Below, one piece after another: positions 1 to 64,000 of a stretch of DNA of 64,000 nt. This DNA is from Thermoanaerobaculia bacterium (GTDB lineage: Bacteria; Acidobacteriota; Thermoanaerobaculia; Multivoradales; J023). Both the position numbers and the translations under genes were made by a program. The notes under the pieces are model-generated. The model searched no databases. It had not been told where the DNA came from and worked only from the letters and a program-made list of their open reading frames with translations. The stretch's first letter is position 1. Every line of letters begins with the position of its first letter. The stretch covers positions 1-64,000 of the forward strand of contig JALCBJ010000032.1 in the NCBI GenBank assembly GCA_028066595.1, written 5' to 3'.

Positions 1-53
1 GATCGTGCCGATGTTCACGTGCGGCTTGGTCCTTTCGAACTTTTCCTTCGCCA
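1..53 (-). CDS. tuf: Elongation factor Tu, N-terminal fragment (runs off window)
   Basis: The reverse strand reads MAKEKFERTKPHVNIGTI, the canonical EF-Tu N-terminus leading into the G1 loop. EF-Tu carries aminoacyl-tRNA to the ribosome as a GTPase. Only 17 codons are inside the window. It follows four tRNA genes on the same strand, as in the E. coli tufB operon. A second, divergent EF-Tu lies at 56596-57774 and lacks this basic N-terminal extension. Confidence 0.93.
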
Positions 54-196
54 TGGTGTTTCTGACGCCTCCTGGATGGGCGCCGCGCGACGGCTGTGCC
101 GGCGTGCGGTTGGGATTGGTGGTAAGTGTCGGTTTTGAAGTCTTTTAGATCTGCGTTTCGTCTGCGTTCGCTACCGAATCCGCGGGAGCTATTGCG

Positions 197-271
<75 letters not shown>

Positions 272-511
272 CCGGAGTCGAAAACTTCGCCAGGCCGGCA
301 TTGCCAGGTGACAAGGCTGGACGCTGGGATCCTCGACCTTGAGCGAGAGGTCGCTGGATTCGTTGCGTTGAGTCTCGGTGCGTACGCGGGTTGGGAGATC
401 CGCAGGAGAGAAGGTGGGCCTCCCGGAGACGAGTCCCGGAAGATAGCAAACCCACCCGTGGCTTGTCCATACTGCTGTGGCACCGAGACAGCGCCGGGCT
501 CTTGGGGCGAG

Positions 512-586
512 TGGAGCGGGAGACGGGATTCGAACCCGCGACCAACAGCTTGGAAGGCTGTGACTCTACCCCTGAGTTACTCCCGC
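512..586 (-). tRNA. tRNA-Gly(UCC)
   Basis: Minus-strand cloverleaf with acceptor GCGGGAG/CTCCCGC, anticodon loop CTTCCAA (anticodon TCC), T-loop GGTTCGAATCC and encoded CCA. Same tRNA-tuf transcription unit. Confidence 0.96.
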
Positions 587-712
587 TGAAGCATGGACAG
601 CATCTCCTCCCGCACCGAAAGGGGATTCAGCGCGGTACGCACGGAGTGCTCGACGGGGGAACCGCCCGACGATGGTCGCCGTACGGATCCTCGAGTTGAG
701 CTGTAAAGATCA

Positions 713-799
713 TGGTGGAGGCGGGTGGATTCGAACCACCGTAGGGCGAAGCCCGACAGATTTACAGTCTGTTGCCTTTGTCCACTCGGCCACACCTCC
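713..799 (-). tRNA. tRNA-Tyr(GUA)
   Basis: Long (87 nt) class II tRNA on the minus strand with the extended variable arm expected for Tyr. The anticodon loop is CTGTAAA (anticodon GTA), the T-loop GGTTCGAATCC, the discriminator A, and CCA is encoded. Confidence 0.96.
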
Positions 800-848
800 A
801 CGAAGCTTGGAAAGATCCGATCCCAGAAGCCCTACCGGGGCGGGGCGT

Positions 849-924
<76 letters not shown>

Positions 925-1005
925 GAGCGGTCGGTCGGCGGGGCTGACCTGGGGTGGGATGCCCTGAGGGCGCACGAAGCACAGGCGTACCTCGCGGGGC
1001 CGCAG

Positions 1006-1034
1006 ATTGTACCCACCCGGAACCCACAGCGCAA
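1006..1034 (-). promoter_or_regulatory. Candidate sigma70 promoter of the tRNA-tuf operon
   Basis: On the minus strand TTGCGC (1034-1029), a 17-nt spacer and TACAAT (1011-1006) lie about 80 bases upstream of the first tRNA. The -10 box matches 5 of 6 consensus bases and the -35 box 3 of 6. Position and spacing make it the natural promoter for the four tRNAs and tuf. Confidence 0.5.
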
Positions 1035-1328
1035 CCCCGACGCGATCAATCTGTGCATCCCGAGCGGTTCTGTCCGCGTAACTGCCGAGCGACTGTTTCG
1101 GATACGGAAAACAGTCTTCTCGGTGCTGGAGCAAAGTGTCTTTCGGATGTGCTGACTTCGGTCCTTGCTGGAGATCTGTGGACGGTCGAGGCCGCAGAGC
1201 TACCAAGCCTTACCGGTCGTCGGGCACCACCGGGTGAAGCCCAGCTCACAAGGCAACGGACCTGCCGCACTGGCCATGGAAGCGGCGACTAGCACCGGAC
1301 AACGTATGACGGAAGCACCACTCGGAGG
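1035..1328. other. Intergenic, no recognised feature
   Basis: Lies between the end of the lanthipeptide operon and the tRNA-tuf promoter. I see no convincing gene, repeat or T-tailed hairpin. The operon's terminator is expected here but I could not identify one. Confidence 0.4.
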
Positions 1329-2708
1329 TCAATGGTCCGGCCAGGCGAAGAGGCCAGGGTTCAGAAGTCCCTTGGGGTCGTAGCGTCGCTTGGCTTCACA
1401 AACCGAGGACCAGGCGTCGCCGAACTGGCGGGCAAAGCGCTCCGAATCAAAACGCATGGAGCCCGTGAGGTAGTAGGTGCTGCCCATGGACAACGCGAGG
1501 TCGACGAAAGCACGAGAGGCGGCGACGGTATCTTCGGCGGCACTCTGGGGGACACGGGAGTAGAGGCCGATGCCCATAAAGAGCGGTGTATCGGGTACAC
1601 GGAACATGGGTCGCTCGAGACTGTCGCGCGTCATGGGCCACAGGATTGTGTGCTCGACGTGAACGATGCGAGGGAAAATGTGCTGCTCGACCTTGGGGAG
1701 GAAGTCTTCCAGCCGATCCCACGGAACAAGAACGTCGACGAACACTTCGGCGATCCGCGGCGAGATGTGGGTGTCGGCGTGGCCGAGAATGATGAAGTCG
1801 CGCAGGTCGAGGTCTTCGGCATATATCCACTTCGAGAAGCTCAGATCACCGAGAAAAGCCTGGTCGTCAAAGGCTTCTGAATCGTCCGCCTCCAGAGTGA
1901 CGTTGAGTGGGTATAGGTAGGAGTGGAAGGGCAGGCGCTGATCGCCCTGGACCCGAAGACCGTGGTAGCACGGACGAACCATCGCGTCGATGAACTGAGC
2001 TGCGTCACCTTCGACCAGGCGCACATGATCTTCGAGATGGGCACCCAGGTCGTCATAGAGGAGGAAGTAGGTGCGAACACGGCGGCCGCAACGGCGCAGG
2101 CGCTGACGCGATTTGGTGATGATGCCGAACTGACCAAATCCGCCGAGCACGTGATCGAACAGGTCGCGATTCTCATGCTCGCTGCAAGACACTAGCTCGC
2201 CGGTCGGCGTCACAACTTCGAGACTCTCGCAATGGTCGATCTGGGTACCGTAGCGAAAGGTAGACATTCCCAGCCCGGCCGCCGATAGGGTGCCTCCAAC
2301 GCTTGTGCATACGTAGCTGGTGAGAGCAGGAGGGAGCCAGCCCTGAGGCACCGTCATCTCGACAACATCTTTCCACTGGGCCGCGCCTTGGGCTTCTATG
2401 GTGCCGGCTTCCGAGTCGAGGGGCCCGATTCGATCCAAAGAACGGAGGTCGAGAACCAGGCCACCCTCGTTCAGGCTTTGGCCGGCGAAGGAGAACCCTC
2501 CAGCGCGCGGCGAGACGGGAAGATCGTGCCGGTTGGCATACACGACCAACCGGGCGACCTCATCAGCTGTCGCCGGCCGCGCAACAGCTTTCGGCACGCG
2601 GCGGGTGATGGCACCGTAGTCGACAGAGAAGGCGTCGAGGTGTTCGGGGTCAGTATGAACAGGCCCAGAGCAAAGATTCTGCAGGTCTGTCTTCAGCGTC
2701 TTCGACAT
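1329..2708 (-). CDS. FAD-linked oxidase (VAO/cytokinin dehydrogenase-like), last gene of lanthipeptide operon
   Basis: The 459-residue protein has a PCMH-type FAD-binding domain at about residues 38-210. Visible elements are RAGGFSFAGQS near 68-78, then the SVGGTLSAAGLG and YGTQIDH stretches. The C-terminus has YDPKGLLNPGLF, typical of the vanillyl-alcohol-oxidase superfamily. The closest overall resemblance I recognise is to cytokinin dehydrogenase-like oxidases. In many such enzymes a His in an RGxGHS loop links FAD covalently; the aligned residue here is Phe72, so FAD is probably non-covalent. The gene starts 39 bases after the ABC exporter stops, on the same strand, so it is likely co-transcribed with the lanthipeptide genes. 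A role in oxidising the peptide is inference; it could also be an unrelated passenger. Confidence 0.75.
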   Translation of the reverse strand: MSKTLKTDLQNLCSGPVHTDPEHLDAFSVDYGAITRRVPKAVARPATADEVARLVVYANRHDLPVSPRAGGFSFAGQSLNEGGLVLDLRSLDRIGPLDSEAGTIEAQGAAQWKDVVEMTVPQGWLPPALTSYVCTSVGGTLSAAGLGMSTFRYGTQIDHCESLEVVTPTGELVSCSEHENRDLFDHVLGGFGQFGIITKSRQRLRRCGRRVRTYFLLYDDLGAHLEDHVRLVEGDAAQFIDAMVRPCYHGLRVQGDQRLPFHSYLYPLNVTLEADDSEAFDDQAFLGDLSFSKWIYAEDLDLRDFIILGHADTHISPRIAEVFVDVLVPWDRLEDFLPKVEQHIFPRIVHVEHTILWPMTRDSLERPMFRVPDTPLFMGIGLYSRVPQSAAEDTVAASRAFVDLALSMGSTYYLTGSMRFDSERFARQFGDAWSSVCEAKRRYDPKGLLNPGLFAWPDH

Positions 2709-2747
2709 GGAGACTAGTTCCGTTGGTCATCAAGGTGTTCGATGGAG

Positions 2748-4958
2748 TCAGCCACCGGCCACGCCGACGGTGTCGTTCTCGAGCTGTTGACGAATCAACC
2801 GTGCGTAGTGGCCGTCGAGATGCAGCAACTCCTCGTGGGTCCCGCGCTCGCGGATCTGCCCGGCGTCGAGCACCAGGATGCGGTCGGCATCGCGAATGGT
2901 GCTGAGGCGGTGCGCGACGACGATTCGGGTACAACGCAACGCCTTGAGTGTGGTGTCGATACGCTGCTCGGTGAGCACATCGAGATGGCTCGTCGCCTCG
3001 TCGAGAAGGATGATGCGGGGTTCCGCTAGAAGCGCCCGCGCCAACGCAATCCGCTGCAGCTGTCCGCCGGACAACGAACCGCCACGTTCGGAGATGATGG
3101 TCTCGTAGCCCATGGGCATAGCATCGATCTCATCGTGGATCGCCGCCCGCCGTGCGGCCTCTCGAATGGCTTCCAACGGCATGCCGACACGGGTGAGTTC
3201 GATGTTCTGACGGATCGAGCCGGAAAAGAGGGCGGGGTCCTGCAAGACGACGCCGAACTGCTGGCGCAGCGAGTTCAGCGCGATCTCGTCCGCAGAAACG
3301 CCATCGTAAAGGATCTCGCCAGCGCTCGGCGAGTAGAGACCGAGCAGCAACATGCCGAGCGTTGTCTTGCCGGAGCCGGTCGGTCCGACGATGGCAATCT
3401 TCTCTCCCGGCTCGATGTGCAGCGACACTTTGTCCAACACCTTCGGCGACTGCTGCGTGTAACGGAAGCTGACTTCACGCAACTCGACTCCACCCAGCAG
3501 ATCGAAGCTCGGCAGATCGGATCGTAACGGCTCGGGTTCGGTCTCGAGGACATCGAAGATACGGACGAAATGGGCGGCGCCGAACTGAAGCTGCTGGATG
3601 ATCCCGACGAGGGAGCCGAGGGGTTGGAGGATCGCCACGCCGAGGGCGTTGAAGGCGAGCATGGTGCCCAGGCTCATGTCGCCCGTGAGGACAAGCCGCG
3701 CACCGACGAAAAGAAGTGCGAGCGGCGCCAGGCTGCCGATGGCACCGCTAGACGTATGGATGACGGCATTGAGGAAGTTGCGCCGAAGGTTGAGATTGAG
3801 GCGCTCGAAGAAGAGATTCGACCAGCGATCGAGGGCCTGAGTCTCGGATCCGGTGGCCTTCAGTGTCGTGATTCCGGAAAGGGCCTCGACGAGGTAGCCC
3901 TGCGAGACACCGTCCGCCTGCAGGCTCTCCTGCAATAGACGCCGAACCCGACGCGCCAAACCGAGGGGAATCGAGATCTGCACCAAGCCGAGGACGAGGA
4001 CGATCATGCCGAACAGCGGCGCCTGGGAGAGAAGGATCGCCAGGTAGACCAAGACCAGACTACCGTCGAGAATTGCGGCCAGGGTCTGATTGGTCAACAC
4101 CTCGCGGATGATCGTATTGCTGTTGAGGCGCATGATCAGGTCGCCACTGCTGCGTTGCTGGAAGAAAGGCAACGGCAAACGAAGCATGTGCTCGAAGAAG
4201 CCGAGCATCATCTGCGAGTCGAGTCGAGCCTGCAGATAGATGAAGAACGAGTGCCTGAGGAAGATCGTCACCGTCTGCATTACGACGACAACTCCGAGGC
4301 CTAGCCCGAGGATTGCAAGGAGGCCGTCGAGACTGCGCGGCAGGATCTGATCGACGATGATCTTGGTAGCGACCGGTAAGACCAAACCGAGCGCCTGCAA
4401 CAGAAGCGAGCCGGCGAGGATCTGGAGCAGAACGCTCCGTATTCCTGACACGCCAAGGACGTAGCGAAGGTAGGTGCGCCAGGGGCTCACACTCCGTACC
4501 GCCCGGCGATCGAAGTGGATGCTGGGCTCGAAAGTCAGAATGATGCCGGTGAATCCCTCGTCGAACTCCCGTGGTGTCAGGGTTCGACGCCCGAAGGCGG
4601 GATCGACGATGTCGATGGCTTTCGGTGACCATCGCTCGACGACGATGAAGTGCTTGAAGTTCCAATGAACGATCGCAGGGAGCGGCAGGAACTTGAAGTG
4701 TTCGGGCTCTCCCGAGAAGCAACGCGTGCGCAAACCGTGTTCGCGTGCGGTCTTGGCGAGGAGCGCGGCACTGACGCCGTCGCGTCCGGCGCTAATGCAG
4801 TCGTGAAGGTCGGCGACACGAGTCTTACGACCATGAGCCGTCAAAACCATGGCGAGGCAGGCGACACCGCACTCGGCATTACTCTGTTGAAGGATCGGTC
4901 GTATACGACGCGTCCGAAATGCGGCTGACTTCGTGCTGGAGTCTCTGGCCCGCATCAT
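2748..4958 (-). CDS. Peptidase-containing ABC exporter (LanT-type, C39 family)
   Basis: The 736-residue inner-membrane exporter would cleave the leader after a GG motif and export the modified peptide. The N-terminal C39 cysteine-peptidase domain shows QSNAECGVAC with Cys30, then His103 in FKHFIVV and Asp119 in VDPAFG, a complete catalytic triad. A membrane domain follows at about 165-480. The nucleotide-binding domain has Walker A GPTGSGKTT, signature LSGGQLQR and Walker B IILLDEATSHLD. Its two adjacent ATG codons lie directly after the stop of the HlyD-like gene, so the two are translationally linked. The precursor at 11755-11970 carries the matching GG leader end. In NHLM-type systems the exporter works with a HlyD-like adaptor, which fits the gene upstream. 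Confidence 0.9.
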   Translation of the reverse strand: MMRARDSSTKSAAFRTRRIRPILQQSNAECGVACLAMVLTAHGRKTRVADLHDCISAGRDGVSAALLAKTAREHGLRTRCFSGEPEHFKFLPLPAIVHWNFKHFIVVERWSPKAIDIVDPAFGRRTLTPREFDEGFTGIILTFEPSIHFDRRAVRSVSPWRTYLRYVLGVSGIRSVLLQILAGSLLLQALGLVLPVATKIIVDQILPRSLDGLLAILGLGLGVVVVMQTVTIFLRHSFFIYLQARLDSQMMLGFFEHMLRLPLPFFQQRSSGDLIMRLNSNTIIREVLTNQTLAAILDGSLVLVYLAILLSQAPLFGMIVLVLGLVQISIPLGLARRVRRLLQESLQADGVSQGYLVEALSGITTLKATGSETQALDRWSNLFFERLNLNLRRNFLNAVIHTSSGAIGSLAPLALLFVGARLVLTGDMSLGTMLAFNALGVAILQPLGSLVGIIQQLQFGAAHFVRIFDVLETEPEPLRSDLPSFDLLGGVELREVSFRYTQQSPKVLDKVSLHIEPGEKIAIVGPTGSGKTTLGMLLLGLYSPSAGEILYDGVSADEIALNSLRQQFGVVLQDPALFSGSIRQNIELTRVGMPLEAIREAARRAAIHDEIDAMPMGYETIISERGGSLSGGQLQRIALARALLAEPRIILLDEATSHLDVLTEQRIDTTLKALRCTRIVVAHRLSTIRDADRILVLDAGQIRERGTHEELLHLDGHYARLIRQQLENDTVGVAGG

Positions 4959-5543
4959 TCAGGGGTCCAGCCTAGATCCGAATCCGGGAAGCAGTGAGAG
5001 AACCCGCTGATGGTCGACCTCCACCTCGACGCGCAAGGGCCTACTCTGCCAGGGCTGGAGCGGTGCGCCTTCGCCGAGACGGGCCATGGCGACGACGACA
5101 GGATCACCTGCCAAGAACGGGTCGGCTGGCTCGATAGCGAAACGCTGTCGCAACGCGCTCGCGCTGACGAGGGTTGGCTCGACCTCGTCGATCCGAGTCA
5201 CAAAAAGCGGCTCGAACGAGCTGCTTTCCTGTGCGTCAAAAACCAACAATCTCTGCTCGGGTAAGACCCGATCGAGACCCTCGGAAGGTAATGACACGAT
5301 GAGGGACCAGTCGCCGGGACCTGATTCGACCAGCAGACCTGCGCCGCCGAGGGTCACGGGAACCTCCGCGACCCCGGTCAGGCCCACGAGCCCGGCGAGG
5401 CCAGCCAGAAGCAACCAGATCCACGGAAAGAGCTTCGGCTGGACCAACCGGAGGACGACAATCTTCTGTCGGTTCTCCAGGTAGAGCCGGTGCGCGTGTT
5501 CGCGGAAGATGGACTCGCGCTCTTGCGTAGAGGATTCGCTCAT
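4959..5543 (-). CDS. Short HlyD-like membrane protein of the lanthipeptide exporter
   Basis: About 194 residues from ATG 5543; a TTG three codons upstream is an alternative start, and neither has a clear ribosome-binding site. The N-terminal part is cytoplasmic and rich in charged residues (RLYLENRQKIVVLRLVQP), followed by one membrane helix near residues 41-60 (WIWLLLAGLAGLVGL). The outer part then carries barrel-sandwich-like strands (VPVTLGGAGLLVESG). It resembles the reduced membrane-fusion subunits of NHLM-type bacteriocin exporters and lacks the long coiled-coil hairpin of full HlyD proteins (about 400 residues). It is adjacent to the C39 ABC exporter, so it probably forms an adaptor with it. 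Confidence 0.6.
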   Translation of the reverse strand: MSESSTQERESIFREHAHRLYLENRQKIVVLRLVQPKLFPWIWLLLAGLAGLVGLTGVAEVPVTLGGAGLLVESGPGDWSLIVSLPSEGLDRVLPEQRLLVFDAQESSSFEPLFVTRIDEVEPTLVSASALRQRFAIEPADPFLAGDPVVVAMARLGEGAPLQPWQSRPLRVEVEVDHQRVLSLLPGFGSRLDP

Positions 5544-5579
5544 CAGAAGCAACTCGAGGGCCGATGTCCGAAGCTACGC

Positions 5580-6299
5580 TCAGTGGTACGGGATGATCAT
5601 CCACGGCAAAGCGTACGCTTCGGCCACCAGAGCACGAAAGCGCCTGCGCACCCACCTCGGATCGAGATGGCCCGCGGTCGACTCTTCCCTTTCCGGGCTT
5701 CCGTCGTCGATCGACGCCACGAAGTCTACGATGTCCCGAAACCAAAACGGATCGCCGCCTTCCGATAACCGAAGCGGGAACTGGCCCTCGAGCATCTGCC
5801 AGCCGATTTCCACGTGCCGGGCCATCGTGTCCCAGCGGTACCGCGCTCGCGCGACTTGTGCCCGCTGTATCTGGACGTCGAGGTAACGAACGCCGAAGAT
5901 GATGAGGAAGCGATGCCTGTCGATGGCGTCGTCGACGGCTTTCAGGCTATGCTGGAACATCGCTTCCACTTGCTCCCACTGTCGATGCCGGTAGTGATCG
6001 TAGGCGACAGCTGCGGCGTGGTACATATCGACGATACGGCAGACGGAATCTGACGCGTCTTTCAGCTCGGTCGCCGCCGCGCCACTCGAGCCGGCGAGCA
6101 GGGTGCGTGCCGCCTCCATGTCACCCCGATGCATCCGGCGGACGGCCTGACGGATGCGCTTCGTTACCCGCAGAGCGCCGGACCGCTGATAAGTCGCTGC
6201 CCAAGCCTCGGCCTCCCGATCGACACATTCGAGCAGGCTGAGCCAACCATCGGCTTGGCCCAGAAAGCGCACGATCTCTTTCTCGAAATCATCACTCAT
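5580..6299 (-). CDS. Unrecognised 239-residue helical protein in lanthipeptide operon
   Basis: No family recognised with confidence. The protein looks all-helical and soluble, with Arg-rich amphipathic helices (RVTKRIRQAVRRMHRGDMEA near 44-63; VQIQRAQVARARYRWDTMAR in the middle). It has no signal peptide and no Cys cluster. The stretch with R, H, GD and AA spacing loosely recalls translin-like RNA-binding helices, but this is weak. It lies between the SpaB_C-like gene (35 bases upstream) and the HlyD-like gene (36 bases downstream) on the same strand, so it is very likely part of the operon. Roles in leader recognition, tRNA binding or self-protection are all possible and untested. Confidence 0.7.
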   Translation of the reverse strand: MSDDFEKEIVRFLGQADGWLSLLECVDREAEAWAATYQRSGALRVTKRIRQAVRRMHRGDMEAARTLLAGSSGAAATELKDASDSVCRIVDMYHAAAVAYDHYRHRQWEQVEAMFQHSLKAVDDAIDRHRFLIIFGVRYLDVQIQRAQVARARYRWDTMARHVEIGWQMLEGQFPLRLSEGGDPFWFRDIVDFVASIDDGSPEREESTAGHLDPRWVRRRFRALVAEAYALPWMIIPYH

Positions 6300-6334
6300 C
6301 GCTCACGGCTTCCGTCGCTCGGCCGGCACGCGCC

Positions 6335-7351
6335 TCACGAAAACTCTCCCGCGAACGGAAAGATCGAAAAGTCTTCATTCGACCGTGGCTGCGATCGAAA
6401 CGTCCGGGCCAGGAGGTGGTGCGTGAAAGCTTCATCAACCCGGCTGAGGCCAAGAGCGTTTGCCCAGCCATGAAAGAGCTTGAAGACGACGGGAAACGAA
6501 CGCTCCGCGGAGAACGGGTCGACGATCACGCACGCTGCCTTGGCGCAGCGTTCCGCCTCGTTGACCAGACGCGTCACGGCCTTTGCAGCAGGCGTGGGTT
6601 CGGCTGGAGTGAGATCGAGAGTCGACCGCAGCAAGTCGATCTGAGCGCTACGGTCGGCGGCGAATCGTTCGAGGCGGCGGAGCATCTCCTCACCGTGGGC
6701 ACTGCCGCCGTTGCGTTTGAGCAGAGGAGCACGGATCAGCCAATCGCGATGGTAGTGCACGTAGTCCTCCGCCCTGGGCCCGAGCCCCGGCAGAGCCTCG
6801 GCCAGGAGCCCGATCAACACGGCCTGACGGCGCGTAGTGAGCCCCTCGCCCTCGTCCTCCGCGGCGGCATCAACGATCGTATCGCTGGCTAGCGACAGGG
6901 CATGGGTCAGCGCCTCTACACAAGCGTCGTCTTCGAGAAAAGGCGACGGACCGAGTGATACAGGATGGCGCCGATAGGTCGTGAAGCTCAGCAGCGGACG
7001 GCAATCGTCTTCGGAGCCGTCTTCGACGTCGATAGGGGGCGCACGGGACAGAGAGGAAACCGTAGTCTCGGCCGGCTCGGCGGGCGGTAAGGAGACCGGA
7101 CGATCCAAGAAGTATGCCGCCGCTTCGTGAAGGGCTCCACGGAGCGACTCCTCTCGGTCGTTGTCGGCATGCAGCCGCAACTTGAGGCACTCACCAGACT
7201 CGTCGTAGCGCAACCACCACATCGCCGCGCCGCGGTCCTCCTGTTCGAGCGAGCGCCAGAACCGAGCAACGACCCGACCAATCACGAGATCAAGCGCACA
7301 GTCCGCAGAGAGATCGGCCGTGACAATGGGGTCGGCGGCATGGCCTGTCAT
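6335..7351 (-). CDS. Stand-alone SpaB_C-like (thiopeptide-type/lantibiotic dehydratase C-terminal) protein
   Basis: The 338-residue protein resembles the SpaB_C glutamate-elimination domain family. MWWLRYDESGECLKLRLHAD matches the conserved start, where an aromatic strand precedes RY and a K/R-LRL strand. LLSFTTYRRHPVSLG followed by an acidic patch matches the YRRE-type middle motif. The helical C-terminus ends with a polar HH pair (DEAFTHHLLART). In class I systems this domain eliminates glutamate from tRNA-dependent glutamylated Ser/Thr; relatives form the pyridine ring in thiopeptides. LanM does not need it, so its presence beside a LanM is unusual. It starts 4 bases after the LanM stop. 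The family call rests on pattern recognition only. Confidence 0.6.
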   Translation of the reverse strand: MTGHAADPIVTADLSADCALDLVIGRVVARFWRSLEQEDRGAAMWWLRYDESGECLKLRLHADNDREESLRGALHEAAAYFLDRPVSLPPAEPAETTVSSLSRAPPIDVEDGSEDDCRPLLSFTTYRRHPVSLGPSPFLEDDACVEALTHALSLASDTIVDAAAEDEGEGLTTRRQAVLIGLLAEALPGLGPRAEDYVHYHRDWLIRAPLLKRNGGSAHGEEMLRRLERFAADRSAQIDLLRSTLDLTPAEPTPAAKAVTRLVNEAERCAKAACVIVDPFSAERSFPVVFKLFHGWANALGLSRVDEAFTHHLLARTFRSQPRSNEDFSIFPFAGEFS

Positions 7352-7355
7352 ACGC

Positions 7356-10300
7356 TCAAATCTCCGCGTTGACCGGCATGGGGGCAGGATCCACTGGATC
7401 CAGGATTCCGGAGATCGGCCTCAACGCCAGAACTGCAGGTACCTTGTCGGGCGCCAGTCGACGGAGGAGGCCGAAGCCTATGCCAGCGAGGCCGACCATC
7501 AACCCGGGCGTCTCGATTGCCATCGGTAGGCCACAACGCCAACTGCCTAGGCTGAGCTGGCCTGCGACGTCTTGGTAGCGACGGTCGATGTCGTCGCGGA
7601 GGTCGAGTTCGGGACAAGCCGCATCCGCACAGACAAGCGATTCGAGATTGCCCAGGTCGCCGTGGCAAAGGGAATGGTTGCGGCCGAAACCTCCAGCGAG
7701 GGTCGTACGTGCTGCGATACGGATCTCCTCGCGCAGAACATCGGACGGCTCGTGGCGGAGGATGAGGGCACGCGACACGATGACACCGGGCGCACCGTGG
7801 CACCAGTTGACTGGATCGCCGACGTCCTCGTCTACCCGTAGGTCACGCCAGTTACCGCTCTTCGGCCGGAACAAGCTGCGTTCGTATTCGAGTGCCCGTC
7901 GGGCCGTCTCGCGCAGCGTCTTGTCACCGGTGATCGCGGCGGCTTCGAAAAGGGCGGCAGCGATACCACCGGCACCGTGTGAGAAGCCAGCGAGGGGCTC
8001 CTCCGCCTCGTCCGTCGTGTACCAGCCGCAGCCCCGGGGCAGGTCGACCGCCGCCGCTACGAGGCGTTGCGCAGCCTGTTTCGCCAAGCTCTCCAGTACG
8101 AGATCATCGGATCCTCGGCGCATGGCCGAGAGGGCGAGAATGACGCCCGCCGACCCGGAGATGACGTCGAAGCTGTTGTCGGCGGCGATCCGCGGCCCGA
8201 GTCTCGCCACCAGGTCGAGAGCGGTACGTCGCAGAGCCGCATCGCCCCAGAGCGCCGCCAACTGATCGAGGGTATATGCCAGGCCGACCGTGCCCGTGAA
8301 GGCACCGATCGAAACTTCCGCGTCTTCGGCCGCGACACGGCGCAGAAGCGTTTCGCAAGACTGCCGGGCAAGTAGCCTTGCTGCAGGGTCACCGGTGACT
8401 TCGCCGAGGCAGCCGAGAAAGAGGGTGACGCCCGCTTGGCCGCCGTAAAGACTGTCGTCGAGGTAGCCGATCTTGAACGCACCGCGTGGCGCCGGACGCA
8501 CGCCCACCCAGCGCACTGAGTCATCGTGGAGGGCTTGTTCGATCAAGTGGCTGCCGATTCGCGCCGCAAGGTTCTCCAGGCTCACTCCGGGCGTTGCCGA
8601 CCGCGGGTGAGTCCGTGATTCTACCGGCACTGCGTCGCGTTCTGGGTCGGCGGTGGAGAGCAGCGCGATCGAGGCGCGGATGTACCAAATCTGACGCACG
8701 AGGTCGGCTTCGGAGAAGCCTTGTAAACGTTCGAATAGGCCTTCGACCGCCGACTGGCTGAAGAAATCCTCCAGCACCTCGCCGTCTGGTGTGAAGAGCG
8801 CACGAGATCTTGGTCGAGTGGTGAAGCGGGGGATATCACGTTGCCACAAGGCGCGCTGCTCGGCGGCAATCAACCGTTGAAGGAAGGGTCGGCGAGCTAC
8901 CTGTTTCCAAAGCTTGTCGAAAAAGCGCTGTCGATCGAGCGCGTCGCGAAGCAGGTCGGGGTGGAAGCTCTCACGCAACATGAGCCCATAGACTGCAGTC
9001 GGGCGAAGCAGCACGCGAACCTCGTGTTCGAGCATGGACGCAATCGGGCCGTCTTCCGCCAGCCAATCGTCCCGCCGCTCCAACAGATGACGATAGAGGG
9101 CCGAAAAGCCCTCGACAATGGCGTCGACGTAGTGGATGGCGTCCGCCGGCCGGCCCTCGACCGTCGGACGGTGGTGCGATCGCAACGAGATCGTTCTCGT
9201 CCTGCGTGCGTAGTGCATCGTGTCGGTCTCATGGTCGGCCCAATATGCTTCGGGGCGCGGCGGCTCCTGACCTTCGGGGCCGCCCATACCGCTCACATCG
9301 AGTCCTGGGGAATCTTCGTTTTCCCAGTTGCGAACGGGAAGCAAGCCAACCTCGACCAAGGTGTTCCTGAGCAGGTCGTCCGCCCTGGGATCGTCGAGAG
9401 GAGGGCCGGGTTGGAGTAGCGACTCGAGATCGATGACGTACGGTGTGTCACCGACGGCGATGAGATTCTCGAAATGAATGTCGGTCGTTCGCAGAGCGTA
9501 AAGGAGGGCGAGGTACGACCCCTGGCGCAGATAGAAGCGTCGCACCTCCTCCTCGGTCGCGCACGGCTCGGCGATCAGTTGCTGCATGTAGCCGTAGCTG
9601 CCGCGATCAAGAGCGGCGACCTCAGGTAGGGTCGGCTCGAAGCCCTCCTGCGCCAAAGTACGCAACACCTCCTGGAATGCCTCTGTCATCGCCAAGGACC
9701 GAGGTTTGTAGACGAGACGGCGGCCCGATGTGAACACAAGCAAGGCCACTGAACGTCCGCCGTCATGGCGGTCACCTGCGCCGAAACGCACGCCTGAAAG
9801 GCGGTCGCCCGCCACAAATCCGCTGAAGGTGCGCAGGATAGCGGGCCAGTCGGACACGAGGCGTTCGAATAGCTCAGCTACCACGTCCTTCCAGACGTCG
9901 ATCGCCTCGACTAGCTGGCGCGTCAGAACCGGCACCTCGCGCAGAATGGCGAGGGCCCGCTGTGTGTCAGCGAGCAGGACGGCAAACTGCCGGAATCGCT
10001 CCCTAGGGTCATCGTGGATGAGCTCGCCTTGAAGACGCGCTATGTTCATCTCGAGGACGAGAGTGCGCACAGGCCAGCTCAGCAGCTCGAAAGGCAGGGT
10101 GCCGAGCACTAGCTCCGTAATCCTTTCGGAGCAAACGGGACCGTCGGAAGGCGCGCTCGCCAGGGGCCCGAGACGGGCGCCTAGCTCGCTCGTAGCGTGG
10201 CGCACCAGTGGCTCGATGAAACCCCAGAACGAGCCTTCCACGGTGCCTTGCAAGATCGGCGGAGCCGCGATCCGCTTTTCCGACGACGAGCCGCCACCGT

Positions 10301-10562
10301 AGCAGGTCTCGATGCGTCTCAACCAGGCTGGCCGCTCGCCGGGCGCTTCTTCGACGGACTCCCCTAGAAGGGAAGTGAGCTTGCTGTGGTCGAGGCCGTC
10401 GAGATCCAACCGACGTCCGAACAGCTCACGGTCTTCGAATGGCTCGTCAGCGCTCCAGCGGGCGAGGCGAAGGCGACCACGATCGAGGTCGACCGGACCG
10501 TAGGTCGGTCGACGCAGCCTCTCGGACACGGTCAGCGTAGCGCCGTAGGGAAAGTCACTCAC
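7356..10562 (-). CDS. lanM: Type II lanthipeptide synthetase LanM
   Basis: The bifunctional enzyme phosphorylates and dehydrates Ser/Thr, then adds Cys thiols to make (methyl)lanthionine. The N-terminal dehydratase (DUF4135) has the kinase-like Lys in LVYKPRSL (near 286), DIHFENL (near 361-367) and the metal-binding VIDLE (near 377-381). The C-terminal LanC-like cyclase (about 680-1068) has GFSHGAGG, NWCHGAPG and CHGDLG, giving the Zn ligands Cys near 921 and Cys/His near 966-967. I place the start at GTG 10562: it overlaps the upstream stop (GTGA) and has GAGG 7 bases before it, whereas the longest frame begins at 10592 without such support. The length of 1068 residues is normal for LanM. 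It sits between a conserved unknown gene and the SpaB_C-like gene. Confidence 0.95.
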   Translation of the reverse strand: MSDFPYGATLTVSERLRRPTYGPVDLDRGRLRLARWSADEPFEDRELFGRRLDLDGLDHSKLTSLLGESVEEAPGERPAWLRRIETCYGGGSSSEKRIAAPPILQGTVEGSFWGFIEPLVRHATSELGARLGPLASAPSDGPVCSERITELVLGTLPFELLSWPVRTLVLEMNIARLQGELIHDDPRERFRQFAVLLADTQRALAILREVPVLTRQLVEAIDVWKDVVAELFERLVSDWPAILRTFSGFVAGDRLSGVRFGAGDRHDGGRSVALLVFTSGRRLVYKPRSLAMTEAFQEVLRTLAQEGFEPTLPEVAALDRGSYGYMQQLIAEPCATEEEVRRFYLRQGSYLALLYALRTTDIHFENLIAVGDTPYVIDLESLLQPGPPLDDPRADDLLRNTLVEVGLLPVRNWENEDSPGLDVSGMGGPEGQEPPRPEAYWADHETDTMHYARRTRTISLRSHHRPTVEGRPADAIHYVDAIVEGFSALYRHLLERRDDWLAEDGPIASMLEHEVRVLLRPTAVYGLMLRESFHPDLLRDALDRQRFFDKLWKQVARRPFLQRLIAAEQRALWQRDIPRFTTRPRSRALFTPDGEVLEDFFSQSAVEGLFERLQGFSEADLVRQIWYIRASIALLSTADPERDAVPVESRTHPRSATPGVSLENLAARIGSHLIEQALHDDSVRWVGVRPAPRGAFKIGYLDDSLYGGQAGVTLFLGCLGEVTGDPAARLLARQSCETLLRRVAAEDAEVSIGAFTGTVGLAYTLDQLAALWGDAALRRTALDLVARLGPRIAADNSFDVISGSAGVILALSAMRRGSDDLVLESLAKQAAQRLVAAAVDLPRGCGWYTTDEAEEPLAGFSHGAGGIAAALFEAAAITGDKTLRETARRALEYERSLFRPKSGNWRDLRVDEDVGDPVNWCHGAPGVIVSRALILRHEPSDVLREEIRIAARTTLAGGFGRNHSLCHGDLGNLESLVCADAACPELDLRDDIDRRYQDVAGQLSLGSWRCGLPMAIETPGLMVGLAGIGFGLLRRLAPDKVPAVLALRPISGILDPVDPAPMPVNAEI

Positions 10563-11632
10563 GTCGCCACCTCGGCGGTACGGCGGGCCCAAAAGTGGCG
10601 GACGCCGAGGTACGCTTTGGCGGCGACCATACGGTTCGGCAGAATTCCGATCTTGAAGTGGTTGAGAGTTCTGGCGAACGTACTCATGACCTCGGACCCA
10701 AAGGAGCGAGAGCCCTTGAGGAGATGGGCAGGCCAGAGGTCGAAATCGTCGGCCTCAGTGGAGTATCCCAACCAGTCGAACAGAACGGTGGCCTTGTCCC
10801 GGCGACACATTCCGTGACGTTGCAGAAGACCGAGAAGTCCCCTGGTCTTCTCACGGGAGCCGTCGCTGATGACGCACTCCAGGCCTATCGCCGGCCTCAC
10901 GGTGGTCGACACCGACAGATCTAGGTTCATTCCGTCGACGTAGGCGGCCAGTTCTTCCAGCACCAGGCGCAGTAGCTCGCGGCTACCGGGCCAGCCGATG
11001 GCCTCCAGGTAGTCGAGAATAGCCACCCGCGACAAACGCCGAATGCACAGCCGGACATCGTCCCCCGGCCGGGCCAACAGGAGGCCCACTTGGAAGATGA
11101 CTCCGCCTTCAGGCAGTTCTGCGAAGCAGCGCGAGAGCAGATCACGCTGAGACGCTGACAAGTGGCAGCCGCGCAGTCGCTCGATCAGCTCGAGACTCAG
11201 TTCGGGATAGTTCCTCGGCTCTCCCGGAGAGTAGCCGAAAAATAGGCTCGGTTCGGGGACGCCGTGGAAGCCCTCGGGAAGGTCGAATTCGAGCCAAGAG
11301 TCCCGAATCGGCGACAGCCTCGGATTGTGGTGCCAATCCGCAAGAAATCGCCCGACAACGGTCCAGGGCGAACGCTTGCCCAGCGGTTCCGGCGCACTCA
11401 CTTCCGCACCGCCATCCGCCCACGCAGCGCGGCTTCCGTCGTCTTCGATCACCGCGACGAGAAAGTCAGCGTCGGCGCGAGAACTCCCGAGATGGCACTC
11501 GAAGCCGAAGTTCGACGATGGGGGCAGCCTCTCGGCAACCCGAGAGATGCGCGCGGAGTGCTCCGGCTTCACGAGTGCGGGCGGAAGATGGGGAGCGACA
11601 ATCTCGAAATAGTTCCGCGTAGAGAGCGACAT
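10559..11632 (-). CDS. Unknown protein between lanthipeptide precursor and LanM
   Basis: 357 residues, no named family recognised. No signal peptide or membrane segment. The middle and C-terminal parts look like a compact mixed fold: PSLFFGYSPGEP, GVIFQVGLLLARPGDDVRLC, YLEAIGWPGSRELL, VRPAIGLECVISDGS, then KIGILPNRMVAAKAYLGVRH. I recall conserved hypothetical proteins with this FQVG / IGWPG / GLEC / KAYL pattern beside LanM genes elsewhere, but I cannot verify it. It follows the precursor gene by 122 bases and overlaps LanM by 4 bases, so stoichiometric co-expression with LanM is likely. A scaffold, substrate-delivery or immunity role is inference. Confidence 0.75.
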   Translation of the reverse strand: MSLSTRNYFEIVAPHLPPALVKPEHSARISRVAERLPPSSNFGFECHLGSSRADADFLVAVIEDDGSRAAWADGGAEVSAPEPLGKRSPWTVVGRFLADWHHNPRLSPIRDSWLEFDLPEGFHGVPEPSLFFGYSPGEPRNYPELSLELIERLRGCHLSASQRDLLSRCFAELPEGGVIFQVGLLLARPGDDVRLCIRRLSRVAILDYLEAIGWPGSRELLRLVLEELAAYVDGMNLDLSVSTTVRPAIGLECVISDGSREKTRGLLGLLQRHGMCRRDKATVLFDWLGYSTEADDFDLWPAHLLKGSRSFGSEVMSTFARTLNHFKIGILPNRMVAAKAYLGVRHFWARRTAEVAT

Positions 11633-11754
11633 TCTTTGATTGGACTCGCGAGAGCCTGTTCAGTTCAAGGGCCACGCAGAAGGGAAACAACGCGGAGGAA
11701 TGGGATGAGCGGCAGACAGTACAGGAGACAGAACCCTGCCTCCTGTGGAAAGGA

Positions 11755-11970
11755 TCAACCAACCTCAGGCTCAGGCCCATCATCTCCAGGCGGCGGATTG
11801 TCGCAGCTCCAGCAAAGACAGGTCGGGCCGCCGACCACGTCTTCCATCGCCTCATCGGTAAGCTCGATCAGTCCAGCCGGGTTCTCTGGCAGAAGAGCGC
11901 GCTCTTCTTCGCTGAGCTCGGCTCGGAACTCGGAATCCCTCCATGCGCGGATGATCTTCTCGTTCTTCAC
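11755..11970 (-). CDS. lanA: Lanthipeptide precursor peptide (mersacidin/lichenicidin-type leader)
   Basis: 71 residues from GTG 11970, with GAGGAG 6-7 bases upstream. The leader follows the type II pattern: IIRAWRDSEFRAELS, LPENPAGLIEL, then MEDVVGG, where GG at 47-48 is the C39 cleavage site. The predicted core is residues 49-71, PTCLCWSCDNPPPGDDGPEPEVG split as PTCLCWSC plus a 15-residue acidic Pro/Gly tail. Dehydratable residues are Thr50 and Ser55; Cys are 51, 53 and 56. At most two thioether rings are possible, so one Cys stays free or is oxidised. It is the first gene of the operon, behind tandem direct repeats at 12059-12092. Confidence 0.9.
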   Translation of the reverse strand: MKNEKIIRAWRDSEFRAELSEEERALLPENPAGLIELTDEAMEDVVGGPTCLCWSCDNPPPGDDGPEPEVG

Positions 11971-12283
11971 TCTCTACTCCTCAGGGTTGCGTTGTAGGAA
12001 CGCGAAGCGCGCGGGCGGCACTGCCTCACGCGATTCGGCCCTTGTGGGAGTCAACACAATCAGTGAAACTCACCGATCAGCGGAACTCACCGTTGTGTCG
12101 ACAGGCAAAACGTCTTATTAGACCGCTTTTCAGCAGCGTAGCACGGACAGATCGATGAATCAAGAGTCGTAAACGTTCGATACGAAGAGACTCTGCCCGG
12201 ACATCTACCGACCGCAGGAACAATGCGTTGAACGACAAGATCTGAGCGCTCACTACGAGGGCCGCCCAGGCTCTCGATGCTCC
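11971..12283. promoter_or_regulatory. Lanthipeptide promoter region with tandem 17-bp direct repeats
   Basis: Two adjacent direct repeats, 12059-12075 and 12076-12092, match at 15 of 17 positions (ATCAGTGAAACTCACCG and ATCAGCGGAACTCACCG). On the minus strand they end just upstream of TTGACT (12054-12049), a good -35 box; no strong -10 box follows at 17-18 bases. The arrangement is typical of a dimeric activator helping a weak promoter of lanA. The rest, 12093-12283, lies between this site and the end of rlmB, and I see no gene or clear terminator in it. Confidence 0.5.
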
Positions 12284-13006
12284 TCAGTCGGTCAAACGCT
12301 GGCGGACAGCCTCGTAAAGCAGCGCCGCCGCCGCCGTTGCGACGTTGAGCGATGCCACCTTGCCACGCATCGGCAAGCCCAGCAGGAGATCGCAACGTTC
12401 CCGAGTGAGCCGGCGCAGTCCGTCGGCTTCGCCCCCCAAACAAAGCACGACCTTTCCGGTGAGGTCCGCTGTCCAGGGCGCGTCGCCCCCCGCGTCGGCA
12501 CCGTAGACCCAGAATCCTTCTTGTTTCAGCTCTTCCAGGGTCCGGGCGGTATTGACGACACGTTCCACGGACAGGTATTCCGTCGCTCCGGCCGAAGTCT
12601 TCACCGCCACTTCGCCGACCTTCGCCGAGCCACGGTCTCGGACCAACACTGTCCCGACCCCCGCTCCTTCGCACACACGCAGAATGGCACCCAGGTTACG
12701 CGGGTCCTGGACGTCCTCGAGCAAGACCACGAGGTCCATATCGGTCGCGGCGGTCTCTCCCGAGGAGGCGGTACGTACCCAGGCGACGAATCCGTTGTGA
12801 ACCGGCGGATCGGTGCTCGCTTCGCCCGTTGCCAGATCGTCGAGATCGCGACGCGCGACCGTCCGGAACGCGACACCATGACGCCGGCACAGATCCTCGA
12901 TTTGCCGACGTCGACCTGCGGCGGACGCAGCGCAGGCCACCCGCTCTACTTCGTGGGGGCGCGACCTGAGGATCTCTCGGACGGGGTGGAAGCCATAGAG
13001 CTTCAA
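12284..13006 (-). CDS. rlmB: 23S rRNA 2'-O-methyltransferase (TrmH/RlmB family)
   Basis: A SpoU-type methyltransferase of 240 residues, which methylates a guanosine ribose of rRNA with S-adenosylmethionine. The N-terminal substrate-binding part starts LYGFHPVREIL. The trefoil-knot catalytic domain has LVVLLEDVQDPRNLGAILR (motif 1 Asn/Arg), then KVVLCLGGEADGLRRLTRE (motif 2) and LPMRGKVASLNVATAAAALLYE (motif 3 with SLNVA). I choose TTG 13006 as start: GGAG lies 6 bases upstream, just past the frr stop, and the product then begins exactly at the family N-terminus; a longer frame overlaps frr without coding character. It is the last gene of the translation operon. TrmH paralogues are hard to separate, so RlmB is the likely, not certain, name. 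Confidence 0.88.
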   Translation of the reverse strand: MKLYGFHPVREILRSRPHEVERVACAASAAGRRRQIEDLCRRHGVAFRTVARRDLDDLATGEASTDPPVHNGFVAWVRTASSGETAATDMDLVVLLEDVQDPRNLGAILRVCEGAGVGTVLVRDRGSAKVGEVAVKTSAGATEYLSVERVVNTARTLEELKQEGFWVYGADAGGDAPWTADLTGKVVLCLGGEADGLRRLTRERCDLLLGLPMRGKVASLNVATAAAALLYEAVRQRLTD

Positions 13007-13016
13007 AGGAGGCTCC

Positions 13017-13571
13017 TCAGACCTCCATGATGTCCTTTTCTTTGTGCGCCAGCCCTTCGTTGATCTCGCCGATGTACCTGTCGTGGAGCTTCTGGACCTC
13101 GTCGTGGCCACGGTGCTCGTCGTCCTGGGAGATCTCTTTTTCCCTCTCCAGGGCCTTGAGCCGGTCGTTGGCATCGCGGCGCGCCTGCCGCACTCCCGTG
13201 CGGCTCTCCTCGGCGATGTCGTGGGCACGACGCACCATCTCCTTGCGGCGCTCTTCGGTCAGCGGTGGAATGGGGATTCGGATGATGCGACCGTCGTTCG
13301 ACGGGTTGAGACCGAGATTGGCCTGGTTGATGGCCTTCTCGATGGCCCCGATCTGCCCTGGATCGAAGGGCTGCGCCGTGATCAAGCTGGCGTCTGCCAC
13401 GTTCAGATTGGCCACTTGCTTGAGCGGCGTAGGCGTCCCGTAGTAGTCGACCGTCACGCCGTCGAGAATCGCCGGATTGGCACGCCCGGTGCGCAAGGTC
13501 TTGAGCTCGTGGTGCAGGTGCTCCACAGCCTTCTTCATTTTGACTTCGGCAGTGCGAAAGACTTCTTGCAT
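13017..13571 (-). CDS. frr: Ribosome recycling factor
   Basis: 184 residues, the normal length. With EF-G it splits the post-termination ribosome. Hallmarks: HLHHELKTLRTGRANPAILDGV, VDYYGTPTPLKQVANL, and RIPIPPLTEERRKEMVRRA, with the Arg-rich helices of the three-helix domain at both ends. It lies downstream of pyrH, separated by 249 bases in which I see no gene, and is followed 10 bases later by rlmB. Confidence 0.97.
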   Translation of the reverse strand: MQEVFRTAEVKMKKAVEHLHHELKTLRTGRANPAILDGVTVDYYGTPTPLKQVANLNVADASLITAQPFDPGQIGAIEKAINQANLGLNPSNDGRIIRIPIPPLTEERRKEMVRRAHDIAEESRTGVRQARRDANDRLKALEREKEISQDDEHRGHDEVQKLHDRYIGEINEGLAHKEKDIMEV

Positions 13572-13820
13572 CGTGGCTCTCCTGTTCGGAACCGGGGTGG
13601 GCTCTCATGAAAAACCCAGACGCCGTCCGACCGACGCGCGGGCGCGGAAATCCTCTCTTGGGCAACGCCCACCTGTCAATGACAGGAGAGGTTCTGTAGG
13701 ACGCTTCAGCTCGAGCGAGACGAATCCAGCGCCCTAAACCCTCAAGAACCCTCTACGCGGGGCACTGAGGGGACACAGCCAGAGCGCACCAAGGCTCTCG
13801 GGGTCGGCGACTCTCAGCGC

Positions 13821-14579
13821 CTACTCTTGGCGGACCACAGACCCGACGTTCTCGCCTCGCAGCACGCGCAGAATATTGCCCTCGACGCTCAGGTCGAAGA
13901 GCTGGATAGGGATGTGGTTTTCGCGACAGATGCTGATGGCCGCGGCGTCCATGAATCCGAGGCTCCGCTCCAAGACCTGTTGGTAGGTCACGGTTTCCAG
14001 CAGCTCGGCATCCGGGTGTTTTCTCGGATCAGCGCTGTAGATCCCGGGAACCTTGGTGGCCTTGAGCAGGACTTCCGCCTTGATCTCGGAGGAGCGGAGT
14101 GCCGCCGCAGAGTCGGTGGTGAAGAAGGGGCTGCCGGTGCCGGCAGCAAAGATCACCACGCGACGCTTCTCCAAGTGACGGATGGCACGACGCCGTATGA
14201 AGCGCTCCGCCACTTCGCGGATCTCGATAGCGGTCTGGACGCGCGTATCGACTTTCCGCTTCTCCAGTGCATCCTGGAGTGCCAAGGAGTTGATCACGGT
14301 CCCCAGCATGCCCATGTAGTCGCCGGTGACGCGATCGATACCCTGCTGGCTAGCCGCCAGCCCTCGGATGATGTTGCCGCCGCCGATGACGACGGCGATC
14401 TGTACTCCGAGGGCTGCGGCTTCCTTCAGCTCGTCGGCAATCTTGCCGACGACCGTCTCGTCGAGGCCGAAGGGCTTGTCACCCATCAGGGCCTCGCCCG
14501 ACAGCTTGAGCATCACCCGCCGGAACACGGCTGGGAATGCATCGGTCTCTGGCTGCTCGGTCGTCGGCAGGTCGGCCAT
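13821..14579 (-). CDS. pyrH: UMP kinase
   Basis: 252 residues. It phosphorylates UMP to UDP in pyrimidine nucleotide synthesis. Family motifs are visible: MLKLSGEALMG, VIGGGNIIRG, DYMGMLGTVINSLALQDAL, and the ATP-binding GTGSPFFTTDSAAALR. The N-terminus has about 15 extra residues (MADLPTTEQPETDAF). The gene begins 6 bases after tsf ends, the classical rpsB-tsf-pyrH-frr order. Confidence 0.97.
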   Translation of the reverse strand: MADLPTTEQPETDAFPAVFRRVMLKLSGEALMGDKPFGLDETVVGKIADELKEAAALGVQIAVVIGGGNIIRGLAASQQGIDRVTGDYMGMLGTVINSLALQDALEKRKVDTRVQTAIEIREVAERFIRRRAIRHLEKRRVVIFAAGTGSPFFTTDSAAALRSSEIKAEVLLKATKVPGIYSADPRKHPDAELLETVTYQQVLERSLGFMDAAAISICRENHIPIQLFDLSVEGNILRVLRGENVGSVVRQE

Positions 14580-14585
14580 GCCCGA

Positions 14586-15239
14586 TCAGGCTCCGGCCGC
14601 GGCCGCTGCGACCTCGGCAGCGAAGTCTTCCTGCTTCTTCTCGATACCCTCGCCGAGCTCGTAGCGAACGAACCGCCGAACCTGGATGTTCTCGCCGATG
14701 GTCGCCACCTTCTCGGTGATCATCTGCTGCAACGTCTTGTCGGGATCCTTGACGAAGGCCTGCTCGAGCAGCACGGCCTCGGCGTAGTACTTTTCGATCT
14801 TGCCCTCGACGATCTTGGGAATGATGTTCTCGGGCTTACCCTCGGCACGCATCTGCTCTGCATAGATCTCCCGCTCGCGGTCGAGGACATCCCCGGTCAC
14901 TTCCTCGCGACGGACGAAGCGCGGATTGGCGGCAGCGATGTGCATGGCGATATCGCGCACGAGGTTCTGGAAATCGTCGGTCCGGGCCACGAAATCGGTC
15001 TCGCAGTTGACCTCCACCAGCACTCCGATCTTGCCGCCGGCGTGAATGTAGGAGCCAACGGCTCCCTCTGCGGCCACACGCCCGGCCTTCTTCTCGGCCG
15101 CTGCGATGCCCTTCTTGCGAAGCGTATCGACCGCCTGTTCGAGGTCGCCGGAAGTCTCTTCCAACGCCTTCTTACATTGCAGCATGGGAGCGCCGGTGCG
15201 CTCGCGAAGCTCCTTCACCATCTGAGCGGTGATCTTCAT
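14586..15239 (-). CDS. tsf: Elongation factor Ts (short form)
   Basis: 217 residues. This is the guanine-nucleotide exchange factor for EF-Tu. The UBA-like N-terminus [20 protein letters not shown] and the TDFVAR motif (as [13 protein letters not shown]) are intact. It is shorter than the E. coli protein (about 280 residues) and closer to the Thermus-type short EF-Ts with one core subdomain. A strong stem-loop lies in the rpsB-tsf spacer. Confidence 0.96.
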
Positions 15240-15307
15240 GGTTCTCTCTCCTCGGTACTTTCGGTATGGGTTCGTCGGTCTTGAAAATCGGTCTGTTCCA
15301 GACGCAC

Positions 15308-15344
15308 GACAAGGTCAGTGAGCGGATGCCCGACTGACCTTGTC
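15308..15344. promoter_or_regulatory. 12-bp stem-loop in the rpsB-tsf spacer
   Basis: GACAAGGTCAGT (15308-15319) and ACTGACCTTGTC (15333-15344) form a perfect 12-bp stem with a 13-nt loop. No T-tract follows on the minus strand, so it is not a classical terminator. It lies between rpsB and tsf, where an attenuator or processing site adjusts S2:EF-Ts ratios in other bacteria. A second 8-bp hairpin (15372-15390) sits closer to the rpsB stop. Confidence 0.55.
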
Positions 15345-15395
15345 TGGATCCCCACAGGCGAGATCTCTACCGCCGGGCGGCGCGCCCGGCGCGCC

Positions 15396-16337
15396 CTACT
15401 CTTCTTCCGTGCCGTCCGCTTCAGATGCCTCCGGCTCGGAGGAATCCGAGGCCTCGGTGGGCGCGGCCTCCTCAGCCGTAGCCTCCTCGGTGGCAGGTGT
15501 CTCGGCCGCCTCTTCGGCCGAAGCTTCCTCCGAAGGAGAGTCCTCGGCGGCGGCTTCCTCGGCGGTAGCTTCCGCAGCGGTGCCTTCCTCGGCGGCGGCT
15601 TCCGCAGCGGTGGCGGCCTCAGGTGCATCCTTGGCTGCGATCATCTCCGCCTCCTGGAGCTTGCCGGCTCCAGAGAGGTAGGCGTCGGCGATCTTGGCGG
15701 TGAAGAGACGGATCGTACGAATGGCATCGTCATTGCCGGGAATGACGTAGTCGATCTGCTCGGGATCGCAGTTCGTGTCGACGATGCCGATCACGGGGAT
15801 GCCCAGCTTGTTGGCCTCGGCGACGGCGATCGCTTCCCGCTTGGGATCGACGACGAACAGCGCGTCCGGCAGCGACGTCATCTCCCGAATACCTTCGAGG
15901 TTCCGCTGCAGCTTCAGACGCTCGCGGTCGAGCCGCAGCTTCTCTTTCTTCAGCAGCCCCGACTCCTCGTCGTCGAGGCGCGCCTCGATGTCCTTCAGCC
16001 GATCCACCGAGTTACGGATCGTGACGAAGTTGGTCAGCGTACCGCCGAGCCAGCGATGGGTGACGAAGTACTGACCCGAGCGCCGGGCGTGCCGAGTGAT
16101 CGACTCGTGCGCTTGGCGCTTGGTGCCGACGAAGAGAATCTTGCGACCGGTGCGACCGAGCTGGAAGACGTATTCTGCTGCCTCGTGAAAGCGGCGCAGA
16201 GTCTTCTGCAAGTCGATGATGTAAATCCCGTTCCGCTTGCCGAAGATGTAACGACGCATCTTCGGGTTCCAGCGACGGGTTTGGTGACCGAAGTGGACCC
16301 CCGCTTCGAGGAGATCGCGCATTCTGAGCTCGACCAA
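15396..16337 (-). CDS. rpsB: 30S ribosomal protein S2 with long acidic tail
   Basis: 313 residues. Residues 1-225 are ordinary S2: [68 protein letters not shown]. From about 226 a Glu/Ala-rich extension of roughly 85 residues follows (repeats like [18 protein letters not shown]), low-complexity and strongly acidic. Such tails occur on S2 in several GC-rich phyla. The gene overlaps nothing and starts 11 bases after rpsI ends. Confidence 0.97.
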
Positions 16338-16348
16338 GGGAATACTCC

Positions 16349-16741
16349 TTAACGCTTGCTGAACTGGTAACGGGCGCGCGCACCCTTCATGCCGTACTTC
16401 TTGCGTTCCTTCTTGCGAGGATCGCGCGTCACGAAGCCGGCGGCCTTGAGCTTGGGACGAAGTTCTTCGTTGAACTCCATCAGAGCACGGGTGATGCCGT
16501 GGCGAATGGCACCTGCTTGCCCGGAGTGTCCGCCGCCGGCGACGGACACCGTGATGTCGAACTTCTCCGCGGTCTCGGTGAGCGCCAGCGGCTGCTTGAC
16601 GATCATCTTGAGAACCTCGCTGGCAAAGTAACCATCCAAGGTTCGGCGATTGACCTGGATCTCACCGTTGCCGGGACGCAGGAAGACCCGCGCGGTGGCG
16701 GTCTTGCGTCGGCCGGTGCCGTAGTACTGGACTTCGCTCAA
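16349..16741 (-). CDS. rpsI: 30S ribosomal protein S9
   Basis: 130 residues, the normal length. [18 protein letters not shown], the [15 protein letters not shown] core, and the C-terminal [16 protein letters not shown] tail that reaches P-site tRNA. It follows rplM by 81 bases, the conserved L13-S9 pair. Confidence 0.98.
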
Positions 16742-16822
16742 GGCTCTCTCCTCGTTGGGGCTCGTCTCGTGCGCGGTGGGTGCGCTGGTTCTCTAGGAGT
16801 CGAAAGGTGTTCGAAGGTTCGT

Positions 16823-17290
16823 TCAGGCGTCCGCAGTGCCCTGCAGATCCTGGGCGCCGGGAATGTCGAGGGCTTGAGGCTGCTGCGCTTCGTGGGGATG
16901 CTCGGCACCGGCGTAGACTTTCAGCTTGCGGAACATGCGGCGCCCCAAGCTGTTCTTCGGCAGCATGCCCTTGACCGCACTCTCCACGAGCATTTCCGGC
17001 TTCTTGGCACGGACCTCGCGCGCGGTCTGCTCCTTCAATCCACCGGGTCGGTTGGAGTGGCGCCGGTAGAGCTTCTGGTCTTCCTTACGACCCGTCAGCA
17101 CGACCTTCTCTGCGTTGACGACGATGACGAAATCCCCCGTGTCTTCGTGGGGTGTGTACATCGGCTTGTGCTTGCCTCGCAGGGTGCTGGCGACCACTGT
17201 CGCCAGGCGGCCGAGGCGGAGGCCATCGCCGTCTACCAGGAACCAGGAGCGGTCGATGTCGGCGGGTTTCGGGCTGTAGGTCTTCGTCAT
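16823..17290 (-). CDS. rplM: 50S ribosomal protein L13
   Basis: 155 residues from ATG 17290, where the product begins [20 protein letters not shown] as in the family; an upstream in-frame extension to 17413 has no support. Motifs: [30 protein letters not shown], and [20 protein letters not shown] with [13 protein letters not shown]. The last dozen residues ([13 protein letters not shown]) exceed the usual end. It is the first gene of the translation operon. Confidence 0.97.
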
Positions 17291-17730
17291 GATCCGATTC
17301 CGTTGGAGGACTCGTGGTGCGACAGCAGCTCGCTGCCGGGAGTTAGCTGCGAATTCTGGAGACGGCGGAACCGAAACGTCGATCCCGCGATCTTCGAGCG
17401 GCGCGCCGCGCACAGGCGACGGACTGCGATCTGTCGACCGGAGGCTGGACGGCGGGGCGTGCGAATCCCAGCACCGACGCGCCGCGGAGGGTCGCCGATC
17501 TTACGTCTCGGCTCTAACCTTGTCAAGCATTGCGCACGACGATTGGCGCCTCGTCCATGCGCAGTCGTCAGACCGCACCGAACGATGCCGAGTCACGATC
17601 TGCCGGGGTATGCTGCCGGCCGATCGGCGGGGAGGCAATCCAGGACTGAACCGTCCCGGGCCGGGAACCCTAGCACGCAAACGGGCCGGATTCACGGCCA
17701 GTCATACGACCAAACCGAGGAGAATCTGCG
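17291..17730. other. Divergent spacer between rplM and folD
   Basis: 440 bases without a convincing gene. It holds the rplM promoter at 17498-17526. No clear promoter for folD was found. A long open frame on the plus strand across this area is an antisense artefact of GC-rich coding sequence. Confidence 0.5.
17498..17526 (-). promoter_or_regulatory. Strong sigma70 promoter of the rplM operon
   Basis: Minus strand TTGACA (17526-17521), exactly 17 bases, then TAAGAT (17503-17498). The -35 box is perfect and the -10 box matches 5 of 6. It leaves a leader of about 200 nt before rplM, long enough for L13-type feedback control. Confidence 0.75.
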
Positions 17731-18702
17731 GTGACCATGCAACCCGAAGACCAGCCGACCTCCGAGTCGAAGTCCAACCAGACACGTATCCTCGGCGGCA
17801 AGAGCGTTTCCACCGCCATTCGCCAGGAGCTGGCCGTCGAGGTGGCGAGCTTGGTCGAGAGTGGCGGCCGACGGCCCAAGCTGGTGGCCGTGCTCGTGGG
17901 TGACGACACCGCGTCGGCCACGTACGTCGCCTCGAAGGCACGCGGATGCCAGGAAGTGGGCATGGACGGCGAGACCCTGCGGCTGCCGGCGGACATCGAC
18001 GGCGGGGAGCTCGAAGCCACCATCCGGCGGCTCAACGACGACGACGGTGTCGACGGCATCCTGGTCCAGTTGCCCCTTCCGAAACACATCGACGAAGACC
18101 GTATTCTCCAGCTCATCGACCCGGACAAGGATGTCGACGGTTTCCATCCCGTGAACGTCGGCCGCCTGTGGTCGGGTCGCGACGCGCTCGCCCCTGCGAC
18201 GCCGACCGGGGTCATCGAGCTTCTGCAGCGTCGAGACATCGAGATCCGCGGCCGTCACGCGGTGATCGTCGGCCGTAGCAACATCGTCGGCAAGCCCATG
18301 GCGGCACTTCTCCTCCAGAATCACGCGACGGTCACGATCTGCCACTCGCGCACCGCGGACCTTGCCGCTGAGTGCAGTAGGGCGGACATCCTGATCGCAG
18401 CGGTCGGCGTGCCCGCTCTCCTCGGTCCCGAGCATGTGAAGGACGGCGCCGTGGTGATCGACGTGGGGATGAATCGTGTCGACGATACGGCCACCCTCGA
18501 ACGTCTCTATCCCGGGAACGAGAAACGACGCAACGGTTTCGAGAAGCGCGGATTCTCGCTGGTCGGCGACGTCGACTACACGCGCGTCAAGACCAAGGCG
18601 TCGGCCATCACGCCGGTACCCGGCGGCGTCGGCCTGCTGACAGTCACGATGGTCATCGCCAACACGCTGCGCGCATCCAAGCTCCGGCAACACCGAGCTT
18701 GA
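17731..18702 (+). CDS. folD: Methylenetetrahydrofolate dehydrogenase/cyclohydrolase
   Basis: 323 residues from GTG 17731 (GAGGAG about 8 bases upstream; ATG 17737 is the alternative). It interconverts 5,10-methylene-THF and 10-formyl-THF with NADP. Signature stretches: SATYVASKARGCQEVGM with the catalytic Tyr/Lys pair, DGILVQLPLP, GRSNIVGKPMAALLL, ATVTICHSRT and ITPVPGGVG. The C-terminal motif reads GGVGLLT where GGVGPMT is usual. The N-terminal 18 residues are a polar extension. The stop is 8 bases before coaE. Confidence 0.97.
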   Translation: MTMQPEDQPTSESKSNQTRILGGKSVSTAIRQELAVEVASLVESGGRRPKLVAVLVGDDTASATYVASKARGCQEVGMDGETLRLPADIDGGELEATIRRLNDDDGVDGILVQLPLPKHIDEDRILQLIDPDKDVDGFHPVNVGRLWSGRDALAPATPTGVIELLQRRDIEIRGRHAVIVGRSNIVGKPMAALLLQNHATVTICHSRTADLAAECSRADILIAAVGVPALLGPEHVKDGAVVIDVGMNRVDDTATLERLYPGNEKRRNGFEKRGFSLVGDVDYTRVKTKASAITPVPGGVGLLTVTMVIANTLRASKLRQHRA

Positions 18703-18710
18703 GGAGCAGG

Positions 18711-19331
18711 ATGGCTGATCTGATGGTGGGGCTTACCGGTGGCCTGGCCTCCGGTAAATCCACCGTCGCTCGTCGCCTCGGCGAGCTGGGTTTTGCAGTC
18801 GTCGATGCCGATCTGCTCGTACGCGAGCTCTATGTGGCCGGCGGCCGTGGTGCCGCCGCGTTGGCGGAGCTACTGGGGCCCGAGGTTCTGGACACCGAGG
18901 GCGCCGTAGACCGCAAGGCGGTGGCGGCGAAGATCTTCCAGGATCGGGAGGCCAGGCGTCGGGTGGAGAAAGCGATCCATCCTCTGGTATTGGAACGTCT
19001 TCAGGAGATCGCGCACAGATCCCGCGGCATCGTGGTCTACGAATCGGCCGTACTCGTGGCCTCCGGCCACGCCGACGCCTGCGACCTGCTGGTTACCATC
19101 GAAGCTCCGAGCGACGTGCGTCTGCGGCGCGCCGTCGAACGTGGGATGGACGAGGCCGACGCCCAAGCTCGCCTGGCAGCTCAGGGAGACGGCTCGGACA
19201 GGCTCCGTGCAGCCGATATCGTTCTCGACAACTCCGGAAGTCTCGAAGACCTTCTGACGAAGGTCGACGAGTTGGCCACCGAGCTGCGGCGGCGGGCCTC
19301 CCTGAACTCACCCGGCTCACGTGATCTGTAA
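18711..19331 (+). CDS. coaE: Dephospho-CoA kinase
   Basis: 206 residues from ATG 18711, with GAGGAG just upstream overlapping the folD stop. It catalyses the last step of coenzyme A synthesis. P-loop LTGGLASGKSTVARRL, the FAVVDADLLVREL stretch and HPLVLERLQEIA are typical; the C-terminus (ADIVLDNSGSLEDL) matches the family end. Confidence 0.95.
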   Translation: MADLMVGLTGGLASGKSTVARRLGELGFAVVDADLLVRELYVAGGRGAAALAELLGPEVLDTEGAVDRKAVAAKIFQDREARRRVEKAIHPLVLERLQEIAHRSRGIVVYESAVLVASGHADACDLLVTIEAPSDVRLRRAVERGMDEADAQARLAAQGDGSDRLRAADIVLDNSGSLEDLLTKVDELATELRRRASLNSPGSRDL

Positions 19332-19442
19332 GCCCTCACGGAATCGGCAGAGAATGAATCGAGCTCGATCGCCCGGCCAGCCCGAGCTCACTTCACCGAC
19401 GGATATCGCAGGAGGCGACCGTCGACCGGCCGCCTCGTCGAA

Positions 19443-20579
19443 TCAGGACTCGTCCACCAGACCGGAGGCGTCGACGCCGACACGATCGGCCACGGTGCTC
19501 GTCACCTCGTAGATCCAAGACCCGTGGTACTCGGTGAAGGCGGCCACCTCGTTGGCGCGTTCCAGAAGCTCCGACGTCTCCCGAACCTCGTCTTCCGACG
19601 CGTCGCGGTCGATGTAGACCTGCTCCGTCGTATGGAAGCCGTGGATTCGTAGAAAAGCCTTCGAGTCGTCTTCCGCGCTTTCCTGCCTCGCGAGCTCGAG
19701 AACATATCCGGAGCCGTCGGCCAGCTCGATCTGGAGACTCTTGTCGAAGACGAGGCCGACGACATCCTGAGCGTTCGCCAGGTGATGAGACGCGAAGCGT
19801 AGCGGCGAAAGGACACCTTTCAGGGTCCTGGCCTCCGATGACTCCTTCGCGTCTTCACCGAGGCCCTCCAGCACCAGCTCGCCACGTTGACCCTCTTCGT
19901 CCACCTCGCGCACGAACGCAAAGCCATCTCCCCGAATCGCCACGATCTGGTCGCGTTCGACGTCGAGGATCTCTTGATCCACATACGAATCGCTTTCCAG
20001 TTCTAGATCCACGCGACCCTGGGTGAGGTAGATCGTGTCGGCTGTACCGTCGGCTGCGTCGTTGGACGTCGAACCGAGTCGGCGCAGATAGCGTCCCGAG
20101 GCTCCTTCTTCGTTGAACTCGCTTCCCAGAAGGAAGCGGACCACGTCCTGGTCCGCGGCATCGCGTAGTGCAATTTCCACGGTGCCGTCCGCGGGACCTT
20201 CATCGCCGGGAGCGGCGACTGCAAGACCTTCGGCAAGGTCGCCCGTGGCCTCGCCGACTTCTTTCTCCAACTTGAGATCGAGGAACTTGCGCAGCAGGCG
20301 ATTGACCTCGCTGTTGTCGGCCCGGTAGCCGTGGGCACTCTGGACCACGAAGCGGTCACCCTCGGCCGTCCGGCGGAGGACGACTTCCTTCGTTCCACCC
20401 TCCGATCCCTCGCGCAGGACGATCTCTGCGACGGAATCGAGATCGAGGGTGGGCAAGAATTTCTGGCCCCGTTCGAAGCGATCAGCCCGTTGAACGCTGC
20501 TGCGGAAGGTGAAAGCCGACAGCGCCAGCAACAGAATCGCGGCGACGAGAAGGACTCGATTGGTCTTTTCTACGTTCAT
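19443..20579 (-). CDS. DUF4340 protein of the Gld-type ABC exporter operon
   Basis: 378 residues with one N-terminal membrane helix (VLLVAAILLLALSAFTF, near 9-25) and a long periplasmic part. The pattern VLRRTAEGDRFVVQSAHGYRAD with a following conserved Leu-rich helix is that of DUF4340, usually encoded after GldG-like proteins. It starts 16 bases after the GldG-like gene stops, so all four genes form one operon. The function of DUF4340 is unknown. Confidence 0.85.
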   Translation of the reverse strand: MNVEKTNRVLLVAAILLLALSAFTFRSSVQRADRFERGQKFLPTLDLDSVAEIVLREGSEGGTKEVVLRRTAEGDRFVVQSAHGYRADNSEVNRLLRKFLDLKLEKEVGEATGDLAEGLAVAAPGDEGPADGTVEIALRDAADQDVVRFLLGSEFNEEGASGRYLRRLGSTSNDAADGTADTIYLTQGRVDLELESDSYVDQEILDVERDQIVAIRGDGFAFVREVDEEGQRGELVLEGLGEDAKESSEARTLKGVLSPLRFASHHLANAQDVVGLVFDKSLQIELADGSGYVLELARQESAEDDSKAFLRIHGFHTTEQVYIDRDASEDEVRETSELLERANEVAAFTEYHGSWIYEVTSTVADRVGVDASGLVDES

Positions 20580-20595
20580 TTTCTGTTCCCTCTTG

Positions 20596-22689
20596 TCATC
20601 CTGCGAAACGTCGTGCCTGGCGCATCTGTAGGCGACGGCGGACGAAGAGCGTCATGCCGAGCAAGAAGACCAGGAGCGGCATGGCACCCATGACGGCGAA
20701 GCGCACTCGATACTCTTCGCCTTCGAGTGCCGAACGCTTGTCCTTGCGGATCTCCCGCAACTCCCGATCGGCCTCGCGAATGCGTCGGTTCAGATCGTCC
20801 ACCTCGTCCTGCACTTGCTTCTTCAGTAATGCGACATTTCCAGCGGTGGACTGTTTGTCGCGCAACTCCTCCTGGAACTGCTCGATCTCGGCTCGCAGCG
20901 CCGACTCCCGTTCCAAGCTCGCCGCATCGGCCTCCTCTTCGATCTCGTCGAAGAGAGTGAACGGCCGACGGATCGACTTGTTGGCGCGCACCTTCGTCAA
21001 CTCCTGGGAGCCGAAGAGGTAGTCGACACCGTTGAGCAAGATCTTGTAGTTGTCGCCCTGCGCCACGGCGCCCAAGATGGTGTTCTGGAACGCCAGCGGA
21101 TCGCTGATGAAGTCGACGTCGGCGAAGACGAGCACCGTCGATTCGGCCCGTTCCTCGGCGGGTACCGCTTCCACACGCGTGGTCGGGCCGTCTGGAGGTG
21201 GCAACTGGACACCGGGCGGTAGGCCTGGTGGCGGCGCGGGGGTTCCCCCGGGGAGATCGGCTCCGTTCGGAAACGCTGACGGCAGCTTGCCGCGGACCAT
21301 GTAGGCCAGGGCCAGATCGCCGACGATGAGCTCCTCGTCGCCACCGGCATCGGATCCGGAACCCGATCGTTCGGCTTCCGTCAGCACCCGCTCCAGCTCG
21401 TCCTGTAGTGCCGCAGGCTGATTGATCGATAGGAAGGTCAGCTCACGACCGCCCGGAAATCCCGGGCGCATGGTCAGTGCCGCGGCGCCGTCGGTGGTCG
21501 TGACGAGCGGCTCCAGCGTCACGCCTTCTGGTGTGTCGCCGGTCTGCCGGAGCACGCCGGGTGTGAAGAATCGTAGGTCGACCAAGCCCTGCAGCACCGG
21601 ATGGGTTCGATCGAGGGTCGCCTCGGCGTCCGTCTCGTCGATCTGCAGGTCGACTACCAGCCGTTCCGCCGGTCCGCCCATTCTCGTCGCCCGTTTGAGG
21701 GCGAGATCGAAATCGGCGGCCACCCGATGAGCAGGACGTTCCAGGCCCCACGCGCGGAGCAGGCCGGGTAGATCCGACGAGGCATCGTATTGATAGGCCT
21801 GCAGCGGATTCTGTGGATCTTGGGGCGCTTGGTCTTGAATGGCGAATGGATCGATGAAGACCAACGCATTACCGCCACGCTGGATCCACTCGTCTACCGC
21901 CCACTGAGCCCGGACGCCCAGAGCCTTGGGGTGGACGACGATCAGCAGGTCGAAGTCATCGGGTGAGATGCGATCTGTATCGGCGTCGATCGTCGACACC
22001 TCGTAGCTCTCCCGCAACAGCTCGAACGCGATCCATGTTTCGACGGGTTGCTTTCCTTGAGCCCTCAGGATCTGAGCCATGTAGGGATTGTCGCCGCTGC
22101 CCAAAACTTCGAGACTCGAGAGCACCCCAATCCGTTTCTGGGACGGCCACAGAAGGTTGTAGAGGGTCTTGGTGATCTCGTATTCCACCGTTTCCTGCTG
22201 GTTCGGCCACAGGAACTCGATGACGTCCCGGCTTCCGGTACGCGTCTCGAACACCAGGCCGAAGAAGAACATGTCGCCGTGCTGGTTCACCGGACGGCCA
22301 TCGAGACCGTAGTCCTGGGCGTTCTGGGCTGCGTCGGAATCGGGCGTCGGATCGACGACATCGACAGCCAGCTTGCCTCCGGCAGCCACCTCGTACTCCC
22401 GGAGCAACGACTCCACGTAGTCGCGGTAGGTGATGAAGTCCTTGATGAAGCGCGGCAGCGTCTTGCCGACGGTTTCCGAGAAATAGAGGGTCATGCGCAC
22501 GGGCTCCACGCCTTCGGAACGCATCTTCGTCAGGATCTCCTCGGAGCCCTCGGACAGGGAGTAGAGATCGTTCTCCGTCAGGTCGAATCTCCAGGTCTCG
22601 GTCTGCACCGCCGCGACGTGGATGGCGAGGACGACGACGAAGGCTACGAGGGCCAGCGTGGTGATGGGGCTCTTGAGTGCTTGATTCAT
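20596..22689 (-). CDS. GldG-like ABC transporter auxiliary protein
   Basis: 697 residues: a membrane helix near 10-28, a large extracytoplasmic ABC_transp_aux domain (LYSLSEGSEEILTKM, then the VEYEITKTLYNLL and IDPFAIQDQAP stretches), a Pro-rich linker near 470-490, a coiled coil near 590-655 (EIEQFQEELRDKQ and IREADRELREIRK), and a C-terminal membrane helix (MGAMPLLVFLLGMTLFV). In Bacteroidota GldG supports gliding; elsewhere this cassette is a generic exporter of unknown substrate, which is the safer reading here. Confidence 0.88.
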   Translation of the reverse strand: MNQALKSPITTLALVAFVVVLAIHVAAVQTETWRFDLTENDLYSLSEGSEEILTKMRSEGVEPVRMTLYFSETVGKTLPRFIKDFITYRDYVESLLREYEVAAGGKLAVDVVDPTPDSDAAQNAQDYGLDGRPVNQHGDMFFFGLVFETRTGSRDVIEFLWPNQQETVEYEITKTLYNLLWPSQKRIGVLSSLEVLGSGDNPYMAQILRAQGKQPVETWIAFELLRESYEVSTIDADTDRISPDDFDLLIVVHPKALGVRAQWAVDEWIQRGGNALVFIDPFAIQDQAPQDPQNPLQAYQYDASSDLPGLLRAWGLERPAHRVAADFDLALKRATRMGGPAERLVVDLQIDETDAEATLDRTHPVLQGLVDLRFFTPGVLRQTGDTPEGVTLEPLVTTTDGAAALTMRPGFPGGRELTFLSINQPAALQDELERVLTEAERSGSGSDAGGDEELIVGDLALAYMVRGKLPSAFPNGADLPGGTPAPPPGLPPGVQLPPPDGPTTRVEAVPAEERAESTVLVFADVDFISDPLAFQNTILGAVAQGDNYKILLNGVDYLFGSQELTKVRANKSIRRPFTLFDEIEEEADAASLERESALRAEIEQFQEELRDKQSTAGNVALLKKQVQDEVDDLNRRIREADRELREIRKDKRSALEGEEYRVRFAVMGAMPLLVFLLGMTLFVRRRLQMRQARRFAG

Positions 22690-22702
22690 CGTTCCTACCT
22701 CC

Positions 22703-23473
22703 TCACGCGGCCTTCACGCGATCGAGAGCCAACATGCCGCAGAGCAGCCAGCCGGCGGTGAACGCCAGGAAGAAGAAGATCGAACCCAATTCCAGCAGTC
22801 CCCGCGTGAGGGTCTGGAAATGGTCGGTAATGGACAAGGAAAGCAGAACTTGCTCCGAGTAGCCGCCCAAGCTCGCACCGATCACCTCCAGCGACTCCGG
22901 CAGCCCGATCAGGAGAAAGACCACCGTCGCGGCGGTCGACAGGATGAACGCAACCACCTGGTTCTTGGTCAGCGCCGAGAACAGCATGCCGATGGCCAGG
23001 TAACACGCGGCTAGCAGCAAGCAGCCCAAGTACCCTGCCAAGAGCACCCCCCAGTCGGGATCCCCGAGTCGCGAGACCTGCCAAACCAGAGGCCACGTGA
23101 GGAAGAGCGAGAACGCCAGGAAACACCAACCGGCAAGGAACTTGCCGAGATACGAGGCTTCGAGGGTCACCGGCAGAGTGAACAGCAGCTCCACCGTGCC
23201 CGACTTGCGTTCTTCAGCCCACAAGCGCATCGACACGGCGGGTACCAGGACCACGAAAAGCCAGGGCACATAGTCGAAGAAGGGGTCGAGGCTCGCCTGG
23301 CGCAGCTCCAAGAAGCGTCCAAAGTCGCGCGACACGGTGAGCCAGCCGCTGGCCACCAGAAAGATGACGATGAAGATATAGCCCAGGGGCGAGCTGAAGT
23401 AGCCCTTGAACTCGCGGGAGAACACGGCGCCCAGCCCGGTGAGCCGGCCAGATCGAAGTGCTGCTCGGGTCAT
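22703..23473 (-). CDS. ABC-2 permease, GldF-like
   Basis: 256 residues with about six membrane helices (GYIFIVIFLVASGWL, YVPWLFVVLVPAVSM, FLAFSLFLTWPLVW, LLAGYLGCLLLAACYL, VVAFILSTAATVVFLLIG, FFFLAFTAGWLLCGML). The RLWAEERKSGTVELLFTLPV stretch is the hallmark cytoplasmic loop of ABC-2 permeases. Its start overlaps the stop of the ATPase gene by 4 bases. Confidence 0.92.
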   Translation of the reverse strand: MTRAALRSGRLTGLGAVFSREFKGYFSSPLGYIFIVIFLVASGWLTVSRDFGRFLELRQASLDPFFDYVPWLFVVLVPAVSMRLWAEERKSGTVELLFTLPVTLEASYLGKFLAGWCFLAFSLFLTWPLVWQVSRLGDPDWGVLLAGYLGCLLLAACYLAIGMLFSALTKNQVVAFILSTAATVVFLLIGLPESLEVIGASLGGYSEQVLLSLSITDHFQTLTRGLLELGSIFFFLAFTAGWLLCGMLALDRVKAA

Positions 23474-24360
23474 CGGACTTCTCCTGCAGTGAGGTGGCGG
23501 AAGAGATCGTCGAGGCGGCCTTCCCCGGGAACCCCATCATCGGCCGCTCGCTGGAGTAGCTCCTCGGGGGTGCCGTCGACCAAGACCTGTCCTTGGGCGA
23601 TGATCATCACCCGGGAGCAAGTCTTCTCCACTTCGTCGAGGATGTGAGTGGACAGGATGATGCACTTGTCTTCCGAAAGATTGGAGATCAACTCCTGCAC
23701 CATGGCCTTCTGGTTCGGATCCAAACCGTCGGTGGGTTCGTCGAGAATCAGGATCTCGGGGTCGTGGATCAGTGCCTGCGCCAGGCCGACGCGACGCTTG
23801 TAGCCCTTGGACAGGGTCTCGACGCTCTGGTGCTCCACCCTTTCGAGGGCCGCGGTGCGGATCACCCGATCGACCGCCGGCCCTGGATCGTCGATCCCGC
23901 GGGCCTCGGCCACGAAGGTCAGGAAGCCGCGCACGGTCATCTCACCGTAGGCTGGCGCGTTCTCTGGCAGGTAACCCAGCTTGTGCCGCGCCTCGAGCGA
24001 CTCGCGGTCCAGGTCGTGACCGGCCAGACGAACGCGACCGGCATCGGGCTTCAAAAAGCCCGTGACGATGCGCATGGCCGTGGTCTTACCCGCGCCGTTG
24101 GGCCCGAGAAAACCCAGGACTTCGCCACGGCGGACCTCGAAGCTCAGCCCGTCGACAGCTTTGATGGGACCGTAGTGTTTGACGATGCCGTCGACCTCCA
24201 CCAGCACGTCCGGCTCGCCGGACTGCGGCGACGCCGTCTCCGTGGCCTCCCGAGCTTCCGACAACTCCTCTTCGGTAGAGATCTCGTCGGAGTCCGGATC
24301 CTCTATTGGCGGCGGATCGTGTTCTTCTTGGGTTTCGACTGAATGCTCTGGTTCGGACAT
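23470..24360 (-). CDS. ABC transporter ATP-binding protein, GldA-like
   Basis: 296 residues from ATG 24360 (GGAG 5 bases upstream; the open frame extends further without coding character). The first 45 residues are acidic and disordered (EEHDPPPIEDPDSDEIST), then a standard ATPase: FLGPNGAGKTTAMR, LSKGYKRRVGLAQAL, ILILDEPTDGLDPNQ and an H-loop ILSTHILDE. It powers the export cassette with the permease and GldG-like subunits. Confidence 0.93.
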   Translation of the reverse strand: MSEPEHSVETQEEHDPPPIEDPDSDEISTEEELSEAREATETASPQSGEPDVLVEVDGIVKHYGPIKAVDGLSFEVRRGEVLGFLGPNGAGKTTAMRIVTGFLKPDAGRVRLAGHDLDRESLEARHKLGYLPENAPAYGEMTVRGFLTFVAEARGIDDPGPAVDRVIRTAALERVEHQSVETLSKGYKRRVGLAQALIHDPEILILDEPTDGLDPNQKAMVQELISNLSEDKCIILSTHILDEVEKTCSRVMIIAQGQVLVDGTPEELLQRAADDGVPGEGRLDDLFRHLTAGEVR

Positions 24361-24766
24361 GAGATCTCCACAACTGTGCAACTCGAGGGAGGAGCTGATC
24401 CTGCGGGGAGCCCGGACGAGGCTCACCTGCAAGAACGACCTCCCGTGCGTCAATTTGACGCCTTCGAACGGCATTGTTTCTAGATCTGCCCCGTGGCAGG
24501 TCCTGACACCGCCGTGATTCTGTGGCGCAAGCCTGCTGGGTCCCTACGTCGCCGAGCAAAGGTCATACCAGTTCTCTCGGCCGCTCTCAGATCGCACCTC
24601 GACAGGTCTCCTGGAGTCCCCCGAGGATCCTGCCCCCATGCCCCGGGCCCGACCGTCGGAGCATGGCACGACGCCCGACACGCCTGATCGCATCACGCTA
24701 GACTGAGCCCATGGCAGATTCTGCCTCCGCCGATACGGAACCCTCGACACGGTTCGTGCCCGCTCC
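24361..24766. other. Divergent spacer with 15-bp palindrome
   Basis: 406 bases between the Gld operon and the CBS protein. GCGTCAA-T-TTGACGC at 24447-24461 is a perfect 7-bp inverted repeat with a single central base, about 90 bases upstream of the gldA-like start, and could be an operator. No gene is seen. Confidence 0.4.
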
Positions 24767-26308
24767 ATGATGCCGTCCCGGAACGGGCGCGACGTGGCCA
24801 GAGAACGGTTCGAGCCCGAGGACTCGTATCTCGCCGCTCCTGTTTCGGACGTCTCGTCTCGATCGGTCTTGTGGATCGAGCCGCGAGCGACGCTCACCGC
24901 CACCGCCCGACGGATGTGGGAGGCCGACGCCGGCTCGATCTTGGTCCGTGCCGACGAAGACAACGCATTGGGCACCGGAATCGTGACCGATCGCGACCTG
25001 CGTCGTGTGCTCGCGCAGGGTCTGGATCCCGAGACGCCGGTGGGAGAGCTCGCCAGTCGTCCGCTCTTGACTCTGCGTTGCAACGCGTCGGTCGCCGCAG
25101 CCCATCTGGCGATGCTGGAGGCGGGCGTTCGCCACCTGGCCCTGACCGACGACGGATCGGGCGAAGCGGAACCGATCGTCGGTATCGTGACGAGCACAGA
25201 CCTCCACCGACACCAGAGCCGAGGGCCCTTCTTCGTCTTGCACCGGCTAGAGCGCGACGCCGAAGCCGCCGTCGTCGGCGACTATGTGAAGCATCGAGAG
25301 GATGCGGTTCGGTCATTGCGGTCCGGCGGGGTCGCCGCCGATCGCATCGGCCGGATCGTCTCCCATCTCGATGATCATCTGGTGCGTCGTTGCTTGCGGG
25401 CGGAGGTCGAGATCCTAGAGTCCGAGTCCGGTCCCTTGCCGGCAGACTGGGCATGGGTGGCCTTTGGCAGCGATGGTCGCCGCGAGCAACCGGTTCTCCT
25501 CGATCAGCACAACGCTTTGATCTTCGACGTCCGGGGGCTCGGCGCAGACGAAGCCGTGGTGGCCAGTGAGATCTTCCACCGCTTGGCCACGAGAGTGAGC
25601 GAGCGGCTCCTGGCCGCCGGATGGCCCGAACCCGACAGCGGCTTCGTGGCCCGTCGATGGTGCACCCACCTCGACGAATGGCAACGGCGCTTCCGACATT
25701 GGTTGGAGGAGCCCGACCCCGAGTCGCTCGAGCACGCCCAGGTGTTCTTCGATCTGCGGCGGGTCGCAGGACCGCTGGAAGTAGGGCTTGCTTCCATGGT
25801 GCATTCAGTGGAGTCGGCTTCCGACTTCCTGCGCTTGATGGCAGTCCTCGCCACGCGTCGGCGTCCTGCGGTCGGCCGCTGGCGGGGACTCACCCGTGAC
25901 GGTAACGGGGCGATCGACCTGCAGTCCGGGGGCCTGCGACCCCTGGTGGCCCTGGCCCGCGTAGCCGGAATCTGTGTCGGACTCACCGAACCGGCACGGT
26001 GGCCGATCTCGACACTAGAACGCCTCCGCGCCGCCGAGCGCCGCGGGCTCCTGTCGCAGGCGGACGTCGGTCGCCTCCAGGAGATCTATTCGACGTTGAG
26101 CGACCGATGTCTCGACTTACTGCTGGCGTCGACTGGCGGGGCGCCAGCGGGGCGCCCGGTCGCATCCATGCGGCCGAGTGATCTGACGCGAACCCAACGC
26201 AGCCGCCTGGCTTCGGACCTGCGCTTCGTACGTCGGCAGCAGCGCGCTCTCGAGACCTCGATACGCCGCTGGAAACGGGCCGTCGTGCAGCCCAGGGGCG
26301 CGACGTGA
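24767..26308 (+). CDS. CBS-domain / DUF294 putative nucleotidyltransferase
   Basis: 513 residues. Two CBS repeats near 22-150 (GTGIVTDRDLRRVLAQGL; VGIVTSTDLHRH) usually bind adenine nucleotides. They are followed by a DUF294 nucleotidyltransferase-like domain with AFGSDGRREQPVLLDQHNAL (GlnD-type GS and D-x-D-like site) and a helical DUF294_C part. No cyclic-nucleotide domain is present before the CBS pair. Family members are annotated as signal proteins of unknown reaction. Its stop overlaps the hybrid kinase start (GTGA), so the pair may act in one signalling route. Confidence 0.88.
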   Translation: MMPSRNGRDVARERFEPEDSYLAAPVSDVSSRSVLWIEPRATLTATARRMWEADAGSILVRADEDNALGTGIVTDRDLRRVLAQGLDPETPVGELASRPLLTLRCNASVAAAHLAMLEAGVRHLALTDDGSGEAEPIVGIVTSTDLHRHQSRGPFFVLHRLERDAEAAVVGDYVKHREDAVRSLRSGGVAADRIGRIVSHLDDHLVRRCLRAEVEILESESGPLPADWAWVAFGSDGRREQPVLLDQHNALIFDVRGLGADEAVVASEIFHRLATRVSERLLAAGWPEPDSGFVARRWCTHLDEWQRRFRHWLEEPDPESLEHAQVFFDLRRVAGPLEVGLASMVHSVESASDFLRLMAVLATRRRPAVGRWRGLTRDGNGAIDLQSGGLRPLVALARVAGICVGLTEPARWPISTLERLRAAERRGLLSQADVGRLQEIYSTLSDRCLDLLLASTGGAPAGRPVASMRPSDLTRTQRSRLASDLRFVRRQQRALETSIRRWKRAVVQPRGAT

Positions 26309-28737
26309 CGCCGCCACCACTTGCACGAGCTCGGGCCCTTTGCCTCGCGATCATGCCGGTGGCCTTGGCCATGGTCTACGGATGTGGAGCCGGCAGTAGC
26401 TCGGATCAGGAGGCCTGGACAGGAGGCGTCACCAGCCTACGTGGCACCTGGCAACTCTACGTCGCCGGTCCCGAGCCCTCGGACCGGCCGTCCCAGCTAC
26501 CGACTCCGAGCTCTGTCGACTGGAATCTCCAGGAGGTACCGGCACCGTTCGACCTCGGTCTGACCAGCCGAGCCGACGGCATCGTGACCTGGTGGCATCG
26601 AAGAGTAGCGCTCGCCGCTCCGACAAGGCCGGCTCTGGGCGTTGCCGTCGGCAAGGTCAATAGCTCCTACGAGTTGTGGGTAGGTCCGCGAGAACGGGCC
26701 GAGCGGATCGGCGGCATCGGCTCGCCTCCCCCTGCGGCCATGGTCGACTATGACCGCCACGCCGTCTGGCAGATACCGGCGCACCTGGCGGCGGGCGACT
26801 CGATGGACATCTGGCTACGGGTATGGACCGCGCCGCAACACGGAGACGGCGGCGGACTACACGGAGGCCCGTTTCTCTTCGGCGCCCTGGACACGTTGGT
26901 ACGACAGGAGACAGCGTCCGAGCTACCGGAGCTCTTCCTGGCGTTTCTGTTCTTGTTGCTCGGCTCGTTTCACTTCGAGCTCTTCCGACGACGACGCGAC
27001 GAAGCGGGATATCTCTGGCTGGCGGTCGTCGCGTTCCTTTTTGCTGCTTACTCCGTTCTCAGGACTCAATGGAAGTACTCGCTCTTCGGCCTGCCTTTCG
27101 CGTTCCTGAAAGAGGTCGAACATGCGATCGCATTCGTCCTCGCCGCAGCGTTCGCTCAGCTGATCTGGACGCTCCTCGACCTAGAGCTGGGTCGCAGGGT
27201 CCGCGCGGTGCAGTGGATCTGCGTTGCCTTCGCCGTGGCGGTGATCGTCATCCCTGGAATGGCCATCAACGGAACGATCCTCGTAACCTGGCAAGGACTC
27301 GTCGTGCTGCTGGTCGGCAGAGGCCTCTTCCTGATCTTTCGGGAAGCCTGGCAGAAGAACCCGGATGCGCACCTGATCGCCGTCGGCGCGATTCTCGGCA
27401 GCGGCGCCTTCGTTCACGACATTCTCGCGGACCGTGAGCTGGTGGACACCCCCCGCCTGACGGCTTTCGGTTTCGCCACGTTCGTCATCTTTCTCGCAGC
27501 CACCCTGGCGGAGCAGTTCGCGCGACGGCTCCGCGAGATCGAAGAGTTACGTCGCAGCGAGGAGGCCGCGGAGCGCGCCAATCGTGCCAAGAGTCAATTC
27601 CTCGCCAACGTCAGTCACGAGATTCGCACGCCCATGACCGCGATTCTCGGCGGTACAGAGCTCCTGCTGCGCGACGATCTGACGGCCGCAGCCCGCCAGC
27701 GCATCGAAGTGATCCGACGCTCGGCCTCCGAGCTTCTGCGAGTCATCGACGACATCCTCGACGTGTCGAAGATCGAAGCAGGCAAGATGGAGTTACGCCC
27801 CGAAGATTTCCATCCCAGGAACCTGGTCGAAGGAATTCTTGCGCTCTTCCAACCCGACGTGCGCCGACGCAGCGTGTCGCTGAAGGCCGAGGTGGCCGAT
27901 CCAGTGCCGAGAAAGGTCCACGCTGACGCCGGGCGACTGCGTCAGATTCTGCTCAATCTGGTTTCGAACGCCGTCAAGTTCACTCAGGAAGGCTCTGTGA
28001 CGCTGCAGGTCGACTATTCGTCCCGGGCCAGCAACCGGGGCGAGCTCGTGATCGCGGTGACAGATACCGGTGTCGGCATCGAGCCCGAGGTATTGCCTCG
28101 GCTCTTCGAGCCGTTCGCCAGAGCTGATGAATCGATCACTCGGCGCGTCGGCGGCACCGGTCTCGGCTTGACCATCAGCCGGCGGCTAGCGACCCTCATG
28201 GGCGGGAGCCTCGACGTCGAGAGTCAGCTGGGCACCGGCTCGACCTTCACGTTGAAGCTGCCGGTGAGGTCGAGCGAAGCGGTGTCGTCGGAGATCCAGC
28301 TCGGCGAGATCGAGCAACCACGCCTGCGAACCCACCGCATCCTGCTGGCCGAGGATAACGAGGTGAATCGCATCATCGTTGCCGAGCAACTGGAACATCT
28401 GGGTTTCGAGGTGGAAGCCGCCGAAAATGGTCTCGAGGTCCTCTCCCGTCTCGATGGCGACTCGTCGAAGCCGGTGGACCTGGTACTGATGGACTGTCAG
28501 ATGCCCGAGCTCGACGGCTACGAGACCACCCGGCGGCTGCGGGCGCGTGAAGCGGCAGCGGGTGCGCCGCGAATGCCGATCATCGCTCTCACCGCCCACG
28601 CCTTCGAAGGCGAGAAGGAGAGATGCCTGGAAGCGGGCATGGACGACTACATGTCGAAACCCTTCCGCATCGAGGACCTTCAGAATCTCCTCGACCGTTG
28701 GCTGCAACGAACGGTCGCACCGTCGCAGACGCTCTAG
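26305..28737 (+). CDS. Hybrid sensor histidine kinase with 7TMR-DISM-like sensor
   Basis: 810 residues from a GTG that overlaps the previous stop. The N-terminal signal (AIMPVALAMVYGCGAG) could be a lipoprotein signal with Cys27. A periplasmic beta-rich domain follows at about 40-200 (galactose-binding-like, typical of DISM sensors), then seven membrane helices at about 208-405. Next come a HisKA domain with His438 in NVSHEIRTP, an HATPase with DTGVGIEPEVL and GGTGLGLTIS, and a C-terminal receiver with Asp730 in LMDCQMPELDGYE. No dedicated output regulator is adjacent. Confidence 0.92.
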   Translation: MTPPPLARARALCLAIMPVALAMVYGCGAGSSSDQEAWTGGVTSLRGTWQLYVAGPEPSDRPSQLPTPSSVDWNLQEVPAPFDLGLTSRADGIVTWWHRRVALAAPTRPALGVAVGKVNSSYELWVGPRERAERIGGIGSPPPAAMVDYDRHAVWQIPAHLAAGDSMDIWLRVWTAPQHGDGGGLHGGPFLFGALDTLVRQETASELPELFLAFLFLLLGSFHFELFRRRRDEAGYLWLAVVAFLFAAYSVLRTQWKYSLFGLPFAFLKEVEHAIAFVLAAAFAQLIWTLLDLELGRRVRAVQWICVAFAVAVIVIPGMAINGTILVTWQGLVVLLVGRGLFLIFREAWQKNPDAHLIAVGAILGSGAFVHDILADRELVDTPRLTAFGFATFVIFLAATLAEQFARRLREIEELRRSEEAAERANRAKSQFLANVSHEIRTPMTAILGGTELLLRDDLTAAARQRIEVIRRSASELLRVIDDILDVSKIEAGKMELRPEDFHPRNLVEGILALFQPDVRRRSVSLKAEVADPVPRKVHADAGRLRQILLNLVSNAVKFTQEGSVTLQVDYSSRASNRGELVIAVTDTGVGIEPEVLPRLFEPFARADESITRRVGGTGLGLTISRRLATLMGGSLDVESQLGTGSTFTLKLPVRSSEAVSSEIQLGEIEQPRLRTHRILLAEDNEVNRIIVAEQLEHLGFEVEAAENGLEVLSRLDGDSSKPVDLVLMDCQMPELDGYETTRRLRAREAAAGAPRMPIIALTAHAFEGEKERCLEAGMDDYMSKPFRIEDLQNLLDRWLQRTVAPSQTL

Positions 28738-28891
28738 CCGTCTACGCGACGGCCTGCTCTGCTGTCGGCGGTGGACCTCCATCGCCGGACCCGGAAACGC
28801 CGAGGAGATGATTGCCATATACTGACCATCTTTGCTTTGAGCTTTCCGGCCACTCAGACGGACGTCGAGACCGAAGGAGGAGTGCCAGCTC

Positions 28892-29584
28892 ATGGACTAT
28901 GCAAGCGTCATGGCCGACCTCGAATCACACGGCACGGGGGAGGTCCTCGCCGTGCTGCGCGACCAGGGCGCCGAGGGAGAGGCATACGGCGTACCGGCCC
29001 AACATCTGCGTGAGATCGCGGCCCATTGCGGAATCGATCAGGAGCTGGCGCAGAGCCTCTGGAGCTCCCGCAACGTGGATGCTCGCCTGTTGGCGGTACA
29101 GATCGCTGATCCCGGGGCAATGGCGGCGGACGATCTCGACGCCTGGGCCCACGACGTCACGTACTATCCCCTGATCGATCACTTGATCCATCTCGTGGTC
29201 CAGACGCCCCATGCGGTAGAGCTGATCGAACGCTGGATCGGCTCCGGCCACGAGTTCGTCGAGCGCTGCGGCTTCCTCACCATGGCGCAACTGGCGAAGG
29301 ACGGCCGCGAGATCGAAGTTCGCGAGTTGGAGAGCCAGCTCGAGACCATCGAGGGTCATATTCGCAGCTCCACCGTACGAGCCAAGCACGAGCTGGGCGC
29401 AGCCCTCGTCACCATCGGCCGGCGCAATGATCGCCTCCAGGAGCTGACCATGGAGGTGGCCCGGAAGATCGGCCGTATCCGGATCGAGCATCCGGAGCTG
29501 GGCACGATCGAATCGGATGCCGTGGAGCTGCTGCGTAATCCGACGCTCGCGGAAAGGCTGATCCGGAAGACGCACGAAGAATAG
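28892..29584 (+). CDS. AlkD-like DNA alkylation repair protein
   Basis: 230 residues, all-helical HEAT-like repeats. The pattern GVPAQHLREIAAHCGIDQEL, LWSSRNVDARLLAVQIADP and FVERCGFLTMAQLA matches the AlkD family of DNA glycosylases that remove alkylated bases without base flipping. GGAGGAG lies upstream of the ATG. Catalytic residues could not be placed with certainty, so glycosylase activity is inferred. It precedes dinB, which suits a DNA-damage pair. Confidence 0.75.
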   Translation: MDYASVMADLESHGTGEVLAVLRDQGAEGEAYGVPAQHLREIAAHCGIDQELAQSLWSSRNVDARLLAVQIADPGAMAADDLDAWAHDVTYYPLIDHLIHLVVQTPHAVELIERWIGSGHEFVERCGFLTMAQLAKDGREIEVRELESQLETIEGHIRSSTVRAKHELGAALVTIGRRNDRLQELTMEVARKIGRIRIEHPELGTIESDAVELLRNPTLAERLIRKTHEE

Positions 29585-29639
29585 CGCGAACAAGGCGTAA
29601 GTACAGTATCATGGAGCCCGGTAACGACCCGGGACTCCA

Positions 29640-30761
29640 GTGTCCGCTTCCTACCCGCCATCAGCCAGGTCAGAGAATCACCCGACGGACTCGCTCGTAC
29701 GGCGAATCCTGCACTGTGATTTGGACTGCTTCTACGCGCAAGTGCACATGCGCGACGACCCGACGCTGCGCGGCAAGCCGGTGGTGGTCGGTGGCAGCCC
29801 GACGGGCCGCGGTGTCGTGGCGGCGGCGAGCTATGAGGCGCGTGCGTTCGGAATCCGGTCGGCCATGCCCGCCGCCCAGGCGGTTCGGCTCTGTCCGGAC
29901 ACGATCTTCCTCAAGTCGGACTTCTCGCGCTACCGCGAGGAGTCTAGCCACGTCTTCGACATTTTCCATCGCTTCACCGACGTCGTGCAGCCCGCGTCAC
30001 TGGACGAGGCCTATCTCGACCTCACCGACGATCTCGTCCCCTATCGTTCGGCCACCCACGTCGCCCAAGAGATCCGACGGATGGTGTTGCGGGAACGTGG
30101 ACTGACGCTGTCCATCGGCGTCGCGCCGAACCGGCTGGTGGCGAAGATCGCCTCGGATTACCACAAACCCGATGGTCTGACCGTGGTGCGTCCACACCAG
30201 GTGCTCGATTTCCTGGAACCCCTGTCCGTGCGCCGGGTCCACGGCGTGGGACCCGCTACCGCGGAGCGCCTGGGCCGACTCGGAGTCGAAACCATCGGCG
30301 ACCTGCGGCGGCTCGACCCAGAGACCCTGACCGCCCGGTTCGGCCGACATGGGCGCGGCCTCCACGACTACGCACGCGGCATCGATGATCGTCCTGTGCG
30401 TACCCAACGTGAGCGCAAGAGCCTCGGCCACGAACGGACCTACTCCCGAGATCTCCGCACGCTGGCCGAGATGGATGAGCAGATCGAGTGGCTGTCCCAG
30501 AGGGTCGCACACGGGCTGGAGAAACGGGAGCTCGTGGCGCGCACGATCACCGTCAAAGTGCGCTACGGCGACTTCACCACCCTGACCCGTTCCAAGACAT
30601 TGGCTGAGCCACCGATGACGGCCGACCACATCGCTTCGCTCGGGCGAGCGCTGCTGCGTCAGACCGATGCCGGGGACCGCTCGGTGCGGCTCCTGGGCGT
30701 CACGGCCTCGGGTCTCGACCGTGACGCCATGGTCCAGCTAGAGCTCTTCGACCGGCCCTAG
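29640..30761 (+). CDS. dinB: DNA polymerase IV (Y family)
   Basis: 373 residues from GTG 29640. An error-prone translesion polymerase. Catalytic Asp27 lies in ILHCDLDCFYAQV and the Asp122-Glu123 pair in SLDEAYLDLTD; the steric-gate Phe30-Tyr31 follows the first motif. Helix-hairpin-helix VHGVGPATAERL and a little-finger domain follow. The C-terminus ends MVQLELFD, a QLxLF-type beta-clamp-binding motif. The N-terminus has about 19 extra residues. No LexA box was found. Confidence 0.95.
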   Translation: MSASYPPSARSENHPTDSLVRRILHCDLDCFYAQVHMRDDPTLRGKPVVVGGSPTGRGVVAAASYEARAFGIRSAMPAAQAVRLCPDTIFLKSDFSRYREESSHVFDIFHRFTDVVQPASLDEAYLDLTDDLVPYRSATHVAQEIRRMVLRERGLTLSIGVAPNRLVAKIASDYHKPDGLTVVRPHQVLDFLEPLSVRRVHGVGPATAERLGRLGVETIGDLRRLDPETLTARFGRHGRGLHDYARGIDDRPVRTQRERKSLGHERTYSRDLRTLAEMDEQIEWLSQRVAHGLEKRELVARTITVKVRYGDFTTLTRSKTLAEPPMTADHIASLGRALLRQTDAGDRSVRLLGVTASGLDRDAMVQLELFDRP

Positions 30762-30818
30762 CCTCAGCAACCAGTCGGACTGCGCCGATGAAGACACAGT
30801 GCACACTATGAAGACAGA

Positions 30819-30839
30819 GTCTCCTCGTGACGAGGAGAC
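30819..30839. terminator. Hairpin between convergent dinB and POT transporter
   Basis: GTCTCCTCG (30819-30827), a 3-nt loop and CGAGGAGAC (30831-30839) make a perfect 9-bp stem in the convergent spacer. It has no T-tract, so a role as bidirectional terminator is tentative. Confidence 0.4.
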
Positions 30840-30889
30840 ATAACCATCTCAGCAAGAGTCACATCTCGGGCTCCCAGAGCCTGAACTGC

Positions 30890-32419
30890 TTAGCGGACGT
30901 CACCCATCAGGTGTTTCTGGCAGAACGGACTGATGACGAGCAACAGCAGTCCAGCTGCACCCGCGATCATGGCTACGATCTGAAAAATCTCAGCGTGTGG
31001 TTTGTCCTCGATCAGGCCACCAACGCGCCCAGCGATCAGATTTCCCAATGCCGCTGCGATGAACCAAATACCCATCATCTGCGATACGAAACGCTTCGGT
31101 GCCAGCTTCGTGGTGGTACTCAGGCCGACCGGGCTAAGACACAGCTCACCGGTGCTAAAGAACAGGTATGTCAAACACAGCCAGGTCGGCATGACGAGTG
31201 GCTGTTCGCCAGAGAAGCTCACGTCCACCCCGCCACCTCCGGCCACGCGTGCCGCGACCATAATCACCAAGAAACCCACGGACAGCTGGATCAGTCCGAG
31301 CGCGAACTTCATCGGGATGCTCGGGCTCAGATTCTTCGCTGCGAGCCGTATCCAAATCGCAGCGAAAACCGGTGAAAAAGCGATGATGAACAAGGGGTTC
31401 ACGGCTTGGAGAACCTCAGTCGGTATCTCGAAGCCAAAGAGGGTCCGGTCGGTGAAGTCCCGGGCGAAGGCATTGAGCGATGTCGAGGCTTGCTCGAATC
31501 CCGACCAGAACATCGCGGTGAAGACGAAGAGGATGCCGATCATCATCACTTGCTTGGTCTGCTGTTTCTCCAGACCGGTGAAGAAACCGACATAGATGAG
31601 GAACAAGAGAACCACGATCAGCGTCGCGGCCCCGACGAAATCAGCGACGCCGGTCCACGTAAGCACAAACGTTCCGGATCTGTGCAGGTAGGTGAGCGCC
31701 AGGCTGAGAATCACGATTCCCACCCCAACTGCGATGGCGTGCTTCTTTGCCACCGCCTGTTCCTCGGGTCCCGAAACGGGCTCGATGCCGGCAGTTCCGA
31801 GGTACTTGCTGTCGACCAGATACCAGATGACACCTATGGTCATGCCGAAGCCGGCAAGCCCGAAGGCCCAGTGCCAGCCCTGCCATTGTCGCAGCGCGCC
31901 ACAAAGAATCGGCGCGACAAAGGCCCCCGTATTGATGCCCATATAGAAAATGGAGAAACCCGCATCGCGGCGGGCACCCGTGTCGTCCTTATAGAGCTCG
32001 GCCACCATGGTGCTGACATTCGGCTTCAGTAGCCCGGTACCGATCACGATCAGTACGAGACCCATGTAGAAGAAGAGCTCGTTCACGGTTGTAGCGGCCA
32101 TGCTGAAGTGACCACTGGCGATGATGATGCCACCGTACAGGACCGCCTTGCGCTGCCCAATCAAGCGATCTGCCAGCCAGCCACCGGGTAGCGCCAAAAG
32201 GTAGACGAAGGAGTTGTACAGGCCTGTAAGCGCGCCGCCTTGCTCCTCACCCATCCCGAGCCCGGCCTGTGGTCCCTCGATGACTGCCGCCGTCACGAAC
32301 AGAAAGAGCATCGCCTTCATGCCGTAAAAGCTGAAGCGTTCCCAGAGCTCCGTAAAGAATAGGGTCGATAGGCCTCTGGGGTGGCCGAACCACTGTTTGT
32401 CGGCGGCGGTGGCGTTCAT
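30890..32419 (-). CDS. Proton-dependent oligopeptide transporter (POT family)
   Basis: 509 residues from ATG 32419, with GGAG 7 bases upstream; the frame extends to 32512 without support. About 12-14 membrane helices. The family motif ExxERFxYY appears as ELWERFSFYG near residues 22-31, and GxLAD as LPGGWLADRLIG. It would import di- and tripeptides with protons. It stands alone, convergent with dinB. Confidence 0.92.
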   Translation of the reverse strand: MNATAADKQWFGHPRGLSTLFFTELWERFSFYGMKAMLFLFVTAAVIEGPQAGLGMGEEQGGALTGLYNSFVYLLALPGGWLADRLIGQRKAVLYGGIIIASGHFSMAATTVNELFFYMGLVLIVIGTGLLKPNVSTMVAELYKDDTGARRDAGFSIFYMGINTGAFVAPILCGALRQWQGWHWAFGLAGFGMTIGVIWYLVDSKYLGTAGIEPVSGPEEQAVAKKHAIAVGVGIVILSLALTYLHRSGTFVLTWTGVADFVGAATLIVVLLFLIYVGFFTGLEKQQTKQVMMIGILFVFTAMFWSGFEQASTSLNAFARDFTDRTLFGFEIPTEVLQAVNPLFIIAFSPVFAAIWIRLAAKNLSPSIPMKFALGLIQLSVGFLVIMVAARVAGGGGVDVSFSGEQPLVMPTWLCLTYLFFSTGELCLSPVGLSTTTKLAPKRFVSQMMGIWFIAAALGNLIAGRVGGLIEDKPHAEIFQIVAMIAGAAGLLLLVISPFCQKHLMGDVR

Positions 32420-33269
32420 CCTGTTCTCCGTTCTCTCTTGGTTCGTCTTGGATCGATGTCGAAGGCCGCAAGCCTCCGGTTCGCTCGGCGGCAACGCCGT
32501 CGGCCGGCTCACGGCACAGCAAAGTCCGTACCGACACAGCCGGAGGCATCATGGTTCATGGCGATTCGGGCCACTTCCAAGACATCTCCCGGCATGACAC
32601 CGGCTGGATCTCGTGACGACCGCTGAAGGATAGGGGATTCACCTCGCCTCTGCAAGGTGAGTCCAAGAGCCCTCGGGCGTGGCAGAGCGTCCCGAAACAC
32701 GAACGCCAACGGACTACCAGGTGGACGGCACGTCACAGGCCAGCGGTAGCCCGACGAATGAGCTCCAGCTGTGACGTCGAGATAGGCGTCTGGAGCGCCC
32801 AGCTAGAGCAAGTAGTCTCTAAGGCCGTCCATCCGCCGGAACCGAACGAGGCCCAGCCGGAATAATTCATCCACGCTCAGCCTTCACTCGTCACACCTTT
32901 ACCATATCGCCTCGCTTTTCATCCAAACATCGTCTACAATCGGATGACAAGAACAGATCGTTCGTCTTGACAACTACATATTGTCTGCGACACGCAAGCC
33001 GACTACGGCTTCCTTGACAATTCTCTCTCGCACGCTGTGTTGGGTGGATCGATCTGTCGTACGTCGGATTTCGACGCCGGCCCCCGCCCGCCGGTCGACG
33101 GACCGTGGATCCACTCAGCGATGCCATCGTGCCCGCACTCCACCGAGCTGCTCGGTCGATCTGCCGGCTCGTTGAGCGCTGCGCGGACCGGTCCGCCCGG
33201 CCTCTCGAACCTCGGCAGCTTCTGAGCTTCACCACACCATGACTGCACATCCCAAGGAGCGCCTACATT
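32420..33269. other. 850-base spacer without recognised gene
   Basis: Small open frames on both strands lack family features and ribosome-binding sites. Two TTGACA hexamers (32967-32972 and 33014-33019) face the downstream kinase, but neither has a good -10 box at 17 bases. The local AT content around 32880-33020 is higher than in the neighbours, which fits a promoter area. Nothing else seen. Confidence 0.4.
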
Positions 33270-35243
33270 ATGAACTCGCGAGAACTCCGTCTCCTCTTGG
33301 TCGAGGACAGTCCGGACGACGCCGAGCTCATCATGGCCAAGCTCGCCTTCCAGACGGACTACAAGGTCACCGTGGATCACTTCGATCGACTGTCCACGGC
33401 CCTCGACCAGATGGAGCGCCAGGTACCGGATGCGGTGCTACTCGACCTTCTACTGCCGGACAGCACGGGCGTGGAGTCGGTGACACGGTTGGTCGAGCGC
33501 CATCCGGGACTGGCGATCGTGGTGCTCACCGCCACCGACTCGGTGGAGCTGGCCCTCGAGGCGATGCGCCTGGGAGCCCAGAGCTACCTGGTAAAAAGCG
33601 AGGTGCAGGGCTCCCTGCTCGTGCGTACGATCCTGTTCGCCATCGAGCGCGCCAAGGTCGGCAAGGAGCTGCGCCGTGCCCAATTCGCCATCGAGCATGC
33701 GGTCGAGATGGTCGTTTGGATCGCTACCGACGGGAGCATCCAGCGGGCCAACCGAGCCGCGTGCTGCTCGCTGGGTTACTCGTTGGACGAGCTGCTGGAC
33801 CGGACCGTTCACGACATCGGTCTGCACGTGCAGACCGGCTCTTGGACTGAGCTCTGGCGGAGCCTCCGCTCAGAAGGCTCCTCGGCATTCGAGTCCGAGG
33901 TTCGATCTCGGGACGGGCGCAGCCTGCCTGTGGATGTGACCGTGAGCCACCTCGATTTCGGCGGCGAGCAATTCCTTTGCGCTTTCATGCGGGACACCAC
34001 CGAGCGCAAGGAGCTCGAGGCCCGACTCCGGCAGTCACAAAAGCTCGAAGCGCTCTCCACTCTGGCCGCAGGCATCGCACACGACTTCAACAACATCCTC
34101 AGCGCCATGCTCGGATTTGCCGAGCTGGCCCTGCTCGAAGTGCCTGAAGGTAGTGCCGCCGCCGCGGATCTCGAGGAGCTCCATGGGGCCGGCGACCGCG
34201 CCAAGGAGCTCGTCGCACAGATCCTCACCTTCAGCCGCCAACGGGAACGGAAGTGGGAGCCGGTGGATGTGACGGACGTGCTCGAGGAAGCGCTCAAAAT
34301 GCTCCGAGCGGGCATCCCCAGCACCATCGAGATGCGGCACCGCGTGGCCTCTGGTTGTGGCCAGGTCCTGGGGGACGGCACCCAGATCCACCAGATCGTC
34401 ATGAACCTCTGTACCAATGCCTTTCAGGCAATGAAGGGTTCGGGCGGATCCCTGGACATCGAGCTCGAGCCGGTGTCACGAGACCAGGTTCCTGAATCGC
34501 TGACAGAACGCTTCCCACAGGGTCCGGTCCTACGTCTCACGATACGCGACACCGGCGTAGGAATGGACGCCGCGACCGTGGAACGCATCTTCGAGCCGTT
34601 CTTCACCACCAAGTCCGCTTCGGAGGGAACGGGAATGGGGTTGGCCACGGTGCACGGCATCGTCACGTCTCACGGAGGCGAGATCGTGGTCGAGAGCCAA
34701 CTCGGCGGCGGCTCCGCGTTTCACGTGTTCTTGCCCGGCATCGAACGGCGGCAAACCGCGACCAAGAAGAAAAAGGAAACGGTGGCTCGGGGCCTGCAGG
34801 AAGAGATTCTGCTGGTCGACGACGAGCCGTCGATCGCGAGAATGGCCAAGAGGCTGCTCGAGCTCCGGGGGTTTCGCGTCACGGTGCGCAACGACCCCTG
34901 CGAGGCGCTGGCCGCATTTCGCGAGAAGCCCCAGGCTTTCGACCTAGTTCTGACCGACGAAACCATGCCGGGTCTCACGGGTCACGAGATGATTCGCCGG
35001 ATGCACCAGATTCGCGACGACTTGCCGGTGATTCTCACGACCGGCTACCACCCTGATGGGTTTCCTAGCGCCGATGAAGACCGTATCGATCGAATACTGC
35101 TCAAGCCCTACTCTGCGGACAATCTGAGCCGCGCTATTCGAGACGTGCTCGACGCACGCAACGACAACTCGGCACCGGACGAGGCCACGGGAACGACCGC
35201 AGGAGCCGACTCCACTGGAAGCGGGCTCGTAGCGATGAGCTGA
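33270..35243 (+). CDS. Hybrid histidine kinase REC-PAS-HisKA-HATPase-REC
   Basis: 657 residues, cytoplasmic. N-terminal receiver with Asp59 (AVLLDLLLPDSTG), PAS near 135-245, HisKA with His271 in the NtrB-like AGIAHDFNNILSAML, HATPase with DTGVGMDAATVE and GTGMGLATVHG, and a C-terminal receiver with Asp563 (LTDETMPGLTGHE). A receiver ahead of the sensor places this kinase inside a multistep phosphorelay. The next gene, a single-domain receiver, starts 16 bases after its stop. Confidence 0.93.
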   Translation: MNSRELRLLLVEDSPDDAELIMAKLAFQTDYKVTVDHFDRLSTALDQMERQVPDAVLLDLLLPDSTGVESVTRLVERHPGLAIVVLTATDSVELALEAMRLGAQSYLVKSEVQGSLLVRTILFAIERAKVGKELRRAQFAIEHAVEMVVWIATDGSIQRANRAACCSLGYSLDELLDRTVHDIGLHVQTGSWTELWRSLRSEGSSAFESEVRSRDGRSLPVDVTVSHLDFGGEQFLCAFMRDTTERKELEARLRQSQKLEALSTLAAGIAHDFNNILSAMLGFAELALLEVPEGSAAAADLEELHGAGDRAKELVAQILTFSRQRERKWEPVDVTDVLEEALKMLRAGIPSTIEMRHRVASGCGQVLGDGTQIHQIVMNLCTNAFQAMKGSGGSLDIELEPVSRDQVPESLTERFPQGPVLRLTIRDTGVGMDAATVERIFEPFFTTKSASEGTGMGLATVHGIVTSHGGEIVVESQLGGGSAFHVFLPGIERRQTATKKKKETVARGLQEEILLVDDEPSIARMAKRLLELRGFRVTVRNDPCEALAAFREKPQAFDLVLTDETMPGLTGHEMIRRMHQIRDDLPVILTTGYHPDGFPSADEDRIDRILLKPYSADNLSRAIRDVLDARNDNSAPDEATGTTAGADSTGSGLVAMS

Positions 35244-35259
35244 GGGAGAGGTGCTTTCG

Positions 35260-35706
35260 ATGAACAGTCGAGATTCCGGCAGGCAGGTGGAAATTCTGTT
35301 GATCGAGGACAACCCCGACGACGTAGAGCTGACGCTGGCGAGTCTCGAGGAGTCCAAGATCGGCAACCAAGTGCACGTGGTGGCAGATGGCCTGGCTGCC
35401 CTCGATTTTCTTCAGCGCCGCAACGGCCACGAGAGTGCGCCCCAACCCGACCTCATCCTGTTGGACCTCAATCTCCCACGGATGAACGGGCATGAGGTGC
35501 TGGAGGTGATCAAGGAGGACCCCACCCTCCGCCGGATTCCCGTGGTGGTGCTCACCACTTCCGAGGCGGACGAAGACATCCTCAAAGCCTACGACCTACA
35601 CGTCAACTGCTATATCACCAAGCCCATCGACCTGGAGCAGTTCGTCAAAGTGACCCGTGCCGTAGAGGAGTTCTGGTTCACCATCGTCAAGCTGCCGACC
35701 GAGTGA
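35260..35706 (+). CDS. Single-domain response regulator (Rcp1-like)
   Basis: 148 residues from ATG 35260, with GAGGGAGAGG ending 8 bases upstream; GTG 35251 is a weaker alternative. Phosphoacceptor Asp69 in LILLDLNLPRMNGHEVL, the acidic pair in LIEDNPDDVEL, Thr in VVLTTSE and Lys in YITKPIDLEQF. Proteins of this type, with a long loop after helix 2 (QRRNGHESAPQP), pair with phytochrome-like kinases, which fits the kinase that follows. Confidence 0.94.
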   Translation: MNSRDSGRQVEILLIEDNPDDVELTLASLEESKIGNQVHVVADGLAALDFLQRRNGHESAPQPDLILLDLNLPRMNGHEVLEVIKEDPTLRRIPVVVLTTSEADEDILKAYDLHVNCYITKPIDLEQFVKVTRAVEEFWFTIVKLPTE

Positions 35707-35814
35707 TTCTCAGGACGACGGAATCCGAGGCCTTCCCAAATCTCGAACGGATGAGCCGCTTCGCGACTCTTTCTTGACCACCGTGGAGCTCGACCACTCC
35801 GAGGCAGGACAGCG

Positions 35815-37290
35815 ATGACTGAAAGAGAGGCCCTTCTCGCCGCGGCAGTCGAAGCCAGTGGCGCCGGTATCTACTATCACTCGGTTCCCACCGGCTCGGA
35901 GCTCTACTTCAGTGAACGCTGGGCGGAAATCCTGGGATATGCAGTGCATGAGCTGCCGTCGCCCAGCGAGTTCGCCGGCTGGCTCACCCAACGGATTCAC
36001 CCAGACGACCGTCACCAATGCGAGGCGGAATACTCGGAGTTTCTCGGAGGTCGGCTGGAGGACTATCGCGCGGAGATCCGCATTCGACACAAATCCGACC
36101 AGTGGGTCTTCGTGGAGATCCTCTCCAAGGCGCGAGAGCGCGGGGATGGAGGAAGGGTGAAGAGCGTGGTCGGCACCATGCTCGACATCAGTGAGCGGAA
36201 GGCAGCCGAAGAAGCACTCGAGACCATACGGAAACGGCTCGACCTGGCCACGTCGGCAGCACGGATCGGAGTGTGGGACTGGGACGTCGAAGCCGACGAG
36301 CTGATCTGGGACGATTCGATGTACGAGCTCTACGGCTTGCAGGAAAAGGGGTTCTCTGGCGCCTACGAGGCCTGGGCTCTCAGCGTGCACCCCGACGATC
36401 TTCCTACAGCGGAGGGTGCGGTACAGGCCGCGCTGCGCGGAGAGCGTGGATTCGACATGGAGTTTCGGATCGTGCGACCCGATCAAGAAGTCCGGGTGAT
36501 CAAAGCAGTTGCGGACGTTCACTTCGACAGCCGGGGCAGCGCACGACGCATGATCGGGGTCAACCTCGACATCACAGAGCTGAGGAGCAAGACAGAGGAG
36601 CTGGCACGCTCCAACGCCGAGCTCGAGCAGTTCGCCTACTTCGCCTCTCACGACCTACAGGAGCCGCTCCGGTCCGTGGGCGGGTTCGTACAGTTGTTAC
36701 AGCGCCGCTACCGAGACCAGCTCGACGACACGGCCATTCACTACATCGAGCGAGCGGTGGCCGGCGCGGAGCGAATGCGGGGTCTCATCAACGATCTCCT
36801 CACCTACTCCCGGGTCCGCCGTCGGGGTCGAGAGCTCGAGTTGATCGCCTGTGGAGCGGCGGTAGACGAGGTCGTCGAGAGCCTGCACGGAGCTCTACAC
36901 ACCAGCGACGGTGAAGTCACGCGAGACGAGTTGCCGGAGGTCTACGCGGATCCCATGCAGCTACGGCAGCTTCTGCAGAATCTGATCAGCAACGCCGTCA
37001 AGTTTCGGCGTCCGGACGTGCCGCCCAGAATCCACCTGGGTTGCAGGACCAAGAACGGCACACACGAGTTCGAGGTGCGCGACAACGGCCAGGGAGTCCC
37101 TCCCGACGCGCGCGGACGGATCTTCGAGCTCTTTCAGCGCCTCAATGCCCGCGGGGAACAACCGGGAAGCGGGATCGGCCTTGCCATCTGTCGCCGGATC
37201 GTCGAGCGTCACGGAGGTCGGATCTGGGTCGATTCCGAGCTCGGTATCGGCTCTACCTTTCGATTCACCTGGCCCGTGAAACCCAGGTAG
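35815..37290 (+). CDS. PAS-PAS sensor histidine kinase
   Basis: 491 residues, cytoplasmic. Two PAS/PAC units (about 10-130 and 140-258, each ending in GTMLDISERK or GVNLDITELR). HisKA with His279 in the phytochrome-type YFASHDLQEPLRSVGGF, then HATPase with NLISNAVKF, DNGQGVPPDARG and GSGIGLAICRRIVE. No receiver of its own; it probably phosphorylates the upstream single-domain regulator. No chromophore-binding GAF domain is present. Confidence 0.93.
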   Translation: MTEREALLAAAVEASGAGIYYHSVPTGSELYFSERWAEILGYAVHELPSPSEFAGWLTQRIHPDDRHQCEAEYSEFLGGRLEDYRAEIRIRHKSDQWVFVEILSKARERGDGGRVKSVVGTMLDISERKAAEEALETIRKRLDLATSAARIGVWDWDVEADELIWDDSMYELYGLQEKGFSGAYEAWALSVHPDDLPTAEGAVQAALRGERGFDMEFRIVRPDQEVRVIKAVADVHFDSRGSARRMIGVNLDITELRSKTEELARSNAELEQFAYFASHDLQEPLRSVGGFVQLLQRRYRDQLDDTAIHYIERAVAGAERMRGLINDLLTYSRVRRRGRELELIACGAAVDEVVESLHGALHTSDGEVTRDELPEVYADPMQLRQLLQNLISNAVKFRRPDVPPRIHLGCRTKNGTHEFEVRDNGQGVPPDARGRIFELFQRLNARGEQPGSGIGLAICRRIVERHGGRIWVDSELGIGSTFRFTWPVKPR

Positions 37291-37342
37291 GCCGCAGCAC
37301 CAGATATGGCGCAAACGCCAACTTGACTCCGAGATGCCGACA

Positions 37343-37376
37343 GCCGCCCGCCCTACGAGCCATCTCTTCGGGCGGC
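37343..37376. terminator. Hairpin at the 3' side of tRNA-Pro
   Basis: GCCGCCCG (37343-37350) and CGGGCGGC (37369-37376) can pair around an 18-nt loop, 10 bases beyond the tRNA-Pro 3' end and 53 bases after the kinase stop. No T-tract, so a terminator role is tentative. Confidence 0.35.
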
Positions 37377-37385
37377 GACAGAATC

Positions 37386-37462
37386 TGGTCGGGGCGAGAG
37401 GATTTGAACCTCCGGCCTCACGGTCCCGAACCGTGCGCTCTACCAGGCTGAGCTACGCCCCG
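37386..37462 (-). tRNA. tRNA-Pro(CGG)
   Basis: Minus-strand cloverleaf with acceptor CGGGGCG/CGCCCCG, anticodon loop TTCGGGA (anticodon CGG), T-loop GGTTCAAATCC, discriminator A and encoded CCA. Stands alone between a kinase and a secreted VWFA protein. Confidence 0.96.
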
Positions 37463-37760
37463 AGGTGGCCGCGCGAGAGAGGCGAGATGGCGCCTCGGCC
37501 GTCGAGCGGATCGGAAGGATACATCTCGGCGAATTCCCGGTCAAGAGAAGGTGGAACTTCCCCACGACGTCGAAATGAAAGCCGAGTACGCCTTCGGATT
37601 GTAGTCTAGAGAGGACGGTAAGGTCTTGCGCTCGGGTCGATTTCCCCTTCGAAACATGAAAAAGGCCGCGATCGCGCCCCCCTCCGTTCTGGCATGCTGG
37701 TTGCGACACCGAGACGAGTCGCGCCCCCCGTTCGTTCCTCATCCCACCAGGAGATTCCCG

Positions 37761-38915
37761 ATGAACCAGCTTCAGCTCTACACCCGCCGCTCGGCGATGC
37801 TCGTCCTCCTGGCGTTGACGTTCAGCGCTGTGGCAACCGCACAGACCGAGGCCGAGACCCCGCGGTTCGAGGGCATGGTCGAGGTGTCCGAAGTGCTCCT
37901 CGACGTCCTCGTGACCGACCGCAAGGGAAACGTCGTGGTCGGCCTGGGGCCCGAGGATTTCTTGGTCACCGAAGACGGGGAGGAAGTACCGCTGCGCGGC
38001 GTGAGTTTCTACTCCAACCGCTACTTGGTACAGGAGCGGGAGGAAGTGACGGAACGGCGCCTCAGCGGGCCGGCCGAGAACGAAATCCTCGCCGATCGCT
38101 ATTTCATCTTTTTCTTTCAAGACCAGCAGCGGACGGGAGGCGTTGTCGGAAGTCGGCTTCTGCGGCAACAACTCGATGCTGCGCGTCAAGCGAAGCGTTG
38201 GATCGAGGAAGAGATGCTGGGTGGCGACTGGGTCGCCGTCGTCAGCTACGACGTGAAGCTCCACGTCCATTCGGACTTCAGCCGCGATCGCTCCGTCCTG
38301 CTTCGAGCGGTCGAAGATGCGGCCCGTTCGAAGAACGCCGACAACCAGTGGGCCTCACGCCGCCCCGATGCAGCGACCCTGGGTGATCGTCCGACGCTCC
38401 TGACCTCGCTACCCCAGGGCAAAGAGCTGAGCAAGCAGACCCGACGCATGTACGACGCTTTCGAGCTGATCGGTGAGGCCACGCGCGAGATCCTCGGCCG
38501 CAAGAACGTGATGTTCTTCGCCAACGGATTCGGAAATCTGGAGCGGGTAGCCGGGCGCGGAATCGACGGGATCACGGCACGGCCGGATCAACGCTACTGG
38601 CCCGAGATGGTGGAAAGCCTGAACGACAACAATGTCGCGGTCTACCCCATCGATCTGTCCCCGTCGTACACCGATCATCCCCAGGCCGATTTTCTCAGCC
38701 ATCTCGCCGATACCACTGGCGGCAAGTACTACGAAAACTTCGTCAGTTTCCTGACACCGATGCGACAGATCGCCGACGAGGCCAACGGCTACTACCTCCT
38801 CAGCTACCCTGCCAGCCATCCAGCTGACCAGAGCGGCTATCGAGAGGTGGAAGTGACCACGGTCAACCCGGAGTTCAAGGTCCGGGCGCGGCAGGGTTAT
38901 CGCTACGGCGTGTGA
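37761..38915 (+). CDS. Secreted VWFA-related protein (Acidobacteria-type family)
   Basis: 384 residues from ATG 37761, with CAGGAGA 6 bases upstream; the frame is open further 5' but lacks support. Signal peptide near 1-26 (LVLLALTFSAVATAQ). The opening VSEVLLDVLVTDRKGNVVVGL and DFLVTEDGEEVPL is the N-terminal signature of the VWFA-related family described from Acidobacteria. A VWA-like fold follows (FIFFFQDQQRTGG in place of the strict DxSxS site) and the end SGYREVEVTTVNPEFKVRARQGY is family-typical. Function unknown; this gene is the main phylum clue. Confidence 0.85.
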   Translation: MNQLQLYTRRSAMLVLLALTFSAVATAQTEAETPRFEGMVEVSEVLLDVLVTDRKGNVVVGLGPEDFLVTEDGEEVPLRGVSFYSNRYLVQEREEVTERRLSGPAENEILADRYFIFFFQDQQRTGGVVGSRLLRQQLDAARQAKRWIEEEMLGGDWVAVVSYDVKLHVHSDFSRDRSVLLRAVEDAARSKNADNQWASRRPDAATLGDRPTLLTSLPQGKELSKQTRRMYDAFELIGEATREILGRKNVMFFANGFGNLERVAGRGIDGITARPDQRYWPEMVESLNDNNVAVYPIDLSPSYTDHPQADFLSHLADTTGGKYYENFVSFLTPMRQIADEANGYYLLSYPASHPADQSGYREVEVTTVNPEFKVRARQGYRYGV

Positions 38916-39016
38916 GCCGATCTCGATGGAACGTCGCGGATCTCCGGCCAGAGCCCGGCCGGACAGCAGGCAGGACTCCGCGGCACTCGACGGGAGCTCC
39001 GCGAGGCCGAGGCGGC

Positions 39017-39913
39017 CTACGATTCGAGTGGCTGGGTGGGGTCGTCTTCCTGCCCGGCGTCCGCGGGAGCGGAGGAGCTGGCGGACGATGATTCGGTCTC
39101 ACCGTCCTCGAGTACCCGCAGCAGGACGACAGTGATGTTGTCGAATCCCCCGCGGGCGTTGGCGTCGTCGATGAGCCGTTTGCACTTCGACTCCAGCGAC
39201 CCCGTCGCCGACAACCTGACGTGGATCTCCTGGTCCGAGAGCATGGTCGTCAAGCCATCGGAGCACAGCAGAAAGAGATCCCCCGCCCGAGCGGGCGTCT
39301 CGATGACGTCGACCACGACGTCGTTGTCACCGCCCAACGCTCGGGTCACGACGTTCTTCAGGGGATGTGACTTGGCTTGCTCTTCCGACAGATAACCTGC
39401 CACGACTTGCTCGTTCACCCAGGTGTGATCTTGCGTCAGGAGCTCCAAATGCCCGTCCCGAAGACGGTAACCGCGACTGTCGCCGACGTGCGCGATGGCC
39501 AACACCTCGCCATGATGCATGGCACCGACGACGGTGGTTCCCATCCCCAGGAGCGAACCGTCCTGGCGGATGGCGTTCAGCACCTCGTCGTGCGCCAGCT
39601 GAATCGAATGCCTGAGCTGGTTCGAGTGCCGGCATAGGTCGGCGTCGTAGCCCAGCGGCAAGGTGCCGGAATCCGGACCACTACTGCCGTTGCCTTCGTG
39701 CTTCTGACGCTCCCGACGGTTCCGTTGATCGCCCTCGATATAGCTCAGGATCGTCTCCACGGCGATCTGTGAGGCCACCTCACCGTGGTTGTGCCCACCC
39801 ATACCGTCCGCCACCACGTAGATCTGATCGCGGTCGCTGATGTCGTAGTAGTCCTCGTTGTGGGTGCGCAGCAGCCCTACATCCGTGGACCCGAAGGCCT
39901 CGATACGTGTCAT
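39017..39913 (-). CDS. PP2C-family serine/threonine phosphatase
   Basis: 298 residues from ATG 39913, overlapping the stop of the DnaJ-TPR gene (TGATG). It dephosphorylates Ser/Thr targets using two metal ions. Metal motifs are intact: RTHNEDYY, VVADGMGGHNHGE, AHVGDSRGYRL, LLCSDGLTTML and GGFDNITVVLL. The tail (about 275-298) is Ser/Asp-rich. Such phosphatases usually pair with Hanks-type kinases; none is in the window. Confidence 0.94.
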   Translation of the reverse strand: MTRIEAFGSTDVGLLRTHNEDYYDISDRDQIYVVADGMGGHNHGEVASQIAVETILSYIEGDQRNRRERQKHEGNGSSGPDSGTLPLGYDADLCRHSNQLRHSIQLAHDEVLNAIRQDGSLLGMGTTVVGAMHHGEVLAIAHVGDSRGYRLRDGHLELLTQDHTWVNEQVVAGYLSEEQAKSHPLKNVVTRALGGDNDVVVDVIETPARAGDLFLLCSDGLTTMLSDQEIHVRLSATGSLESKCKRLIDDANARGGFDNITVVLLRVLEDGETESSSASSSAPADAGQEDDPTQPLES

Positions 39914-40590
39914 CAAAAGAGCTTCCCGAACAGGCCTGACTTCTCCTTGGCCGGTGACTTCGATCCATCTGTGGCATCGCCACCGGAGAGTTCCCGCAGA
40001 GCTTTCCGGACCGAAGCGTCCGTACTTCCGAGCTTTATCGCCTGATTGTAATACTGTTTCGCTCGACTCGCCATCCCGGCATCACGGAAGATCTGGCCCG
40101 CCAGCTTGAAGTACGGCGCATGGTCCGGACGCAACTCGCAAGCCTTTAGGATGGCCTCCTGAGCCTTCTGCGTCCAGCGCTTTTCTTTCGAACATGCCAG
40201 CGCGAGATGATGCCATGCTTGGGCGTTCTGCGGATCCGTATCGGCTGCGCGGCTGAAGTTGCTTGCCGCTTCGATTAGGTTGCTCTGCTTGAAGGCACGG
40301 ATACCACGGTTCATGTAGACCCGTACGATCCCCGAGGGGTCGTGCTCGACCTTCTGCGGCTGTTGCAGGTTGAGGTCGACCTGGCGACGCCGTACGGGAT
40401 CGGTCAGCACGTTGAAGGCTTCCGTGATGTCCTGGAAGTCCTGCTCGGCCTTGGCTTTTTCCTCGCCCTGGAACCTGTCCGGATGTCGTTCCCGGGCCAG
40501 CTCACGAAACCGCCGTTTGATCTCCTTGTCGTCCGCATCGCGCGGAACGTCGAGGATCGCGTAGAAGTCTTTGTTGAGGAAGGATTCCAT
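39913..40590 (-). CDS. J-domain protein with TPR-like repeats
   Basis: 225 residues. J domain at 6-75 (DFYAILDVPRDADDKEIKRR, HPD motif in RERHPDRF), then about three TPR-like helical pairs (RGIRAFKQSNLIEAASNFSR; AQAWHHLALACSKEKRWTQK; YFKLAGQIFRDAGMASRAKQ). It could recruit Hsp70 to a membrane or a secretion assembly. The downstream PP2C gene overlaps it. Confidence 0.9.
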   Translation of the reverse strand: MESFLNKDFYAILDVPRDADDKEIKRRFRELARERHPDRFQGEEKAKAEQDFQDITEAFNVLTDPVRRRQVDLNLQQPQKVEHDPSGIVRVYMNRGIRAFKQSNLIEAASNFSRAADTDPQNAQAWHHLALACSKEKRWTQKAQEAILKACELRPDHAPYFKLAGQIFRDAGMASRAKQYYNQAIKLGSTDASVRKALRELSGGDATDGSKSPAKEKSGLFGKLF

Positions 40591-40712
40591 GGAGAGCTCA
40601 TCTCCTCCGTAGACAGCGCTGCACGGCGAGGTCGGCTCGCGTGCGACCGCGCCTCAGTACAGGGTATCGAATCGTCTCGAACGATGCATACGGTGACCTC
40701 GACCCGGACGGT

Positions 40713-41768
40713 TCAGCGCTTCGTCTGGTAGAGACGCAACGACATCTGCCGAATGGCGTCGGGGATATTGCGGTCCTTCGCCAGCTCCCGAAGATCCCGC
40801 ACCGACATCCGAGGCACCAACTTGGTGGCGACGTCGAGAGGGGTCTTCGGATTCTTCACCAACGCCCTGGCGATGGAATATTTGCGAATCCATTCTCGCT
40901 TCTTCGGGATCTGACGGATCACCTCGTCGCACACGCTGCGGCTGTTGGCGATCTGCTCGACCTCGGAATCGGGAATGGAATTACCTGTGATCACGGTCAC
41001 CGCCACCTGGGCATTGGTGTCACGGACGAGAAGCAGCCGCACCTGTTTGGTCGCGTTGCGCGCCAGCTTCATACGCATGGGCACCGGCAGACCGCGGATC
41101 TCCGCGTCGGTCAGCTGTCGTTCGTCGTCGACGGCGATCGCTTCCTCATCCGAGGCGTCACCGTTGCCCTCAGCCGCCGCACGCGCGCGGATTTCGGCGA
41201 TGGCCTCGTCCAGCTCCTCGTCGGTGATCGCCTCGGACTCCGCCTCGATCTCGGCGGGATCCTTGCGCGGCACCTTGTCCTTGGGCAGCAAATGCTCCCG
41301 GTATTCCCAAATGCGGCGTTTGGTGTAATTCGAAAGCTCTGGATTCTGCTCCAGAGCCGGCAGAATGTCGGGCTCTTCCAGGATGGCATCCTGGCGGTGG
41401 ACCAGGACCTCTTGTAGCTCGGGCGGCAGAACGGATGCCAGGTCGATGAGCACGCCGCGGGGCACGTCGGGACGTCGCAGCACCGCTTCCACGATCTCGT
41501 GGCTCTGCGCGTGGGCGCCCAGATAGAGCAGCTCTCGTTCGCCCGCGTGCTCGTTGACATAGGTGACGCCGACGTTGGTTTCGAGCGTTGCAACGGTTTC
41601 TTCCGCGAAGCCCGAGATCTGCGTGTCAGGGCTCCTGGTCAGCGCGACCTGGAGTGGGATCAGGACCTCGGGCGGCAGCGGCACCACACCCTGCGCCGCC
41701 ATGACCTGCAACTGCCGGTTCTTGCCCGACAGGATCTGCTCGTAGAGCCGGTTCTGCTGTTCGTCCAT
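40713..41768 (-). CDS. Helical-repeat protein, function unknown
   Basis: 351 residues, no signal peptide. Tandem helical units with a recurring pattern LP(P/A)E-(V/L)-L-x-x-L (VPLPPEVLIPLQVALTRSPD; SVLPPELQEVLVHRQDAILE; DILPALEQNPELSNYTKRRI) resemble leucine-rich-variant/HEAT-like repeats. An acidic linker lies near 185-215 (DPAEIEAESEAITDEELDEA). The stop is close to the RodZ-like gene (2 bases from its neighbour start), giving one operon with it and possibly with 43187-44044, which has a similar repeat style. Confidence 0.65.
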   Translation of the reverse strand: MDEQQNRLYEQILSGKNRQLQVMAAQGVVPLPPEVLIPLQVALTRSPDTQISGFAEETVATLETNVGVTYVNEHAGERELLYLGAHAQSHEIVEAVLRRPDVPRGVLIDLASVLPPELQEVLVHRQDAILEEPDILPALEQNPELSNYTKRRIWEYREHLLPKDKVPRKDPAEIEAESEAITDEELDEAIAEIRARAAAEGNGDASDEEAIAVDDERQLTDAEIRGLPVPMRMKLARNATKQVRLLLVRDTNAQVAVTVITGNSIPDSEVEQIANSRSVCDEVIRQIPKKREWIRKYSIARALVKNPKTPLDVATKLVPRMSVRDLRELAKDRNIPDAIRQMSLRLYQTKR

Positions 41769-41770
41769 CG

Positions 41771-43063
41771 TCAGTCCACCGCACCTGATGCTGCATTGTC
41801 CGGCGAACCGGAGCTCGAGCCGGAGCCGCGCAGCGTTCGAACCGTTTCGAGATCGATGACGACGGTACGGACCACCGTGTTGGTACGCCCTCGCGATCGG
41901 AGATCGTAGGGCATGCCGTTCACCTCCAGCTCGACGGCGCGATAGTTGCCGACCTTCAATTCCACCGAGCGCTGTGCATCGAGAGTCAGTGACTCACCTT
42001 GGGCGTGAACTTTCTCCCGGGTCCGGCTGCCATCCAGCAGCGCCGAGACCCAACAGGTGTCGGAGAAGTCGAGCACGATGCGCAGGGGAACGTCCGGCGG
42101 CAGAGCTTCGGCCTCCGCCGCGCCGGCAGCCTCGGGGATCGCCGATGCAACCTGGGCGGGCGAGCTCAGATCGCTTGCGGGAGAGCTCCGCACCGTCGAC
42201 TGCGGGACTGCACCGCGTTCCTGCGGAGCGCTCGGCTCGATCTCGCTACGGCTGGTGTCTGCCGTTCGAGCAGAGGTCGGTGACGCTCCTCCCTCCGAGT
42301 CTGCCGAAGGATTGGCCAAGCGACTCAGGACCCAGACGACTCCCAACAGCAACCCCGCCAAGAGCAAAGCCACCAACACCCAGCGGGCGGGCGAAGCTTC
42401 TTTCGGCGGCGGTTCGAGCCGCAGCAAGTCCTCTTCTTCCTCGGTGCGCTCGCTGGCCGCGAGGTAGAAGTTGATCGCTTCCTCTGGGTCGAGTCCAACG
42501 AAGCCCGCATATTGACGCAGGAATCCCTTGGTGAACACATCCGCGGGCAACAGGTCGAAGCGCCCCGTCTCCAGGGCCTTCAGATGACTCAGCCCGATCT
42601 TGCTGCTGTCGGCGATGGCCCGTAGGCGAATCCCCCGCAGCTCCCGCTGACTGCGCAGCCAACGTCCGAACGCTTCTGGGTGGTCCGGATCCTCGTACGC
42701 GGAGGGGTCCTCGGTGTCGGACTGTTCGGGCTGCCGATGAATGGGCTGGCGATCGGACCCGGCAGCAGCCTCGAGCACCGGATCGGCGGCCGTATCCTCG
42801 AGATCTTCGTTGATGATCGTGTCTTCCACGATCGCCTCATCGTAAGCCTCGTTCTCGTGAGTGGTTTCCTCATCGAGCTCTCCGTTCGCCGAGAGCTCGA
42901 ATCCGACGCCCGTACCGTTTCCTTCCGGTGCGCCCGGCTCGTCCGGGATCACAAAACCGGCCTCGAGAAACTCGGACTCGGTCGACTCGGTCGTGTTCGG
43001 GTCGTAGCCGGTTTCCGAGCTGCGCCGTCTGCGGTGGCGCTGTCGTGTGATCCGTCGGGTCAT
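41771..43063 (-). CDS. rodZ: RodZ-like HTH membrane protein
   Basis: 430 residues. Acidic disordered N-terminus (1-125), Xre-type HTH near 128-195 (FGRWLRSQRELRGIRLRAIA, LPADVFTKGFLRQYAGFVGL), one membrane helix near 225-247 (WVLVALLLAGLLLGVVWVL), a disordered Ser/Ala linker, and a C-terminal DUF4115 beta domain (LRIVLDFSDTCWVSALLDG). RodZ links MreB to the envelope. The long acidic start is unlike E. coli RodZ. No mreB is nearby, so the symbol is provisional. Confidence 0.85.
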   Translation of the reverse strand: MTRRITRQRHRRRRSSETGYDPNTTESTESEFLEAGFVIPDEPGAPEGNGTGVGFELSANGELDEETTHENEAYDEAIVEDTIINEDLEDTAADPVLEAAAGSDRQPIHRQPEQSDTEDPSAYEDPDHPEAFGRWLRSQRELRGIRLRAIADSSKIGLSHLKALETGRFDLLPADVFTKGFLRQYAGFVGLDPEEAINFYLAASERTEEEEDLLRLEPPPKEASPARWVLVALLLAGLLLGVVWVLSRLANPSADSEGGASPTSARTADTSRSEIEPSAPQERGAVPQSTVRSSPASDLSSPAQVASAIPEAAGAAEAEALPPDVPLRIVLDFSDTCWVSALLDGSRTREKVHAQGESLTLDAQRSVELKVGNYRAVELEVNGMPYDLRSRGRTNTVVRTVVIDLETVRTLRGSGSSSGSPDNAASGAVD

Positions 43064-43186
43064 GTAGAGACTGAGTGTCCGGGAGGCCTTGGCGAAGAAG
43101 AGAGGAGAAGACGGGGCAGCGGGACCGGAGCCAATCTGTTCCGGCAGAGTAGGGCGGTACGGAGCCGCCTCCGACTAACGAAGACT

Positions 43187-44044
43187 CTACGACGGGGCCG
43201 AGTCTATCGCGTCGCGCAACTCTGCGTCGCCAGGTCTGGGCGTAGCATCGAGCTCGATGCGCACGTCATCCGCCAGAACGATGTCTTGCACCCGTTGTCG
43301 GTAGGCGTCGGCAGGCCACTCCTCGAGGATTTGCTTCGCCCGATGCCGCACCAGCCAACCGAGCTCTTCCTGGTTCGCGAGGGGCTCCAGATCCTCCCGG
43401 CGAAGGGTCGGCAACAAGCCCACCGCGTTGCGGGCCGGGGTCTGAGGGTTGCCACAAAGGGCTCGGCGCACCTCGTACCGATGCCCCCACCGCTCGCTCG
43501 CGGCCACCGTCTCGAGGGCCCTGGGCGAGGATCGGGCCGACGTCAGCAATGGCATCAGGTCTTGCTCGACCAGACGGGGGTTGCCCAGGAGCGCTTTCAG
43601 GATGCGCAGGGTCGGGTCCAGCGACAACTCCCGAGCGATCCGCCCTACGGCGCGGCGTGCCAACGAGACCTTTTCGCCGACGGTCAGCCTCGGCAGACGC
43701 TGCACCAGATAGTGCTCCGCCGAACGTCGTACCGCGGCACTCACCCGCACGTCGACGACGATCTCGAGCAACTCACGCCAGAACAGGCTCGACACGAATC
43801 GCAACGCTACCTGGGGCGGGGTACGGCGGTGGCCGGCGACCGCGGACCGCACCCTGCGTTCGGCCATCAACCTGCGATCGTTGGCCAGCAGCTCCAGGGC
43901 TTCGGCCGTGACGAACGGATTGAGCAGCAACTGACGGACCTCCGGCAGCCCTAGGCGAGCTCCGTAGTCGTCGACGAGTTGCTCTAGCCGACGGCCGTGT
44001 GCCGTACGCAACTGCTGCCTGAGGTCTTGGGGCAGGTCCGGCAT
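43187..44044 (-). CDS. Helical-repeat protein (HEAT/leucine-rich-variant type)
   Basis: 285 residues. Repeated units NPxxTxEALELLxxxRR (LLNPFVTAEALELLANDRRL; LLGNPRLVEQDLMPLLTSAR; LCGNPQTPARNAVGLLPTLR) indicate an alpha-solenoid. No catalytic motif, no signal peptide. It precedes the RodZ-like gene by 123 bases on the same strand, and the gene after RodZ encodes another solenoid, so the three may work together as a scaffold. Function unknown. Confidence 0.7.
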   Translation of the reverse strand: MPDLPQDLRQQLRTAHGRRLEQLVDDYGARLGLPEVRQLLLNPFVTAEALELLANDRRLMAERRVRSAVAGHRRTPPQVALRFVSSLFWRELLEIVVDVRVSAAVRRSAEHYLVQRLPRLTVGEKVSLARRAVGRIARELSLDPTLRILKALLGNPRLVEQDLMPLLTSARSSPRALETVAASERWGHRYEVRRALCGNPQTPARNAVGLLPTLRREDLEPLANQEELGWLVRHRAKQILEEWPADAYRQRVQDIVLADDVRIELDATPRPGDAELRDAIDSAPS

Positions 44045-44165
44045 TTACCCCTATACTCTATCGATCCCCTGTCGGGTGTTCCTCGAGCCTCCCGCGCCGA
44101 GCCACCGCTCGAGGCCCGACTCGCAGCATCCCAGACACGCCAATCGATCGCACGAGAGCCGACCC

Positions 44166-46268
44166 ATGAGCCGGAAAGAATCCACGTTGTCCAGCGACCT
44201 GAGCCAGAAGATCGAAGCCGGAGAATTCGACGCCGTCGAGGATCTCTGGCTCCAGCGCATCGAGGTGGAGCCCGACGATCTCGAGTGGTTCGTCGAAACC
44301 TCGAAGGCCGTCTCGTCGGTCGATTCCGACATGGCTCAGGTGCTGCTGCAGACCCTCGACGATCAGCTCCAGCAGCTCGGGCACAGCGCCATTCGCCGCA
44401 AGCTGCTGCGCAGATCGGGCCGCTCCATGTACCCCAACGTCGAGCTTCACGACGCGATCCTGGAGACCTTGGAAACGATTCACAGCGATCATTCGGCTCT
44501 CCAAGACCTGATCGAGCATGTCGGTTTGCGCCGCGCCATCGAGGACATCCCGAAGACCTGGCAGAAGGCGGACAAGCTCGAGGCTCTTCTCGACTACGAC
44601 GTCGGCACCGTGGTCCGCATGAAAGGGAAGGGCGTGGCGACAATCCGCGAGGTCAACCTCACCTTGGAGAACTTCCTGGTCGACTTCGCCAGTGGCCTCG
44701 AGCTGCGCGTCGGCTTCGCTGCCGCAGCCAAGATGCTGGACGCACTGCCCAAGAGCCATGTGCTGCGTCGCAAGGTCGAGGAACCCGAAGTGCTTCTGAA
44801 ACTGTCGAAGGACGACCCACCGGAGCTTCTACGCCTGGTTCTCGAAAGCGAAGGGAAGTCTCTCAACGGCTCCGAGGTCAAGGCCATTCTCGATGGTGTG
44901 GTGTCGCCTCAGGGCTGGAACCGCTTCTGGAATGCGGCGCGCAAACATCCTCAAGTCATCTCCGACCCCAAGAAACGCCACGCCGTCCGCTGGGCCGAGT
45001 CCACCGAAGAAGCCCAAGGCACGCTCATGGGCAATTTCGAGGCCGCCAAGCTACCCGAACGCTTCGCCATGCTGCGACGCGACGCGGCACGCGACGATTC
45101 CCTAAAACGAAACATGTCGAAGATCTTGTGGCGACAGGCGGAGCGACTCCGGCGGAAGCTGCCGGGTTCCGCCGCCGAAATCTGGCTGCAACTGGAGAAA
45201 AGCGGAGAACTCCCTGAGGGAGACACAGACTGGCGGCCCGAAAAGCTGATCCGTGATTCGCGGGACGTACCGAAACTGGTCTCCGACGTAGACGACCGAA
45301 CCTTCCGCGAACGGATGTATCGCGTCGTCCGCGAGGTCCGCGACGACTGGGGCGAGCACTTCGTCACCGCGCTCTGGCAGGAATCCGATGCGCGCGCGCT
45401 CGATACCCTCAGCGAGGCTCTCCTGGAAGACGATCCCGAGACTTTCTGGACGTTCTTCGATCAGCTCGTCTCTCAGCCGCGGAAGAATGCCGCCGGCTTC
45501 ACCTGGCTGCTGGAACGAGCCGCCGATCGCGCGGAGTGGATGCAACGAAACCCGCTACGTCTGATGCGGCAGTTCCTCGGCGCGATGACGGACGATTCCT
45601 TTGCCTCCGTACGTGCCGCGCGGCTGGTGCCACTCACCGAATCCGGGGGCACCCTGCCCCGCCTCTTGGATCACCTGGCGCAGGATCAGGCCGAGGTGGC
45701 GCTCGAAACCGTCGCCACCTCTCCCGGCCTGGAGGATTACCAAAGGGAGCCTCTGGCCAATGCCATCAAACTTCGCTTTCCCGACCTGCACAAGGAAACC
45801 GAGGCGCCGCTCTACGCCACCCACGCGATGATTCGGGAGAAGCGTGCGGAGCTGAAGCATCTCGCCGAGGTGGAGATCCCGGAGAATCGTCAGGCGATCG
45901 AGGAGGCGAGGGAGTTGGGCGACCTGCGGGAGAACTTCGAGTATCACGCCGCCCGGCGGCGCCACGAGCAGCTCTCCGACCGCGCCGGAAAGCTGGAGCA
46001 CGATCTGCGCAGGGTACGACCTATCGATCCCACGCAGGTCTCCGGAAACGAGATCACCATCGGCGCCACGGTGACCTTCGAAAAAGACGGCGACAAGCGC
46101 CAACTGACGTTCCTCGGTCCCTGGGAGAGCGATCCAGAGCGCGGCATCTTGTCGAACGAGACCGATTTGGCGCAGAAGGCACTCGGAAAGAAAAACGGCG
46201 ACTCTGCCGAATTACCCGATGGCGAGTACGTAGTAGTAGCCATCGAGCCCTGGACACCCGACGCCTGA
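44166..46268 (+). CDS. Very long GreA/GreB-family protein
   Basis: 700 residues from ATG 44166. Residues 1-560 are a helical domain of unknown role, with an SH3/KOW-like patch near 148-170 (DYDVGTVVRMKGKGVATIRE). The last 150 are a full Gre factor: coiled-coil ELKHLAEVEIPENRQAIEEA, then ARELGDLRENFEYHAA carrying the acidic tip (DLREN), and a C-terminal FKBP-like domain GATVTFEKDG, FLGPWESD, AQKALGKKNGDSAELPDG. Gre factors restart backtracked RNA polymerase. Chlamydial GreA is likewise about 715 residues, so the architecture has a precedent. A TATACT box (44052-44057) lies in the divergent spacer upstream. Confidence 0.88.
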   Translation: MSRKESTLSSDLSQKIEAGEFDAVEDLWLQRIEVEPDDLEWFVETSKAVSSVDSDMAQVLLQTLDDQLQQLGHSAIRRKLLRRSGRSMYPNVELHDAILETLETIHSDHSALQDLIEHVGLRRAIEDIPKTWQKADKLEALLDYDVGTVVRMKGKGVATIREVNLTLENFLVDFASGLELRVGFAAAAKMLDALPKSHVLRRKVEEPEVLLKLSKDDPPELLRLVLESEGKSLNGSEVKAILDGVVSPQGWNRFWNAARKHPQVISDPKKRHAVRWAESTEEAQGTLMGNFEAAKLPERFAMLRRDAARDDSLKRNMSKILWRQAERLRRKLPGSAAEIWLQLEKSGELPEGDTDWRPEKLIRDSRDVPKLVSDVDDRTFRERMYRVVREVRDDWGEHFVTALWQESDARALDTLSEALLEDDPETFWTFFDQLVSQPRKNAAGFTWLLERAADRAEWMQRNPLRLMRQFLGAMTDDSFASVRAARLVPLTESGGTLPRLLDHLAQDQAEVALETVATSPGLEDYQREPLANAIKLRFPDLHKETEAPLYATHAMIREKRAELKHLAEVEIPENRQAIEEARELGDLRENFEYHAARRRHEQLSDRAGKLEHDLRRVRPIDPTQVSGNEITIGATVTFEKDGDKRQLTFLGPWESDPERGILSNETDLAQKALGKKNGDSAELPDGEYVVVAIEPWTPDA

Positions 46269-46290
46269 CCTTCGTCGGCGACCCGAAGCC

Positions 46291-46623
46291 CCCTTTCCGG
46301 AGAGGGAGAGCCAAGGCAGGATCTGGCCAGGGAGACGAAACGGGAACCAGCTTCCCGGCGACGAAGCTCTCGGCGAGACGCACACCGAGTGCCCCCCTTT
46401 TCGCCAAAGGGAGGTTAGGGGGGGATTTCAAGACGATCGAATTCCAGACCAACTGGTTCTCTGAACTCCCCCTCCAGCTCCCCCTCTCCGAAGAGGGGGA
46501 GAGCCAAGACAATCCCTGGCTATGGATACGCAACGGGAACCAGGTCTCCTGTGACGAGACTCTCGACGACACGCACACCGAGTGCCCCCCTTTTCACAAA
46601 AGGGGGGTTAGGGGGGATCTCAA
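46291..46623. repeat. Two direct repeats (about 193 bp apart) with internal hairpins
   Basis: Two related copies, about 46295-46430 and 46485-46623, share GAGAGCCAAG, ACGGGAACCAG and GCACACCGAGTGCCCCCC at a spacing of 193-194 bases. Each ends in a C-rich/G-rich hairpin; in copy 2 it is CCCCCCTTTT (46585-46594), CAC, AAAAGGGGGG (46598-46607), a perfect 10-bp stem. Another hairpin, CCCCTCT-CCGA-AGAGGGG, lies at 46481-46498. The block sits after the long Gre gene and may act as terminator, but the repeat structure is that of a dispersed non-coding element. Confidence 0.75.
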
Positions 46624-46658
46624 ACTGTTCTGAAACCCGCATGCCGAAGCTGCGTAAC

Positions 46659-46685
46659 TAGTGTACATATTGAGCATGTACACTA
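46659..46685. promoter_or_regulatory. 27-bp operator palindrome upstream of exporter operon
   Basis: TAGTGTACAT (46659-46668), 7-nt centre, ATGTACACTA (46676-46685): a perfect 10-bp inverted repeat, 60 bases before the exporter operon. The core reads GTGTA-N13-TACAC. This resembles operators of YtrA-type GntR repressors, which often control ABC exporters (recalled consensus AGTGTA-N13). The same half-sites and spacing occur at 55963-55985. No GntR gene is in the window. Confidence 0.65.
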
Positions 46686-46745
46686 AGGTCAACGACCCGC
46701 CCACGCCACGATAGCGATCCATTCACCGACCCCAATCCATACAGC

Positions 46746-48077
46746 ATGACGCCAGACCGACACTCCGAGACCTCTTCCCTGTCGCAAACGCTCCGCGACA
46801 TCCGTCTCCTCTACGTCCGGGAGCTACGCGACGCTTTACGCGAGAAGAGCATCGTGATCAACAGCTTGCTGTTACCGATGCTCATGTATCCCATCATGTT
46901 GTGGCTGATGTTCACGGCCATGACCTTCGTCCAGGGCCAGCAGGACCGATTCGTCTCCCGGGTCGCCCTCCAGGGGCTTCCGGCCGACCACGGGGCGCTA
47001 CGCGAGAGCCTCGCCGAGGACGGTGACGGACGATTCGAGCTGCAGGAACTGGCGGACGCTGATGCGGTCGACGAGCTGATTCGAGCCGGCGAGCTCGACT
47101 TGGCCGTCCGTGCGATCGACGCCGCGGGCAGCGCCGCTGACCTGGAAGACAACGTCGCTTTCGAGCTGATTTACGACGCCTCGAAGGATCGCAGTGACAC
47201 GGCCCGAAACCGCTTCGAAGACACCTTGGGCGACTATCGCGCTGACTGGCTGGAAAACGCGGCCATCGAACGCGGGGTGTCGAGGGAGAGCTGGGATCTG
47301 TTCTCGATCAAGCGTCGAAACACCGCCAGCAGCAGTGACATGGGGAGCTTCATGCTCGGCATGATGGTCCCCCTGCTGACCATCATCATGATCGCGGTCG
47401 GTTGCTTCTATCCCGCCATCGACGCCACGGCCGGCGAACGCGAGCGCTCCACCTGGGAGACCTTGATGACGGTTTCGGCGTCGCGCACCAGCGTGGTGGT
47501 GGCGAAGTACCTCTACGTCGCCACCCTCGGTACTGCGGCGGGTCTCATCAATCTCTTTGCCCTGACCCTTTCCATGGGCTCGATACTTCAGCCCATGCTC
47601 GGCGACGAGGCCTCGGACCTCAGTTTCGAGATGCCCCTCGAGGCGCTACCGCTGATCGGCGTCTCGTCACTCTTGCTGGCCTTCTTCGTCGCCGCCGGAA
47701 TGCTCCTCTTCGCCTCCTTCGCCCGCACCTTCAAGGAAGGTCAGTCGATGATCGGACCCTTCTACCTCGTGTGTCTGCTACCGCCGATGCTGGTGAACTC
47801 GCCGGACCTGGAACTGACCCTCGGCTGGGCCCTCGTACCGGTGGCCAACGTGGCACTCCTCATCCGCGGCTTTTTCTCCGGCTTGTATCCATGGGAGCTG
47901 ATCGGTGTGGTCTTCGCTGTGGAAATCATCACCATCGTCCTGTTGCTCTGGCTGGTGCGCTGGGTGCTCAGCTTCGAAAACGTGCTGTCTGGCAGCTACA
48001 ACGGCGACCTTCTCAAGTTCCTCAAATCGAACCTCGGCCGCGGCAAGGCCCACACCGTCAACGGAGACTCGAAATGA
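46746..48077 (+). CDS. ABC-2 permease, NatB-like
   Basis: 443 residues. First helix near 34-58 (SLLLPMLMYPIMLWLMFTA), a large extracytoplasmic loop of about 150 residues, then five or six helices from about 198 (MLGMMVPLLTIIMIAVGCF). The ATAGERERSTWETLMTVSAS stretch is the conserved ABC-2 loop. It resembles NatB sodium-export permeases; the real substrate is unknown. Overlaps the ATPase gene by ATGA. Confidence 0.88.
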   Translation: MTPDRHSETSSLSQTLRDIRLLYVRELRDALREKSIVINSLLLPMLMYPIMLWLMFTAMTFVQGQQDRFVSRVALQGLPADHGALRESLAEDGDGRFELQELADADAVDELIRAGELDLAVRAIDAAGSAADLEDNVAFELIYDASKDRSDTARNRFEDTLGDYRADWLENAAIERGVSRESWDLFSIKRRNTASSSDMGSFMLGMMVPLLTIIMIAVGCFYPAIDATAGERERSTWETLMTVSASRTSVVVAKYLYVATLGTAAGLINLFALTLSMGSILQPMLGDEASDLSFEMPLEALPLIGVSSLLLAFFVAAGMLLFASFARTFKEGQSMIGPFYLVCLLPPMLVNSPDLELTLGWALVPVANVALLIRGFFSGLYPWELIGVVFAVEIITIVLLLWLVRWVLSFENVLSGSYNGDLLKFLKSNLGRGKAHTVNGDSK

Positions 48078-48946
48078 CCCTCGAAAGTACTTCTTCCCCG
48101 ACCTACGACACGGCGACCCGGGCGGGTTCCGCCGATCTGCCGGTGCGCGTCGAAGGCCTGCGCAAGACGTTCTACGACGAGGGCCGTGGTGAAGTCCACG
48201 CCGTCGGAGGCATCGACTTTCACTGTAATCGGGGAGAGATCTTTGGCTTGCTGGGTGCGAACGGCGCCGGCAAGACCACCACACTGCGCATGCTCTCCAC
48301 GATTCTCGAACCTTCCGAGGGCGATGTGTGGGTCGAGGGCAATTCGGTACGCGAAGCACCCGAGGCTGTACGGCGGAGTCTGGGGTTCTTCTCCGCTTCG
48401 ACGGCGCTGTATCCGCGGCTCACCGCGCGGGAGACCTTGGAGTTCTTCGCCGGCATCAATCGCTACCCGGCAGATCGGGTGAAACAGCGCGTGGGGGAGC
48501 TGATCGAGCGCTTCGGCATCACCGCGTTCCAGGATGCTCGGGTCGACAAGCTGTCGAGCGGAATGAAGCAGAAAGTGTCGATCGCCCGCACCCTCGCTCA
48601 CGACCCGCCCATCTTGATCTTCGACGAACCCACCGTCGGCCTCGACGTGCTGAACGCGCTCGCCCTGGTAGACAACATTCGCGAGTTGCGCGACGAGGGT
48701 AAGACCCTCCTCTTCTCCACCCACATCATGAGCGAGGCGGAGAAGCTGTGCGATCGGATCGCGATCATCCACGGCGGAAAGATCCTCACCACCGGCACCC
48801 TCGACGAGCTCCGCCAGGAGACCGGCGAGCACTACCTGGAGGAGATCTTCGTCCACTATGTGAAGGACGCCGAAGCTGCCACGCGAGAGCTCCTGGAGGA
48901 GCGCGAGCAGCGTGAGCTCGAGCAGTTCGCGGGAGACGGAAAGTGA
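48074..48946 (+). CDS. ABC transporter ATP-binding protein, NatA-like
   Basis: 290 residues from ATG 48074, which overlaps the permease stop; the same frame is open far upstream only by chance. Walker A LLGANGAGKTTTLRML, signature LSSGMKQKVSIARTL, Walker B ILIFDEPTVGLD, H-loop LLFSTHIMSE. The C-terminus is acidic and helical (ATRELLEEREQRELEQF). Between two permeases of one exporter. Confidence 0.94.
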   Translation: MTLESTSSPTYDTATRAGSADLPVRVEGLRKTFYDEGRGEVHAVGGIDFHCNRGEIFGLLGANGAGKTTTLRMLSTILEPSEGDVWVEGNSVREAPEAVRRSLGFFSASTALYPRLTARETLEFFAGINRYPADRVKQRVGELIERFGITAFQDARVDKLSSGMKQKVSIARTLAHDPPILIFDEPTVGLDVLNALALVDNIRELRDEGKTLLFSTHIMSEAEKLCDRIAIIHGGKILTTGTLDELRQETGEHYLEEIFVHYVKDAEAATRELLEEREQRELEQFAGDGK

Positions 48947-51072
48947 CCCAACGCAGCTCGGAAACCAAGCTCCGTTTCGGCTCCCAGCCGCTCCGCACGC
49001 TCTACCTGGGCGAATTGCGGATGCTCCTACGCGATCGTCGCACCATCATCGCCTCGGTCATCCTCCCCTTGCTCTTCCTGCCGCTGGTCTTCTGGCTCAG
49101 CAGCTTCGCAGAGAAGAAGCGCGAGGAGCGGATCGAGACCCAGACGTTTCAGTACGCCGTGGTCGGATCCGAGGCAGCTACGGTGCGCAATCTTCTCGCC
49201 CGGATCGGAGCGTCGGACTCTGACGAGGAGCTCTCGACGACACGCGCCCGGGTCCAGCTCGAAGAAGCCGAAGCTTCGGATCTCTCGGACGCCGAGGAGA
49301 AGCTGGCGAATCGCGACGTCCACGTCATCGTCGAGGCTTTGTCCGCCGAAGAGGCTCGAGCAGAGTCCGAGGCCGGGGAGGAGGCTCGAGCCGGAAACCC
49401 TGAGGTTCCGTTGGAGCTGCCTCTCTTCCGCATCGTCTTCGAGGGCGATTGGGATTACTCTCAGACTGCGGCTGATGCGATCCGCGCGCGGCTCTATGAC
49501 GGTCGTCGTCTGACGCGCGAACAGCTCCTCGACGAGGCCGGCTTCCCGATCCCGCCGAAGGAGGTAGTCCCGGTCGTGGAGGCCCGCGACCTGGCCACCG
49601 CCGGCCAGCGTGGAGGTCGCGCGCTCGGCCGTTTCGCAGTCAGTGCTCTCCTCCTCTTTCTGATCACCGGCGGCTCCATCGTCGCCGCCGACACCATCGC
49701 GGGCGAGAAGGAACGAGGCACCCTGGAGACGCTCCTGACCACCGCGGCTACGCGCACGGAGATCGTCTTCGCCAAGCTGGCGGTGATCATCACCGTGGGC
49801 TTGGTGATCTCAGTGATCCAGGTGCTGAATCTGATGATCTACGTCGGACTCGAGCTCATCGAGCTACCGGAGAACTTCGCGCTCCAGGTGTCGCCCGTCT
49901 CCGCCGGCTGGATTCTGCTCCTCATGGTGCCGCTGTCGGTTCTGGTGGCCGCCGCCCTGCTGTGGACATCCGGCCGGGCCAAGACCTACAAGGAGTTCCA
50001 GGTGAGCTTCTTTCCGGTCTTCGTGCTCTTGCTGGTACCCACCACCGCGTCGATCCTGCCGGCCATCGACCTACGTTCCGCCATCGTGTTGGTACCCATC
50101 GCCAACGTCGCGGTGGCCGTCCGCGAGCTGCTGGTGGGAGAAACCGACTGGCTGTTCCTCGCCCTGACCTTTGTAGTGTCTTCGGCCGCCGCGTGGCAGC
50201 TGGTGCGATGGACCCTGTCGACGCTCCAGACCGAACGTCTGGTCACCGGCACGGAGCTCGACGAGGCGGTGTTCGAGGGCGGACCGGGTCTTTTCCAGCG
50301 CCACGTCATCGCCTGGTTCGGCATCTTCTGGGTGACCATGTTCCTCGTCAGCAACGTGTCCTGGATGCAGGACATGCAGCGACAGGTGCTGTTCAACGTA
50401 GTCTTTCTCTTCGGCCTCGGTAGTCTGCTGCTCGCCTGGCGCTACAAGCTCGTACCGAAGGAGGTCTTTGCTCTGCGAGCACCCCATCCGTGGGTCTGGC
50501 CGGCAGTCCTCCTCGGCGCGCCGGCGACCGTGCTGTCGTCGATGGCGGTGGTCAAGCTGAGCAACTACATCTTCCCGGTACCCGAGCGCCTGCTCGAGGC
50601 CTTCGGCCAGCAGATCGCACCCGTGGAGATGCCTTCCTGGCAGTTGTTCCTGCTCATCGCGGTGGCGCCGGGCATCTGTGAAGAGCTCGCCTTTCGCGGC
50701 GCTTTGCTCCACGGCCTGCGCAAGCGCTACGAGCCATGGCAGCTGGTGCTGGTGACCGCGGCGATCTTCGGACTGTTCCACATGAGCCTGTTCCGGATCT
50801 TGCCCACCGCGACTCTGGGCGCCGTGCTGGCCGTCGTCACTCTGCTCACCGGCTCCATCTACCCCGCCATGCTCTGGCATCTGCTGAACAACGCGTTCGC
50901 CATCGCTATGGGCCGGGAGGGAGTCGACATCATGAGTCTCGACCCCATGGTCTACGCGGCTGCGGGTGTCGTCACCGTCCTCGTGTTCGGGATTCTGTGG
51001 CGGACACGCCGTGTGTATCCGGACCTCAAGGGCGCGGCCCTACGCGAGGCGAAGGCTCGGTCCGGCACCTGA
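48943..51072 (+). CDS. ABC-2 permease fused to CPBP intramembrane protease
   Basis: 709 residues from a GTG overlapping the ATPase stop. Residues 1-430 are an ABC-2 permease (first helix ASVILPLLFLPLVFWLS, loop DTIAGEKERGTLETLLTTAA). Residues about 460-700 form a CPBP/CAAX-type protease with its motifs intact: ICEELAFRGALLHGLRKR (EExxxR), GLFHMSLFRILPT (FxxxH-like) and MLWHLLNNAFAI (HxxxN). The fusion suggests the exporter processes or protects against a membrane-associated peptide. It closes the operon and is followed by a terminator at 51095-51136. Confidence 0.92.
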   Translation: MTQRSSETKLRFGSQPLRTLYLGELRMLLRDRRTIIASVILPLLFLPLVFWLSSFAEKKREERIETQTFQYAVVGSEAATVRNLLARIGASDSDEELSTTRARVQLEEAEASDLSDAEEKLANRDVHVIVEALSAEEARAESEAGEEARAGNPEVPLELPLFRIVFEGDWDYSQTAADAIRARLYDGRRLTREQLLDEAGFPIPPKEVVPVVEARDLATAGQRGGRALGRFAVSALLLFLITGGSIVAADTIAGEKERGTLETLLTTAATRTEIVFAKLAVIITVGLVISVIQVLNLMIYVGLELIELPENFALQVSPVSAGWILLLMVPLSVLVAAALLWTSGRAKTYKEFQVSFFPVFVLLLVPTTASILPAIDLRSAIVLVPIANVAVAVRELLVGETDWLFLALTFVVSSAAAWQLVRWTLSTLQTERLVTGTELDEAVFEGGPGLFQRHVIAWFGIFWVTMFLVSNVSWMQDMQRQVLFNVVFLFGLGSLLLAWRYKLVPKEVFALRAPHPWVWPAVLLGAPATVLSSMAVVKLSNYIFPVPERLLEAFGQQIAPVEMPSWQLFLLIAVAPGICEELAFRGALLHGLRKRYEPWQLVLVTAAIFGLFHMSLFRILPTATLGAVLAVVTLLTGSIYPAMLWHLLNNAFAIAMGREGVDIMSLDPMVYAAAGVVTVLVFGILWRTRRVYPDLKGAALREAKARSGT

Positions 51073-51094
51073 CCTCATAACCACGACCCACTCG

Positions 51095-51136
51095 ACGTGC
51101 CGGGTATCTCTACAGGATGCCCGGCACGTTTTCTTT
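51095..51136 (+). terminator. Rho-independent terminator of the exporter operon
   Basis: ACGTGCCGGG (51095-51104) pairs with CCCGGCACGT (51120-51129), a perfect 10-bp GC-rich stem with a 15-nt loop followed by TTTCTTTT. It lies 22 bases after the last exporter gene. Confidence 0.85.
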
Positions 51137-51253
51137 TGGGCGCGTGTTGGGCGCGCCATTCGAACATGACACGGTGAACGGCCTCCTCCCGGTGGCCGGT
51201 GGGTGTCAAAGCTACTGCCAGGAATCTGGCGATCGATGCGATAGATTGGCACC

Positions 51254-52162
51254 ATGCGCTTTCTGGCTCATTCCCTATGGCTCATTGGAACGCTTCTCGC
51301 GCTGCCTGCGTTGGCCGGTAGCGGAGGCTCGGACTTCGCGCTGCGCTTCTACGGCACCGGGGTAGGTCCGCCCGGTCAGCAGGACCGCATCCTCCTGCCG
51401 TTGGACGACAACGTCCCCGGCGCCAGTAGCACGCCAATCGATGTCGGCGGATCGAGCTTTACTCTCGAGATCTGGCTGCGCGGCAACCTCGGGGACAACG
51501 CCACGAGCGACGCGGGTGGCGACATGGAGCTCACCAGCTACGACTGGATCGAAGGCAATATCCTCCTCGATCGAGACGTCTGGTGCGGCACCGCCAATGC
51601 CTTCGGCGCCAGCCTCGCCGGTGGCCTGGTGCGCTTCGGCATCGATTCGGGCGACACGGGATTCAGCAACATCACCATCGAAGGCAGCGTGAACGTCCTC
51701 GACGGAGCCTGGCACCACATCGCGCTGGTACGCGACGTTGTCGAAGGCAGCCTCGCGATCTTCATCGACGGCGTCGAAGACTTCCGCAGCGCCCCCGGCT
51801 GGTCCACCGTCGATCTTTCCTACCCCGACGACGGCGTACCCGTGACCGGTAACTGCGACACCGGCCAGCTCACACCCTACGGCTGGTACCTCGTGGTCGC
51901 CGCCGAGAAGCACGACGCCGGCGCACAATACCCTTCGTTCAACGGCTACCTCGACGAGCTCCGCATCTGGAACGTAGCGCGCACCGGCACCGAAATCGCC
52001 GACGATCGCTTCACCGTACTGCCACCCGGCACACCCGGCCTCGTGGGGTCCTACCGCTTCGAAGAAGGACCGACACGGCATGGAGCGCCGACCCCGCGCC
52101 GTGGCCGCAGACGTCGATCAAGAGGATCGCCAGGTGTTGGTCATCGATCCAGTCGTAGCTGA
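51254..52162 (+). pseudogene. Secreted LamG-domain protein, 3' end lost
   Basis: Signal peptide 1-22 (LWLIGTLLALPALAGS), then a LamG/concanavalin-like domain (FTLEIWLRGNLGDN, AWHHIALVRDVVEGSLAIFI, GYLDELRIWNVARTGTEIAD, GSYRFEEG). The normal coding pattern stops at about 52072. The last 30 residues are Arg/Pro/Gly-rich (TPRRGRRRRSRG) and come from reading the opposite strand of the next, also broken, gene. LamG-type proteins usually continue into further repeats or an anchor. The 5' end appears intact, but no ribosome-binding site is clear. Confidence 0.7.
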
Positions 52163-52718
52163 ATCCGTCGCCACCGAGGCGGGCGCTGGGGCGAAAGAGC
52201 CAGCGGGCGGAGATTCCCCTTCCGTCCCAGGGCTCGGGGAGCAGAGACCGGACGTATCCGGCAGCTTTCTGAATCTCGAGATCGAGATCTTCGTGGTCCC
52301 GGACTTCGGCTTGTGATCTGAACTCATGTTTCAGAACCGTCGTCCCGAGCCGCACGGTCGCACTCACCGGAATGGCGGAGCGCGTCACACGATCAGCGCC
52401 GAGGAACGTACCGTTGCTCGACTGCAGGTCCTCCACCATCAGTCGGTCTCGGTCGGCCCAGACGCGGCAATGTCGGGAGGAGACCGAATGGTCCTGAAGC
52501 ACGAAATCGACGGCATGGGATCTGCCGACGATTCGCGGAATGTGGTCGATCACCAGCCGCGATCCGGTGTCGGGTCCCTCAACGACCACCAGAGAGTGGA
52601 CAGCCTCGGGCGTCGGCTCCTGGGCGGCGCGATGTTTGATGTCGGTCGCGTGGATGAGGACGGTCTGCTGCGCCCGGTCCTCAGTACCTGCTTTGTCGTC
52701 TTCGCGTCGGTCGGTCAT
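52011..52718 (-). pseudogene. FHA-SpoIIE phosphatase, 3' end lost
   Basis: N-terminal FHA domain (about 45-125: RIVGRSHAVDFVLQDHSVSS, HCRVWADRDRL, LQSSNGTFLGADRV) binding phosphothreonine, then the start of a SpoIIE-type PP2C domain (AAGYVRSLLPEPW, RLGGDGFSYDWIDD, LLIDVCGHGAGSALHAVSVL). It breaks off around 52072, where the sense changes to GRTPRGRVCRVAVR and a stop; the remaining 120 or so catalytic residues are missing. The break coincides with that of the convergent LamG gene. Confidence 0.75.
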
Positions 52719-52812
52719 CTCATCCGGATCCGTCCGCCACGCGAGCCTGATCTCTATGGCGTCCTGGGTGGGCGAATTCTAGAGCATCGCGCGACAGTGC
52801 TAGGGTTTCGCG

Positions 52813-53343
52813 GTGGATTTCGGTGCCGTGCTGGAGAACATCGCGGGTTGGCTCGAGGAGCGAGATGTCCCTTTCGCCTTGATCGGTGGGGTGGCGCTCG
52901 CGGCCTACGGACTCGCGCGGACAACCCTCGATCTGGACCTGTTGGTGGATGCCGAAGCGCAGGATGATCTGATCCGTTTCATGGAAGCTGAAGGATACGA
53001 GACGTTGCATCGGTCGGCGGGCTATTCGAATCACATCGCACCGAGTGCGAGTGCGGGCCGCGTCGACTTCGTCTACGTTCGAGGTACGACCCGCGATCGG
53101 GTCTTCGCTGAGGTGCTGCATCGCACTGGGCCGGGTGGGAAGTCCGTACCCATCGCATGTCCGGAGCACCTGATCGCTCTAAAGTTGACGTCGATAGAGT
53201 CTGATCCCGAGCGGCTGCTACGGGACCTGGCGGACATCCGGTATCTGATGCGTCAGCCGGGTGTGGATCTCGACGCGGTCCGTCAGCAGTTCGAGCGACG
53301 TGGTTGGGAGGAGCGATTTCGTGAGCTCGACCCTCGATCTTGA
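52813..53343 (+). CDS. AbiEii-like/DUF6036-type nucleotidyltransferase
   Basis: 176 residues from GTG 52813. PFALIGGVALAAYGLARTT followed by LDLDLLVD gives the G-G-x-A and D-x-D core of small nucleotidyltransferases; CPEHLIALKLTSIESDPERL and RDLADIRYLM are the helical follow-up seen in AbiEii-like and DUF6036 proteins. Such enzymes act as antitoxins or toxins in two-gene modules. The next gene overlaps by 23 bases. Confidence 0.75.
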   Translation: MDFGAVLENIAGWLEERDVPFALIGGVALAAYGLARTTLDLDLLVDAEAQDDLIRFMEAEGYETLHRSAGYSNHIAPSASAGRVDFVYVRGTTRDRVFAEVLHRTGPGGKSVPIACPEHLIALKLTSIESDPERLLRDLADIRYLMRQPGVDLDAVRQQFERRGWEERFRELDPRS

Positions 53344-53521
53344 CGACTTGGCGCGGGACATCCCTACATCGCGGGCCGACTTGGAGTTCTTCCGGCGCAG
53401 CGAGGGTCGCTCCAAGAACCTGCTTCCTCATCTGGATCAGCTCACACGTGCCGTTCGATCGCTGGGGCTTCGCCCGAGCCGAGCCACTGCCGAAGGTCGG
53501 GCTCCCTTCGAGCTGGAGTAG
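53321..53521 (+). CDS. Small partner of the nucleotidyltransferase
   Basis: 66 residues from GTG 53321, inside the end of the nucleotidyltransferase gene. Polar, helical (STLDLDDLARDIPTSRADLE, HLDQLTRAVRSLGLRPSR). No family recognised. A small overlapping partner is the usual layout of nucleotidyltransferase toxin-antitoxin modules, so it is probably the partner; the assignment rests on position. Confidence 0.5.
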   Translation: MSSTLDLDDLARDIPTSRADLEFFRRSEGRSKNLLPHLDQLTRAVRSLGLRPSRATAEGRAPFELE

Positions 53522-53931
53522 ACCTCGACGGCTTGCACCCTCCCGTCAGCCTCCGGATTCGTGGGCCCAATGCACCCGGCAAGATGCCGGCGGTCCCAGC
53601 ACCTATTCGACTCGGTCCCCGGGGCGTTGGCTGAGTCGGTAGCTGACTAGCGAGACCGGAGCCCGCGGTTCGCCATCCCGCTCGCCGAGCAGACATGAAA
53701 GCTCTTGTTCAGCCGGGCGGTGGCGATGTCTCGACGACGTTGTCGGTCGTCGCGCAGGCAGCACCACCTGTACTTCTTGCCACTACCGCAATGACAAGGC
53801 TCGTTGCGTTCCACCGAACCGAACGCGGCGCCATGGCAACGATTTAGATCTGTCCGTGGCAGTCGGCGTTTGGCGAGGCCGGTGTTGCAGTGGCGTTATC
53901 TCCCGCCGTGGGCGCAATAGCAGGGAGTCCC
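53522..53931. other. Spacer with a SEC-C fragment
   Basis: 410 bases. The only recognisable element is the short SEC-C frame at 53647-53814 on the minus strand. The remainder shows no repeat, RNA or T-tailed hairpin. Confidence 0.5.
53647..53814 (-). pseudogene. SEC-C motif mini-ORF or gene remnant
   Basis: 55 codons from GTG 53814 read VERNEPCHCGSGKKYRWCCL near the start, a complete SEC-C zinc motif (CxC-x8-CC) like the end of SecA and of small metal-binding proteins. The frame is open further upstream (TDLNRCHGAAFGS) to a TAA, but no start codon or ribosome-binding site precedes it. The last 25 residues are not family-like. It may be the 3' remnant of a lost SEC-C gene. Too short to be called otherwise. 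Confidence 0.5.
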
Positions 53932-55578
53932 TCAAGGTCTGCTTTCAATCTTGATGATCTGGGGCTCTCCGGTGGTGGTGATCGTCACTTCGAGCGCCCC
54001 GCCCCACGGACTCGACGGTCGACTGAAGGTCACCTCAAACAGATCGTTGACCCGGGTCTGTACCTCACTTCCATCTGGAGCCACCGCGCAAGTCGACAGA
54101 TATTCGAGGCGATCTGCTTTCGTGGTGCTGTAGAAAGGGTGCTGGGAGAACACCTCTAACGGGGCAATGTCTCGGCTGCCATGGGGCTTCTGGCCTATCG
54201 AGGCCAGTACTCCAATCAAGCGGTCGTAAAGTGGCTGAACCCTCTCGATGCAGGACTTCGCCTTTGCCTCGAAATCGGCCATCGTTTCCTTCAAGTATTC
54301 CGCGAGATCGTGGTGTTCCCAGTATTCAGCTGTTTCGTAGGCAAACTCTTCGTCCTCTTCTCTATCCTGAAGATACGGTGGCACACCTTGTTCGATCATG
54401 TGATCGATCATCTGTTTCCGGCCGGCCTTGGCTGCGCGATGCAGGAGATCGGCCTGCTCCCTGCGATCCACTGCTTCACCGTCGAAGAACTCTGTGAACG
54501 TCTTGATGTCGTTGTGTTCGACTGCGAGGCTCAGCTTCTCCTTGAGGCTCAAATCGTCATAGAAGCCGTCCGGCACTCGATAATCGTGAATGCCACGGGC
54601 CTCGACGAACTCGATCAACTTTGGGGTTCGCTGCATCGCGGCCCAATAGGCATTCGTCCCGTCCTTGCCGACGTGGCCGATGTCAGCACCCAATTCGATC
54701 CAGATCTCGGCCAGTTGGATGATCTCTTCGACGTCGAGGTCGTAGTAGCTGAGCAGGTGGAAGAGAGGAAAGCTGCCGTCATGGGCCTCGTGGTTGATGT
54801 TCGCGCCCGCACGGACTAGTGGCTCGACAAAGGAGTGCCGACCCAATCGGCGGTGTTCAGCCGCGAGAGACACAGGTGTTCGCCCTTTGGTGTCGACGAG
54901 ATTCACGTCGAGCCCACAGCCGAGCAAGAACTCGACGATCGGCTCTGCGCCGAGCTCGATGGCGACATGCAGCATGGTCATTCCGGGCGTCAGCTCGAAG
55001 GAGAGGTACTCGTCTTCGGTTTCGATCTTCACATCGCGAGGCTCTTGCACCCGGGCGTTTACATCGACACCACGCGCGATGGCGGATTCGAGAAGTCCGA
55101 CATCGCCTGTCTTCAACAGGTGAAGAAGCAGCGGCGCGCCGTCGATGGTCTGATTTAGGTTGGTGGAATCCTGGGCTACCAACTCACCGAGCCGCTCTGC
55201 CTCTTGATTGACCACCGCGTAGTAGAGATCCACGGCTGGAGACATCTTCCGGACGCCCTCGAGCAAGACCTTCTTGGATGTCTTCTTGCCTTTCTCGAAA
55301 CAGCGGAGGGCTTTGCCTCCTGTCTGGGAATCGGAGCACTCCAACAAGAGCCAGTCCGGATCAGTCGAGGCCAGAGTGTCGAAGAGGCCCCCTCGCTCGA
55401 GCGGATCGTCACCCATGAGATGAGCGATGATGGCGTTGTCGAAGACCACGGAATCCTCGATGTAGTGCTCGCCGTACTGCGAAGGAATCTCATGGGGTGG
55501 AGAGAACCATGACCGAAATTCCCGAATGCGCTCGGCGTCCTGGTGCGCAACGACGATCCGACTGTATATCCCTGACAT
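53932..55578 (-). CDS. Ankyrin-repeat protein
   Basis: 548 residues. The N-terminal 115 residues are of unknown type (IYSRIVVAHQDAERIREFRS, DPDWLLLECSD). At about 115-420 there are ankyrin-like repeats (GMTMLHVAIELGAEPIVEFL; GRTPVSLAAEHRRLGRHSFV; LLHRAAKAGRKQMIDHMIEQ). The C-terminal 100 residues form a beta-rich domain. No signal peptide. Codon use is less GC-biased than in the neighbours, which fits transfer. Function unknown; protein-protein interaction is likely. Confidence 0.8.
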   Translation of the reverse strand: MSGIYSRIVVAHQDAERIREFRSWFSPPHEIPSQYGEHYIEDSVVFDNAIIAHLMGDDPLERGGLFDTLASTDPDWLLLECSDSQTGGKALRCFEKGKKTSKKVLLEGVRKMSPAVDLYYAVVNQEAERLGELVAQDSTNLNQTIDGAPLLLHLLKTGDVGLLESAIARGVDVNARVQEPRDVKIETEDEYLSFELTPGMTMLHVAIELGAEPIVEFLLGCGLDVNLVDTKGRTPVSLAAEHRRLGRHSFVEPLVRAGANINHEAHDGSFPLFHLLSYYDLDVEEIIQLAEIWIELGADIGHVGKDGTNAYWAAMQRTPKLIEFVEARGIHDYRVPDGFYDDLSLKEKLSLAVEHNDIKTFTEFFDGEAVDRREQADLLHRAAKAGRKQMIDHMIEQGVPPYLQDREEDEEFAYETAEYWEHHDLAEYLKETMADFEAKAKSCIERVQPLYDRLIGVLASIGQKPHGSRDIAPLEVFSQHPFYSTTKADRLEYLSTCAVAPDGSEVQTRVNDLFEVTFSRPSSPWGGALEVTITTTGEPQIIKIESRP

Positions 55579-55962
55579 TTTCGATCGACTCCGTTCGTTC
55601 TTGTTTCGAGCTTTCGGCGGTCAACGTCGGTCTGCTCGGATAGGTATTCGAGATCTAGAAATCTCTACTGCTCTTTCGGTTGTTTGCGGAACCGTCGAGT
55701 ACGCGTGCCCAGAATCGAAGTGCACTCTTCTGGCATGTTGACCTGTACGCCGAGGCCGCGGTGTTGAGGCTGATACGCGGCTGTAGGGCCAACCCCTGAA
55801 CGCTAGGCAAGCGGCTTCCCGGCGGTGGCGCACCTCGGGCGATGCTGCGCCGCGGGCCGTCGACGATCTGACAAAGATGGACGCGGATCGCCCGGCGTGA
55901 TCTCGATCGCGAGGACTTCGCCGGAGCAGCAGGCTCGATGAGGGGTGCTTCTTCCGTATCGC

Positions 55963-55985
55963 GTGTATCACTACACATGATACAC
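55963..55985. promoter_or_regulatory. 23-bp operator palindrome
   Basis: GTGTATCA (55963-55970), 7-nt centre, TGATACAC (55978-55985): a perfect 8-bp inverted repeat. It contains GTGTA-N13-TACAC, the same half-sites and spacing as the palindrome at 46659-46685. Likely bound by the same or a related dimeric (GntR/YtrA-like) regulator. Confidence 0.55.
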
Positions 55986-56177
55986 CTGGAGATGTCAAGG
56001 TCCTGCCGGAAGTCGGCGCCCTATCGCGTAGTATTCGAATCGATCGTCCGGAGTTGGTGGCAGACCACCTCGAGGAGGTTTTGCAAGAGGTGGCGGCCGG
56101 TTCGCGATGAGGTGTAGACGTCGATTCGTCTCGTCGTTGGCCCGCGCATTCGGCTCGACTCCTACCTGCCTGGTGGT

Positions 56178-56206
56178 TGACACTTGGTCCGGACTTCTGT
56201 ACCGTC
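56178..56206 (+). promoter_or_regulatory. Promoter of the divergent EF-Tu leader
   Basis: TTGACA (56178-56183), exactly 17 bases, TACCGT (56201-56206). The -35 box is perfect, the -10 box matches 3 of 6. Transcription would cover about 240 nt to the terminator at 56421-56461, upstream of the EF-Tu paralogue. Confidence 0.5.
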
Positions 56207-56420
56207 CAGCGACTATGTGCCGGATCCTCCCCTACCACCGATTCTTCGACGGGTCGAACTCGCCGATGGCGATGAATGTGACCGAAGACATGGGTTCTTG
56301 CCTCCAGCTGGTCTCAGCTGACGGTATAGAAACATCTACGCTCGGCACATCTTCATCCGCCCGCGTAACCCGGAGGACCACCGCTTTCTAGACGGCGAAT
56401 TCATCAGCCAAGTCTGAACG

Positions 56421-56461
56421 AACCCCCTCCGGCTCGAGCGCCCGAGGGGGTTTTCGTTTTT
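56421..56461 (+). terminator. Rho-independent terminator (possible attenuator) before EF-Tu paralogue
   Basis: AACCCCCTC (56421-56429) pairs with GAGGGGGTT (56444-56452), 9 bp with a 14-nt loop, followed by TTCGTTTTT. It stands 135 bases before the EF-Tu paralogue, on the same strand. Either it ends a short RNA made from 56178 or it attenuates the downstream gene. Confidence 0.75.
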
Positions 56462-56530
56462 CTGGCCTCGTTCACTTCATGAAATCGATTCGTTTCAGTT
56501 CTCGGCTCCAACCCGGGGGAGCCGCGAAAC

Positions 56531-56556
56531 GCCTGGCGGCCACGTGGTCGCCAGGC
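56531..56556 (+). promoter_or_regulatory. 5'-UTR hairpin of the EF-Tu paralogue
   Basis: GCCTGGCG (56531-56538) and CGCCAGGC (56549-56556) pair, and the loop GCCACGTGGT can extend the stem to about 13 bp with one G-T pair. It ends 40 bases before the start codon, and AAGGAGG follows at about 7 bases from the ATG. A role in expression control is inferred. Confidence 0.5.
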
Positions 56557-56595
56557 ACCTTCATCTACGACGTGCGAAAGACAAGGAGGTAAGTC

Positions 56596-57774
56596 ATGAA
56601 CAAGCTGCACGTCAATATTGGAACCATCGGTCACGTCGACCACGGAAAAACCACGCTCACCGCCGCAATCAGCGCCATTCAGGCGCACCGGTTCGGCGGC
56701 AGCGCGCTGGGCTTCGATCAGATCGACAAGGCGCCCGAAGAGAAGGAGCGTGGAATCACGATCAACGTGGCGCACCTTCAGTACGAGAGTGCTGGCCGTA
56801 TCTACGCACACATCGACTGCCCGGGACACGCCGACTTCATCAAGAACATGATCACCGGTGCGTCCCAGATGGACGGTGCCATCCTTTTGGTGGATGGTTC
56901 CCAAGGGCCCCAGCCACAGACACTGGAGCACTTGGTGCTGGCCCGCCAGGTGGGAGTCGACCGGCTGGTCGTGTTCATCAACAAGGTGGACGTGGCCGAT
57001 CCGGAATTGCTGGAGCTCGTCGAGCTCGAGGTGGCCGAGATGCTCGTAGCCCGCGAGTATCCCGATTCACCGATCGTGCGCGGCTCGGCTTTGCTCGCTC
57101 TGCGAGCGGCGAACGAGGGCCGCTGGGACGACCCGGCGATCTCGGCTATTTCGGAGCTGGTGGATGCCGTCGATCAGCACGTGCCGGATCCGGTCCGCAA
57201 CCTGGAAGCGCCGTTCCTTCTGCCCATCGAGAGCGTGCACACCATCTCGGGCCGCGGTACGGTGGTCACCGGGCGGGTGGAGACCGGCTCCGTGGCTATC
57301 GGCGATGAGGTGGAGATCGTGGGTCTGGTGGCGGATGATGCGCCTCGGCGTGTCGTTGTCACTGGAACCCAGGCCTTTCACCGCGACGTGCCGCGAGCAG
57401 CCGCCGGCATGAACGTTGGTCTCCTCCTGCGCGGCCTGAAGCGCGACGAGGTGGTCCGTGGACAGGTGCTGGCTAGCCCAGGCGCTGTGAAACAGCGGCG
57501 ACTGGGTACTGCAGAGCTGTTCGCGCTCGCGGCCGAAGAGGGTGGACGTACCACACCCTTCGGTCTCGGCTACCGACCACAGTTCTTCTTCGGCCCCACC
57601 GACGTCACTGGCACCATCGTCGGCATCGATGCTGGCGAGCAGGTGACGCCTGGCGGCCGCGGAACCGTCCGCTTCGAGCTGGAGAAGGCCATCGGTCTGA
57701 AGGCTGGCATGCGTTTCGCCGTCCGTGAGGGCAGCCGAACCGTCGGCGCCGGCCTGGTGACGGAAGCGGCTTAG
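56596..57774 (+). CDS. Divergent EF-Tu paralogue
   Basis: 392 residues with an AGGAGG site before the ATG. All GTPase motifs are intact: GHVDHGKTT (12-20), ERGITI (51-56), DCPGHAD with the catalytic His78, NKVD (129-132) and SAL. Domains 2 and 3 follow ([47 protein letters not shown]). It lacks the basic N-terminal stretch of normal EF-Tu, and many otherwise invariant positions differ: [20 protein letters not shown] for [20 protein letters not shown], and PQPQTLEH for PMPQTREH. A canonical tuf is at the window start. Divergent EF-Tu copies in other bacteria serve in antibiotic resistance or special conditions; here its role is unknown. Confidence 0.92.
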
Positions 57775-57787
57775 GCCGGTCGTGTCG

Positions 57788-57832
57788 GGACGGAGAGACG
57801 GGGCAGATACGCCCGGTCTCTCCGTCCTTTTG
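57788..57832 (+). terminator. Rho-independent terminator of the EF-Tu paralogue
   Basis: GGACGGAGAGAC (57788-57799) and GTCTCTCCGTCC (57816-57827) form a perfect 12-bp stem, followed by TTTTGC, 13 bases after the stop codon. Confidence 0.85.
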
Positions 57833-57856
57833 CTCATGGTTGTCGACTGCAAATCG

Positions 57857-58069
57857 TCACACTCGATCACGCCAGCGGACCGGATCTCGACGTAGATCCA
57901 TAACAGCGACGACGAAGATTTCGGACTCTCGGAGGAACTCGAAGATTCGGTGGACCGCGTTATGTACCTCGTGCACGAACTCGATACCGAGTCCGCCACG
58001 TTGCTCGTCGTAGAATTCCGCTACTTCAATCAGCTCCGAGCGGGCAGCATCGGAGAATCGTACCTTCAC
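57857..58069 (-). CDS. RelE/ParE-family toxin, internally shortened
   Basis: 70 residues, against about 95 for the family. The start (KVRFSDAARSELIEVAEFYD, then EQRGGLGIEFVHEV) and the end (IFVVAVMDLRRDPVRWRDR) match ParE/RelE closely. The middle, where the rR...FPY-ivY strand lies, is missing: the chain jumps from VHRIFEF to LRESEIFVV. The frame is kept, so it looks like an in-frame deletion that removed core catalytic strands. The antitoxin gene overlaps its start by 4 bases. Probably inactive. Confidence 0.75.
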   Translation of the reverse strand: MKVRFSDAARSELIEVAEFYDEQRGGLGIEFVHEVHNAVHRIFEFLRESEIFVVAVMDLRRDPVRWRDRV

Positions 58070-58305
58070 CTCTCCCCGAAACGACTCGCGAGATCCGCGA
58101 AGACTTCTTCCGAGGAATGGGAGCCGAGATCGCCGCGGTCATAGGCATCGATCCGATCTTCGCACTCCTGGGCCCAGGCTGCATCGATCCGCTGTCGCTC
58201 GTTGGATGTAAAGCTGTCGAGAAGAGTCTCGATGAGCTGGGCCCGATCCTTCGGATCAAGATCCAGAGCCTGGTCGAGAATCGGTTGGATTGCAGTGGCC
58301 GCCAT
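58066..58305 (-). CDS. Addiction-module antitoxin (PF09720 type)
   Basis: 79 residues. The family core ALDLDPKDRAQLIETLLDSF, the WAQECEDRIDAYDRGD stretch and the C-terminal SSEEVFADLASRF all match the addiction-module component that partners ParE/RelE toxins. It would neutralise the toxin and repress its own promoter. Start codon ATG 58305. Confidence 0.85.
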   Translation of the reverse strand: MAATAIQPILDQALDLDPKDRAQLIETLLDSFTSNERQRIDAAWAQECEDRIDAYDRGDLGSHSSEEVFADLASRFGER

Positions 58306-58353
58306 TCAGCAATTCTACCCGAGAACGCGGGCCTGCGATCCGTCGTTCGTTGC

Positions 58354-58785
58354 CTAGGACTCGATACTCACCAGCCTGTTGGTGACGAGACCCCAGAACG
58401 CAGGCTCACGCCCCCGGAAGTACCATCCGAGGTGGCTTCCACACTTTCGGCAGACGGCGAACTGCCATCGATATCCGGAGAACCACGAGTGCTCGTCGGT
58501 GGGGTCTCCTACGCTCGCGGATCCGGGAGCTGCGTCGAAACAGGCGAACTCGAATTCCACGTGCGACGGGTTGGTCCGTCGATGTACGTGCCTACCGGCG
58601 ATCTCGATGCGCGCTGCGTGGTCGGTGATGTGGTGTCCACAGGCGCGGCACACCAGACGAATCTCTCGCTGATCCGTTTCCTCGGGCCGTGTTTCATCGC
58701 TACCCCGTGGAACTCCCTTGATCGTCCTTCGCTGCAGCAGAGTCAGCGGACGGGGAGCTGATGGGGCTTGGTGAGAGTCGAGCAT
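58354..58785 (-). CDS. CULT-domain (cereblon-like) zinc protein
   Basis: 143 residues. Residues 44-140 match the CULT domain, the thalidomide-binding fold of cereblon: zinc Cys46/Cys49 (VCRACG) and Cys112/Cys115 (VCRKCG), and the three Trp of the aromatic cage at 101 (EHSWFSGY), 107 (GYRWQF) and 121 (HLGWYF), followed by FWGLV. The first 40 residues are polar and disordered. Single-domain CULT proteins are known from bacteria (for example in Magnetospirillum); their natural ligand is unsettled. The gene sits between the antitoxin and the agmatinase gene. Confidence 0.85.
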   Translation of the reverse strand: MLDSHQAPSAPRPLTLLQRRTIKGVPRGSDETRPEETDQREIRLVCRACGHHITDHAARIEIAGRHVHRRTNPSHVEFEFACFDAAPGSASVGDPTDEHSWFSGYRWQFAVCRKCGSHLGWYFRGREPAFWGLVTNRLVSIES

Positions 58786-58834
58786 TCCTTGTCGGTAAAC
58801 GGGGGCCAGTACCTCAACTCTACGCCGCTCGATT

Positions 58835-59776
58835 TCAGGATCGGAAACGGGTCGCGATCACCTCGATCAGCAGCTGAACTGCCATGTGTTGCGTGAGCTC
58901 GGCCGGGTCGAGATAGGGGTTCACCTCCACCAGGTCGACTCCTACCAGGCGGCCTCGGTCGGCCAGGCCGAGGGCTAGCTTCTTGACTTGGGTGAAGGTG
59001 AGCCCTTCGGCTTCGGGGCTCTCGGTGCCGGGAGCGATCGAGGGGTCCAGTCCGTCGATATCGATGGAGAGGTAGTAGTTGCCGACGTCGCCACATTCTT
59101 CGAGCAGAGCCTCGATACCGCGCTCGAAGACGTCATAGTTGGAGAAGGTGAGGTGACCGTTGGCGCGGCTCTCGCGTAGGTCCTGGTCCGTGGACTTGAT
59201 GCCCCTGATGCCGAAGTTCAGGATGCGACCGACGTGGTCGAGCTCGTGGGCACGGCGGAACGGGCTGTTGTTGGTAAAGGGCAGGCCCATCACATCGAGC
59301 TTGTAGTCGAGATGCGCGTCGACCAGCACGATGGTGAGTGGGCCGAGCTCCTCGAAAGCCCGCAGAACCGGATAGCTGATCGAGTGGTCGCCACCGAGGA
59401 CCACAGGAAGCGCACCACAGGCGAGGATCCCCTTCAGGTGTTGTTCGATGCGCTCGAAGTTTTGTTCGCGCTTGTAGTAGACCGTGTCGACATCTCCGGT
59501 GTCGACGATCCGGACGCCTTCGAGAAGCTGACGGTCGCGGTTGATGTCGAAAAAGCCCCTCGATGCGTGTCCGCGGCCGAGGAATCCGAAGCGGCCCGAC
59601 GCGTCGCGGATGGCGCGTGGCGCCTGTCGGGAGCCGGGCCGCATGGCGGTGGCACCGTCGTACGGGATGCCGACGACGGCTACATCGGCTTCGAGATTCT
59701 CGAGGTCGGTCTCGAATGGTGACTTGCAGAAGGTCGCGATGCCCGTGTGGGGCTGAGAGGTCGGTTGGTACGCCAT
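58835..59776 (-). CDS. speB: Agmatinase/arginase-family ureohydrolase
   Basis: 313 residues from ATG 59776, with GGAG 8 bases upstream; an in-frame GTG six codons earlier is the alternative. Mn-binding motifs: VVLGGDHSISYP, VLVDAHLDYK (DAHxD) and SIDIDGLDPSIAPG (DxDxxDP). GIPYDGATAMRPGSRQAP is the agmatinase-type N-terminal stretch. It would hydrolyse agmatine to putrescine and urea; guanidinobutyrase-like substrates are also possible, so the symbol is tentative. Confidence 0.88.
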   Translation of the reverse strand: MAYQPTSQPHTGIATFCKSPFETDLENLEADVAVVGIPYDGATAMRPGSRQAPRAIRDASGRFGFLGRGHASRGFFDINRDRQLLEGVRIVDTGDVDTVYYKREQNFERIEQHLKGILACGALPVVLGGDHSISYPVLRAFEELGPLTIVLVDAHLDYKLDVMGLPFTNNSPFRRAHELDHVGRILNFGIRGIKSTDQDLRESRANGHLTFSNYDVFERGIEALLEECGDVGNYYLSIDIDGLDPSIAPGTESPEAEGLTFTQVKKLALGLADRGRLVGVDLVEVNPYLDPAELTQHMAVQLLIEVIATRFRS

Positions 59777-59854
59777 GGTTGGATTCTCCTGCACCCGGGC
59801 GGCGGCCTCGGATGGCGAATAGTTCTACGAGCGGCGTACCGGGCGTGGTTCTCC

Positions 59855-60679
59855 TCAGGGTTTCGCGGTCGACTTTGCGACCCGAAAGCGGAACGCCTCC
59901 AGGGTCTCTTCGGAATCCGTACCTGGAACGACGATCCGTGCTCGGTACTCGCCGGATGAGAGGATCGCGGTGGGTAGCAGCACGGTGTAGGTGCCTGTCT
60001 CTGAGCGCTCGAGACCGCCCTGTCGCCAGGTCGTTCGTGAGTCCGGGCCCACGATCTCGAGCCCGAGATCGGCGTCGTGAGGAGGATTCACGTCCGAGAT
60101 CAGGACAAGCGCAGCGAAGGGAACGTCGTCGCCCAGATCGACCGTCGGCACGCTCGAGCCTCCGCGCCGTATCGTCTCGGGAACCAGCTCTACCATCTGC
60201 GGGTTGACGATGGGCGCATGCGCCAGCTGGTCCAGTTGCGCCCGAGCGTCGTCCCACTTCTGCCAGGTCGTGAACCAGGCGAGAGATGTCACCAACAGGG
60301 CCGCGGCTGCGACGGCCAGCCAGGGTGACGGCCGAGCCTGAGTTGCGTGATCTCTCCGAATGGGAAATGGCAGCGTCTTGGGCTCCGGCTCGTTTCCTCG
60401 TGCCCGGTTCAGCTCCTCCACGCGCGAGGAGCTCACGGCCAGACGAAGGCGGGCTGGTTCGGCGTCTTCGGCCGAAGTCGGAGTGCCGTCTGCGAGGTCG
60501 AGAAGGAGGTCGATCGGTAGATGCTCGGTGGCGGCGGCACCGAGGGCTATGGTTTCGTCGAGGGCGCTGCGACAGGATTCGCAGGCGGCGAGATGGGCTT
60601 CGACCGTCGCTTTCTCGGCGTCGCCCAGTGTGCCGTTGGCGAACCAGGGCAGCAGCTCTTGAATCTGGGTACAGCTCAT
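59855..60679 (-). CDS. Zinc-finger anti-sigma-like membrane protein
   Basis: 274 residues. N-terminal ZAS motif HLAACESC (H-x3-C-x2-C) near 29-36, one membrane helix near 118-138 (WLAVAAAALLVTSLAWFTTW), and an extracytoplasmic beta domain (IVGPDSRTTWRQGGLERSE). Overlaps the sigma factor gene by 4 bases, so the two are a regulator pair. It would hold the sigma factor at the membrane until an outside signal. Confidence 0.85.
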   Translation of the reverse strand: MSCTQIQELLPWFANGTLGDAEKATVEAHLAACESCRSALDETIALGAAATEHLPIDLLLDLADGTPTSAEDAEPARLRLAVSSSRVEELNRARGNEPEPKTLPFPIRRDHATQARPSPWLAVAAAALLVTSLAWFTTWQKWDDARAQLDQLAHAPIVNPQMVELVPETIRRGGSSVPTVDLGDDVPFAALVLISDVNPPHDADLGLEIVGPDSRTTWRQGGLERSETGTYTVLLPTAILSSGEYRARIVVPGTDSEETLEAFRFRVAKSTAKP

Positions 60680-61278
60680 TGCGTTCGGCTCTCGTTCGAA
60701 GACCGTCCTGCCTTCTCTGTCGATGCGACGGTCGAGGAAGTTACAGCGTCACGGGACGCCGTCTCGCGCTGTAGCAAGGCCTGCTCTCTGCAGCGCCGGA
60801 CGCGCACGCGGAGAGTGCCCTCGGCAACCCCCAGGGCATCGCTCATCTCGCGGTAACTCCTGCCTTCGACGATCATCCGCCAGAGCTGTCGACAGGAAGC
60901 CGGCATGGTGGCAAACCGGCGCAGGAGATCGCGAACGGCGCTGGCCTGTTCGAATCGTTGCAAGGATGCAGGGTCTTCCATCCATGGAGTGACCGCTTCG
61001 ATGTCCACCCAGGCGACACGCGATCGGCGCCGCAAGCGGTCGATCACCCGATAGCGTGCGACCCGGCCGACGAACGCTTCGAGAGGGCCGGTTCCAGCAA
61101 AGCGATCGTTGTCAAAGGCCTTCAGGAGCTCGATCTGAACATCCTGGATCGCATCTTCCCAGTCTTCGCCGAGAGGTCGGCGGAAGGTCGCGATGGCCTT
61201 GGCCACCCATCGCTCTACCTGCCGAGTCGCCTCCACCTCACCGTCCTGATAGGCGGCGATCAGTGCTTGGTCTTCCAC
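60676..61278 (-). CDS. ECF-like sigma factor
   Basis: 200 residues from GTG 61278, the first start that leaves family sequence; the frame is open upstream through the CHAT gene by chance. Region 2 is seen in DWEDAIQDVQIELLKAF and VARYRVIDRLRRRSR, region 4 in SYREMSDALGVAEGTLRVRV (helix-turn-helix). The long C-terminal tail (about 170-200) is polar. The start lies 19 bases inside the CHAT-TPR gene end, and the anti-sigma gene overlaps its stop. Confidence 0.85.
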   Translation of the reverse strand: MEDQALIAAYQDGEVEATRQVERWVAKAIATFRRPLGEDWEDAIQDVQIELLKAFDNDRFAGTGPLEAFVGRVARYRVIDRLRRRSRVAWVDIEAVTPWMEDPASLQRFEQASAVRDLLRRFATMPASCRQLWRMIVEGRSYREMSDALGVAEGTLRVRVRRCREQALLQRETASRDAVTSSTVASTEKAGRSSNESRTQ

Positions 61279-64000
61279 GTAGAATTCCCGTCGCCAAAGA
61301 GCTGAAAGCCAGCCCAGTGGTAGGGGCGCCCCTTTTCCAGATCGCCGGACGATTCCGACGTCACGAGGTCCAACTGGGCCGCACGCAGGGCGGCCCCCAA
61401 GCTGAGACCCTCCCGCAAGTGGTGGTAGAAGCGGCCCATGAGGGTACTGGTCGAGGCGTCGCTCACTTGCCAGAGAGACGCGAGAACGGCCCGTGCGCCA
61501 GCGAAATGGAATGCACGTGTGAGTCCTAGGATCCCCTCGCCGGAAAAGGCGCGGCCGAGGCCCGTTCGACATCCGGAGAGCGTCACGAGATCGGCGTCGA
61601 GGCGAATTTGCTCGATGACTTCCCAGGCTTGCAGTACACCGTTGTCCTGACCGGGCTCGATCGACTCGGGGATCGAAAGCACCAGCCCGGACTCGAGTGG
61701 GAATCGATCGTCGACCCACGCGTGGGTAGCGAAATGAACGAGACTTGTCGATGAACCGAGGTCTTTGACCTTTTCTTCGGTGGCCTCGCGATCGAAATAG
61801 GTGCTCACGCCGTCGCCGAAGATCCGGCCCAGGGTTTCGACCTCCCGTCGCGCGTGAGCCAGAGGTGTCAGATCCAGTCTGGCTCGGACGTTTCCCCGTA
61901 CCGCATCCAGATCCGCACCGCTCGAACGACCGCGCGGATCGGATACGCTGAACGCCGCCACTCGCGTGGGCACCTTCGAGCGAGGTCGGGCGGTGAGCTC
62001 GGCGAGGGCGACGAGCGACGGGGCGATCGTCAGGGGTACTGCCTGAACCCAGTAGCGCTCCGGATCGGCAGGGTCGATCAAGGCCGCGAACGGCAGCCGG
62101 TGGAGGAAACCGTGGGGAACCACGATCACCGCGTCCGCCGACGCCAGGGGCTCGGCGGCGGGTGCCAGGAGCCGCGCGCTCAGTCGTTCCGCGGCTCGCC
62201 GATAGCGCGGGCGGTGAAGGGTCTCCCGTCGCTCGATCGCCTGGAGGAGACCATCGACGTCGCGCCGCAATGCCTCGGCCTCGAACGGGATCCGTACTGC
62301 TCGAACGTCGGCCGCCGTAACGATGAAGAGGAAGCTTTCCTCCACGCCGACCAGGTACGACAAAACGACGATCCCCTTCGGCAGTGCCGCCCGTGCCGCC
62401 ACGATGCCAGAGTCGTGGGGTTCCGTGAGCGTGCTCAGTTCGGGCGCTGCCTGGCTCATCTCACTCATCAGGACTCGCTGACTTTCCCGCAAGGCTTCGA
62501 GCTCGACCCGGAGGGCAGTGGGGTCTTGGTCGGAGTTCCAGCTGCCCAGCTCGAGCAGGGTTCGGTCATAGGCGGTCTGGAGCCGCCGCCGTTCTGCCTC
62601 GAGCTCAGCGGGCAGCTGTCCACCGAACCGAAGGTCCCTTCGCGCCAGCATCGTCCGAAAGGAGCGAGCGCTGGCTCGCTCGGTCAGCGCGAAGGCTTCG
62701 GTTTCGCGACCAGACTCGATCAAGAAAGCGGCGAAAGCATGAACGATGTCTGCCGTGACCTCGTTTGAACGCGCCCGTGCCAGATCGCTACCTGCCGCGA
62801 GAAAGCGTCCAGTATCTATCGCTTCGAGGGCGAGGTGGAATCGCTCCTCCGCCGATCCGAAATCTCCCCGTCGTTGAGCGATCTGCGCCATGGTTGCCAG
62901 GGACCTGGCCTGTTCCCCGCTCCCCGGCGCCAGACGATCCTGAATTCGCAGCGCCTCGGCCAGCAAGCGCTCGGCGCCCGGAAGGTCGTCGCGAAGCAGT
63001 CGTATCTGGCCGAGGTTCATCAGTGTTCGGGCTGCGTCGACGCCGTTGGGCTCCACGCGCGTGAACACGTCCCGTGCTTGTGAATAGCGACGCTCGGCCT
63101 CGTCGAGATCGCCCAGATCCTGGGCCAGGGTCCCTAGGTTGTTCAGCGCGATCGCGACGTTGACACTGCGTAGGCCGTCCGCGTCTCCGCCACGGCCGAC
63201 CTCTACTGCCTCTTCGTAGCGCGCCCGCGCAGCGTCGGGATTGCCCCGATGTTTGGCCGCGAGGCCGAGGTTCAGCAGGATCGGCACCACCTGGGGATTC
63301 TCGGGTGCGATTCGGCGGAAGAGATCGAGGGCGCGTCGCAGGTAAACCTCGCCACGCTCCGAATCCCACCGTGTCAGCAACAGGTCACCGAGCTGGAGCC
63401 AGGCATCGGCCATGTCGAAGCTCTCGGGAGCGATGCGTTCCAGCAGCGACACCGCGTCTCGATACCTGGCTTCCGACTCAGCGAACCTGCCTCGCTGCTT
63501 CTCGTACGAACCCAGGGCGAGCTGGACTACGGCCAGGCGGCGGTCTGGCGCGAGGCGACGCAATATCGCTTCGGCCCGAGTCAGATACGGCTCGGCTGCA
63601 TCGAGGTCGCCGTCTCGTCGATGGTACTGACCCAGATTGGTGAGCAGGTTGGCTGTGGTGGAGCTGTCGGGGTCCAGTGTCTCGCGGATGGCCAGGGCAC
63701 GGCGAAGAAGTGCCAGTCGTTCCCCCGAGGGAGACACCAACGACAGATTGTTGAGGCTCTTGGCAACGAGCAGACTGTCGGGCACTACGGTTTCCCGGAT
63801 CGCCAGTGCCTCTTGCCACAGGGTGAGAACTCGCTCTCGGTCGCCGATGTACCAGGCAGCGATACCGATCTGATCGAGGCTCGCAGCGACCGCCAGGCTC
63901 GCGGGAGTTGCGGCCTGTCGCAGCCGAAGCGCTGCTTCGTGACGGGCTAGCGCGTCCTCGAAGCGGTCTCGGTCCATCAGAAACTTGCCGAACCGTTCCT
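61260..64000 (-). CDS. TPR-CHAT protein, partial at the window edge
   Basis: At least 913 residues; the reading frame continues past position 64000 (ERFGKFLMDRDRFEDA), so the N-terminus is missing. About ten TPR units fill the first 490 visible residues (for example SEARYRDAVSLLERIAPESF). The C-terminal CHAT domain, a caspase-like protease, keeps its His in LVHFATHAWVDDRFP and its Cys in LVTLSGCRTGLG, followed by GLTRAFHFAGARAVLASLW. It overlaps the sigma gene, so it belongs to the sigma/anti-sigma unit and may cleave a regulator in that pathway. Confidence 0.92.
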   Translation of the reverse strand, partial: ERFGKFLMDRDRFEDALARHEAALRLRQAATPASLAVAASLDQIGIAAWYIGDRERVLTLWQEALAIRETVVPDSLLVAKSLNNLSLVSPSGERLALLRRALAIRETLDPDSSTTANLLTNLGQYHRRDGDLDAAEPYLTRAEAILRRLAPDRRLAVVQLALGSYEKQRGRFAESEARYRDAVSLLERIAPESFDMADAWLQLGDLLLTRWDSERGEVYLRRALDLFRRIAPENPQVVPILLNLGLAAKHRGNPDAARARYEEAVEVGRGGDADGLRSVNVAIALNNLGTLAQDLGDLDEAERRYSQARDVFTRVEPNGVDAARTLMNLGQIRLLRDDLPGAERLLAEALRIQDRLAPGSGEQARSLATMAQIAQRRGDFGSAEERFHLALEAIDTGRFLAAGSDLARARSNEVTADIVHAFAAFLIESGRETEAFALTERASARSFRTMLARRDLRFGGQLPAELEAERRRLQTAYDRTLLELGSWNSDQDPTALRVELEALRESQRVLMSEMSQAAPELSTLTEPHDSGIVAARAALPKGIVVLSYLVGVEESFLFIVTAADVRAVRIPFEAEALRRDVDGLLQAIERRETLHRPRYRRAAERLSARLLAPAAEPLASADAVIVVPHGFLHRLPFAALIDPADPERYWVQAVPLTIAPSLVALAELTARPRSKVPTRVAAFSVSDPRGRSSGADLDAVRGNVRARLDLTPLAHARREVETLGRIFGDGVSTYFDREATEEKVKDLGSSTSLVHFATHAWVDDRFPLESGLVLSIPESIEPGQDNGVLQAWEVIEQIRLDADLVTLSGCRTGLGRAFSGEGILGLTRAFHFAGARAVLASLWQVSDASTSTLMGRFYHHLREGLSLGAALRAAQLDLVTSESSGDLEKGRPYHWAGFQLFGDGNSTWKTKH

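Follow-up and report, generated by a model that had tools for sequence, protein, structure and literature searches.

Eight genes occupy positions 1329-11970 of the 64,000-nucleotide stretch of a Thermoanaerobaculia bacterium genome analysed here (the window; source genome G000, 7.5 Mb in 228 contigs, 95% complete). All of them are encoded on the minus strand and either overlap or are separated by short gaps (Table 1); from lanA on the intergenic distances are 122 nt, an overlap, 4, 35, 27, 0 and 39 nt. The codon-usage caller favours a LanM start at 10562, which overlaps the stop of the 357-aa gene, and a longer start at 10592 is possible. A promoter scan of the operon found no promoter-like site, and terminator-like matches were at the level of shuffled sequence. 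Four tRNA genes (Thr, Gly, Tyr, Thr) lie at 197-924, just past the FAD gene. On the other flank there are an RNA-methyltransferase-like gene and genes for translation (by eye frr, pyrH, tsf and rpsB). The operon seems to be inserted into a block of translation genes.

Table 1. Genes of the operon in the order of transcription, with the evidence for each assignment
Feature	Position	Strand	Evidence
lanA precursor, 71 aa	11755..11970	-	TIGR03898, 73 bits; SZUA-115 homologue 77% identical
P357, 357-aa protein, proposed ABBA-type peptide tryptophan prenyltransferase	10559..11632	-	Fused homologues and Trp-core precursors
LanM (dehydratase DUF4135 and LanC-like cyclase domain)	7356..10562, or start 10592	-	TIGR03897, PF13575, PF05147, motifs
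SpaB_C-like protein, SpaBC1 subfamily, stand-alone	6335..7351	-	PF14028, 32.8 bits
P239, 239-aa protein, partner of SpaB_C-family proteins	5580..6299	-	SZUA-115 homologue beside SpaBC
Short HlyD-like membrane-fusion protein, probably export	4959..5552	-	Hydrophobic stretch; SZUA-115 homologue beside C39
C39 peptidase ABC exporter	2748..4958	-	PF03412, PF00664, PF00005; 71-72% identical homologue
FAD oxidase, cytokinin-dehydrogenase-like, without GHS	1329..2708	-	PF01565, PF09265; PDB matches

The class II core and its conservation in SZUA-115

An earlier note, made from the sequence alone, had read these genes as a lanthipeptide operon with unusual extra genes, and the profile searches support a class II system. 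The product of lanA has the properties of a class II precursor, namely a Gly-Gly leader, Ser/Thr and Cys in the core and a location near LanM. The leader is of the mersacidin type, ends in VVGG (the note had seen a GG leader) and matches the mersacidin/lichenicidin family TIGR03898 well above the cut-off of 23.5 bits. Behind it follows the core PTCLCWSCDNPPPGDDGPEPEVG with a single Trp, which offers just one Thr, one Ser and three Cys. LanM combines the DUF4135 dehydratase (PF13575) with the LanC-like domain (PF05147) and scores 865.7 bits against TIGR03897, as expected of a class II enzyme. Active-site residues of LanM and C39 had been seen in the note; the motifs LVYKP, DIHFEN, FSHG, NWCHG and SLCHG in LanM and QSNAECGVAC and HF in the C39 exporter are present. 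The same genome contains a second LanM-like ORF of 626 aa on contig C130 (L009 5132-7012); relative to the LanM of the window it aligns from residue 363 onward, and the N-terminal part is missing.

Acidobacteria bacterium SZUA-115, a metagenome-assembled genome of the same order, possesses close homologues of all eight genes on three contigs. The first contig carries lanA (77% identity), P357 (51%) and the N-terminal part of LanM in two pieces (43% and 61%). The second carries the HlyD-like gene (40%), C39 (71-72%) and the FAD gene (60%), with the C-terminus of LanM (58%) on the opposite strand, and the third the SpaB_C-like (39-40%) and 239-aa (38%) genes. LanM, C39 and the SpaB_C-like gene are frameshifted in this assembly, and the order of the blocks differs from that in the window. 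In both genomes, lanA directly precedes P357 and the FAD gene directly follows C39. The core of the SZUA-115 precursor, GSCVCWSCDNPAPKAPG, keeps the Trp and shares [T/S]CxCWSCDNP with the window. Between the two genomes dN/dS (NG86) is 0.17/2.39 in lanA, 0.49/1.81 in the gene of the 357-aa protein and 0.68/2.23 in that of the 239-aa protein; dS is saturated, and the direction alone is meaningful. Judging from the eight homologues and these values, the operon is not a chance assembly. That all of its genes act on one peptide, as the note had assumed, becomes likelier with a gene set common to two genomes, although this falls short of proof. The SpaB_C-like, 239-aa and FAD genes, whose absence from orthologous loci had been named as the observation that would speak against the note's reading, are all present in SZUA-115, but the first two are on a contig separate from LanM.

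Six further LanM loci of nearer relatives were compared. Five of them (L095-L099) contain lanA and LanM but, over the 19 kb read per locus, none of the genes for the 357-aa, SpaB_C-like and 239-aa proteins; a homologue of the 357-aa gene is present at the sixth, L094. The three genes can therefore be regarded as additions to a common lanA/LanM core.

P357 and its association with tryptophan cores

The 357-aa protein (P357) had been called unknown. It indeed matches no Pfam or NCBIfam family, but it proved to belong to a family that accompanies RiPP genes and is linked with Trp cores and with terpene cyclases. The family was found at 26 places. Of these, 17 are in the order of the source genome (in 16 of 72 genomes), five elsewhere in the phylum and four on plasmids of Azospirillum B510, Nostoc UHCC 0926, Pseudanabaena galeata and Acaryochloris 'Moss Beach'. 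A search of a phylum sample with an earlier two-row profile found P357 in 9 of 396 genomes. LanM is encoded in the same fetched stretch as P357 at seven loci (L041, L047, L048, L049, L094, L129 and L131).

P357 is associated with tryptophan. A Gly-Gly precursor with a Trp core adjoins P357 at 15 of the 17 places in the order; Trp is the first core residue in ten of these, it follows after two or three residues in three, and the other two are lanA of the window and of SZUA-115. At the remaining two places there is a GG-less ORF ending in GWV (G297:C4) or no clear precursor (G152). Cores adjoining P357 include WTGDPGS, WDGNGGGGG, WTNPTNNNGGG, WSGDEPGGGGTGG, WTGDPPPPGTGGGG, WAGNNPPPDPPPGGGP and DIWPPP; in the first of these, from G297, Trp is the sole aromatic residue. 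A Nif11-type leader (TIGR03798) scored above the cut-off in five of ten small ORFs scanned, two of the ten not being of the P357-adjacent kind. Outside the order Trp cores were seen at L043 (both precursors), L049 and L047, where they number at least four (four of the five precursors listed in full, out of eight). Trp-bearing ORFs without GG lie beside P357 at L040 and L050, and cores without Trp are the one at L041 and all five of the Nostoc locus L048.

In core lists compiled by hand, Trp is present in 17 of 18 cores adjoining P357 and in 5 of 18 remaining GG cores (Fisher p 8e-5, a guide only, as are all such p-values for rows related by descent), and it is the first residue in 10 of 18 versus 1 of 18. 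These lists leave out L038, L039, L040, L042, L044 and L047-L050, which have no GG core or were not compiled, and L098, which has GA in place of GG. Trp also occurs in three of five cores of LanM-only loci of relatives, and on its own it is weak evidence.

A radical-SAM cyclophane route for the GG-W precursors was considered and rejected: the motif CxxxCxxC, sought within the N-terminal 150 residues of the products of called genes longer than 200 aa, was seen at just 2 of 21 loci, once at L130 (in a gene that looks housekeeping-like by eye) and twice at L042.

Several P357 loci showed further features. L045 carries seven tandem GG precursors at 13956-15675, mostly with CTGCEGCDRCNGCDG-type cores, near a pair of P357 and a GG-W precursor. 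At L126 (7806-15028) P357 is accompanied by a precursor GG-DTAWPPPPPPPGP, a second precursor ELDGGHDTVYATTSQQNDVTHNDATELT and a protein that resembles an ATP-grasp enzyme by eye; this is possibly a graspetide locus. On plasmid pAB510a of Azospirillum sp. B510 (L047, 2-5904) eight proteusin-type precursors, at least three of them ending in KW, lie on the strand opposite to the P357 gene. A homologue of a 584-aa neighbour of P357 on this plasmid, 41% identical, likewise adjoins P357 in Pseudanabaena (L049).

In homologues, P357 is fused to terpene cyclases. At L039 it is followed in the same protein by a class II terpene cyclase domain like that of MstE (PDB match to MstE, E 4.6e-31), and at L044 it is joined to the same domain, 35% identical to that of L039. 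An SQHop-type domain is encoded by the gene next to P357 at L040 and L038, and at L042 P357 is fused to an N-terminal stretch weakly linked to that of L040 (E 5e-6). Genes that by eye resemble those for asparagine synthase and PqqD are situated close to both fusions (L039 and L044), a setting like that of lasso-peptide loci; neither locus yielded a precursor.

Homology searches tied P357 to no known enzyme: none of 14 members matched a Pfam prenyltransferase, and PDB profile searches returned no solved prenyltransferase, the best matches (E 0.57 and 0.26) being unrelated proteins. These PDB and Pfam searches thus linked P357 by sequence to no ABBA prenyltransferase that has been characterised or solved. 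The single-sequence AF2 model (pLDDT 36) is too low for use of its fold. By eye, the family alignment A5 shows strand pairs separated by helix pairs about five times, an alternation that fits an ABBA barrel, and E115, D117, R188, R194, H325, K327, K339 and Y341 are invariant. Prenyltransferases of the trans-IDS type (ComQ/PalQ-like) are all-helical, and this type was rejected for P357 on account of the same alternation. What does tie the family to prenyl chemistry and to Trp substrates is genetic: the MstE-like fusions and the Trp cores. From these two associations we infer that P357 is an ABBA-type peptide Trp prenyltransferase.

In the P357 tree the window copy grouped with that of SZUA-115 (100/100), and the two were joined by Azospirillum (95/92). 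These three copies, the cyanobacterial ones and the fusions make up one side of the deepest split (100/99), and the other side holds twelve copies of the order, whose precursors are GG-W or GG-x-W. Five of the twelve belong to genomes of the same family as the window, a hint that P357 of the window was acquired horizontally.

The SpaB_C-like protein, P239 and the remaining genes

The SpaB_C-like protein exceeds the cut-off of PF14028 (24.4 bits), a shorter piece scoring 21.9 bits in the genome search, and stays below that of TIGR03891 (29.3 bits, cut-off 48.45). It is the sole PF14028 match at E 0.001 in the source genome. A LanB N-domain was matched neither in this genome (95% complete) nor in that of SZUA-115 (92% complete). 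In relatives, the same subfamily adjoins a LanB N-domain protein of about 900 aa (L007, L035 and L036) or is fused to one (L037), and L007 and L036 encode an additional, separate canonical PF14028 protein.

The alignment, in which rows L067 and L071 (wrong reading frames) were ignored, showed H[LI]R[LF]R and RYGG to be kept in five canonical rows. In the six rows of the SpaBC1 subfamily the first Arg of H[LI]R[LF]R is replaced by Lys and RYGG is lost; the window protein reads CLKLR and VSLGP at these stretches and retains a later His. The elimination site consists of Arg/Arg/Arg/His positions which we take to be those mapped from NisB; alignment of the window protein to canonical copies suggests substitutions at two of the four, Arg to Lys and Arg to Ser. 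The subfamily has a signature of its own, YHRDWLIRxPLL. Because of the altered stretches and the lack of a LanB N-domain match in the genome, it is unlikely that the protein eliminates glutamate or serves as half of a dehydratase here. A PDB profile search gave chance-level matches only. The subfamily was found in 2 of 297 genomes of a phylum sample by single-sequence search and in 7 of 196 relatives by profile (one weak), and it had no match among plasmid records. Two exact patterns matched a single locus in the genome contigs, patterns of this kind being too narrow to gauge rarity.

The 239-aa protein (P239) has no match above chance level in Pfam or NCBIfam. An AF2 model made with one homologue was all-helical, at a low confidence (pLDDT 49). 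P239 is present in 7 of the 72 genomes of the order, and all seven are among the 16 with P357 (hypergeometric p 8e-6, a guide only, the genomes being related). In the phylum sample it had two matches among 396 genomes, both in the order, with few candidates scored per genome. In six of the seven genomes P239 lies near a SpaB_C-family gene; for the seventh, G305, neither the stretch read nor the profile search contained one. Because P239 adjoins SpaB_C genes and co-occurs with P357, we conclude from gene context that the two proteins constitute a putative module linked to P357.

At two SpaB_C loci the precursor cores are ICSIWCCSG (L008 9498-9662) and GDCDSWWCCSN (L007 11219-11371), which resemble CLCWSCDN of the window in that Trp is joined to Cys. 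The PF14028-type proteins at L036 (13892-14818) and L101 (7659-8585), in loci with 239-aa-type genes, weakly match the thiopeptide pyridine synthase family NF045556 (21.5 and 35.7 bits, respectively; cut-off 325).

The gene preceding C39 had been described as a short HlyD. One hydrophobic stretch (residues 44-62), its position and a 40% identical homologue beside C39 in SZUA-115 speak for this, but no Pfam family, of the HlyD type or any other, was matched even at E 1. The FAD oxidase contains the FAD_binding_4 and Cytokin-bind domains of cytokinin dehydrogenases, which are also its best PDB matches (E 4e-49). GHS is the covalent-flavin motif of these enzymes, and the window protein reads RAGGFSFAGQS where it is expected. 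Its gene comes after C39 in SZUA-115 as in the window and is for this reason a probable member of the operon; that the enzyme acts on a prenyl group is speculation.

Proposed pathway and relation to known systems

In our judgement the product of the operon is probably a class II lanthipeptide whose tryptophan is prenylated. LanM would dehydrate the Thr and Ser at core positions 2 and 7 and use two of the three Cys in [T/S]CxCWSC to close (methyl)lanthionine rings, the ring pattern being a prediction. P357, as a soluble ABBA-type peptide prenyltransferase, would add an isoprenoid to the only Trp of the core, at position 6, both the transfer and its site being predicted. The operon has no terpene cyclase, so the chain would probably stay linear, unless it is altered by the FAD oxidase or by the SpaB_C-like/P239 pair. 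C39 and the short HlyD-like protein would cut behind Gly-Gly and may export the product. The order of these steps is likewise putative.

P357 could also modify Trp without prenyl transfer, for example by hydroxylation, crosslinking or transfer of another group, with the cyclase fusions representing a separate tailoring activity. The lack of homology to known prenyltransferases would agree with this, as would the weak match of some GG-W precursors to XyeA, a Trp cyclophane family (25.1 bits at L128, cut-off 33). Nevertheless we think it unlikely, given that MstE-like cyclases, the partners of P357 at L039 and L044, act on prenyl chains, that a radical-SAM cyclophane maker was not seen at most of the loci scanned, and that no cofactor motif is seen in P357. 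Rather less probable is a scheme in which the substrate of P357 and of the SpaB_C-like/P239 pair is another peptide, with its gene at a different site, so that they would be mere neighbours of the LanM genes. lanA lies directly before P357 in both genomes with its core Trp conserved, and a pattern scan found no GG-W precursor within the window's first 20 kb; this has to be set against SZUA-115, in which SpaBC and P239 are on another contig, and against L131, where a separate GG-W precursor without Cys accompanies P357 next to a LanM locus.

We regard it as very improbable that the operon has two dehydration systems, with the SpaB_C-like protein supplying the elimination half of a LanB-type enzyme. 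The PF14028 score of this protein and, in relatives, the company or fusion of its subfamily with LanB N-domain proteins suggest such a role. Neither the window genome nor SZUA-115 has a match to that domain, however, two of the relatives (L007 and L036) have a canonical PF14028 protein of their own, and the SpaBC1 rows show Arg to Lys and no RYGG; the window copy keeps the later His. The pair accompanies LanM in the window and LanB in relatives, and all P239 genomes have P357. On these grounds we tentatively entertain a new RiPP tailoring module that has lost its dehydratase role and works with P357 on Trp/Cys-rich cores, although the odds are somewhat against it. It may install a second change, for instance on a dehydroamino acid by the prenyl-Trp or as a link from Trp to Cys or from Trp to Dha. 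If so, this prenylated lanthipeptide would bear a kind of chemistry that has not been seen before.

Prenylation of Trp in the product would give a testable function to P357, an enzyme family unnamed in Pfam and NCBIfam, and would turn its 26 places into candidate prenylated-RiPP loci. Some of these are apparently minimal pairs of one enzyme and a leader with a GG-W-G/P tail, which would suit biochemistry and the tagging of peptides at Trp. Lanthipeptide prenylation would extend to the Acidobacteriota and to a mersacidin-type leader. The analysis has also brought a diverged SpaB_C subfamily to light.

The literature searched contained no report of this gene set, of prenylated lanthipeptides from Acidobacteriota or of SpaB_C in a LanM operon; Hubrich et al. 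or supplements may list loci of the P357 or GG-W type. The chemistry itself has been reported. In the cyanobacterium Moorena producens the ABBA enzyme MppC, encoded in a LanM cluster, geranylates Trp of a lanthipeptide (PMC12715784, which credits lanthipeptide prenylation also to Hubrich et al.). NctPC is described in the review PMC13290415 as a fusion of an ABBA Trp geranylgeranyltransferase (P domain) of low similarity to cyanobactin enzymes and an MstE-like cyclase. Given the Trp cores and terpene cyclases associated with the P357 family, part of the non-standard tailoring in the operon is most likely Trp prenylation.

The mpp system (MppE/MppM/MppC, PMC12715784) resembles the operon in its class II LanM, in a soluble ABBA prenyltransferase within the cluster (proposed here) and in a Trp within a short thioether-ringed core (predicted here). 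It differs in the Nif11-like leader and heptapeptide core of MppE, where the window has a mersacidin-type leader, and the window operon adds the SpaB_C-like, P239 and CKX-like FAD genes; MppC is likened to P357 by description and gene context, not by sequence. As described in PMC13290415, NctPC shares with the P357 homologues of L039 and L044 the fusion of P followed by an MstE-like C domain, and a Trp substrate. This likeness is one of described architecture and not of sequence, and P357 of the window stands alone in an operon without a cyclase. With the mersacidin/lichenicidin lantibiotics (TIGR03898) the operon has the leader family, LanM and the C39 exporter in common, and it departs from them in its CxCWSC core with one Trp and its extra tailoring genes. 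The SpaB_C-like protein matches LanB elimination domains and thiopeptide-type SpaB_C proteins (PF14028, TIGR03891) at the family level of PF14028, but it stands alone beside LanM, with no LanB N-domain found, altered stretches and the YHRDWLIRxPLL signature. The FAD oxidase, finally, shares both domains and its closest PDB chains with the cytokinin dehydrogenases (CKX) and differs from them in having GGFS for GHS, in being bacterial and in its location in a RiPP operon.

Follow-up and report, generated by a model that had tools for sequence, protein, structure and literature searches.

A stand-alone SpaB_C-fold protein in a class II lanthipeptide operon of Thermoanaerobaculia: a possible tailoring enzyme beside LanM

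Introduction

TbtD, PbtD and MroD are stand-alone proteins of the SpaB_C fold and act as [4+2] cyclases that form pyridines. In the MroB/MroC/MroD system, which is laid out over three proteins, Ser1 and Ser6 of the precursor MroA1 give the smallest of its pyritide rings, with 14 members (PMC9247985). The same fold is found in the C-terminal domain of NisB, MibB and MadB and in the split MroC type. For NisB, the exchanges R786A, R826A and H961A each retain glutamylation and lose elimination (PMC4979651). A survey of lanthipeptide clusters (Walker et al. 2020, PMC7268733) reported extra stand-alone proteins of the elimination-domain type, nearly all of them in class I clusters, and proposed that they carry out [4+2] or other chemistry. 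In CylM, residues D252, H254, R506 and T512 serve phosphate elimination (PMC4550811). A class II lanthipeptide that is prenylated at Trp is known from MppC (PMC12715784).

Here we describe an operon in a stretch of 64,000 nucleotides from a bacterium of the class Thermoanaerobaculia, phylum Acidobacteriota (the window; GCA_028066595.1, contig JALCBJ010000032.1), in which a SpaB_C-like gene adjoins lanM. Its product is a class II counterpart of the extra elimination-fold proteins of class I. An extra SpaB_C-like protein stands beside a complete dehydratase in both cases, but the dehydratase is of class I in the survey (PMC7268733) and a LanM in the window. With TbtD, PbtD and MroD, the group that includes its best structural matches, the window protein shares the stand-alone SpaB_C fold. 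In contrast to them, it lies far below the cut-off of the NF045556 family, keeps the equivalent of NisB R786, which is Tyr in TbtD, and is accompanied by a LanM, a Cys-rich core and a GG leader with a C39 protease, while no azole-forming enzyme is among the operon genes. The S/T-x4-S spacing of most precursor cores of its clade is also that of MroA1, and the MroB/MroC/MroD layout (PMC9247985) resembles the combination of LanB-N, separate eliminase and relative of the window protein in genomes G060 and G024. With the NisB, MibB and MadB domains and the MroC type, the window protein has the fold, the R786 and H961 equivalents and the HxxxN motif in common, but it carries Ser at R826 (Ile in one relative) and Ala at R966 and has no glutamylation partner. 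The MppC system likewise combines an ABBA prenyltransferase with LanM and a Trp-containing core; the text consulted on it mentions no SpaB_C-like protein (PMC12715784), and the window prenyltransferase differs in having no Pfam or NCBIfam match.

A SpaB_C-like member beside LanM has no glutamate to eliminate, which makes elimination and any other role separable. If the mass or rings of the product change with this gene, other chemistry has to be the cause. With a probability of about 0.42, we read the protein as a stand-alone enzyme that tailors the product of this class II operon, by [4+2]-type or other ring closure and not by elimination.

Results and discussion

The operon and its LanM

Eight genes run in one direction on the minus strand from 11970 to 1329. 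A gap of 122 nt follows lanA, every later gap is at most 39 nt, and the SpaB_C-like gene starts 4 nt downstream of lanM. In operon order, the features are:

11755..11970, minus strand: LanA precursor with GG leader and core PTCLCWSCDNPPPGDDGPEPEVG (open reading frame; homologue in G086)
10559..11632, minus strand: predicted aromatic prenyltransferase of the ABBA/DMATS fold, 357 aa (AlphaFold2 model and Foldseek)
7356..10592, minus strand: LanM, class II lanthipeptide synthetase with complete dehydratase and LanC domains (TIGR03897, 865.7 bits; listed start TTG, provisional)
6335..7351, minus strand: SpaB_C-fold protein, 338 aa, ATG start (PF14028 match, AlphaFold2 model with Foldseek, residue mapping)
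5580..6299, minus strand: P239 (homologues beside the SpaB_C-like gene in G086, G024, G023 and G059)
4959..5552, minus strand: short membrane protein P197 (its G086 homologue, 40% identical, immediately precedes LanT)
2748..4958, minus strand: LanT, C39 peptidase-ABC exporter (PF03412, PF00664, PF00005)
1329..2708, minus strand: FAD-linked oxidoreductase (PF01565, PF09265; 60% identical homologue adjoins LanT in G086)

Pfam and NCBIfam searches gave no family for P239 and no match for the short membrane protein, which from its sequence and position is the probable membrane-fusion partner of LanT. In five genomes, the P239 family accompanies the SpaB_C-like protein; at locus L033 of another genome, it is found with a prenyltransferase and without a SpaB_C-like protein. 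The FAD-linked oxidase at the operon end may oxidise the peptide. At the left end of the window, positions 190-930 look like a tRNA cluster, as read by eye only.

LanM aligns with LicM2 and CylM among PDB matches and carries the motifs GDRH at 273, DIHFEN at 371, VRVLLRPT at 525, WCHG at 930 and HSLCHG at 973. GDRH (P-loop) and VRVLLRPT correspond to D252/H254 and R506/T512 of CylM, respectively, and WCHG and HSLCHG are the LanC zinc motifs, so that the dehydratase, phosphate-elimination and zinc residues of a class II LanM are all in place. The initial annotation had held that LanM eliminates phosphate itself, and conservation of all four CylM-equivalent residues bears this out. Since they are intact, LanM should need no elimination help, and we rejected on the same grounds the reading that its neighbour eliminates phosphate in place of a damaged LanM. 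Assistance to a working LanM in this step would suit a gene 4 nt behind lanM, but is most improbable given these four residues and the arrangement in G086, where lanM adjoins convergent FAD oxidase and LanT genes and not the SpaB_C-like gene.

A class I glutamate eliminase would have a glutamylating LanB as partner. The absence of such a partner from the operon, pointed out earlier, extends to the rest of the genome as far as the draft covers it (95.4% complete): a LanB hidden elsewhere was sought with the Pfam LanB search and with a profile built on LanBs of this class, and neither found one. The profile search works, because it detects LanB in 20 of the 149 genomes of the class. As the assembly is a draft, LanB is likely, though not certainly, missing from this genome.

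Fold of the SpaB_C-like protein

Pfam PF14028 (Lant_dehydr_C) matches residues 20-317 of the protein at 32.8 bits, above the curated cut-off of 24.4. The NCBIfam model thiopep_ocin matches the N-terminal part below threshold (29.3 of 48.45 bits), and the pyridine synthase model NF045556 (equivalog cut-off 325 bits) does not match the window protein, its scores for the relatives being 17-26 bits. A phmmer search of PDB sequences with the protein as query gave no match, and the family profile of its own clade found nothing useful there. With RYGG-type neighbours added to this profile, the best PDB sequence match is TbtD (E 9e-7).

The AlphaFold2 model, built from a 6-row alignment, has pLDDT 78 and pTM 0.82. 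Its top Foldseek match in the PDB is the [4+2] aza-cyclase 8ejz (E 5e-7), followed by TbtD 5wa4, PbtD 5w98, MadB 9g04, MibB 5ehk, NisB 4wd9 and TsrL 7cww, each with probability 1.00 and with TM-scores (by query) of 0.44-0.60. For this predicted model, the [4+2] cyclases TbtD and PbtD rank ahead of the MadB, NisB and MibB elimination domains. All 18 matches at E<=0.001 are SpaB_C-fold enzymes; unrelated folds appear at E > 0.1. The modelled structure is of the SpaB_C fold, far beyond chance. The observation of a SpaB_C-like protein adjoining LanM is confirmed by the Pfam score, by confident Foldseek matches to SpaB_C enzymes only and by the distance of 4 nt to lanM. The comparison suggested with it, against SpaB_C, TbtD/PbtD and the NisB C-terminal domain, returned this same fold and not an unrelated one.

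Homologues occur in 6 of the 149 genomes of the class, our genome included, and are rare across the phylum; one narrow-pattern scan of the genome contigs recovered only one relative. They form a clade separate from all elimination-type SpaB_C proteins sampled here (support 100/99, in a tree with long branches).

Active-site residues

The NisB reference sites were placed by PDB alignment: in HIRLR, the second Arg is R786, while the Arg in ERYGG and the His in HVHNNR are R826 and H961, respectively. Elimination domains and clade were then compared by profile-profile alignment (probability 97-99%). In the window protein, R59 corresponds to R786 and H294 to H961, while S132 takes the position of R826, so the triad of class I glutamate eliminases (R786, R826, H961) is broken at R826. 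Among the aligned members of the clade, five of six have Ser and one has Ile at this position; at that of H961, five of six have His and one has Leu. The R966 equivalent is replaced by Ala. The R786 equivalent is retained across the clade, and R48, K57, R59, D108, R175, R202, D203, R207, D278, K291, N298 and H312 are invariant polar residues. TbtD has Tyr at the R786 position, where the clade has Arg. The 7cww structure (TsrL/TsrE) likewise has no Arg at the ERYGG position.

Because the R826 equivalent is lost, the protein is not expected to eliminate glutamate and, as judged from its residues, is probably not a glutamate eliminase by the known mechanism. This loss, together with an R786 equivalent that is kept, unlike the Tyr of TbtD, places the clade by sequence outside both the standard eliminases and the standard pyridine synthases.

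The nearest gene set

Counterparts of all eight operon genes are found in G086, spread over three contigs. Identities are 72-75% for LanA, 71% for LanT, 60% for the FAD oxidase, 43-61% for LanM, 51% for the prenyltransferase and about 40% each for the SpaB_C-like protein, P239 and P197. The LanA homologue has the core GSCVCWSCDNPAPKAPG. The gene order differs: lanM converges on FAD oxidase-LanT-P197, and the SpaB_C-P239 pair lies on another contig with other neighbours. For G086 we therefore speak of the same gene set, in a different order on three draft contigs, and not of a full orthologous operon. The SpaB_C, LanM and LanT frames are interrupted once each. As three genes of a draft are affected, an assembly error is likely; gene decay may be the alternative.

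The lower conservation of the SpaB_C-like protein, 40% against 43-61% for LanM, 60% for the FAD oxidase and 71% for LanT, would suit a non-catalytic accessory, whose fold binds peptide or leader and offers the precursor to P239, to the prenyltransferase or to LanM. Loss of the R826 and R966 equivalents points the same way, as does its pairing with P239 (window, G086) and, at most loci, with the prenyltransferase. The many invariant polar residues and an H294 equivalent in all but one member are, however, more than a pure scaffold seems to need, and we regard the accessory role as unlikely.

Relatives in the class

LanB-N adjoins or is fused to the homologue at four loci (G023, G024, G059 and G060:C20), G023 being the fusion to LanB. 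At G060:C20 and G024, the latter from the same GTDB family as the window genome, an additional SpaB_C protein with RYGG and HMTANR, and thus the full NisB triad, is present besides LanB. A search of G059 gave no SpaB_C with the full triad, and the homologue is the only recognisable LanB partner there. The stretches read at G060:C13 contain no dehydratase. LanC was found neither in G060 (99% complete) nor in G059, which sets these loci apart from ordinary lanthipeptide systems. The class has about 46 LanM loci, spread over 35 genomes, and the window is the only one in which a SpaB_C-like gene adjoins lanM.

The overlaps and fusions with LanB-N (G059, G060:C20, G024, G023) and the missing triad-keeping partner in G059 would suit an origin as the eliminating half of a split class I dehydratase that was retained, or stayed behind, when LanM took the place of LanB in an ancestral cluster, and that is now idle or nearly so. 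The retained R786 equivalent and the H961 equivalent in all but one member also agree with such an origin. For G059 and G023, the sole LanB partner and the LanB fusion, respectively, suggest an elimination-like role. For the window protein we nevertheless find a relic rather unlikely: no glutamylating LanB was found in its own genome, R826 is lost clade-wide, G060 and G024 already have triad-keeping eliminases, and the gene in the window, itself intact, runs in the same direction as the rest of its operon.

Several loci of the class show further arrangements. L025 (G024:C282:93501-113500) encodes four SpaB_C-like proteins (9026-10015 minus, 9881-11143 plus, 14392-15315 plus and 15186-16322 plus), a prenyltransferase, a LanB-N that lacks an elimination domain of its own and a short precursor whose core is WCSWRRCSNAPEEDSTPEEQ. 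At L026:14506-18270 (plus strand), a SpaB_C domain is fused ahead of LanB-N, in the order opposite to NisB, and LanC adjoins. A JmjC-type protein (L021:12851-14083, plus strand) adjoins a LanB/SpaB_C locus, and the sister locus L023 has an Asp/Asn beta-hydroxylase gene at 8327-9094.

Precursor cores and proposed function

Cys-rich cores adjoin the SpaB_C-like genes. The window core has one Thr, one Ser, three Cys and one Trp, the Trp being conserved in G086. In five cores, the first two Ser/Thr are 5 apart: TCLCWS (window), SCVCWS (G086), SWWCCS (G060:C20), SIWCCS (G060:C13) and SWRRCS (G024); the G059 and G023 cores have no simple S/T-x4-S pattern. A shuffle test on six cores treated as independent, four of which have the spacing, gives P = 0.0007, or 0.012 if any shared spacing is allowed, for a spacing that was noticed after the fact and in cores that may be kin by descent. 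The window pair has the MroA1 spacing, but Thr comes first and Cys compete for the dehydro-residues.

For the SpaB_C-like protein, we infer the following substrate, reaction and order of steps. LanM would dehydrate the core Thr and Ser and could form thioethers by itself. The SpaB_C-like protein would act next on the dehydrated leader-core peptide, most likely at the S/T-x4-S pair, in chemistry akin to TbtD and MroD, joining dehydro-residues by a [4+2]-type reaction or another ring closure. The core Trp would probably be modified by the ABBA prenyltransferase, and LanT would cut at GG and export the product. An extra modification is probable because the key elimination residue is lost; that it is ring closure between dehydrated residues is possible, and is favoured mainly because the S/T-x4-S spacing is shared with MroA1.

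Ring closure is further suggested by the [4+2] cyclases as best matches of the model, by TbtD as best PDB match of the joint profile, by the split of the clade from the elimination domains sampled (100/99), by the loss of R826, by the coexistence of the relative with LanB and a triad-keeping SpaB_C in G060 and G024, and by the elimination residues that LanM itself has. Against it, two LanM thioethers formed from two Ser/Thr and three Cys would leave nothing for a [4+2] reaction, and the first core residue is Thr, where the pyritide example (PMC9247985) has Ser. The retained R786 equivalent also indicates a site without the residues of TbtD, NF045556 does not match the window protein, and the elimination-like role suggested for the G059 and G023 relatives counts against ring closure as well. 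Pyridine formation that expels the leader is disfavoured because of the C39 protease and GG leader, with which a piperidine-type or other ring is compatible.

The tailoring reading can be taken further, to a hybrid lanthipeptide/pyritide route in which LanM feeds a SpaB_C-fold cyclase that sets a [4+2]-type or new cross-link within S/T-x4-S of a prenylated Cys-rich peptide. A phosphate-based dehydratase would then replace the Glu-tRNA one. We consider this combined proposal doubtful. If the protein is a [4+2] cyclase, such enzymes can be supplied by a class II dehydratase.

The prenyltransferase and its relatives

Pfam and NCBIfam searches gave no family match for the 357-aa protein. Its AlphaFold2 model (pLDDT 89.9) has a repeated alpha-beta-beta-alpha pattern and is predicted to form the barrel of such repeats that characterises ABBA prenyltransferases; the nearest Foldseek matches are DMATS1, AmbP1, MpnD, LimF and KgpF. 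Homologues in the class adjoin precursors that contain a single Trp and runs of Pro or Gly, WSSSDPPPPPPGGGG among them. By analogy with these single-Trp cores and with MppC, the protein is probably an ABBA prenyltransferase that modifies the core Trp.

At the level of loci, the SpaB_C-like protein and the prenyltransferase do co-occur. Single-protein searches alone place three of the six genomes with the SpaB_C-like protein among the ten with the prenyltransferase; profile detection was applied to SpaB_C loci only, which inflates the hypergeometric value.

The unannotated family of the 10559-11632 (minus strand) protein has homologues in about 13 of the 149 class genomes. Several of them adjoin NHLP-like precursors with single-Trp, Pro/Gly-rich cores that contain no Cys, which suggests a family of prenylated linear peptides.
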